Assembly: GCA_030750465.1 (NCBI GenBank) | Contig: JASMHZ010000015.1 | Location: 1-32,322, forward strand | Direction: 5' to 3' | From: Candidatus Peribacteraceae bacterium | GTDB taxonomy: Bacteria; Patescibacteriota; Gracilibacteria; Peribacterales; Peribacteraceae | DNA length: 32,322 nucleotides | In this document: in pieces, positions 1-32,322 of the stretch | Numbering within the stretch: position 1 is the stretch's first letter | Layout of the letters: each line of letters opens with the position of its first letter | Notes under the pieces: model-generated | Told to the model about the DNA's origin: nothing | The model's input: only the letters and a program-made list of their open reading frames with translations | The model's database searches: none | Position numbers and translations under genes: made by a program

Positions 1-86
1 GGGCATCTATGGTGGTTGTTAAAACAGCCATAATAGCGCCATTCTATGGATTTTTGTCCTTAAATCAACCATTTAGAAGAAGAAAC

Positions 87-191
87 AGAGGAAACAGAAG
101 AGTCAGAAGAAATGATGCCAAAAACGCTAAATATTCTAATTGTAAAAAATCCTCTGATTCCTCTGGTTCTTCTGACTCTTCTGTTTCCTCT
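87..191. repeat. Word-repeat inverted repeat after the pilin-like gene
   Basis: Positions 87-111 and 167-191 form an exact 25-bp inverted repeat with a 55-base loop. The arms are built from the loosely repeated word GAAACAGA(A/G)GA. The right arm runs into the TAG stop (190-192) of the minus-strand gene, so it could act as that gene's 3' hairpin or terminator. The rest of 1-189 holds no credible gene. The same word family recurs at 9891-9967 and 24421-24508. Confidence 0.8.
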
Positions 192-1038
192 ACACAAGGA
201 ATACAGATGCAAGTCCTACCGATGATAGAATAATAATCAGTCCAATGGCGACTCTGATAATTATCCCCTTGGCCCTCTGATATTGCTCGTCTTTACCAAC
301 ATTTACAATCATCAGGAATCCGGCAAATACCATTACTGCAACAGCAACTATTGTTACAAAGCCAAGCGCAATAATTACATACTGGTTAATTCGATTAATA
401 ATCGGGTCGGGAGAATGTGTGTTTAGGAATGCATCCACAAAGTCTCCCTTTGCAACTATCAAGAATATTCCAATCAGTATTGAAATTATTGTTCGTCTAA
501 TTTGGGTAATTCCGTCGCTGCTTCCCCAGTTTATGATGGCTCGAATACCGCTGACAATAATCATTATAACTGCGACAACTGCAATTGGTTCTTCGACAAG
601 ATCAATGATTCCCATGAACTCGGTCTTTATTCCGCCTGCTGCACTGCCTGGATTCGAAAGAAGGTCATTGCCTCCTCCAAAAAGCGCATTGGAAATTGGA
701 TTTGCGATGAATATTAGAACTATTGCGACAATTGCGGATATTATCTGTTTTTTGAAGTTGGCAAGCTCGCCTTCACTTTGTTCCACAATTAGAAGTAGTG
801 CAGCTCTGGCAATTACAACAACAGCAATGGCCTTGATCAGTAAGTTCAATTTGAGAGCATTTGCTATTCCACGCAAAACATCGCCGAAAGAATTTCCGGC
901 AATTCCTATGCCGCCCGACACGACGCTAACTACTGTATTTGCAGATGGAGGATTGTAAGCAGCACCTACCATCCCGGGGATCGATAGGATGGAACAAAGT
1001 AGGGCAAGTGCGAATGCTGATGGGATTTTTTTAATCAT
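190..1038 (-). CDS. T4SS pilin-like (VirB2/TrbC-type) multi-pass membrane protein
   Basis: This 282-residue hydrophobic protein begins with a signal-like segment (about 5-26, ending near GAA). It then has about six transmembrane stretches, near 60-85, 90-115, 150-175, 183-200, 218-245 and 258-280. The segments fall into two similar halves, each a pair of helices around a short basic loop. This layout matches the pilin-like proteins annotated beside type IV secretion genes in Patescibacteria; classic VirB2 has only one such unit. The start ATG overlaps the TAA stop of the upstream paralogue by one base (TAATG), so the two are probably translationally coupled. No VirB4/VirD4 ATPase is in view, so a role in secretion, conjugation or DNA uptake is inference. 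Another multi-pass membrane protein cannot be excluded. Confidence 0.6.
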   Translation of the reverse strand: MIKKIPSAFALALLCSILSIPGMVGAAYNPPSANTVVSVVSGGIGIAGNSFGDVLRGIANALKLNLLIKAIAVVVIARAALLLIVEQSEGELANFKKQIISAIVAIVLIFIANPISNALFGGGNDLLSNPGSAAGGIKTEFMGIIDLVEEPIAVVAVIMIIVSGIRAIINWGSSDGITQIRRTIISILIGIFLIVAKGDFVDAFLNTHSPDPIINRINQYVIIALGFVTIVAVAVMVFAGFLMIVNVGKDEQYQRAKGIIIRVAIGLIIILSSVGLASVFLV

Positions 1039-1838
1039 TATGATAGAAATGCATGAATAATTGCATACGACATCCAGACAACGACCAGTCCAATAATTCC
1101 CCCGATTACCAATTGTTTGCCGCGGTCCTTTAAGGCGTCATTAACAGAGGCGACTAGCATTATACCTCCAACGATTATTGTAATTGTTGCCAGGAATCCG
1201 AATATTGTTGCCATGAATTTTCCAATTCCTGCCATCTCGGTTGTAAATTGTCCCATGCCACTTCCAGTAGGAATGAATGCGTCGACTATTGTATCCAATA
1301 AAACAATTACAATTGCTCCAATCAGACCTTCTATAAAACGTTTTCTTGCGGCGCTAGATTGTGATTCGTCTTCCGAAAGTATCATTCTAATTCCCTGGAA
1401 GGTGATTGTGACCAGCAATGCAATGCCAACCAGTCCTTCAATAAACAGTTTAACTGGAGTAAGAACATTTGCTTCCAGATTGCCTGCATCAACGAGAGTA
1501 CCCCAGTTTGTGAAACTGTTTGCGAAGATGCGGGCGCCAGCTACTAGCACGGCTCCAAAAATTGCGAAAACCACTGCCTTTCTGGTTTCTGTTTGAACAT
1601 TTTCATCGCTTGTAGATACAAGCATTCTAAATCCGTAGAAAACAAACATCGCAAACAAGAAAGCTCCAAATACTGTAATGCCTGCATTGGCAAGATTTCC
1701 AAGTGTAGTATTCACATTTGCATTACAACTTATCCCTGTGCTAGAAACACAAGCATTTCCTGGTACCAAAGAAATAGCAGCAACACCTGTTGGATAGAGT
1801 GCTGCAATTAAGCCCGTTATTAGCTTCAAGTAGCGCAT
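1038..1838 (-). CDS. T4SS pilin-like membrane protein, paralogue of the next gene
   Basis: A 266-residue membrane protein with an N-terminal signal-like segment (about 5-22), a short Cys-containing region around residues 30-40, and two repeated blocks of paired helices. The blocks share the pattern of a helix, a short loop rich in E/D/S/Q and K/R (SDENVQTETRK, EDESQSSAARKR, NDALKDRGKQ), then another helix. The architecture matches the 282-residue gene that follows, so the two look like a tandem duplication forming one transcription unit. The gene starts at ATG 1838; a minus-strand TATAAT lies at 1865-1860. VirB2/TrbC-type pilin is the best family guess from topology, not from a diagnostic motif. 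Confidence 0.58.
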   Translation of the reverse strand: MRYLKLITGLIAALYPTGVAAISLVPGNACVSSTGISCNANVNTTLGNLANAGITVFGAFLFAMFVFYGFRMLVSTSDENVQTETRKAVVFAIFGAVLVAGARIFANSFTNWGTLVDAGNLEANVLTPVKLFIEGLVGIALLVTITFQGIRMILSEDESQSSAARKRFIEGLIGAIVIVLLDTIVDAFIPTGSGMGQFTTEMAGIGKFMATIFGFLATITIIVGGIMLVASVNDALKDRGKQLVIGGIIGLVVVWMSYAIIHAFLS

Positions 1839-1859
1839 AATATTTATTTAAATCTTATT

Positions 1860-1865
1860 ATTATA
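1860..1865 (-). promoter_or_regulatory. Candidate -10 box for the pilin-like pair
   Basis: On the minus strand the sequence reads TATAAT, about 21 bases before the ATG at 1838. No convincing -35 hexamer lies at 16-18 bp, so this rests on the -10 alone. Confidence 0.4.
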
Positions 1866-1938
1866 GCTTAAAACTGAAACTCAGGGTAGATGGGGGTGCT
1901 TTACAAAGATTTGATATTATTGAATGAATAAATTGCCA

Positions 1939-2041
1939 AATTGTTAAATTGTTCACAGCGTGAATAAATAAGATGGATACTAGAAATTACAATTGCCAGA
2001 CTGCGTAACGCTCTGTCGAGCAATTTAACAATTTAACAATT
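1939..2041. repeat. Inverted repeat built from AAATTGTT words in a divergent gap
   Basis: AATTGTTAAATTGTT at 1939-1953 is the exact reverse complement of 2027-2041. Each arm is two copies of a short word, flanked by a looser copy (AATTGCCA near 1931 and again near 1991). It lies between the divergent pilin-like and BI-1 genes, just upstream of the BI-1 promoter. It belongs to the class of intergenic word hairpins seen across this window. Confidence 0.7.
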
Positions 2042-2054
2042 AATCATATACATT

Positions 2055-2063
2055 TGCTATACT
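2055..2063 (+). promoter_or_regulatory. Extended -10 promoter of the BI-1 gene, probably leaderless
   Basis: TGCTATACT is an extended -10 (TGn plus TATACT at 2058-2063). It ends only six bases before the ATG at 2070, so transcription would begin at or next to the start codon. No Shine-Dalgarno sequence is present. Confidence 0.55.
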
Positions 2064-2069
2064 TAGATT

Positions 2070-2762
2070 ATGCTTAATTCAACTCAAATCACTTCCCAAC
2101 CAATTCCTCTTGAATCCTCACAAGAGTCCCAGGTTTATGGTCTTTTCGCTCTTGCGATGGCAATTACTGCTGTAGGAGTATTGGTAGGCATTCAATATGC
2201 TCCGGCAATTCTAACTTCCGGACTCCATATGGTTCTTCTGATTGCAGAGCTTGCTCTTATATTTACAGCTCGACTTTGGATGAATAATTATCCTATTAAC
2301 TATGTCTTGTTCGCGCTTTTTCCGTTTCTCTCGGGTTTCACAATAACGCCGTACATACTTTACGTACTTACCGGATACGCAAATGGAGGATCGATCCTTC
2401 TAAATGCTTTCGGCGCTACAGCGTTTATGGCTCTTGCAGCTGCTGTATTTGCAAGAACTACCAGCTTCAATCTTTCCGTACTTGGTAGAGCATTGTTTAT
2501 GGCTCTGATAGGTTTGATCATATTATCAATTGCTCAAATCTTTGTACCGGCGCTTCAAACCACACAGTTTGAGTTATTGCTCTCGGGAGGCGGAATAATC
2601 ATATTCGCTGTATTCACAGCTTATGACTTGCAGAGGATTACCCATCTTTCCAAGCAGGGAATGAATCCTTTCCTACTTGCCCTGAGTCTTTATTTAGACA
2701 TATTCAATCTGTTTATGTTTATACTCAGATTCATGTTGATAATTGCTGGGGATAGACGCTAA
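2070..2762 (+). CDS. Bax inhibitor-1 / YccA family membrane protein
   Basis: A 230-residue protein with about seven hydrophobic helices after a polar N-terminus of about 22 residues. The last two helices carry the family signature: AYDLQRI (184-190) with its conserved Asp, then ALSLYLDIFNLFMFILRFM close to the C-terminus. Family members (TMBIM/YccA/YetJ) are about 215-235 residues; the YetJ homologue is a pH-sensitive calcium-leak channel, and YccA modulates FtsH. Which role applies here cannot be read from the sequence. The gene has its own promoter and is followed at once by an AGCTT-word hairpin, so it may be monocistronic. Family confidence is high, exact role low. Confidence 0.88.
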   Translation: MLNSTQITSQPIPLESSQESQVYGLFALAMAITAVGVLVGIQYAPAILTSGLHMVLLIAELALIFTARLWMNNYPINYVLFALFPFLSGFTITPYILYVLTGYANGGSILLNAFGATAFMALAAAVFARTTSFNLSVLGRALFMALIGLIILSIAQIFVPALQTTQFELLLSGGGIIIFAVFTAYDLQRITHLSKQGMNPFLLALSLYLDIFNLFMFILRFMLIIAGDRR

Positions 2763-2763
2763 A

Positions 2764-2858
2764 GCGTAGCTTATAGCTTTTAGCTTCATTAGCTTACGCC
2801 AGTAATATCATTGGCTTGCATTCGGGAAAGCTAAGGAAGCTAGAAGTTAAAAGCTAAT
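2764..2858. repeat. AGCTT-word hairpin directly after the BI-1 stop
   Basis: Starting one base after the TAA stop, the left arm (about 2766-2796) repeats AGCTT(A/T)-type words. The right arm (about 2828-2856) carries the complementary AAGCTA/AAAAGCT words. The left arm is also closed by GCGTA (2764-2768) and TACGC (2794-2798). It may terminate BI-1 transcription, although no strong T-run follows. Confidence 0.6.
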
Positions 2859-2908
2859 TCTAGGGAATTTTCTTTACATACCTCTATCTCGTACGTAGTC
2901 TGTGGCAA

Positions 2909-3094
2909 ATGGCTAAACGACCCACCCCAAAGAAAAGGCGAGCAAAATCCAAAGGGCGCAATCAACAAAGCGTCTATGAAGCTAGTCAGATTAAAAAGAT
3001 TACTAATCGGCGGAATTCGCCCTACTCAAGAGTTGCTGAGCCAAAGAATAAGGAAAAGAAAGCTCTTAAAGGTGTGACGAGAATTAAGGCTTAA
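2909..3094 (+). CDS. rpmF: Probable ribosomal protein bL32 (zinc-free form)
   Basis: A very basic 61-residue protein starting MAKRPTPKKRRAKSKGRN and ending KGVTRIKA. Length, charge, the Lys/Arg-rich start and a short basic end resemble bL32, which in E. coli also lacks the zinc-binding cysteines; none are present here. Position supports this: nusB and rnc follow on the same strand, and rpmF often sits near rnc. Sequence similarity alone is weak, so another small basic nucleic-acid-binding protein is possible. No Shine-Dalgarno sequence precedes the ATG. Confidence 0.5.
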   Translation: MAKRPTPKKRRAKSKGRNQQSVYEASQIKKITNRRNSPYSRVAEPKNKEKKALKGVTRIKA

Positions 3095-3098
3095 AAAA

Positions 3099-3126
3099 CA
3101 ATTGACAATTGACAATTGACAATTGA
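3099..3126 (+). repeat. Four tandem copies of CAATTGA
   Basis: Four exact 7-base units follow the bL32-like stop codon by four bases. CAATTG is itself palindromic, so the array can fold on itself. It fills the short gap between the bL32-like gene and nusB. Confidence 0.9.
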
Positions 3127-3157
3127 CTATTAAGAAGAATTTTCTAATTGATTTTCT

Positions 3158-3553
3158 ATGCCAAGAAAACGTCATCTATCCAGAATAGCAGTCGTACAAA
3201 CTCTGTTTGAAGTCGAAAGACGGGAAGTTGAGCCCGCTGATTCTTTGAGTAGAAATGTAAAGGAATTGGGAGAAATTGATGAGGAATTTGCTCTTGAGCT
3301 TCTAGCTGGAGTTACAGACAAGAAAGATGAGATCATAAAGTCGATAGAGGAAAATGCTCCCGAATGGTCATTTGAGAGAATGGATCCTATTGCTCGTTGT
3401 GTGCTTTTAGTTGGAGCATATGAGCTATTGTTTAACAATGATGCTCCTCCAGCGGTTGTGATGGATGAATCAATCGAGATTGCCAAGGAATATGGCACAG
3501 ATGAGAGTGGAAAATTTGTTAATGGAGTCTTGAACGCTATGGCAAAGAAATAG
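3158..3553 (+). CDS. nusB: Transcription antitermination factor NusB
   Basis: A 131-residue protein of typical NusB length and all-helical character. Recognisable family segments are the N-terminal RIAVVQTLFEVE (helix 1), the central RMDPIARCVLLVGAYELLF, and the C-terminal APPAVVMDESIEIAKEYGTDESGKFVNGVL split across helices 5-6. NusB binds uS10 (NusE) and boxA RNA in rRNA antitermination; rpsJ for uS10 is also in this window, about 1.3 kb away on the other strand. The gene lies between bL32-like and rnc in the same direction, forming an RNA/ribosome cluster. The start ATG has no Shine-Dalgarno sequence. Confidence 0.93.
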   Translation: MPRKRHLSRIAVVQTLFEVERREVEPADSLSRNVKELGEIDEEFALELLAGVTDKKDEIIKSIEENAPEWSFERMDPIARCVLLVGAYELLFNNDAPPAVVMDESIEIAKEYGTDESGKFVNGVLNAMAKK

Positions 3554-3657
3554 CTATACTTAGCTTCATTAGCTTATAGCTTCATTAGCTTCTGTTAGTT
3601 GTCACCGATTGCATATCTCAAAGAAAAGCTAGAGAAGCTAAAAGCTAAAAGCTATAA
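3554..3657. repeat. AGCTT-word hairpin between nusB and rnc
   Basis: From the nusB TAG stop onward, the left arm (about 3559-3593) carries TAGCTTCATTAGCTTA-type words. The right arm (3628-3657) carries AGCTAGAGAAGCTAAAAGC-type complements. It is the same word family as at 2764-2858. The right arm ends in a TATAAT (3653-3658), which could serve as the rnc -10 box. Confidence 0.65.
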
Positions 3658-3673
3658 TCTATCAGTAAACAAT

Positions 3674-4363
3674 ATGCCTGCGACTTCATTCATAAATCTA
3701 GAAAAAACAATCGGCATTACATTCGTGAATAAAGATTTGCTTGTGCAAGCTTTAACACATCGCAGTGCCGTTAGGGGAAAGAGAGCACAGGGCCATAACG
3801 AAAGACTTGAATTTCTTGGTGATGCTGTATTGGAACTTGTAGCTACCGAGTATTTGTTTCAGTATCAAGATAAGTCCGAAGGAGAACTTACCAACTGGAG
3901 GGCGGCGCTTGTAAAGGGCGAACATCTTTCCAAAGTTGGTAATGAGATTAAACTTGGCGATTTTATTCATATGAGCAGGGGAGAGGAGGCAAGCGGTGGC
4001 AGGGAGAAAATTTCAACTTTGGCGAATACGGTTGAAGCTCTTATTGGAGCTATATTCCTCGATCAAGGATACGAACAGGCAAAAGAATTCTGTGATAATT
4101 TTATTCTGGTTCATCTTCAAGATCTTCTAAAGGCCGGTAAGGATCGGGATGAGAAGAGCATGTTCCAGGAGAAATCCCAAGATCTCCTAAACATTACTCC
4201 TCATTATGAGGTAACAGACGAAGAAGGTCCCGATCATGACAAAAAATTTACTTGTGCAGTTTATCTGGGTGATGAAAAGATTGCAGAGGGATCCGGCAAC
4301 TCAAAACAGCGTGCTGAACAGGATGCGGCAAAAAACGGGCTAAGAGTTAAGAAGTGGAAGTGA
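3674..4363 (+). CDS. rnc: Ribonuclease III
   Basis: Counting from ATG 3674 the protein has 229 residues, normal for RNase III. The catalytic domain has the signature NERLEFLGDAVLEL with Glu46 and Asp50, and the second metal-binding site TVEALIGAIFLDQGYE with Glu121. A C-terminal double-stranded-RNA-binding domain (about 160-226) ends GNSKQRAEQDAAKNGL. The enzyme cleaves double-stranded RNA in rRNA maturation and turnover. The frame stays open upstream to a TTG at 3599, but the extra 25 residues would be encoded by the AGCTT-word hairpin and a TATAAT lies inside them, so the downstream ATG is preferred. nusB lies directly upstream. Confidence 0.93.
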   Translation: MPATSFINLEKTIGITFVNKDLLVQALTHRSAVRGKRAQGHNERLEFLGDAVLELVATEYLFQYQDKSEGELTNWRAALVKGEHLSKVGNEIKLGDFIHMSRGEEASGGREKISTLANTVEALIGAIFLDQGYEQAKEFCDNFILVHLQDLLKAGKDRDEKSMFQEKSQDLLNITPHYEVTDEEGPDHDKKFTCAVYLGDEKIAEGSGNSKQRAEQDAAKNGLRVKKWK

Positions 4364-4403
4364 AGCTCGTTTTTGTGGTCTTTTGTGCAATTGAACAGTG
4401 AAG

Positions 4404-4432
4404 TTGTTTTAACTTTGAAGTCATGTTATAAC
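4404..4432 (+). promoter_or_regulatory. Sigma-70-type promoter of the 106-residue orphan
   Basis: TTGTTT (4404-4409) and TATAAC (4427-4432) are separated by 17 bp, placing transcription start about 20 bases before ATG 4462. The same -35 hexamer occurs at 18068. Confidence 0.5.
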
Positions 4433-4461
4433 AATGTGTGTTCTATTCCTAATTTATAGTT

Positions 4462-4782
4462 ATGAAACATACAAAAACATATTTATCCGTTTACTCTTCA
4501 GGGAGCTTAAAAGAGCATCGTCTAATATTTGATATAGCTGCTGCTCATTCTGATGAGTGGTGGGATAAACAAATTTCTGGAATTTCTGAGTCAGACGGAG
4601 ATAGAGACGAGGCTTTAAGGGATCTAGTAAAGAATAATGTTGGCGGAGCAGAGTGTAATGTAGTATTGCATCGCCTAGATAGCCCCGATTCTGTTTTGTC
4701 ACAAGTTGCAGATGAGGTAAAAACTGTGATTCGTGATGCGGTTCAAGTAAAATTGCAAACTGAGGATTGGCCGAAGGCCTAA
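4462..4782 (+). CDS. Hypothetical 106-residue protein
   Basis: An unrecognised small acidic soluble protein (106 residues) with no signal peptide or membrane segment. It is credible as a gene because it has its own promoter upstream and an intrinsic terminator downstream (4843-4877), so it forms a single-gene unit. The segment LKEHRLIFDI (16-25) loosely resembles the E-x-R-[LY]-[CI] motif of other orphans in this window, and the N-terminus MKHTKTY resembles that of the micro-ORF at 30872; this may be chance. No function is proposed. Confidence 0.6.
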   Translation: MKHTKTYLSVYSSGSLKEHRLIFDIAAAHSDEWWDKQISGISESDGDRDEALRDLVKNNVGGAECNVVLHRLDSPDSVLSQVADEVKTVIRDAVQVKLQTEDWPKA

Positions 4783-4842
4783 TAATGAAACAGCAGTTTT
4801 ACAGTCTTGATCCTGAGTTCGCTCACTTGTGCGAGGCTACGT

Positions 4843-4877
4843 CTAGCAGGCGGTATCCTGCTGCTAGCCCATTTTTA
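4843..4877 (+). terminator. Intrinsic terminator overlapping the end of rpsJ
   Basis: CTAGCAGG (4843-4850) pairs with CCTGCTGCTAG (4857-4867) with a three-base bulge, and ATTTTTATTT follows on the plus strand. It would stop the 106-residue gene. The last codons and TAG stop of rpsJ on the opposite strand lie within it. Confidence 0.6.
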
Positions 4878-5343
4878 TTTCAATGTCGACTCCCGATGGA
4901 AGGCTGAGGTTCTGTAGGCTCTCAATCGTCTTGAAAGTAGTCTCGGTCAGATCAATCAACCTCCTGTGTATTCTCATTTCAAACTGATCGCGTGCGTCTT
5001 TGTGGACGAATGTGGAGCGGTTAACCGTGAACTTCTTGATCTTGGTTGGCAGAGGAATAGGGCCGTGGATAACGGCTCCTGATCGCTCTGCTGTATCTAT
5101 AATCTTCGCAGTCGCTTCATCTAGAACTACGTGGTCGAATGCGCTTAAGCGAATTCGAATAGAAGAAATTGGCACATCGGCTTTCTTTGCGTCTTTCTTC
5201 TTGGCGGTATCTGTGCTTACAGTTTCTGCAACCTCTTTCATCGATGCATCCTTTTTGGAAGGAGCCTTTTTAGCATTAGATTTTTTCTTAGGCGGAGCCT
5301 TCTTTTCTTTAGAATCTTCAGTCTTCTTTTTCGCAGGAGTCAT
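4864..5343 (-). CDS. rpsJ: Ribosomal protein uS10 with a long basic N-terminal extension
   Basis: The last ~102 residues are a clear uS10: IRIRLSAFDHVVLDEATAKI, then GAVIHGPIPLPTKIKKFTVNRSTFVHKD, split across the core, and a C-terminal DIEIKMG. The first ~57 residues are an extra Lys/Ala/Ser-rich tail resembling eukaryotic-type or histone-like basic tails. Standard bacterial uS10 is about 102 residues, so the protein is half as long again. uS10 binds 16S rRNA in the small subunit head and, as NusE, partners NusB. The gene follows tuf by 57 bp, the usual str-to-S10 order, but rplC does not follow; the operon ends here against a convergent gene. No Shine-Dalgarno sequence precedes ATG 5343. Confidence 0.95.
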   Translation of the reverse strand: MTPAKKKTEDSKEKKAPPKKKSNAKKAPSKKDASMKEVAETVSTDTAKKKDAKKADVPISSIRIRLSAFDHVVLDEATAKIIDTAERSGAVIHGPIPLPTKIKKFTVNRSTFVHKDARDQFEMRIHRRLIDLTETTFKTIESLQNLSLPSGVDIEIKMG

Positions 5344-5376
5344 GATGGAGAGGGAAAGAGCAGTGGGTCAAATATA

Positions 5377-5394
5377 GCAGGGATAATTCCCTGC
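5377..5394 (-). promoter_or_regulatory. Hairpin between tuf and rpsJ
   Basis: GCAGGGA (5377-5383) and TCCCTGC (5388-5394) make a perfect 7-bp stem with a four-base loop in the 57-base gap. The following minus-strand sequence TATATTTG is a weak U-tract, so it may attenuate, process or protect the tuf-rpsJ transcript rather than fully terminate it. Confidence 0.5.
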
Positions 5395-5400
5395 AATATG

Positions 5401-6579
5401 TTATTCAACAACTTTTGTTACCACTCCGGCACCAACGGTTCGTCCGCCTTCACGGATAGCAAACCTGGTACCTTCATCCATTGCAATTGGTGAACCGAGT
5501 GTAACAACGAACTTAACGCTATCTCCGGGCATAACCATCTCTACGTTCTCCGGAAGTTCTACTGTGCCGGTTACGTCAGTTGTACGAATGTAGAATTGGG
5601 GTTTGTAACCCTTAAAGAACGGAGTGTGGCGTCCGCCTTCCTCCTTGGTGAGGATATAAACTTCGGATTCAAACTTGGTGTGAGGTGTTATAGATCCGGG
5701 CTTGGCCAAAACCTGTCCGCGTTCAATATCTTCACGCTCTACTCCGCGAAGAAGCAGGCCAACGTTGTCTCCTGCCATTCCTTCGTCCAAGAGTTTGTGG
5801 AACATTTCAACTCCGGTTACTACAACTTTTTTGGTCTCTTTGATTCCAACAATCTCCACTTCTTCGTTTACTTTAACAATGCCTTGATCAATACGTCCCG
5901 TGGCAACTGTTCCACGTCCCTTGATAGAAAAGACGTCTTCGACAGACATAAGGAAAGGCTTCTCTGTCTCGCGTTTTGGTTCTGGAATATAAGTATCCAG
6001 CTTATCCAAAAGCTCTTTTAGAACTGTAATTTGATCAGCATCACCTTCCAAAGCCTTAAGAGCGGAGCCCTTGATAATAGGAGTGTCATCACCTGGGAAT
6101 TCATATTTATTCAGAAGCTCACGAATTTCAACTTCAACTAGTTCCAAGAGCTCAGGATCGGTGACAAGATCTACCTTGTTCATATAAACAACGATATGTG
6201 GAACATTCACTTGGCGTGCAAGAAGAATGTGCTCTCGTGTTTGAGGCATCGGGCCATCTGCAGCCGAGACTACTAGGATAGCTGCATCCATTTGAGCTGC
6301 ACCTGTAATCATGTTCTTGACGTAGTCAGCGTGTCCCGGACAGTCCACATGAGCGTAGTGTCTCTTTTCGGACTCGTACTCAACGTGGGCAGTTGCAATT
6401 GTAATTCCGCGCTCGCGCTCTTCCGGAGCATTGTCGATAGCTGCGAAATCCTTCTTTTCCCCTTCGGGTGAGAAGTTTGTAGATAATGCCGCCGTTAGAG
6501 TCGTTTTACCATGGTCAACGTGGCCAATGGTACCGACATTAATATGGGGCTTTGAACGGTCGAATTTCTGGTCTGCCAT
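5401..6579 (-). CDS. tuf: Translation elongation factor Tu
   Basis: 392 residues, matching bacterial EF-Tu (about 394). The GTPase domain has the P-loop GHVDHGKTT (19-27), switch region [36 protein letters not shown] and NKVD. Domains 2 and 3 follow with [20 protein letters not shown] and the C-terminal [18 protein letters not shown]. The protein carries aminoacyl-tRNA to the ribosomal A site in the cytoplasm. fusA is not beside it; the neighbour downstream is rpsJ. A minus-strand promoter candidate (TTGCAT-17-TAGACT) lies about 70 bases upstream. Confidence 0.98.
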
Positions 6580-6628
6580 ACGATTAAGGGGAAAAATAGG
6601 GTAAGAAAACTAACTTGAAATATAGATC

Positions 6629-6686
6629 TGGGGCAGAATGCCCCAAGTAGCCGAAAAAGTCTAGTCCTCAGCCTAATAAAATGCAA
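6629..6686 (-). promoter_or_regulatory. tuf promoter candidate and leader hairpin
   Basis: On the minus strand, TTGCAT (6686-6681) and TAGACT (6663-6658) are 17 bp apart, giving a tuf leader of about 70 bases. Within that leader TGGGGCA (6629-6635) and TGCCCCA (6639-6645) form a 7-bp stem with a three-base loop. The same hairpin could alternatively mark the 3' end of the upstream ABC gene, though no good U-run follows. Confidence 0.45.
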
Positions 6687-6695
6687 TATTTTTGA

Positions 6696-8468
6696 CTAAT
6701 CAGACAACAGGCTCTGTCCTTGCAAATCCACCATTTCCTGGTAAACATTGCATGTTTTCATAAGTTCCTTATGAGGAGCGCAGGCTATTAGTCGGCCTTT
6801 TTCAAGTACGGCAATTCTATCAACTGTTCGGACTGTTCCTAACCTGTGAGCAATAACTATCGTTGTTCTATCCTTCATCAGGTAGTTAAGTGCTTCCTGA
6901 ATATGTTGTTCAGATACAGAATCCAGACTGCTTGTTGCCTCATCGAGAAGAAGGATCGGTTTATCAGCCAAAATTGCTCTTGCGATTGCAACACGCTGGC
7001 GTTCTCCTCCGGAAAGCTTCACCCCCCTTTCACCTACCAGTGTCTCGTAATCTTGTGGCAGATCTTTTATAAAGTCATGCGCGTGTGCGAGCTTGGCTGC
7101 TCTTTCGATCTCTTCCGAGTTAGCATCAGGTCGGGCATATGCAATGTTCTCCCTTATAGTGCGATGGAATAGGATAGGATCCTGTGGCACCAAACTCATT
7201 GCATTCCTCAAACTTCCTTGATTTACATTTGCGATGTCTTGCCCATCGATCAGAATCTTTCCGTCATTAAGGTCGTATAACCTCAAGAGCAATTTAACAA
7301 TCGTACTTTTGCCTCCACCCGAGCGTCCGACAAATGCTATTTTTTCTCCGGGTGCAATTTCAAGAGAGAAGTTATTGAATATCGATTCTTGCTGATTTTC
7401 ATACTGGAAAGTAATACCGGAAATAGAAATTCCGCCCATAGGTACTTTAAGTTTCTGAGCGTCGGAAATATCATCAACTTCAACAGGAGTTTTTGCCATT
7501 TCAACCATTTCTTCACAATTCGTGACGGCTCTTAGGTAATCCTTCATATTTCTTCCAATGTCATGCAGGCGTCCCCAAAGTTGTCCAACATAAAACATTA
7601 CAACAATGAATCCTCCAACTGTGAATTCGCCTTTGTACCAAAGCCAGAGAGCAAGCCCCAAAACAATAAGCTCAATAATCATTAGCATCATGAACTGGAT
7701 CCAAGTGACAAAGCTCGAGATTTGCCAAGATTTGTGAAGTCGATGCTGCCATTCGGAAAGCACTTCTCCATGCCTTTCTTCTTCGCGCCCTTCTGCTGAA
7801 AAAGTTTTTACAAGTGTGTTTCCGCTAATTGTATCAACCAAGCTTGCAGTCAGCTTCGTATCCTGTTTATCAACCCAGCTCCAATACTTCATTGTGTACA
7901 TGTTGAGTGTCACAGAAATAATTGTGTAGATAAAAATACTGATAAGCATTGCTACACCGATGATAGGCGCGAAGAAAGTTAGAACTATTGCTAGCCCTAT
8001 TGTAAATACTATTAATGGGATGAAATTAAACCATAGTCTATCCATCATAGATTCCACTCCTCCTACTCCGCGATTTATTTTGCGCGAAGTTGACCCGGCG
8101 AAAGTATTTACATGAAACTTTGTAGATAATCGCTGAGTGCGTGCAAATACATCGGCATGCACTTCTCTCATAATTCTGACCTCTATACGTCCAAGTATTA
8201 GTGATGCGGTTTCATGAAGAGTCAACGATAATGCTCCGAACAATATTCCAAGCAATATTACTCGTAGTGCGGATTTCAAAGCTAACATGTTTCCGATGCT
8301 ATTCTCGGCGATAATATCTATCGCTTGTCGGTAAAAGAAAGGCTGTGCAAGCGTTAGGCATGTTGAAATCAAAAGAATCATGCACATTAGTCCTATCGAC
8401 CAATAATGGCGTTTTACATAGGTCCATACGAACCCAAGAATCTGCGAGTGGCGTGATGATTTAGGCAT
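6696..8468 (-). CDS. ABC exporter, fused transmembrane and ATPase domains
   Basis: From ATG 8468 the protein has 590 residues, the length of an MsbA/LmrA-type half transporter. An N-terminal six-helix domain (about 20-310) precedes an ATPase with Walker A GRSGGGKST (about 382-390), signature LSGGERQR, Walker B ILLLDEATSSLD and switch IVIAHRL. Two copies would pump a lipid, peptide or drug outward across the membrane using ATP; the substrate is not readable. An in-frame TTG at 8516 would add 16 residues, but a TATACA box lies only five bases before ATG 8468, so the shorter form is preferred. The acidic membrane protein gene ends about 60 bases upstream on the same strand. Confidence 0.92.
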   Translation of the reverse strand: MPKSSRHSQILGFVWTYVKRHYWSIGLMCMILLISTCLTLAQPFFYRQAIDIIAENSIGNMLALKSALRVILLGILFGALSLTLHETASLILGRIEVRIMREVHADVFARTQRLSTKFHVNTFAGSTSRKINRGVGGVESMMDRLWFNFIPLIVFTIGLAIVLTFFAPIIGVAMLISIFIYTIISVTLNMYTMKYWSWVDKQDTKLTASLVDTISGNTLVKTFSAEGREEERHGEVLSEWQHRLHKSWQISSFVTWIQFMMLMIIELIVLGLALWLWYKGEFTVGGFIVVMFYVGQLWGRLHDIGRNMKDYLRAVTNCEEMVEMAKTPVEVDDISDAQKLKVPMGGISISGITFQYENQQESIFNNFSLEIAPGEKIAFVGRSGGGKSTIVKLLLRLYDLNDGKILIDGQDIANVNQGSLRNAMSLVPQDPILFHRTIRENIAYARPDANSEEIERAAKLAHAHDFIKDLPQDYETLVGERGVKLSGGERQRVAIARAILADKPILLLDEATSSLDSVSEQHIQEALNYLMKDRTTIVIAHRLGTVRTVDRIAVLEKGRLIACAPHKELMKTCNVYQEMVDLQGQSLLSD

Positions 8469-8473
8469 CAAGA

Positions 8474-8479
8474 TGTATA
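8474..8479 (-). promoter_or_regulatory. -10 box fixing the ABC exporter start
   Basis: The minus strand reads TATACA five bases before ATG 8468. This matches the leaderless pattern of other genes here and argues against the upstream TTG start. No -35 is visible. Confidence 0.4.
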
Positions 8480-8529
8480 AACGATAAAAAGGGGAGTTTG
8501 TTGCAAAGTTGGCCAACTAAACTTTCCCA

Positions 8530-9831
8530 TTAGCCTTGAGGTTTATCCTCCTCTTCGGGTTCCGCGGGGCCTTCGGCGGGCTCGGGCTCGGGCGAGCTTG
8601 TGCTGAGCTCAGTCGAAGTAGGCTCCTCTCCTGGCAATGGCTCTTCACTGAAACCTGGGGCTTCCGGCTCCTCGTTTTGCGCCTCTGGCGCAGGCTGCGA
8701 CTCAGGAGTCGCAGCTACGGAGTCGTCATTAGTTTCTATTTCCTCTTCTGTTTCAGTTTCATTCTCTTCATCTTCAATTTCCTCTACCTCCTCCTCATCT
8801 TCTTCTTCACCTTCATCTTCTTCTTCACCTTCATCCTCAGTTTCCTCTTCAACTTCCTCATCCTCACCTTCTTCAACTTCCTCATCCTCACCCTCCTCCT
8901 CAACTTCCTCCTCACCCTCATCCTCTTCCTCAACTTCCTCAGTTTCATCTTCAGCAACTTCCTGTGCCTGAGCAGATTCGTCAAATGCCGTATCTTTTTG
9001 TACTGGCAAAACGGAATCCGGTCCAAGTGTTTCGCCACTGTCATCGGTCTGAACTGGCTTGTTTACTGGCAAAACGGAATCCGGTCCAAGAGGTTTACCT
9101 TCGGCATCCAGAATAGGAGCTTTCTTCTTCACTTTACTTTTATCTTCTTCCATAGATGTCAAAGCTTGTTCCAATCTGTTTGATCCTTTTTGAACCTCTT
9201 TTGTTGGTTGGTTTTCTACAACTGTTTCCTCGGAAGGCTTGGCTGCCTTTTTCTTTTTACCCCTTTTAAATACAAATAGGAATATAAGAACAAACAGAAC
9301 AACGATAACACCTCCAGCTATCATAACGAGACCCATAGGAATTCCCTTTTTGCTCTTCGCCTTCTTTTTACTCTTCTTTTCCTTCTTTTCCTTGGTATCT
9401 TTCTTCTTTTTGTCATCTTTGCTGTCATCGTCCTTTACTACTGCTGCTTTATCAATTTCATCAGCTTCATCATCCGAAATCGTACCCGAACCCGAGTCCG
9501 TACCAGCACTCGAGTCATCATCTGCTGTTGTTTCTCCAATTTCATCAACTACGTCATCCGAATCTGAGTCATCATCAGATTGTCTTTTTTTTGGTGCGAT
9601 TTCTACGATTTCTCCATTTCTATAAAACACTGGTGCTGCAGCATTCATTCTTCTCATGTTATTTGCATAAATAGAACGAGAAATGTCTCCATCCAAAACT
9701 TCATCAAACATGGTCCTGTCTGCTAGATCAGTTCTAGAGTTTGCATAAGGATCAATAGCAGTCGCTACCAATAAAGTGAATCCAATTGATGCAAGAATGA
9801 TAAATATTGATGTGTATGGCTGTGGTTTCAT
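8530..9831 (-). CDS. Two-TM protein with Lys-rich and long Glu-rich segments
   Basis: A 433-residue unrecognised protein. It has a transmembrane helix near residues 9-26, a polar domain to about 80, an Asp/Ser-rich stretch (84-125), a Lys-rich stretch (136-162), a second helix (163-189), a basic stop-transfer, then a cytoplasmic or external tail. That tail contains two copies of LGPDSVLPV (248-256 and 269-277), encoded by a near-exact DNA repeat at about 9001-9027 and 9065-9092, and is almost pure Glu/Asp at 291-385. It ends in a Pro/Glu/Ser segment. The peptide ELSTSSP near the end is shared with the RpoC tail and comes from a shared 17-base sequence. The composition suggests an electrostatic spacer; no function is recognised. 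Confidence 0.75.
   Translation of the reverse strand: MKPQPYTSIFIILASIGFTLLVATAIDPYANSRTDLADRTMFDEVLDGDISRSIYANNMRRMNAAAPVFYRNGEIVEIAPKKRQSDDDSDSDDVVDEIGETTADDDSSAGTDSGSGTISDDEADEIDKAAVVKDDDSKDDKKKKDTKEKKEKKSKKKAKSKKGIPMGLVMIAGGVIVVLFVLIFLFVFKRGKKKKAAKPSEETVVENQPTKEVQKGSNRLEQALTSMEEDKSKVKKKAPILDAEGKPLGPDSVLPVNKPVQTDDSGETLGPDSVLPVQKDTAFDESAQAQEVAEDETEEVEEEDEGEEEVEEEGEDEEVEEGEDEEVEEETEDEGEEEDEGEEEDEEEVEEIEDEENETETEEEIETNDDSVAATPESQPAPEAQNEEPEAPGFSEEPLPGEEPTSTELSTSSPEPEPAEGPAEPEEEDKPQG
8594..8610 (-). repeat. REP-like 17-mer, copy 1 (in a coding tail)
   Basis: On the minus strand this reads GAGCTCAGCACAAGCTC, with GAGCT/AGCTC arms around a seven-base loop, preceded by CTTCGACT. An exact 17-base copy is at 30716-30732 in the tail of rpoC. 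Both are translated as ELSTSS. Confidence 0.75.
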
Positions 9832-9841
9832 TTACAAAGTT

Positions 9842-9850
9842 ATTATAACA
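9842..9850 (-). promoter_or_regulatory. Extended -10 of the acidic membrane protein gene
   Basis: The minus strand reads TGTTATAAT, an extended -10 whose hexamer (9847-9842) ends ten bases before ATG 9831. A short or absent leader is implied. Confidence 0.5.
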
Positions 9851-9890
9851 GAAATCATGGTTAGTAGCAATAATGCATGAAATGGCAAAA

Positions 9891-9967
9891 GAAACAGAAG
9901 AACAAGAAGAAACAGAGGAATCAGAGGATTTTACTCTTCTGATTCCTCTGACTCATCTGTTTCCTCT
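9891..9967. repeat. GAAACAGA-word hairpin abutting the RNase Y stop
   Basis: CAGAGGAATCAGA (9913-9925) is the exact reverse complement of 9938-9950, with looser pairing outward from 9891 to 9967. The outer right edge touches the TAA stop of rny (9967-9969, minus strand). It is the second copy of the word family seen at 87-191 and may form rny's 3' hairpin. Confidence 0.75.
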
Positions 9968-11535
9968 TACTGCGCACTCTGTTCAACTCTCCTTTCCCGA
10001 ATCACATTAACCTTAATCACGCCCGGATAAGTGAGTTCTTCTTCAATTTTTTTAGCGATATTCTTTGCCAATTCTTGTTGTTCCAAATCATTAACTTTCT
10101 CCGTATCAACATATATGCGAATCTCGCGTCCGGCTGATATTGCGAATGCCCTCTCTACTCCATCAAATTCTTTAGCGATTCCTTCCAAATCCTTTAGCCT
10201 CTTTAGATATGATTCGAACGACTCTCTTCTTGCTCCGGGCCTAGCTCCGGATACTGCATCAGCTGCAGCTACTATAAATGCCTCCGGAGATTCAATTGGA
10301 ATATCTTCATGATGTGAAGCAACACAGTGAATCACCTCTGGTCTTATCTTAAATCTTTTACATATCTCAACTCCAATATCAACATGCGTTCCGGCAACTT
10401 CATGGTCCAGAGCTTTTCCAATGTCGTGCAGTAAGCAAGCTTCAATTACAACTCTTGTGTCGGCGCCAGCTTCTTCGGCAAGCATCTTGCCCAGATTTGC
10501 CATTTCTACGGAATGTTTAAGAATATTTTGTCCGTAACTGGTTCTAAACCTGAGGCGACCAATGATTTTTAGAAGATCCTGCGGGTAACCCGTTATCCCG
10601 AGTTCCTCCACAGCGCGTTTTCCAAATTCAAGCATCATTTTGCCCACCTGTTCTTTCATCTTTTGTACAATCTCTTCAATTCTTGCGGGTTGGATACGCC
10701 CATCTTTGAGAAGCTTTTCCATCGCTAGCTTCGCGACATAACGCCTGGCCAAGTCGAACCCAGAAATTACAATTGCCCCCGGAGTATCATCAATAATAAT
10801 ATCCACTCCGGTAGCTTGTTCAAATGCAACAATGTTACGCCCCTCTTTACCAATAATTTTTCCTTTAACGTCGTCAGACGGAAGTTGGACGATAGTGGAA
10901 GTGGATTCCGTAGCAACTTCCGATGCATAGCGCTGAATTGATTCAGTTAGTAATTGTTTGGCCTTCTCTTCCATTTCTTCTTCCATATCTTCTTTTAATT
11001 GTTTTATATTTGTAGCAAAGTGGTCTGAATATTCTGTTTTCAATTCATCCCAAAGCTGCTGTTTGGCTTCTTCCTGACTTAAGTTTGCAACCCGCTCAAG
11101 TGCCTCGCGGTGCTTATCGCCTGCTTCAGAAAGTTCAGCTTTGAGTTGTTTAGCCTGTTCAAGTTGTGTTCCAAGAGTATTTTTCTGCTGGTCGATTTCA
11201 GCAACACGCTGGGTTAAGGAGCGCTCTTTTTCTTCCAATCGAGCTTCATCCTTTTCTATTTTGTTCTCAAGTTCAGATGCTCTTAGTTTTGCTTCACTGA
11301 TAATTTCTTTTGCCGCGGCACGTGCTTCTGCTTCGGCGGCTTTTACTCTTACTTCGGATTCATTGATTTTACTTTCGAGTTGTTCCAAAGATCTTTCTCG
11401 TTCATTTATTTCACCTCGAAGGCGTTCGCTGATTCGCTTTCCTTTCGAAAACCAAAACCAGCCAACCAAAATTCCAAGCAAAAGACCGGCGCTTAAAGTC
11501 AGAAATACAATCAGATAAATTGTGGTGGTGTTCAT
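9967..11535 (-). CDS. rny: Ribonuclease Y
   Basis: 522 residues with all the RNase Y parts in order. There is an N-terminal membrane helix (5-28), a long charged coiled coil (about 32-200), a KH domain (about 212-265) with GKIIGKEGRN, and an HD domain with HSVEMANLG, LLHDIGK (His370-Asp371) and SHHEDIP (His408-His409). The C-terminus is the conserved TYPGVIKVNVIRERR. It is a membrane-bound endoribonuclease that initiates mRNA decay. The start is ATG 11535; directly upstream on the minus strand a GGCAGAA/TTCTGCC stem (11546-11552 with 11566-11572) sits in the leader. With RNase III nearby the window carries two RNA-decay enzymes. Confidence 0.96.
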   Translation of the reverse strand: MNTTTIYLIVFLTLSAGLLLGILVGWFWFSKGKRISERLRGEINERERSLEQLESKINESEVRVKAAEAEARAAAKEIISEAKLRASELENKIEKDEARLEEKERSLTQRVAEIDQQKNTLGTQLEQAKQLKAELSEAGDKHREALERVANLSQEEAKQQLWDELKTEYSDHFATNIKQLKEDMEEEMEEKAKQLLTESIQRYASEVATESTSTIVQLPSDDVKGKIIGKEGRNIVAFEQATGVDIIIDDTPGAIVISGFDLARRYVAKLAMEKLLKDGRIQPARIEEIVQKMKEQVGKMMLEFGKRAVEELGITGYPQDLLKIIGRLRFRTSYGQNILKHSVEMANLGKMLAEEAGADTRVVIEACLLHDIGKALDHEVAGTHVDIGVEICKRFKIRPEVIHCVASHHEDIPIESPEAFIVAAADAVSGARPGARRESFESYLKRLKDLEGIAKEFDGVERAFAISAGREIRIYVDTEKVNDLEQQELAKNIAKKIEEELTYPGVIKVNVIRERRVEQSAQ

Positions 11536-11957
11536 GATTCATTGGGGCAGAATTTAAATTAAAACTTCTGCCGCCCTCTCTATTACATGCGCACAGACAA
11601 CCGCCCTTTATAGAAGGGAGCATCAAAACTCTTGCAGTGCAGATCCAAAGTTGTAAGTGTCATCAGATTAAAATCAATATTAGAGAGAGCGACTAAGCTC
11701 TGTTTATATTATAACGATCTTTGACATTGGATGCGAGTTCCTGTTTTAGGGCTTGTTTAAGCCAAATACATTATCTTTAGCTTAAAAGATGGCTTTACAA
11801 ATTTGCTAAATTACGCTTTTTGTTGTTGCTTAAGTGTTCCGCTTTGCAGCGGAACGTCTTACAAGGCTGAGGTAAGCTAAAAAGTCGAGGTTGGCTAAAA
11901 GAAATTTTAAAATGCTATTTCAATCATCTTTCACCTCTGTTTTATTGTTGTACTTTT
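11536..11957. other. 422-base divergent gap between rny and the LTD gene
   Basis: No credible gene. It holds a rny leader hairpin (GGCAGAA 11546-11552 with TTCTGCC 11566-11572), a minus-strand TATAAT at 11713-11708 without a clear -35, a GGCTT/AAGCC hairpin (11750-11763), an ATCTTT/AAAGAT hairpin (11771-11788) and a strong 8-bp stem GTTCCGCT/AGCGGAAC (11836-11855). AGCT-type words recur near 11780 and 11871-11900. A weak -10 (TGTACT, 11949-11954) lies just before the LTD start. A small RNA is possible but nothing identifies one. Confidence 0.55.
11836..11855. repeat. Perfect 8-bp stem-loop upstream of the LTD gene
   Basis: GTTCCGCT and AGCGGAAC flank the loop TTGC. No T-run follows on either strand, so this looks like a REP-type or regulatory hairpin rather than a terminator. 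Confidence 0.7.
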
Positions 11958-14036
11958 ATGTCTAATTACTTTCTAAAGTACGGCATCCTTTGGATATGCG
12001 CCATAACCCTCGCGGCAGCTGCTTGCCCCGTTGATGCGAATGCTCAGGCGGTCATAAGCGAAGTTATGTGGATGGGTTCAGATATGTCTAGTGCAGACGA
12101 GTGGATAGAGATTGCAAACACTTCAACCGGAGCAGTTGATCTTTCGGGATGGGAAATAAGCTATTTAAGTTCAGGTGAGGAAAAAATAATGTTTACATTT
12201 CCAGAAGAGTTTAATCTGAGCGCAGAGGAGTTTGGCATAATTAGTAATTACGATTTGGATAAGTCCAGATTGAGTGATGAGCCGATATTTATATCATCTT
12301 CCATTAGTCTTCCGAACTCCAAACTTCTAATTAGTTTAATCGATGATGAGGGAAATCTAATTGATCAAATTGATGATGGAGTGGGTGTTCCTTTTGCCGG
12401 GAGCAAGTCTCCTTTTGCGAGCATGGAGCGGATTGATTTGAGAGCTTCAGGATTGGATCCGGATAATTGGAGAACGGCTGATCAATCCAGAGGATTTGAT
12501 GATGGGGCAGAGATTTATGGAAGTCCGGGATATTATGAGGAGCCAAAGGAAACAGAAGAACCAGAAGAACCAGAGGAGTCAAATAATGATAGTACACAAG
12601 AGTCAGATGATTCTGTAGGGGCACAGCCTGGTCAGATTATTCCTAATGTATATATTTCAGAAATTCTTCCGAACCCCGAAGGGAAGGATGATGGTGAGTG
12701 GATTGAAATTGTTAATGATGAGAATTTCGAAGTCGATGTTTCCAATTGGATTATTAAACGAAGTGGAGATAAATATAATTTTAATGATTATTCTTTGGGC
12801 CCAAAAAGCATTGCAGTATTTATGAAGTCAGAAACCGAACTTAGTCTAAAAAATTCCGGCGATACAATAGAAATATTTAGCGGGTCAATTCTGATAGACT
12901 CTTTTTCATATCCGACTGCGCACGACGAAGTCAGCTTCGGTCGAAAAACAGGAGACAAAAATTCATTTGCCTCATATTGCGTACCGACTAAAGGTGAACT
13001 TAATCAGGTCAAGAAATTGTATCCGCGAATACTTGTTGAATCTGGAAAAAAGCGTGCAGAGGCCAAGGTGACATTAAATTTTAAAGCTATATCTGATCAT
13101 GGATCACTGAATTCTGCGAGTTGCGTTTGGAATTATGATGATGGATTCGAGAGCTACAAATGTAATCCACCGTCTCATATTTTCAGTGAAGTGGGAGCTT
13201 ATGCAGTTACTCTAAGCGTGGAAACGGTGTGCGGGAACTTCGAAGAAGCGACGGAGTATGTTGAGGTTTTTGAGAAAGAGAAAAAAGAGTTAAAAGAGTT
13301 AAAAGAGATAAAAGAGAAAAAAGATGAGGGCGTGTCATCTAACTTGAGGTGGTTCGAACCCGAACCCGAATTAAAATGCACCCCAACAACCTCAACAGGA
13401 ATTGCAATAACACAAATTTTTCCATCACCATCAGTTGGAGAAGAGTGGATAGAGATTGAAAATCAGACTGATGAAATATTCAATTTATGCGGATGGATTT
13501 TGGATGATGTTTTGGATGGAGGAAGTAAACCGTGGACTTTCGAAGACATTTCAATTCAACCGTCAGAAAAAATTAAATTAATGCAAGGCCAAACAAAAAT
13601 TTCACTTAACAATACCGGTGATGAAGTTTGGCTGATTTCTTCTGATGGAAGTTTTAAAACAGGATTCGAGTTTAAAAAAATCGATAAAGACGAAACCTTC
13701 GGCTTCGCCCAGCCCATCCTAGTGCATAGCTCTTCTTCTACACCTGGCGGGTATTGGGAAAAGGATGGGCTGGATGGAGCCGAGATAATTGCTGAAAAAA
13801 AGCCTCAACCTCCTTTGGAACGGAGATATAAAAATATTATTCCATCTGTTTTGGCAGAAGATTCTATCGAAGAAAGAGTTATGACTGGCGTTTTTAAAAG
13901 TTTAAATATTGTGGATGAAAATGAGGCGGTAATGAGATCTGATGATGCCAATTCGATGGGTTTTGAAGTGTTCGTAGTGGTAATTGGAGTGATTTCTTCC
14001 GTCGGGCTATTCGCTCTTAAGGTTTTGAAAGGATGA
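11958..14036 (+). CDS. Secreted lamin-tail-domain (LTD) and PKD protein, C-terminally anchored
   Basis: A 692-residue protein with a signal peptide (about 1-30, ending ANAQA), three lamin-tail domains, one PKD-like domain and a C-terminal membrane helix (about 670-690). The LTDs start near 30 (ISEVMWMGS...DEWIEIAN), 230 (ISEILPNPEG...GEWIEIVN) and 470 (ITQIFPSPSVGEEWIEIEN). The PKD-like part (about 355-435) has CVWNYDDGFESYKC and GAYAVTLSV. LTD/PKD proteins are usually cell-surface or extracellular. Linkers are low-complexity: a Glu/Pro linker (about 197-208) is encoded by GAAACAGAAGAACCAGA words like the intergenic hairpins, and a KELKELKEIKEK linker by AAAGAGTTA words. The TGA stop overlaps the RAYT start (ATGA). 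Confidence 0.85.
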   Translation: MSNYFLKYGILWICAITLAAAACPVDANAQAVISEVMWMGSDMSSADEWIEIANTSTGAVDLSGWEISYLSSGEEKIMFTFPEEFNLSAEEFGIISNYDLDKSRLSDEPIFISSSISLPNSKLLISLIDDEGNLIDQIDDGVGVPFAGSKSPFASMERIDLRASGLDPDNWRTADQSRGFDDGAEIYGSPGYYEEPKETEEPEEPEESNNDSTQESDDSVGAQPGQIIPNVYISEILPNPEGKDDGEWIEIVNDENFEVDVSNWIIKRSGDKYNFNDYSLGPKSIAVFMKSETELSLKNSGDTIEIFSGSILIDSFSYPTAHDEVSFGRKTGDKNSFASYCVPTKGELNQVKKLYPRILVESGKKRAEAKVTLNFKAISDHGSLNSASCVWNYDDGFESYKCNPPSHIFSEVGAYAVTLSVETVCGNFEEATEYVEVFEKEKKELKELKEIKEKKDEGVSSNLRWFEPEPELKCTPTTSTGIAITQIFPSPSVGEEWIEIENQTDEIFNLCGWILDDVLDGGSKPWTFEDISIQPSEKIKLMQGQTKISLNNTGDEVWLISSDGSFKTGFEFKKIDKDETFGFAQPILVHSSSSTPGGYWEKDGLDGAEIIAEKKPQPPLERRYKNIIPSVLAEDSIEERVMTGVFKSLNIVDENEAVMRSDDANSMGFEVFVVVIGVISSVGLFALKVLKG

Positions 14037-14620
14037 GATACAATAATTTGCCTTATAGAAAATCAATTCGCATGAAAATGCACGATTACATGTCAGGAAA
14101 ATATTTTGTTACTATTAATACTTGCAAAAAAGTTTCTACCTTTGGAGTTATAAAAAATGAGGAAATGATTTTGAGTGAATGGGGAGAAATAGTAAGAGAA
14201 GAATGGAGTCGTACTGCAGAACTAAGATCGAATGTGAAGCTGGATGCATTTCAAATTATGCCGAATCATTTTCATGGAATCATTGAGATTGATTTTGTTT
14301 GGCCATTATTATATTTGCATGAAGAAATTGCGGAGGGAATTCGTACGGACACGATGCATCGTGTCCGTACAAAAGATCAATCTTCATTTAATCCAGCCAA
14401 TTTAAATTGCAGAAAATTTGGCAAGCCAATTTCGAATTCATTACCCACGATTATTGGAAGATTCAAAGCTGCCTGCACACGCCGCATAAGCATTCTAGAA
14501 AATTATCAATGCGTGAGAGTATGGCATCGAGGATATTATGAGCGCCTCATCAAAAATAATAATGAATTAGAAGCAATTCGCAGATACATAATTAATAATC
14601 CAAATAGATGGGAAAAATGA
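14033..14620 (+). CDS. REP-associated tyrosine transposase (RAYT, Y1/IS200-like)
   Basis: A 195-residue Y1-type transposase. The N-terminal YRKSIRMKMHDYMSGKYFVTI matches the conserved RAYT opening and so supports ATG 14033, four bases inside the end of the LTD gene. The HUH-type metal motif is MPNHFHGII (His79, His81). The likely nucleophile is Tyr168 or Tyr169 in HRGYYERLI, and SLPTIIGRFKAACTRRI precedes it. RAYTs are single-copy domesticated relatives of IS200/IS605 transposases that act on REP palindromes. A perfect 28-bp palindrome lies in frame at 14343-14370 (coding RTDTMHRVRT) in the variable loop, and a 38-bp one begins right after the stop. Key catalytic residues look intact. Confidence 0.92.
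   Translation: MRYNNLPYRKSIRMKMHDYMSGKYFVTINTCKKVSTFGVIKNEEMILSEWGEIVREEWSRTAELRSNVKLDAFQIMPNHFHGIIEIDFVWPLLYLHEEIAEGIRTDTMHRVRTKDQSSFNPANLNCRKFGKPISNSLPTIIGRFKAACTRRISILENYQCVRVWHRGYYERLIKNNNELEAIRRYIINNPNRWEK
14343..14370. repeat. REP-like perfect palindrome inside the RAYT gene
   Basis: A 28-bp perfect palindrome: GTACGGACACGATG followed by its exact reverse complement. It lies in frame in the transposase between the HFH motif and the tyrosine region. Confidence 0.95.
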
Positions 14621-14658
14621 TGTATGTACGGGCACGATGCATCGTGCCCGTACATACA
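14621..14658. repeat. REP-like perfect palindrome after the RAYT stop
   Basis: A 38-bp perfect palindrome beginning at the base after TGA: TGTATGTACGGGCACGATG followed by its exact reverse complement. Its 28-bp core (14626-14653) equals the internal copy except at one base pair (G14632-C14647 here against A14349-T14364), a compensatory change. Confidence 0.95.
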
Positions 14659-14726
14659 ATCGAGAAATTTGCCTCTACGAACCCAAAAACAGCCCCAAAT
14701 CACCCCTACCCCAGAAGGCAATTTTT

Positions 14727-14735
14727 TGGTATAAT
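14727..14735 (+). promoter_or_regulatory. Extended -10 promoter of the orphan gene block
   Basis: TGGTATAAT is a consensus extended -10 (hexamer 14730-14735) ending six bases before ATG 14742. It implies leaderless transcription and excludes the open-frame extension back to ATG 14637, which would begin inside the REP palindrome. Confidence 0.6.
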
Positions 14736-14741
14736 GTTTCG

Positions 14742-16184
14742 ATGCCTGTAAACACAAACAATACACCAGATGATGCAAACAATGCAGATAACAGCCTGTC
14801 AGATTTGACGAGGAGGGAGTCTTTGGATTTCTATGACAATGCACTTGATAACATTGCTCAGTTAAGCCGGGATGCGCGCATCAGAATTGCGGAAACCTTG
14901 TCTACAATGCCGGCTTGGTATTCACCGACTCTAAAGACCTCGAGGCTTGGAATGGCCAGAGCAACTCCGGATTTCATTCTCAACAGAGATATTCAAAGAG
15001 TTCTGGATGACAATACAAACGGAGTTCGTGAGCAGTTGGCAGAAGTTCTGGCTACAGAGGGCGTAGGCTTCTCGTCTTTGTATTCAATGAAGCGAAGAGA
15101 AGGGGGCAGGCTGAGTAGATATAGCAATGTTGATGGCAACAGAGTGGACTGGTTGATACGAAACCCATACTCACCGGAAGGACAAATGCTTATGCATTTG
15201 TACGGCCAGCTCTGGGCAGGAAATCAAGACAGACTTCAAGATGCTTTTGATCGCGTTGATAGTTTTGAAGAAGCAAGAAAGTTGCAAGCAATGGAACGGC
15301 TTGCGAAATTATTTGATGTGATGAATGATGAGAAATATGAGAACCTGGGGAATCCGATGAATATAGGGCCTGCAATTGCAGGTTCAAAAATATCAGATGA
15401 AGCGGATAATTTAGCATCATTGGAATTGGAACTTGAAGGTATAGTTAATGCTTCTCCGTATGGTACACCGACAACACTAGCTGAAAAGAAATATGAAAAT
15501 ACTATTAAGGCCAATGAAGCACGTATGGAAGAACTAAATACACAGATTGCTGAATCGAGGAAGAAAGTTACGGATTTTGAGGGTACTCGTACGGAATTAC
15601 GTGGCCACATGAATGAACTTAATAGATTTACTAGCGATAATGAATTTAGGACTACTCTGTTTGGAGCTCCGGTTGGTGTAGGCATAAACTTTGCTCCAAA
15701 TGACGAAAGTGAATTTAAAAGGACTGATTTTAGAGCAAGAACTTTCTTTGGAAGAGATGTAACAGTAAATACTTTCATGAATCCGGGAGGCACCACACAC
15801 ACTCTTGGTGACTGGGTAACAAATAGCGCGTACCGAGGTGCAGTAAACAGACTCATCCGCCAAGAAAAACGTTCCGGCATCAGGGAGCTTGATCCAAAGG
15901 GAGTTCTGGATGAAATGGTTAGAATCCAAATTGAAAACGGTGCTATCGAGGAAGGACAGCGCGAACAGGTGATAACTCAGTTCCAGGGGTTGGCAACCTC
16001 CAGAAAAGAAGTCCCAAAAGATGCGCAAATTGGTAGGGAGACTTCTGTCACTCCAGTTGCACAACAGGAGAAGAAAGAAAGATTTGGATGGGTTAAAAAA
16101 GCAGCGGGCTCAACACTCAAAACCAGCGGAAGATTTCTTTCCGGCATGCTTGGTATGCGCGAGCCTAACTATGGTAAAACTTAA
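14742..16184 (+). CDS. Hypothetical protein, first gene of the orphan block
   Basis: A 480-residue unrecognised soluble protein starting MPVNTNNTPDD. The first ~25 residues are Asn/Asp-rich and disordered-looking. A mostly helical region runs to about 210, a coiled-coil-like stretch (LAEKKYENTIKANEARMEEL and what follows, about 245-305) comes next, then a Gly/Thr-rich part and a basic C-terminus (FGWVKKAAGSTLKTSGRFLS). No signal peptide or membrane helix. The next gene starts three bases after its TAA, so they are cotranscribed. The true start is set by the adjacent extended -10. Function unknown; tight linkage to a membrane protein suggests a shared complex. Confidence 0.75.
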   Translation: MPVNTNNTPDDANNADNSLSDLTRRESLDFYDNALDNIAQLSRDARIRIAETLSTMPAWYSPTLKTSRLGMARATPDFILNRDIQRVLDDNTNGVREQLAEVLATEGVGFSSLYSMKRREGGRLSRYSNVDGNRVDWLIRNPYSPEGQMLMHLYGQLWAGNQDRLQDAFDRVDSFEEARKLQAMERLAKLFDVMNDEKYENLGNPMNIGPAIAGSKISDEADNLASLELELEGIVNASPYGTPTTLAEKKYENTIKANEARMEELNTQIAESRKKVTDFEGTRTELRGHMNELNRFTSDNEFRTTLFGAPVGVGINFAPNDESEFKRTDFRARTFFGRDVTVNTFMNPGGTTHTLGDWVTNSAYRGAVNRLIRQEKRSGIRELDPKGVLDEMVRIQIENGAIEEGQREQVITQFQGLATSRKEVPKDAQIGRETSVTPVAQQEKKERFGWVKKAAGSTLKTSGRFLSGMLGMREPNYGKT

Positions 16185-16187
16185 AAA

Positions 16188-18041
16188 ATGAAAAACTTCA
16201 GAAAACTTTATCGGGATTACAAAAAAAGCTTCGCTGCTGAACGCAGACTGTGCCACGGTTTATTTGGATTTGGAGGCGATGATACTCCGGAAGTAAAAGA
16301 GCCGGAGGAAGGAGTGAAGATAGATATCAAGATGCAGAAAGAAGCGATTATTATGAATACAAATTCAGAATTCTTGCGCAATGCAATGAACGTAATGCAA
16401 GACAAGAATGGCAAAGAGATTCCAATCAAACAATATATCCAGCTTACCGATGATGCGGAGTGGCGACAGGCATTCAAGGAGTTCTATGATCCCGTAGAAT
16501 GGGCTAGATATCAGCGTGAAAAAATTATGAAAGCAGTTGGGGTGGTAAGACCTATGTTTATGCCAATTACAGCTTTACCCGGAGTACCTACAGAACAGAT
16601 GTTTGTCAAAGATCATGCAGTGCATGCTCTTTGGAGCAAGCTTTCACGGAAAGATAAACATAAGCTATTCAAGGTGTACATGAAAGAGTATTTTCCCGAA
16701 GTAGATTTGAATGCAAGGTTTGATGCTATTGAAACAAGAGGATTTACTGATCCTAATGCCAAGGCTGAGTACAAGCAGATGGTTGAGCTTAGAAAACAGC
16801 AAATGGAGGGTGACAATACAAATCCTGAGGTCAGAGAAAGCCTTGTTAACATGTATAAGCCCAGTGGAGATTTAACAAAAAATGCATACGATGATTATTT
16901 TCTTATGACAGATCAAGAGCCCGGGCTTAGAAATGAGGCAAGGATTCTGAATCCTTCAACTGCAACAGTGGGAGATCTGATTGCTCAATTGCCGAATTCA
17001 AGTCTTAAAGGTGCTTTGGAGTTGGGTATAATCAACAATGAAGATGCTAGAAAGCTTGTAGCAAAAAACCAAGCGCGCGAATTGGATAAGGCTCAAACTA
17101 AATTGGCAATGCGAAAGGAATTGGTTGGACTAAAGAAAAGAATTGAATCTAAGATGGGATCTTCGGATGCCATGGAAAGCCCCGAGCGTTACTCTGATGT
17201 TGTGTGGAGTGAATTTAATAAGCTTGGAGCGGGACAAAAGTTTTTGCTTGGTGCTGCATCTATAGCTATTGCTGTAATGTTCCTTAAGAAGTTATTTGAT
17301 AAAGACGCCAGTCGAGCTTACAAGCTTGGAGCTTTAACGACTTTGGCTTTGGGTGGTTACTTCATTGGGGGAGATAAAATTGTTCATGGAATTGGAGACA
17401 GAATGGCATTGAGAGGTAAAAAAGGAAAAAGTGCTAGCGAGAGTATGGCGGAAGATGGATCTACGAAAGCTGCGATGGAATTCTTGGATTCAGCAGACAA
17501 ATTTGCAGAGACCCATGGTGAAAGTATGGAAAGACAGAAGTTCAATGGAAGAGCCATCTTGGGCCAGATGCCACTCAGCTTGATCGCTTCAAAATTTGTA
17601 CCAATAAACGGAGGCAGGACTGGCAAGCTTTCAGTAGGTGGAGATTTGGAGCGCGGATTAATAAACGAATTTATGAAATTTGATGGTATGACTGAAAAGA
17701 AAGCAAAGGGGATGATGGGAACTCTGAAAGGGGATGAGTGCGGTGATTTTATGGCTCACATTTTCTACGCATATGGAATCTATGCAAATGAAGGATTAGG
17801 CAGTTCTACGAAGAGAGATAATCAGGCAATTCATATGGAATTGGCTGGCATGCTGGGTGGAGTAGGGGTGGATGCGGATAATCCATTAAAAACAATCGCA
17901 AATTTCGATAATATTCCTGATGGCACAATTGCCAGGCATCGCTATATGGAAGTACAAACTCAAGGTCAGGCTGCTGCTATGAGGAGTAATATGAAGTTAT
18001 CGGATTTCTTGATAAGTATTACGCCAGAATTGCAGGTATAG
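16188..18041 (+). CDS. Hypothetical membrane protein with N-terminal AERRLC motif
   Basis: A 617-residue unrecognised protein. The N-terminus is basic (KLYRDYKKSF) and carries AERRLCHGLFGFGG (17-30), a motif shared with other orphans in this window. A large polar region follows, then two membrane helices near 350-367 and 376-394, separated by a charged loop. A C-terminal polar domain (about 430-617) includes AFMAHIFYAYGIYANEG-like aromatic helices and ends in ITPELQV. The topology suggests a hairpin in the membrane with both large domains on the same side. It starts three bases after the previous gene and has no Shine-Dalgarno sequence. No known family recognised. Confidence 0.75.
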   Translation: MKNFRKLYRDYKKSFAAERRLCHGLFGFGGDDTPEVKEPEEGVKIDIKMQKEAIIMNTNSEFLRNAMNVMQDKNGKEIPIKQYIQLTDDAEWRQAFKEFYDPVEWARYQREKIMKAVGVVRPMFMPITALPGVPTEQMFVKDHAVHALWSKLSRKDKHKLFKVYMKEYFPEVDLNARFDAIETRGFTDPNAKAEYKQMVELRKQQMEGDNTNPEVRESLVNMYKPSGDLTKNAYDDYFLMTDQEPGLRNEARILNPSTATVGDLIAQLPNSSLKGALELGIINNEDARKLVAKNQARELDKAQTKLAMRKELVGLKKRIESKMGSSDAMESPERYSDVVWSEFNKLGAGQKFLLGAASIAIAVMFLKKLFDKDASRAYKLGALTTLALGGYFIGGDKIVHGIGDRMALRGKKGKSASESMAEDGSTKAAMEFLDSADKFAETHGESMERQKFNGRAILGQMPLSLIASKFVPINGGRTGKLSVGGDLERGLINEFMKFDGMTEKKAKGMMGTLKGDECGDFMAHIFYAYGIYANEGLGSSTKRDNQAIHMELAGMLGGVGVDADNPLKTIANFDNIPDGTIARHRYMEVQTQGQAAAMRSNMKLSDFLISITPELQV

Positions 18042-18067
18042 GGCTTATTAGGTTAGAATTTGGTATC

Positions 18068-18096
18068 TTGTTTATATAGCAAGATTATTGTATAAT
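18068..18096 (+). promoter_or_regulatory. Sigma-70-type promoter inside the orphan block
   Basis: TTGTTT (18068-18073) and TATAAT (18091-18096) are 17 bp apart. The -10 ends 11 bases before ATG 18108, so the leader is only a few bases. It makes the last two genes of the block a separate unit. Confidence 0.65.
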
Positions 18097-18107
18097 AGTA
18101 ATAATAA

Positions 18108-18413
18108 ATGCAAACAGATAACACCACCCCACCAACCGTCGAAGTAGATTTCAAATATATCTACGATTTGCTGATGACGGATATTGAGCCTGATCTTGTT
18201 ACGGGGAACATGCCGTATTTGGATGCAGCTTATGAGGGTGAGACGGAAGATGAAAAAGAAGTCAGATTAGAAAGATATCGCATGGCTTTCGAAGTATTTA
18301 CCGAAAGGTATGAACAGCTAATGGATCTTTGGCACAAAGAACTTGCCAAAGGAAAATCAAATATTGATCTGGAAGTTTTGAAAAAGGAGCTACCGCAGAA
18401 CAGTGATGAATAA
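18108..18413 (+). CDS. Hypothetical small acidic protein
   Basis: A 101-residue acidic, helical, soluble protein (MQTDNTTPPTVEVDFKYIYD at the start; a charged helix EDEKEVRLERYRMAFEVF in the middle). No recognised family. Its TAA stop overlaps the next gene's ATG (18406) by eight bases, so the two are probably translationally coupled and their products may interact. It has a clear promoter directly upstream. Confidence 0.65.
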   Translation: MQTDNTTPPTVEVDFKYIYDLLMTDIEPDLVTGNMPYLDAAYEGETEDEKEVRLERYRMAFEVFTERYEQLMDLWHKELAKGKSNIDLEVLKKELPQNSDE

Positions 18414-20640
18414 TAGAAAATTCAAAAACTCGGCTGAAAGAAGACTGATCTACAAAATGAGTCCGGGAGGTCCGGAGAAGCCTGAGTGGGAAGATTTGAA
18501 ATTCACGGAAAAAGAAAAAACAGAGAAATTCATCAGAGAGATTCTTAAGGACACTGAAGGGAGATCGATCAGAAATGCTTGGGAAAAAATCAAAGCTGAT
18601 AGTGAGGTTAGAAAAGAAGAGGTAGAGGAATTTGCGAATGCGATAATTGCAGAGGCTGCGAGTGGAGGAAAAGTAACGAGTGCGTCTGCTTTCGAGGCAA
18701 TCCGAAGACATCTTCCTACAGACCCTAAGCATGTAAAAGATCTAGCTGTTGCTACGGGGCTTACCAGTGTTGATGCTCTTGTTCAAATGGAACTTGTGAG
18801 GCAAAGGGGTCAGCAACAGAGGCCACACACTCCGGCCTCAAAGGATTACTGGGGAGGCGAATGGAAGTGGGATAAGCCTAAAGAATCTACAGTGCCCAAA
18901 AAAAAGCCAGGTCCAACTAATTATGAGAAGTACAAGGATCACCCGCTTGTAAAACAAATTAAAAATATTGATCTTGAGCTAAGGCATGTCGATATGTACG
19001 GAAGAAGACAGAGAGGAAATTCAGCGTTTGCTCGCAGACGAATGTATTCAAACAATATGAAAAGAGAAAGCTTAAGAAAACAGAGGGTATATCTTGTCAG
19101 ACAGTTCCATGAGGAAACGGGCGTGATGTATGGTGAAATTAATTTAAAAAGACATCAATATGAAATAAGAAAACGTCAGGGAAAGGTTGGATCCAGCGCT
19201 ACACGCAAAGGTCCTGTCCGCGATGCAAGAGGCAGAACTGCTCAGGAAGTAAGAGCGATGCTTATTGCACAAAGAGCAAGCAGTTCTCGTTCCTCAGGCA
19301 CAAGCAGATTTGGTTTCAGAAGCAGGGAGTCTTCTGCTTGGGATGGAAGCAGGGGATTGGATGCCGCGGAGGTTGTAGCTTACGGTGGAGATGCAACAGG
19401 CTTGAATGCAGCGCGTACCCAGAGGCGAGAGGCATTTGAACGCAAAAGAGCAGTTGATTATTTAACAGGTTCAAAGTCAGACTGGAAATACGGAGGACCT
19501 ACCAAGCCCATGTCTACATACATTGATAGAACCGGTGGATCGAAAAGATATCAGGGCGGAAGTTGGCTGGATAAATACAAAGCAAGTTCAGAAAGAGCGC
19601 GAAATGTATCAGGGCAGATTCGCAGTGAAGAGTTGTCGGATAAGCTAAGTTCAGGTTATTACGATCAGTTCAGAGGAGTGCCTGCTTACAGCGGTTTCAT
19701 GGGGAACCTGAATATGTTTTCGCGTCATTGGAGTACAAACAAAGATAGAATCCCAGGAGACTTGATGAGGCTGAGGGCTATGGAGGGTGAGCTACAGAAA
19801 CAGCTTACTAACCAGAGACAACATCAAGAACATATGACTATGGTGCGAGATATTGGTCTAGAAAGGAAGACGGGTATTTATCATCAAATACATATACCTG
19901 AATCGACAGTCGGTCTTGGATTTACACCAAGTCATACAATTACTGTTACTTGCGAGGAGCAAAACGGAAAAGTGACGAGGTTTTCTTACAAACCTTACAA
20001 TGCTATTGGTGGCAGGACTGCTTACGGGAGCGATAATGCAGCAGAAGAGCGCATGGCAGACTATGGAATCGTTTTTGATCGTGTTTACTACAATACCAAG
20101 ACCATAAATGGCGGAGCTAGAAGAGCTATTAAAGGAGTTAATGTCTACTTCTTAAGAGAGGGTAAATATACGGTTCAAGCTCCGGGGGGATACAATCAGC
20201 AGTTTGTGGTACAGAGACATGATGAACATCCGGGTGACACAAAGGTTAGTCATCTTTCCGAATACAAAGAAAGCAAGATAATTAAAAAGCAAACAGTAGA
20301 TCTAAAAAAACTATTTGGAAAACCTGGAATAAACCTTGCACACATAAAACCCAGGGAACTTACGATTGTTGTTGGAGACAGAGACTTAGGTCAAGCTCAA
20401 AATGAGCCATATAGAATCCATGTAGATATTATCGGTAAGCTAAATAAGAATAATGGACGTCCGTACAGATTTCCTCATGGTGTATGGGTAAGAAGGATTA
20501 ATGCCATGAAGTATGAAGTTTCATTTGAAGGAAGAGGCATAGATGGTAATTTCACAATTCTTCCTATTGATGATCATGGAATTATGGGAACGCCTTTGAA
20601 AGTTAATACGGGTAGAGGAGCACAGAGAAAAATAACTTAA
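18406..20640 (+). CDS. Large basic hypothetical protein with N-terminal AERRL motif
   Basis: A 744-residue unrecognised protein. The start ATG 18406 follows an in-frame GTG at 18403; ATG is preferred. The N-terminus carries SAERRLIYK (9-17), like the 617-residue neighbour. Then come an acidic helical part (to about 130), a very basic Arg/Ser/Gly-rich middle (about 170-400) with many RR/RK and SS pairs, and a C-terminal part (about 480-744) rich in beta-strand-like patterns such as TVGLGFTPSHTITVTCEE, IHVDIIGKLNKNNGRPYRF and YEVSFEGRGIDGNFTILPI. No signal peptide or clear membrane helix. The basic centre could bind nucleic acid or anionic polymer; this is speculation. Confidence 0.75.
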   Translation: MNNRKFKNSAERRLIYKMSPGGPEKPEWEDLKFTEKEKTEKFIREILKDTEGRSIRNAWEKIKADSEVRKEEVEEFANAIIAEAASGGKVTSASAFEAIRRHLPTDPKHVKDLAVATGLTSVDALVQMELVRQRGQQQRPHTPASKDYWGGEWKWDKPKESTVPKKKPGPTNYEKYKDHPLVKQIKNIDLELRHVDMYGRRQRGNSAFARRRMYSNNMKRESLRKQRVYLVRQFHEETGVMYGEINLKRHQYEIRKRQGKVGSSATRKGPVRDARGRTAQEVRAMLIAQRASSSRSSGTSRFGFRSRESSAWDGSRGLDAAEVVAYGGDATGLNAARTQRREAFERKRAVDYLTGSKSDWKYGGPTKPMSTYIDRTGGSKRYQGGSWLDKYKASSERARNVSGQIRSEELSDKLSSGYYDQFRGVPAYSGFMGNLNMFSRHWSTNKDRIPGDLMRLRAMEGELQKQLTNQRQHQEHMTMVRDIGLERKTGIYHQIHIPESTVGLGFTPSHTITVTCEEQNGKVTRFSYKPYNAIGGRTAYGSDNAAEERMADYGIVFDRVYYNTKTINGGARRAIKGVNVYFLREGKYTVQAPGGYNQQFVVQRHDEHPGDTKVSHLSEYKESKIIKKQTVDLKKLFGKPGINLAHIKPRELTIVVGDRDLGQAQNEPYRIHVDIIGKLNKNNGRPYRFPHGVWVRRINAMKYEVSFEGRGIDGNFTILPIDDHGIMGTPLKVNTGRGAQRKIT

Positions 20641-20656
20641 AAGTAGTTCCTTCTTC

Positions 20657-20672
20657 GTTCGCCTAGGCGAAC
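20657..20672. repeat. REP-like palindrome after the orphan block
   Basis: GTTCGCCTAGGCGAAC is a perfect 16-bp palindrome followed by TACGGAGGGCAAGC. The next bases (20687-20706) carry the repeated word GTGATCAGTAATCAGTAAT and a run of seven T. Together they could end transcription of the 744-residue gene. Confidence 0.75.
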
Positions 20673-20718
20673 TACGGAGGGCAAGCAGTGATCAGTAATC
20701 AGTAATTTTTTTGTATAT

Positions 20719-20754
20719 TAAGAAAAGGACCCGACCACTGAGGGCTAGGTCCTT
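20719..20754 (-). terminator. Intrinsic terminator of the collagen-like gene
   Basis: On the minus strand AAGGACC (20754-20748) pairs with GGTCCTT (20731-20725), and TTTTCTT follows. It lies about 60 bases past the collagen-like stop codon, in the right orientation, and is the best-formed intrinsic terminator in the window. Confidence 0.75.
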
Positions 20755-20812
20755 GAGAGAAGCGTGGTTTATCCATTGTGCAGAATCCATTCCGCATCCG
20801 AACTACTCCAAC

Positions 20813-21532
20813 TCAGTCGCCTGAGAAGAAGTACCTCGCGTTGCCGTCGTGGGCTCGCGCCCACGCCTTCCACTCGCGTGAAGGGCCGGACTCGATCACG
20901 ACCACGTTAGGGTCGCTATCGGGAACCACGATGACGGGGGGAGTGATGACTCCGCCACTAGTGACGGCTCCGCCGTCACAGACCGCGGCACCGATCCCAA
21001 TGAGACCAGCGCCGGCGACCAACGTGCCGACGACCAACGCGGCCAGTACCAGAGCGCATAGGACCCACAGAGGGGTCATGCTGTTGCTGGAACCGCCACT
21101 GCCACCGGACGAGCCGGTGTCACCCGTGTCACCCTTGTCGCCCTTCGGACCCTTCGGTCCGGGGCCACCCTTCAGACCTTTCAGTCCGGGTTTACCGGGC
21201 TTACCGGGTTTGCCATCCTTCGGCCCTTTCGATCCTGAAATCAGCTTGACTTTGGGCTTCTTCGGATCGTCGGGCTTCTTGAGCGGCGCAGGCTTCTTGG
21301 GTGGCGCGGGCGGCTTGGGAGCGAGTCCCAAGTCGAGCGGGCTGGGCCCCTTCTTAACGAAGGGACACGGCTTGCCTGTTGGATACTTGTCGACGAGCTT
21401 GTAGGCCGCGTCGAGAAAAGCATCCCTGCTGTCCTTTTTAGGGGCCAGCTTGCAGGCCACCGCCGTTGCGATACTCAGATCTTTTTCCATCTTTCTGATG
21501 GCTGCCAGAAGTTTCGTTCGATTCATCGTCAT
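20813..21532 (-). CDS. Collagen-like single-TM protein, G+C-rich, likely acquired
   Basis: A 239-residue protein. A small helical N-terminal domain (about 1-60, two Cys) is followed by a Pro/Lys linker (60-98), a collagen-type Gly-x-y region (about 100-141, e.g. GKPGKPGKPGLKGLKG), a Gly/Ser spacer, one membrane helix (about 153-176) and a polar C-terminus of about 60 residues. Gly-x-y repeats form triple helices in bacterial and phage surface fibres. The gene is strongly G+C-rich (39 of 60 bases at 20941-21000) unlike its neighbours. It has the only good Shine-Dalgarno in the window (AGGAG, 21545-21541, eight bases before ATG), a consensus promoter and a clean terminator, so transfer from a phage or other bacterium is likely. 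An assembly chimera is a lesser possibility. Confidence 0.82.
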   Translation of the reverse strand: MTMNRTKLLAAIRKMEKDLSIATAVACKLAPKKDSRDAFLDAAYKLVDKYPTGKPCPFVKKGPSPLDLGLAPKPPAPPKKPAPLKKPDDPKKPKVKLISGSKGPKDGKPGKPGKPGLKGLKGGPGPKGPKGDKGDTGDTGSSGGSGGSSNSMTPLWVLCALVLAALVVGTLVAGAGLIGIGAAVCDGGAVTSGGVITPPVIVVPDSDPNVVVIESGPSREWKAWARAHDGNARYFFSGD

Positions 21533-21540
21533 AACTCGAT

Positions 21541-21720
21541 CTCCTAAATGCGACGGTTTTAACCGTCAGGTTCAACGTACGTAATGGTTTAGCTTTAACG
21601 CTTCCCCACCTTTCTATCTTACAATTTCTATCCGCCTGGCTACGAGCCAGAGGATTCAAAAATGGGGAAGATAGATTTGTGGGGAATGAAACACGGTGGT
21701 TTCAAAGATCAACTCAGCAC
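21541..21720 (-). ncRNA. Structured leader of the collagen-like gene
   Basis: Between the promoter and the start codon the minus-strand leader can fold into three elements. An interrupted 19-bp stem pairs 21602-21620 with 21668-21686 (16 of 19 pairs). Inside its loop is a CTGGCT/AGCCAG hairpin (21636-21650). Just before the AGGAG ribosome site is a GACGGTT/AACCGTC hairpin (21552-21567). The last one could hide or expose the ribosome site. No known riboswitch class was recognised. Confidence 0.5.
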
Positions 21721-21725
21721 TTATT

Positions 21726-21753
21726 AGTGTATAATATTATGAGAAAATGTCAA
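21726..21753 (-). promoter_or_regulatory. Promoter of the collagen-like gene
   Basis: On the minus strand a perfect TTGACA (21753-21748) is followed after 16 bp by TACACT (21731-21726). Transcription would start near 21718, about 185 bases before the start codon. Confidence 0.5.
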
Positions 21754-21819
21754 TAGGTAAAAGGACATCAATTCTACGCCTCTCGTACCCTATCTGCCAG
21801 CATTTTGAGGATTTTGGCT

Positions 21820-21851
21820 TATAATAGGGTTAGGGTGAGGGTTAGGGTTAG
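21820..21851 (+). promoter_or_regulatory. TATAAT followed by telomere-like G-tract repeat
   Basis: TATAAT (21820-21825) is followed at once by four GGG tracts with three-base spacers (21827-21829, 21833-21835, 21839-21841, 21845-21847), a GGGTTA/GGGTGA hexamer array that fits a four-tract quadruplex pattern on the carA coding strand. No -35 is clear. The carA ATG is about 160 bases downstream. Confidence 0.5.
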
Positions 21852-21855
21852 AAAA

Positions 21856-21960
21856 TGGCTTAAATAAGCCACAAACAGCAATTGGCAGTTGGCTCTTGGC
21901 AGTTGGCCTAATGTTTTTAATAGATAGTAGCCAATAGCTAATTGCCAATTGCCAATGGCC
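21856..21960. repeat. carA leader hairpins built from TTGGC words
   Basis: TGGCTT/AAGCCA (21856-21871) is a 6-bp stem with a four-base loop. Further on, CAATTGGCAGTTGGC-type words (about 21879-21908) face GCCAATAGCTAATTGCCAAT-type complements (about 21930-21960), forming a longer imperfect hairpin. The gap 21533-21988 otherwise holds only the collagen-like leader and promoter and the G-tract repeat. Confidence 0.6.
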
Positions 21961-21988
21961 TTTAAAATCACTATCCTCTCCCAGACTC

Positions 21989-23083
21989 ATGACTAAACTT
22001 ACTCTTTCAGACGGTACTTCCTACGAAGGCCAGTCGTTTGGTTCTACATGCGATATGGATGGAGAGGTCGTCTTTAATACAGGAATGGCGGGTTATGTAG
22101 AAAGCCTTACCGACCCGAGTTATAGGGGGCAAATTCTGGTATTTACGTATCCTTTAATAGGGAATTATGGGGTGCCAAGTGCAGAGATGAATGAGTATGG
22201 ATTTAGCAAAAATTTCGAAAGTGAATCCATTCACGTAAGAGGTGTAATTGTCGCACAGCAAAGTCCGGACTTTAGCCACTTCAATGCAGTCAGTTCTATT
22301 CACAACTGGTTGGAGCATCATAATATTCCGGGCGTTACGGGGGTGGATACAAGGGCATTAACCAAGAAGCTGCGGGAGCATGGGGTGATGTTGGGTAAGA
22401 TTGTTCAGGGTGAGGGTGAGGGTGAGGGTGAGGGAAAGATTGAGGATCCCAATTTGAGCAATCTTGTAGCTGAAGTTAGTTGTAAAGAAGTAAAAACATA
22501 TGAACCTTCTGAAGTTAAAAAGACAATTGCTGTGTATGACTGTGGAATAAAAAATAACATCATCAGATCCTTTCTTAAGAGGGGAGTTAAGGTGCATCGC
22601 TTACCTTGGGATTTCGACTTAGACGGATCAGACCTAGAGTACGATGCAGTGTTTATTTCCAACGGTCCCGGAGATCCAAAAATGTGTAAAGAGACAATCG
22701 AGCAAGTTGGTAAAGCTATAGAGAAGGGGACTCCGACATTCGGAATTTGTTTGGGTACGCAGATACTTGCCCTCGCTGTTGGCGGAGATACTTTCAAGCT
22801 TAAGTACGGACATAGAGGAGTTAATCAGCCATGTATTGAGCACGACGACTCAGGAAATAAAACTGACAAATGTATTATCACTTCCCAGAACCATGGCTTC
22901 GCAGTCGATGAAAAGAGTTTGCCAAAAGATTGGAGGGTTTGGTTTACGAATGCAAACGATGGAACAATAGAAGGAATAAAACACGAGTCGGGGAAATTCT
23001 TGGCAGTACAGTTCCATCCGGAAGCAACACCAGGGCCGGAGGACGCTAATTATCTGTTTGATGAGTTTATTAGCTCAATTTAA
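21989..23083 (+). CDS. carA: Carbamoyl-phosphate synthase small (glutaminase) subunit
   Basis: 364 residues, within the CarA range. The N-terminal domain has DGTSYEGQSFG, EVVFNTGMAGYVESLTDPSY and GVTGVDTRALTKKLRE. The glutamine amidotransferase domain has the nucleophile Cys254 in FGICLGTQ and His343/Glu345 in QFHPEATPGP. It releases ammonia from glutamine for CarB in pyrimidine and arginine synthesis. carB is not adjacent. Odd feature: residues 141-149 are a Gly-Glu repeat encoded by a GGGTGA array (22408-22434) between the two domains, similar to the G-tract array in the leader. The stop shares TTAA with the stop of the convergent gene. Confidence 0.95.
   Translation: MTKLTLSDGTSYEGQSFGSTCDMDGEVVFNTGMAGYVESLTDPSYRGQILVFTYPLIGNYGVPSAEMNEYGFSKNFESESIHVRGVIVAQQSPDFSHFNAVSSIHNWLEHHNIPGVTGVDTRALTKKLREHGVMLGKIVQGEGEGEGEGKIEDPNLSNLVAEVSCKEVKTYEPSEVKKTIAVYDCGIKNNIIRSFLKRGVKVHRLPWDFDLDGSDLEYDAVFISNGPGDPKMCKETIEQVGKAIEKGTPTFGICLGTQILALAVGGDTFKLKYGHRGVNQPCIEHDDSGNKTDKCIITSQNHGFAVDEKSLPKDWRVWFTNANDGTIEGIKHESGKFLAVQFHPEATPGPEDANYLFDEFISSI
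22408..22434 (+). repeat. GGGTGA array inside carA
   Basis: Four GGGTGA hexamers plus GGG, read in frame as alternating Gly-Glu in the interdomain linker of CarA. It gives five GGG tracts with three-base loops. Confidence 0.9.
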
Positions 23084-23793
23084 ATGTAGCCTTCGATGTG
23101 AATATCTTTCTTGTCTAACCCCCATTCCTCAAGGCATATTTTTTTGACATCAGTTGTCATTGCAGGGTTTCCGCAAATGTAGAATTGCTTTTCTTTAAAG
23201 TCAGGAATCGTTGGAATCACTTGTTGAACTCGCCCTGTTAGTCCTTCCCACTCAGGTGGTGGATCCGTATATGAAAGATGAAAATTAAAGTTAGAGTATT
23301 TCTCTTCAAAGGCTTTTAGCTCCTCTACCCAAAAACTACTGTTCTCGTTGTAAGTGCACCAGACCAAATCAATATTCCTGGACTCGCCATTGGTCAGAAT
23401 TGATCTGACCTGTGATATAAAAGGGGCAAGACCTACTCCGGTTCCAACAAACAAGTAATCCTTGGGGTTATCAGGATTCAAAGAGAAGTTCCCCATGGGT
23501 CCCTGCATCTCAACATCCGTCCCCTCAGTTAGCATCGAGTAAAACCATTTGCCTGCTCTGCCCTCCGGAACTATCCGAACAATAAACATAAGTTCGTCTT
23601 CATCCGGCGTGGAAGCTATCGAATATGCACGGGGCTGAAAGTCTTCGGGATTATCGATGTCTGGTACTTGAAAAAGTATGAATTGACCGGGTTTAAAATC
23701 AAAACCTCTTGGACGTGTGAACTTGAGCTCATGAATATCTTTTTTTAGCATCATGTTCTGCCTGCAGGTGACTGTGTATGAGGGTGTTGGCAT
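23080..23793 (-). CDS. Ferredoxin-NADP reductase-like FAD/NAD(P)-binding oxidoreductase
   Basis: 237 residues with the two domains of the FNR superfamily. The FAD part has FKPGQFILF and RAYSIAS (55-61); the nucleotide-binding part has FVGTGVGLAPF (115-125) and the C-terminal ICGNPAM (206-212). Such enzymes move electrons between NAD(P)H and a one-electron carrier. There is no C-terminal cysteine cluster, so it is not a PyrK-type iron-sulfur subunit although it faces carA. No partner ferredoxin gene is in view. It lies seven bases downstream of purN on the same strand and is probably cotranscribed with it. Confidence 0.88.
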   Translation of the reverse strand: MPTPSYTVTCRQNMMLKKDIHELKFTRPRGFDFKPGQFILFQVPDIDNPEDFQPRAYSIASTPDEDELMFIVRIVPEGRAGKWFYSMLTEGTDVEMQGPMGNFSLNPDNPKDYLFVGTGVGLAPFISQVRSILTNGESRNIDLVWCTYNENSSFWVEELKAFEEKYSNFNFHLSYTDPPPEWEGLTGRVQQVIPTIPDFKEKQFYICGNPAMTTDVKKICLEEWGLDKKDIHIEGYI

Positions 23794-23800
23794 GGGGTGT

Positions 23801-24400
23801 TTATTTAAGCTTAGCAGGTATAGGTAATTTGATCTCTCCAGTTTCTATCATTTGCAGAGTCTTGGGATACCACTCTTTTTCCAGATCTTGAATGCGGGGC
23901 TTGAGGGAATCTACAGTATCATCGAGATTAATAGAACAATTTTTTTGAACAAGGATTGGCCCTGTATCAACACCTTCATCAATGATATGGATTGTCATTC
24001 CGGTCTCTTTATCATCGGCACCCAAAGCATCTTCGATACCATGAGCTCCCGGATGCTTGGGAAGAAGAGCAGGATGAACATTTACAATTCTTCCTTCCCA
24101 ATTTTGAACAAACCAGGGGTTTAAAATAAACATCCATCCAAGGGTGGCAATAACATCCACTTCACCCATCTCATTTATAGCTTCGTTCAATCTCCAATCA
24201 TATTCTTCCCGTGGTTCTCCTTTGATTCTCCCAACTACTTTGATCGGTAAATTAGCTTTCTTAGCTTTCTCGACAGCTCCACGATCTTCACGATCAACAA
24301 CCAATCCTAAACAGTTAGCAGTCAGCGAACCGTCAGCCAGTCTGTCTATCACTGCTTGGAATGTGGTGCCGCGAGATGAAGATAGGACGATGAAGTTCAT
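23801..24400 (-). CDS. purN: Phosphoribosylglycinamide formyltransferase
   Basis: 199 residues from ATG 24400, normal for PurN. The catalytic triad is visible: Asn107 and His109 in VNVHPALLPKHPGAH, and Asp145 in DEGVDTGPIL, nearly the same numbering as the E. coli enzyme. It transfers the formyl group from 10-formyl-tetrahydrofolate to glycinamide ribonucleotide in purine synthesis. The usual N-terminal GSGSN loop reads SSSRGTT here. An upstream in-frame ATG (24415) would add five residues, but its codons 2-3 form a TACAAT box six bases before ATG 24400, so the shorter form is chosen. Other purine genes are not in the window. Confidence 0.92.
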   Translation of the reverse strand: MNFIVLSSSRGTTFQAVIDRLADGSLTANCLGLVVDREDRGAVEKAKKANLPIKVVGRIKGEPREEYDWRLNEAINEMGEVDVIATLGWMFILNPWFVQNWEGRIVNVHPALLPKHPGAHGIEDALGADDKETGMTIHIIDEGVDTGPILVQKNCSINLDDTVDSLKPRIQDLEKEWYPKTLQMIETGEIKLPIPAKLK

Positions 24401-24406
24401 GTCAAT

Positions 24407-24412
24407 ATTGTA
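24407..24412 (-). promoter_or_regulatory. -10 box of purN
   Basis: The minus strand reads TACAAT six bases before ATG 24400, again implying leaderless transcription. No -35 is evident; the position beside a word hairpin means the promoter region includes that repeat. Confidence 0.45.
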
Positions 24413-24420
24413 CATTAAGG

Positions 24421-24508
24421 AACCAGAGGAAACAGAAGAAACAGAGGAAACAGAAGAAGGATAGTAAGATCCTCTGAAACCTCTGTTTATTCTGACTCTT
24501 CTGTTTCT
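24421..24508. repeat. GAAACAGA-word hairpin abutting the cofE-like stop
   Basis: The left arm (about 24424-24460) repeats GAAACAGAGGAAACAGAAGA-type words. The right arm (about 24470-24508) carries the complement and ends exactly at the TAA stop (24509-24511) of the minus-strand ligase gene. It is the third member of the same word family in this window. Confidence 0.75.
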
Positions 24509-25273
24509 TTATAATATCCCGGCAAACAGATCATCCTCTGGATCGAGCCCCGATACCCACCCCTCAAAGCATGTAAATGCAATATTGTGATCTCTGATTA
24601 TTGCTGCAGGAGTGGACTCATCTGCATTTCCCATGATCATATTTGCAGCGGTTGCGAGCTGATCAGCTCTGGCCTCCTGTGTCATCTTTAATTCTTTTCC
24701 GAACAAATCTTTCTCTCCAATATGGCTGAAGAGAGGGTCAATTCCGCTAACAACTAGAGCCATTGCAGACACTCCAATTCTTCTAGGTCTGCAGCAAGAG
24801 TCAGTTAGGATTACTGCAATCTTCTTTCCTGTTATTGCCTGAACCTCCTTCCTTAGCTTTTGCACTGATTCAACAGGATCTTGCGGCCATCCAATAGCGT
24901 ATCCATCTTCAATATTAGACTGATCTAAACCGGCGTTTGGTGCGAGTATTATTCCATCTTCAAATCCATCGGGTTTAAGTTGCGTAAGCATTGCATGCGG
25001 GCAGTCCCCCAGAACTTTCCCATTCAAGCGTTCAACTTCATTAAGCACCGCCTGGCGGAACTGAGGAGTCTTGCCGCATTTGTCTGACCATTTTTTACCA
25101 TCTTCAGAAACTTGCACCTTGTTCAGATCAATAGCTGCGCCTTCTACGGTTGCAACTGCTTTGGATGAAACTGACAGAATGTCTCCATCTTCAAAGTCAG
25201 CATTCTGCATCAGTATTTCTACAAGGTCAGATCCATTCTTCAATAGTGGTGTTTTAATAGGGATTATATTCAT
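24509..25273 (-). CDS. cofE: F420-0:gamma-glutamyl ligase-like protein
   Basis: 254 residues from ATG 25273, about the length of CofE. Family features include the N-terminal IIPIKTPLLKNGSDLVEIL, SVSSKAVATVEGA, APNAGLDQSNIEDG, the metal/nucleotide-binding IAVILTDSCCRPRRIGVS and MTQEARADQLATAANMIMG. CofE adds glutamate to coenzyme F420-0. No other F420 gene (cofC, cofD, fbiC) is in view, so the substrate here may differ; CofE-like proteins also occur where F420 is not expected. It begins two bases after the stop of the upstream orphan, forming an operon. The family is secure; the F420 role is not. Confidence 0.85.
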   Translation of the reverse strand: MNIIPIKTPLLKNGSDLVEILMQNADFEDGDILSVSSKAVATVEGAAIDLNKVQVSEDGKKWSDKCGKTPQFRQAVLNEVERLNGKVLGDCPHAMLTQLKPDGFEDGIILAPNAGLDQSNIEDGYAIGWPQDPVESVQKLRKEVQAITGKKIAVILTDSCCRPRRIGVSAMALVVSGIDPLFSHIGEKDLFGKELKMTQEARADQLATAANMIMGNADESTPAAIIRDHNIAFTCFEGWVSGLDPEDDLFAGIL

Positions 25274-25275
25274 AG

Positions 25276-25779
25276 TTACCAAAGTTTAACTGGTCCTTCT
25301 TGTACAAGCACTACTTCATTTTCTACTAAGCCTGATTCCATATCAACTTTCGTCAGAGAAACCTTAACAGTTACTTTCGAAGGGTTATGTATTATCAGGG
25401 AACTTGGAAATTTGGGTAATTCGAAAAGAATTGAAGCACCGGCAGGCATATGCCACCGCTTGAATCCAAGCGATGCGGTTTCGAATGTCACATCCTTTAT
25501 AGATGCATTGCGCACTTCTTTCCGAATCCAATCGCTGGGCAATGACAATAGAATCTCTTCCGCTCCGCTCTGTTCTATCTCGAGAAGTCCTTTGCCCTTC
25601 ATCTCGCTTGCTTCAATTGATACTGATAAAGGTTCATTATGCTCAATCCCAATTTCAACAGGATTTTCTATCCGCTGCTTTGGTACTACCTGAGCTCGCT
25701 GAAAGCTGGATGCTCCAAATATTGCAATGGATGCACTCAGGACTAGAAGCGCATAGATGTGCTGGGATGGACGAGGCAT
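25276..25779 (-). CDS. Hypothetical membrane-anchored protein
   Basis: A 167-residue protein with an N-terminal signal or anchor helix (about 8-26). The remainder is beta-rich and polar, like an Ig-like or beta-sandwich fold (alternating stretches such as SVSIEASEMKGKGLLEIE and SLIIHNPSKVTVKVSL). It precedes the cofE-like gene by two bases and has a weak TAATAT box six bases before its ATG. It likely faces the outside of the membrane. No family recognised. Confidence 0.65.
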   Translation of the reverse strand: MPRPSQHIYALLVLSASIAIFGASSFQRAQVVPKQRIENPVEIGIEHNEPLSVSIEASEMKGKGLLEIEQSGAEEILLSLPSDWIRKEVRNASIKDVTFETASLGFKRWHMPAGASILFELPKFPSSLIIHNPSKVTVKVSLTKVDMESGLVENEVVLVQEGPVKLW

Positions 25780-25853
25780 GTCTGCATATTACTACTGATC
25801 ACCAAATAAATGTATTGTTTACTTAACTTATCTGGATATTTCTCTTTTGTTTT

Positions 25854-25882
25854 TTGTCTTAAAAGGCTTGAAGTGGTATAAT
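25854..25882 (+). promoter_or_regulatory. Promoter of the zinc-ribbon/lipoprotein operon
   Basis: TTGTCT (25854-25859), 17 bp, then TATAAT (25877-25882) with TGG before it, so both -35 and extended -10 are present. ATG 25891 is eight bases past the -10. This is the most complete leaderless-type promoter in the window. Confidence 0.7.
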
Positions 25883-25890
25883 AGAAAGAC

Positions 25891-26265
25891 ATGGAGATCG
25901 ACCCCCACACACTCCAGCAAATTCTTCAGCGCATATATCAACAGATGCGTTGCCCACAATGCGGAAGCAGGGTGCCGGTTGATTTTTCGTCGGTTCAAGT
26001 TGTTGCAGATGATGCGATGTTGCTTCAGCTCAAGTGCGATGGGTGTGGATCTTACATTGTGCTCCATGCTTCGGTTGCAGGTTCAGGCAAAGATATTGCC
26101 GAGGTAGAAGAAGTTGCAACTGCCAATATTTCCTCCAAGTTAAACATTGCAACTGATGAGGTAAAGATGGTTACCGAAGCTTTGAAAGAATCTGATGGTT
26201 CTTTCGGAAAGTTGTTTGAAAAATATAATGTTGGCAAAGATAACAACGAATCAACCTCAGAATAA
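25891..26265 (+). CDS. Zinc-ribbon protein
   Basis: A 124-residue protein. An N-terminal zinc ribbon is formed by CPQCG (21-25) and CDGCG (50-54). The rest is acidic and helical (AEVEEVATANISSKLNIAT and onward), ending in a Ser/Glu-rich tail. Zinc ribbons commonly bind nucleic acid or protein partners. It shares an operon with the lipoprotein that starts three bases downstream. No specific family recognised. Confidence 0.75.
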   Translation: MEIDPHTLQQILQRIYQQMRCPQCGSRVPVDFSSVQVVADDAMLLQLKCDGCGSYIVLHASVAGSGKDIAEVEEVATANISSKLNIATDEVKMVTEALKESDGSFGKLFEKYNVGKDNNESTSE

Positions 26266-26268
26266 GTT

Positions 26269-26589
26269 ATGCGAGAACGCCGCTTCTGCACGGGCTCAGC
26301 CTTTCTCCTTGTACTGATGCTTGTAGGAGTGCTTTTGGTTGGTTGTGATTCTGTAGAAGAGAGACAGAAAAAGGCGGCTAATTTATTGCAGGGCTTGGAA
26401 CAAACAGCCTCGGGTGTTGTAACGGAAACTGTGGGGCAAATTAAAAACGTTGTTGATTCCGGCAAGTCGGTTGTTGGAACAGTTCAGGAAGGAGTTGCCG
26501 ATGTTAAGCGTCGGGTTGACGCTGTTGAAGCGGGCGTAAAAAAGATCCAGGAAGGAAAAGAGCTTATTAATGAGGGGTTGGGAGATTAG
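26269..26589 (+). CDS. Small lipoprotein with helical, amphipathic body
   Basis: 106 residues. The signal peptide (residues 1-25, hydrophobic core FLLVLMLVGVLL) ends in the lipobox LVGC, with Cys26 as the lipidated residue. The mature part is a long amphipathic helix with heptad-like Val spacing (VTETVGQIKNVVDSGKSVVG and beyond). It would be tethered to the outer face of the membrane. The gene is cotranscribed with the zinc-ribbon gene. Function unknown. Confidence 0.75.
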   Translation: MRERRFCTGSAFLLVLMLVGVLLVGCDSVEERQKKAANLLQGLEQTASGVVTETVGQIKNVVDSGKSVVGTVQEGVADVKRRVDAVEAGVKKIQEGKELINEGLGD

Positions 26590-26797
26590 CCATTATTTCC
26601 TTGCACTCCCTCCAAATTTAAGTAGAATTTACGGGAAATCACCGAAGTTTCTCCACTGATTCAGACGATCAGCCAGGGGGAGCTGCGGTTTTTTATAAGT
26701 TAATTCGTTACTTCGTTAATTCGTCGCAAAGCGATACCTAACGAATTAACGAGTAAACGAAATAACGAAATCTTCTATTCTTCCCAAGTCAATTCTC
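26590..26797. other. Gap upstream of rpoC with an AATTCGTTA-word hairpin
   Basis: A weak CAGC/GCTG stem followed by GCGGTTTTTT (around 26679-26697) may end the lipoprotein operon. Then 26700-26724 (ATTCGTTA-type words) pairs imperfectly with 26741-26768; the inner 12 bases ACGAATTAACGA (26741-26752) match exactly. The loop contains CGCAAAGCG. The rpoC start codon is 29 bases beyond. No clear rpoC promoter is visible. Confidence 0.55.
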
Positions 26798-29700
26798 ATG
26801 CCACCTTCAAGGCCCCCTGCCGCTGCTACAGATTCCTTTGATGCAGTAGCACTATCAATCGCTAGTCCAGAAGATGTAATCGCCTGGTCTCGCGGTGAGA
26901 TTACCAAGCCCGAAACTGTTAACTATCGAACTCAGCGTGCGGAGCCCGATGGGCTTTTCTGTGAGCGTATATTTGGACCGACAAAGAACTTCCAATGTTT
27001 TTGCGGTAAGTATAAGGGGGTTCGATATTCGGGAGTTATTTGTGAGAAGTGCGGAGTGGAAGTAACACGCTCGATTGTCAGACGAGAAAGAACAGGACAC
27101 ATAAACTTAGCTGTTCCTGTAACTCACATCTGGTTCCTTAGAAGTTCACCGTCAAGAATAGGTTTACTTTTGGATCTTCCAATAAAGACGCTGGAACAAA
27201 TTGTGTATTTCGCTGCTTACATTGTTATCGCGGTTGATGAAGATTCAAAAGCTGAGTCCGAAAAGGAAATTAACTCTTCTATGGAAACCAGAAAGGGGCA
27301 GTTCAAAAGGGATTTCGATGAAGCAAAAAAACAATTGCAGGATAGTAAAGCAACAAGAGAGCAGCTGGACGCGTTGGATAAAGAGATGGCGGAAAAATTG
27401 GAGACACTTAAAAGCAATCATTTAGAAGCTATCACAGATTTGAAAGATCTAAGTATTGGATCTGTTCTTTCCGAACTTAAATTCAGAGAAATGAACATGA
27501 AGTTTGGACATGTGTTTAGAGCTGGTACAGGAGCGGAGTCGCTGGAAGAGATTATTACGAATATAGATCTAGATAAGATGCTCGAATACCTTCAGCAAGA
27601 ACGACAGCAAAGTAGTGGTCAAAAACTTAAAAAAATTATGAAGAGAATAAAGCTTTGTAGTTCACTTATGAAGGCACAAATCAAGCCGCAGTGGATGATC
27701 CTCAAGCGGCTCCTGGTAATTCCACCGGACCTTCGTCCTATGGTTCAGCTTGATGGAGGAAGATTCGCTGCATCTGACCTCAATGATCTTTATCGAAGAG
27801 TAATCAACAGAAACAATCGTCTTAAGAAACTAATGAGTATTGGAGCTCCAGAGGTTATTTGCAGAAATGAAAAACGAATGCTTCAGGAAGCAGTGGATAC
27901 GTTGCTCAATAACTCAGCGCGAGCGGGTAAGACATTATTCACGGCAGGCGACAGAAGAAAATTAAGAAGCCTTTCCGATATGCTTAAAGGAAAACAGGGG
28001 CGCTTCCGACAGAACCTCCTTGGAAAGCGTGTGGACTATTCCGGAAGAAGCGTAATTGTTGTTGGCCCGAAACTTGATCTTAATCAATGCGGTATTCCAA
28101 AAGAAATGGCAATGAAATTGTTCAAGCCGTTCGTAATTGGCCAGATTATCCGTGACGAACTTGCTCATAATGTAAAAGGAGCTGAACGATTGGTTCAGGA
28201 TAGTGGTAAAGAGGTTTGGGACATTCTGGAAAATGTTATTAAGGATAAATATGTATTGCTTAACAGAGCACCAACTCTTCACCGTTTGGGTATTCAAGCA
28301 TTTATGCCAAAACTTATTGAGGGTCTTGCCATTAGGATTCACCCACTTGTGTGTGCCGCCTTCAACGCGGACTTTGATGGTGACCAAATGGCTGTGCATG
28401 TGCCTCTTTCAGAGAAAGCTCAAGATGAAGCTCGCAGTCTTATGTCTTCAGCAACAAATATTCTTAAGCCCTCAGCCGGTGATCCAGTTGTCAATCCATC
28501 CCAAGACATGGTGTTGGGCTGTTATTTTCTAACCAGGATTCATGAAGGAAAGAAAGGAGAGGGAATGATTTTTGGAACAAAAGAGGAGGCTTTTATTGCC
28601 CATGAACAGGGAGTGGTTAATCTGCAAGCGAAAATAAAAATCAGATTAGATATCGAAGAAGGCGTTAGTGAAATTGTTGAAACATCTGTGGGCCGTTTGT
28701 ATTTCGACGAGGTAGTTCCCAAAGAGCTGGGCTTTATAAATTATACTCAGACCAAAAAGACGCTTTCCAACCTTGTCAGAAAAGCGTTGGATACTTCAGG
28801 GCGAAAAGAAACAATTGCTTTTGCCGATAGAATTAAAGACATTGGGTTCGAGTACGCGACTCTTTCCGGAGTATCTATTTCTACGGAAGACATGCTAGTC
28901 CCCGATGAGCGAGATAAATTAAAGGATGAGGCTAACGAAAAAATTCGTCTTATCAATAACTATTATTGGAAAGGACTTATAACTGCTGACGAGAGATATA
29001 GCCACGCAATTCAAATTTGGTCAAAAGCAAAAAATGATATTTCTGTAAAGATGATTGAAGAGTTCAGAAAATATGATGAAAACAATATTACATACGTCAT
29101 CGACTCTGGTGCTCGTGGAAACTGGGGTCAGGTGACACAGCTTTCGGGAATGAAAGGATTGGTTGCGAATCCTTCCGGTCGTACAATCGAACTTCCAATT
29201 CAGTCTAATCTACTTGAAGGTTTCTCTGTGCTCGAGTATTTCATTGCGACTCATGGAGGAAGAAAGGGAAAATCAGACACTGCTCTAAAAACTGCAGAAG
29301 CTGGATACCTTACTAGGCGTTTGGTCGATGCAGTTCAAGATATTCTTATTCGAGAAGAAGACTGCGGATCGAAAGATGCACATACTGTCACCAGGGAAGA
29401 GTCAGATGAAATTGGTGAAAAATTTGAAGCCAGAATATTTGGTCGTACACTAGCGAGTGATCTTTCTATTAATGGAAAAACGATTGCAAAAAGAAATGAT
29501 GAGATTGATGATGCTTTGTTGGAACAAATCGTAGAACGCAAGGTTGCAGAGGTGGATGTAAGATCAGTTATGACATGCCAAACCAGAAAAGGAATTTGCG
29601 TTAGATGTTATGGAAGAGATTTGGGAGACAATGGAACTGTTTGGGTAGGCACTCCTGTTGGAATAATTGCTGCTCAATCAATTGGAGAACCAGGAACACA

Positions 29701-30763
29701 GCTAACTATGCGAACGTTCCACATGGGAGGTGTTGCGGAGGGAGCGGATATTACTCAGGGTCTTACTCGTGTAGAGGAACTATTCGAAGCGCGTTCCCCC
29801 AAGACTCCTGCTGTACTTTCTGATATAACTGGAATTGTCAAGGTTGCTCATCCGGGAGGGCGAACAATGGTTCAAGTTATCGCATCGGAGAATGGTATGG
29901 ATACATATAGAATTCCTGCTGGGTTTGAAGTCAAAGTCAAAAAAGGCCTGAAGGTAAAAGAGAGGACAGTGCTTGCCAAGTCTTCGATGGATAAAAGTAC
30001 TGTAAAAGCTATTGTTGCAGGCAAAGTAATAGAAACCGAAGATGGAGTTATTCAAGTTAGACACGCGGAAATACAGGAGCGTACATATGAGTTTGGTCCA
30101 CGTGAGTCCCTCCTTATTAAGAATGGAGACATGGTGGAGGTCGGTCAGCCCATCAACTTGGGGCACTTTAACTTGCAGGAATTGCTTGAAAAGAAAGGAA
30201 TTTACGAAGTTCAGCGCTACATTATAAAGGAGGTTCAGCATATTTACGCTTCGCAGGGACAAACTATTAATGACAAGCATTTGGAAATCATTGTACGAAA
30301 AATGTTTTCCAAGGTTCGTATCATCGACTCGGGAGCAACATCGTTCCTGCCAGGCGAAACAGCCGACGTTGGAGACGTAAACTATGAGAATAGGCATCTG
30401 ACCAAGGCCCAGAAAAAAGCCACCTATGAGCACCTTCTGCTAGGAATTACGCGTGCAGCGCTCGCAACGGATTCGTGGCTTGCGGGTGCATCCTTCCAGG
30501 AGACCATCAGGGTTCTGGTTGAGGCTGCCACTACAAGAAGGGTCGATACTCTCCAGGGTCTAAAGGAAAACGTGATAATCGGGCGCTTGATCCCAACCGG
30601 AGAAGTGTACAGAAAACGGTTTGTAGGAGGTGAATTCGGCGATGAAGAGGAAAAGGAAGAGGGTGAAGGTGAGGAAGAATCTAACCTGAGCTCTAAACCC
30701 GAACCTGCTTCGGCGGAGCTCAGCACAAGCTCACCTGCACTTGCGCCAGAAATAGAATCATAA
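26798..30763 (+). CDS. rpoC: DNA-directed RNA polymerase subunit beta-prime
   Basis: 1321 residues. The N-terminal zinc site has Cys67, Cys69, Cys82 and Cys85 (CFCGKYKGVRYSGVICEKC). The catalytic loop FNADFDGDQMAVHVPLS has Asp525, Asp527 and Asp529, which hold the active-site magnesium. The second zinc site includes CQTRKGICVRC, and the trigger-loop region has QSIGEPGTQLTMRTFHMGG. Segments RGNWGQVTQLSGMKGLV and GRLIPTG are also typical. It is the largest polymerase subunit. Unusually, rpoB is not directly upstream; a lipoprotein operon and a hairpin gap are. The last ~42 residues are a Glu/Gly-rich tail ending in ELSTSSP-type sequence that shares a 17-base repeat with the 433-residue protein. 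Confidence 0.98.
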   Translation: MPPSRPPAAATDSFDAVALSIASPEDVIAWSRGEITKPETVNYRTQRAEPDGLFCERIFGPTKNFQCFCGKYKGVRYSGVICEKCGVEVTRSIVRRERTGHINLAVPVTHIWFLRSSPSRIGLLLDLPIKTLEQIVYFAAYIVIAVDEDSKAESEKEINSSMETRKGQFKRDFDEAKKQLQDSKATREQLDALDKEMAEKLETLKSNHLEAITDLKDLSIGSVLSELKFREMNMKFGHVFRAGTGAESLEEIITNIDLDKMLEYLQQERQQSSGQKLKKIMKRIKLCSSLMKAQIKPQWMILKRLLVIPPDLRPMVQLDGGRFAASDLNDLYRRVINRNNRLKKLMSIGAPEVICRNEKRMLQEAVDTLLNNSARAGKTLFTAGDRRKLRSLSDMLKGKQGRFRQNLLGKRVDYSGRSVIVVGPKLDLNQCGIPKEMAMKLFKPFVIGQIIRDELAHNVKGAERLVQDSGKEVWDILENVIKDKYVLLNRAPTLHRLGIQAFMPKLIEGLAIRIHPLVCAAFNADFDGDQMAVHVPLSEKAQDEARSLMSSATNILKPSAGDPVVNPSQDMVLGCYFLTRIHEGKKGEGMIFGTKEEAFIAHEQGVVNLQAKIKIRLDIEEGVSEIVETSVGRLYFDEVVPKELGFINYTQTKKTLSNLVRKALDTSGRKETIAFADRIKDIGFEYATLSGVSISTEDMLVPDERDKLKDEANEKIRLINNYYWKGLITADERYSHAIQIWSKAKNDISVKMIEEFRKYDENNITYVIDSGARGNWGQVTQLSGMKGLVANPSGRTIELPIQSNLLEGFSVLEYFIATHGGRKGKSDTALKTAEAGYLTRRLVDAVQDILIREEDCGSKDAHTVTREESDEIGEKFEARIFGRTLASDLSINGKTIAKRNDEIDDALLEQIVERKVAEVDVRSVMTCQTRKGICVRCYGRDLGDNGTVWVGTPVGIIAAQSIGEPGTQLTMRTFHMGGVAEGADITQGLTRVEELFEARSPKTPAVLSDITGIVKVAHPGGRTMVQVIASENGMDTYRIPAGFEVKVKKGLKVKERTVLAKSSMDKSTVKAIVAGKVIETEDGVIQVRHAEIQERTYEFGPRESLLIKNGDMVEVGQPINLGHFNLQELLEKKGIYEVQRYIIKEVQHIYASQGQTINDKHLEIIVRKMFSKVRIIDSGATSFLPGETADVGDVNYENRHLTKAQKKATYEHLLLGITRAALATDSWLAGASFQETIRVLVEAATTRRVDTLQGLKENVIIGRLIPTGEVYRKRFVGGEFGDEEEKEEGEGEEESNLSSKPEPASAELSTSSPALAPEIES
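30716..30732 (+). repeat. REP-like 17-mer, copy 2 (in rpoC tail)
   Basis: GAGCTCAGCACAAGCTC, identical to the minus-strand copy at 8610-8594 and preceded by CTTCGGCG in place of CTTCGACT. It lies in the last 50 bases of rpoC and encodes ELSTSS. Confidence 0.75.
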
Positions 30764-30871
30764 TTTCTGCTCAAAACGCCCGAGAAGTCATATATTTACT
30801 AGTTGATAAGATACTCAAAATACGCTAATATATACGTGTAGTTTTTATTTATACAAACACATAATATACAT

Positions 30872-30955
30872 ATGAAATATACAAATTACTCACTGGGTGA
30901 ATCCAGATACTGCTATGGACTTTTCCGTCATATGAATATTATTACTCCTGAATAA
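30872..30955 (+). CDS. 27-residue micro-ORF carrying the GExRYC motif
   Basis: A short frame, ATG to TAA, encoding 27 residues. It starts MKYTNYSLGESRYC and continues YGLF. The 316-residue protein downstream starts MENTQYSFDSGEHRLC, so the two share T4, Y6, S7 and the GE-x-R-[LY]-C pattern. The 617-residue orphan has AERRLCHGLF. The match to longer proteins elsewhere in the window argues that this is a real peptide or a leader/remnant. A TAATAT box lies five bases before the ATG. It lies in a different frame from the next gene, with stop codons between. Confidence 0.45.
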   Translation: MKYTNYSLGESRYCYGLFRHMNIITPE

Positions 30956-30977
30956 AATTAATTTCTAATACACTTAT

Positions 30978-31286
30978 ATGGAACAACATCAACAAGACTT
31001 TCTGGCCAAGCTAAAAGAACTAAAACAAGTACCCGATCAGGTACGCGAATCACTCGAGGCTTTAGCCGAACAAATGACCCCTGAACAATGTGCAGAAACT
31101 TTGGAACAGCTTGAGCAATTAGAAGGAGAGATGGTAGAAGCAGTGGGAGATGTGGCACAAGCTCAGAACCAGATGGAAAAAGATGTTGAGCAATTTGATA
31201 AAGCAGTTACGAAGCTGGATAGAGATATGCAGGAAGAAGGTGAACAGGAAGAAGGATTAGCCGAAATTGAACAACAACTTACTTAA
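30978..31286 (+). CDS. Hypothetical acidic coiled-coil protein
   Basis: 102 residues, almost entirely helical with heptad patterns (ETLEQLEQLEGEMVEAVGDV), very rich in Glu and Gln. No signal peptide or membrane helix. It lies between the micro-ORF and the 316-residue gene and is separated from the latter by 21 bases, so they are likely cotranscribed. No family recognised; oligomerisation through the coiled coil is likely. Confidence 0.65.
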   Translation: MEQHQQDFLAKLKELKQVPDQVRESLEALAEQMTPEQCAETLEQLEQLEGEMVEAVGDVAQAQNQMEKDVEQFDKAVTKLDRDMQEEGEQEEGLAEIEQQLT

Positions 31287-31307
31287 AATTATTTAACTCA
31301 CTTACAA

Positions 31308-32258
31308 ATGGAAAACACACAATACAGCTTCGATTCAGGGGAACACCGCCTATGCAACTTCTTTGGCAAAAAGGGACGAGCAAGGCGCCAAACAAGAAGA
31401 GCCAGAAGAAAGGGGGGTGCTGAGCAAGCACAAGAGAACGTTGATGCAACAGAGTACGTGGATCAGGAGGAAGACACGAAAGTAACTGTGGAGACTTTGA
31501 CCGAGAAAAGAAACAAAATTCAAGAGAACAGGAATGTTGCCGTTGACAAATTCGAGAGCATTAAAAAGAAGATGGAGACAAAGGGGTACAACGAAGCTGC
31601 TGAGGAGTTAAATAAGTTCTATCAGGAGGAATACTTAAAGCAGGTTGCAGAACACGAGGGCGAACTTGATGAAGCTTACGCCAAGCATGAGGAAGCACAA
31701 GAAAATCCGATATACCAAAAGCAAATTACTAAACAGTGTGGAAGGTGTTATTACTACCGCTGGATAGTGGTTCGCAGACAAAAAGAAATGGATGAACACG
31801 AGAGAACACTAGATGGACTTTTGGATAAATATAATGTGGTTGTAAATGGACTTATGCGTAAATTAAGCCTGGAGACCGATCGAGTAGAGAATGAACATTA
31901 CAAAGTGGAAAAAGTAACAGTAACAAATGTTATTACCGGCGATGAGAGGATAGAAACTGTAGATGTTCAGGAGGAGACGCAAAAGGTGGTTACTACTTTG
32001 GATGAGAAAGCGGATCTTGAAGTAGCTGCGAAAAATGGCGATGAAAATGCAGAAGTTCAACTTGCCGATAGGCCGTCTATTGAGGAAATGGCGGAGGAGA
32101 CGGCACAAGCTAATGGGAATGCAGCAGCCGAAGTTATTGCTAATAACGCCGATTCAGAAGTTAAACACATATTCTTTGAAAAACTTGGGAAGGAAGGGTC
32201 GGAAGCGAAAAAATTAGTAGAGGTCGCCTGGCGAGCCGAGTGCGAACATAGGGAGTGA
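31308..32258 (+). CDS. Hypothetical coiled-coil protein with N-terminal GEHRLC motif
   Basis: 316 residues. The N-terminus has SGEHRLCNFFGKKG (10-23), sharing the motif of the micro-ORF and of the orphan block, followed by an Arg/Lys-rich patch (RARRQTRRARRKGG). Then comes a long charged helical region (about 55-215) with a short Cys pair and aromatic cluster (CGRCYYYRW, near 145). An acidic, Ala/Glu-rich C-terminus follows. No signal peptide or membrane helix. Function unknown; the basic patch could bind nucleic acid or membrane. It ends in TGA with 64 bases left in the window. Confidence 0.7.
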   Translation: MENTQYSFDSGEHRLCNFFGKKGRARRQTRRARRKGGAEQAQENVDATEYVDQEEDTKVTVETLTEKRNKIQENRNVAVDKFESIKKKMETKGYNEAAEELNKFYQEEYLKQVAEHEGELDEAYAKHEEAQENPIYQKQITKQCGRCYYYRWIVVRRQKEMDEHERTLDGLLDKYNVVVNGLMRKLSLETDRVENEHYKVEKVTVTNVITGDERIETVDVQEETQKVVTTLDEKADLEVAAKNGDENAEVQLADRPSIEEMAEETAQANGNAAAEVIANNADSEVKHIFFEKLGKEGSEAKKLVEVAWRAECEHRE

Positions 32259-32281
32259 GCACGGCGCAGACAAGGATATGG

Positions 32282-32296
32282 GCGAATTTTGTTCGC
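32282..32296. repeat. Short REP-like hairpin at the window edge
   Basis: GCGAA (32282-32286) and TTCGC (32292-32296) flank the loop TTTTG, with GG and CC further out. The window ends too soon to say whether it belongs to a larger repeat. Confidence 0.35.
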
Positions 32297-32322
32297 GAGG
32301 CCCTTCGTCCGGATACATGCCG

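Follow-up and report, generated by a model that had tools for sequence, protein, structure and literature searches.

A predicted cognate REP palindrome lies in frame within a RAYT transposase gene of a Patescibacteria genome and has counterparts in homologues across phyla

Few short repeats are as common in bacteria as REPs, and how RAYT transposases maintain and spread them is an unsettled question, on which the gene described here bears. The closest described system is TnpAREP subclass 2.4. Quentin et al. (2018; PMC6006769) already describe REPs within genes of this subclass, so that the arrangement at our locus is not new; in their view the in-gene REP probably affects the protein little, and they give for the subclass a REP foot consensus of GT[AG]G, found at both ends in the double-foot type. 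With a GTAC foot, cleavage is lost in the S. maltophilia TnpAREP and redirected in that of Marinomonas (PMC8266576).

Other systems share some of these features. E. coli TnpAREP (subclass 2.2; PDB 4er8) resembles our protein in its HUH-Tyr fold and its association with REPs, but its REP has a bulge and a GTAG foot, its loop is short, and no in-gene REP has been reported for it. The TnpA proteins of IS200/IS605 (IS608, ISDra2) have the same Y1 HUH fold and recognise subterminal hairpins; they belong to transposing elements with defined ends, whereas at our locus neither such ends nor multiple copies were found. Intragenic REPs and the Rickettsia palindromic elements (PMC3733652) are also palindromic repeats lying in frame in coding genes, but there the host genes are unrelated ones, whereas here the host gene encodes the enzyme for which the palindrome is the presumed substrate. 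From classical REPs, with their many dispersed extragenic copies, our palindrome differs in occupying two places in an assembly of 1.0 Mb that is 82% complete.

The gene (14033..14620, + strand) lies within a window, the whole stretch of DNA analysed, of 32,322 nucleotides. Like members of subclass 2.4 (PMC6006769), its product has a length-variable insertion between beta3 and alphaC (residues 87-136) and lacks a C-terminal extension after the core, and the gene carries an in-frame REP between HuH and Y (14343-14370, residues 104-113) that is long, has a foot at both ends, is accompanied by a flanking REP and belongs to a type scattered across phyla. Unlike them, it has the foot GTAC instead of GT[AG]G, its genome is without dispersed copies and the only flanking copy found is downstream. 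On this anatomy and on REP-bearing relatives across phyla, rather than on the profiles of PMC6006769, the gene is probably a TnpAREP/RAYT of the subclass 2.4 kind and the internal palindrome its predicted cognate REP, set in a loop predicted to be disordered. In the main texts consulted on these REPs, we found neither DNA-level conservation, nor cognacy, nor a REP type that tracks the RAYT tree, nor palindromes in a second Y1 subfamily; judged from sequence comparison, the novelty lies in the conservation of the internal REP at the DNA level between bacteria that are only remotely related.

The gene, its protein and its two palindromes

The open frame encodes 195 amino acids, with H79-F-H81, W164, a predicted catalytic Tyr185 and N189. 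Its identification as a RAYT, proposed in the preliminary description, is supported by the Pfam family Y1_Tnp, which scores over its cut-off, and by NCBIfam REP_Tyr_transpos (NF047646), matched in two separate stretches at E 1.1e-14 and 54.6 bits, below the cut-off of 80. A profile of 46 homologues matched a single sequence in the PDB, that of 4er8, with Tyr185 aligned to its Y115, and Foldseek matched the model of the protein to ISDra2, IS608 and 4er8. H79 and H81 are invariant in both of our alignments (A1 and A2), Y185 is invariant in A1 and present in at least 90% of A2, and W164 and N189 are conserved; in A1 the protein stops 6 residues past N189, so leaving no C-terminal extension. In the AlphaFold model, whose mean pLDDT is 84, the core is confident, and the variable loop, residues 87-136 between the HUH strand (79-86) and a helix (137-156), is predicted to be disordered over about residues 90-135, mostly at pLDDT about 50-57; the DNA encoding the loop spans 14291..14440 (+ strand).

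The start codon of the gene overlaps the stop of an upstream LTD/PKD-domain gene (ATGA, 14033-14036), and translation of the RAYT may thus be coupled to that of its neighbour. In one genome of the same genus (G400) no RAYT was detected. Elsewhere in the window, on the minus strand at 20813-21532, a predicted protein of 239 aa contains a glycine repeat resembling that of collagen (GPKGPKGDKGD...), in what is a Patescibacteria genome.

The palindromes are as the preliminary description had them. Within the gene, in frame, is the perfect 28-bp palindrome GTACGGACACGATGCATCGTGTCCGTAC (14343-14370), which reaches 34 bp (14340-14373) if one mismatch is allowed and encodes R104-T113 (RTDTMHRVRT), residues that fall inside the predicted disordered loop; its placing in the variable loop that separates HUH from the Tyr region, also claimed earlier, is borne out to the extent that the model defines that loop. 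The second, a perfect 38-bp palindrome TGTATGTACGGGCACGATGCATCGTGCCCGTACATACA (14621-14658), begins at the base adjoining the stop codon TGA (14618-14620). The 28-bp cores of the two are identical except at one pair, which differs on both arms: A-T in the gene (14349/14364), G-C downstream (14632/14647). Both copies have a GTAC foot at both ends, and either strand of each folds, as DNA, into a hairpin whose stability greatly exceeds that of shuffled sequences (z -6.4 to -10). A search upstream of the gene found no REP, leaving the downstream copy as the only flanking one found. Inspection of the sequence 3' of 14621-14658 revealed no T-run, and an intrinsic terminator was rejected on that ground.

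Palindromes in the source genome and among homologues

Counts of palindromes in the source genome, a Patescibacteria assembly, are those returned by searches with defined patterns. The 20-bp core, with up to 3 mismatches allowed, has only two matches in the 1.0 Mb (82% complete), one of them intragenic, so the palindrome is no dispersed repeat here; searches with this core and with the pattern GTAGRG..CYCTAC together rule out a dispersed REP family in this genome. The preliminary description had named a lack of further copies in the genome as grounds for refutation: none appeared beyond the two, yet the homologues still back the reading.

A second RAYT gene (C11:84155-84733; locus L037, G000:C11:82655-86233), 37% identical to the first, carries GTAGAGACGTCCCGCCGGGACGTCTCTAC in the same loop, where it is the single occurrence of the GTAGRG..CYCTAC palindrome in the 1.0 Mb. 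A third Y1 gene (C11:39064), more distantly related, holds a 30-bp perfect palindrome, also present once in the genome, in a different loop, between the post-HUH helix and the Tyr region; 3 of the 4 relatives examined have a palindrome in that loop. Each of the three Y1 transposases in the source genome holds its own palindrome, and all occurrences of the two foot-tagged families searched are confined to RAYT genes or their flanks. The third gene (L004/L159, G000:C11:39034-39465) belongs to another Y1 subfamily, with the motif LPDHMH and the relatives L160, L161 and L162; in L160 a similar copy of the palindrome lies 15 nt past the stop, and in L162 the palindrome is GTAG-tagged.

No second high-identity copy of the focal RAYT was found in the source genome, again at 82% completeness. 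Neither was an empty site: 39 other genomes of the family lack a homologue of the downstream gene, and in G400 the LTD-domain orthologue runs off the end of its contig.

Homologues were drawn from 380 genomes of the phylum and from the GTDB species collection, scanned with patterns made of the HUH and N-terminal motifs alone, so that the patterns were free of bias from the REP. The resulting 128 distinct full-length genes are a sample and include relatives that do not count as independent. In 57 of them an internal palindrome scores 12 or higher, a value reached by none of 1280 codon-preserving shuffles and by 20 of 530 other ORFs at the same loci; 49 of the 50 strong palindromes that could be mapped lie in the region from HUH to Tyr. 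When shorter stems are allowed and a foot is demanded (GTAG, GTAC or CTAC), a loop hairpin is found in 94/128 genes versus 11/640 shuffles, the focal gene being left out of this count because its stem extension hides the foot. The preliminary description had asked whether homologues carry REPs of their own in this loop, and by either measure many do. The median position of the internal REP is 19 aa past HUH, and reading frames 0 and 1 are used, never the one that turns GTAG into a TAG stop. Carriers in the survey belong to the Cyanobacteria, Chloroflexi, Nitrospira, Planctomycetes, Acidobacteria, Bacteroidetes/Chlorobi, Calditrichaeota, Gemmatimonadetes, Proteobacteria and Patescibacteria. Within the phylum, RAYT-bearing genomes contain few such palindromes (0-48 in total); in RAYT-free genomes matches to the loose pattern are mostly non-palindromic, real ones occurring in a few (e.g. 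G135, G207).

The notion of a REP as a clean, length-adding insertion step found no support in the length comparison, the loop measuring 68 aa with a REP and 67-71 aa without, and was set aside for this reason. Some loops are unusual. In four Peribacteria-family RAYTs (L193, L197, L198, L024) the loop resembles two REP half-arms, with VETxRR ... VST peptides, tens of residues apart, as if insertion or expansion had occurred within a REP; two others (L199, L201) have tandem peptide expansions in REP-containing loops (SSENIV repeats and SGSFIPTSTSD repeats); and in a Caldithrix RAYT (L120) a run of N falls exactly at the REP loop, possibly an assembly gap caused by a palindrome.

Conservation, cognacy and the compensated pair

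Where aligned residues are identical, their codons are identical in 92% of cases inside the REP versus 45% outside, the REP value being the higher in all 19 of the independent gene pairs. This test on pairs with no gene in common repeats one over all pairs (449/490 versus 2641/5756), and was made to allow for the relatedness of the sequences. The RAYTs L100, L135, L143 and L156, which come from four phyla and are 60-67% identical, have identical 28-base REPs, at one position and in one frame. Internal and flanking REPs are of one type at 21 of 25 loci, versus 2% for comparisons between loci, which bears out the claim that the internal and flanking copies belong together. REP similarity also tracks RAYT similarity when the REP-encoded residues are excluded (Mantel r 0.43, equalled in 0 of 2000 permutations). 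On a tree built with the REP masked, the focal RAYT groups with L079, L082, L083, L085, L091 and L098 (SH-aLRT 93); it shares a GG[GA]CAC-type arm with the first five of these, the REP of L098 being different, and the foot in most of these relatives is GTAG.

On the tree, the internal REP comes or goes in at least 31 steps (41 on average, and never fewer than 31, in shuffles) and is thus often gained and lost; REP type requires 54 changes versus a shuffle minimum of 61. Internal REPs, it appears from these reconstructions, turn over, yet while present stay matched to sequence fitting their enzyme. They may be conserved where they lie or kept alike by copying from cognate REPs, two processes that the present data do not separate. 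The DNA conservation of the internal REP and its match to the flanking copy suggest upkeep through recognition between enzyme and substrate.

The compensated pair had been offered as a mark of selection for pairing or of repair by copying. Across loci, internal and external REPs differ on both arms in 36 cases and on one arm in 37, and double-arm changes so frequent exceed what would be expected if mutations were independent. The pair at our locus is by itself no proof of selection, because REPs of the focal clade vary between G-C and A-T at that position (GGGCACG and GGACAC-type arms) and because double-arm changes would be predicted equally by selection for pairing and by template-switch repair between arms.

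Origin and upkeep of the internal REP

We propose the following course of events. Either strand of each palindrome can form a strong hairpin; among homologues, the internal and flanking REPs of a locus are of the same type, that type follows the RAYT phylogeny, and the internal REP is conserved as DNA well beyond the protein it encodes. This conservation would arise from the RAYT recognising the single strand in its folded form, together with copying between cognate REPs. REPs would arrive through the enzyme moving or copying them into nearby single-stranded DNA, and the gene would survive only when a REP lands in an unstructured loop with the frame kept. Gene and substrate would then move as one unit, so that a horizontally transferred RAYT would bring its own REP, even to a REP-free genome, as here. 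The RAYT may act on its own gene, as the sequence had led us to predict, though canonical cleavage is uncertain with a GTAC foot.

A more passive origin is rather unlikely. On this account a RAYT scatters REPs into nearby single-stranded DNA, the loop tolerates them, and the internal copy is a recent arrival without a role that has simply not been lost yet. The predicted disorder of the loop and the turnover of REP presence on the tree accord with it, as do the many unrelated genes with intragenic REPs described in PMC3733652, and it is also how Quentin et al. (PMC6006769) read the arrangement. It does not readily explain why RAYTs of four phyla should keep the same REP at one position and in one frame, why DNA conservation should be in excess in every independent pair, or why the two palindrome families searched in the source genome should be confined to RAYT genes or flanks.

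Autoregulation, in which the RAYT would bind a hairpin in its own mRNA or in single-stranded DNA of its gene and so limit its own expression, draws on the strong folding of both strands, on conservation at the DNA level and on the match of REP to protein type; the palindrome, however, is deep within the frame, away from the start, and many RAYTs of the same group do without one, which makes this improbable. Still less credible is selection on the peptide, with the palindrome incidental to residues that serve the protein: within REP types the peptide is indeed kept, but two reading frames yield unrelated peptides, codons are conserved far beyond what the amino acids need, and the loop is predicted to be disordered. 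Chance, a faulty assembly or a hairpin with some unrelated role, as regulator or terminator, can be dismissed, for although the downstream copy sits directly 3' of the stop, as a terminator might, it lacks the T-run, no codon shuffle reached the palindrome score, and the same arrangement recurs in many independent assemblies.

Upkeep by recognition, the reading we prefer, leads to a broader view that we put forward tentatively: the internal REP may be a maintained, functional part of the gene, enzyme and site being inherited together, such that a single gene could seed or control a REP system, and the source genome may represent its minimal form, with a changed foot, GTAC, that should shift the cleavage site. 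The case for a minimal form is that its three Y1 genes have private palindromes and that the searches for dispersed REPs of those types found none. If internal REPs are kept by recognition, each gene would directly record the hairpin that its enzyme recognises, and the REP specificity of a RAYT could be read from its sequence, even where dispersed REPs are lacking, as in the source genome.
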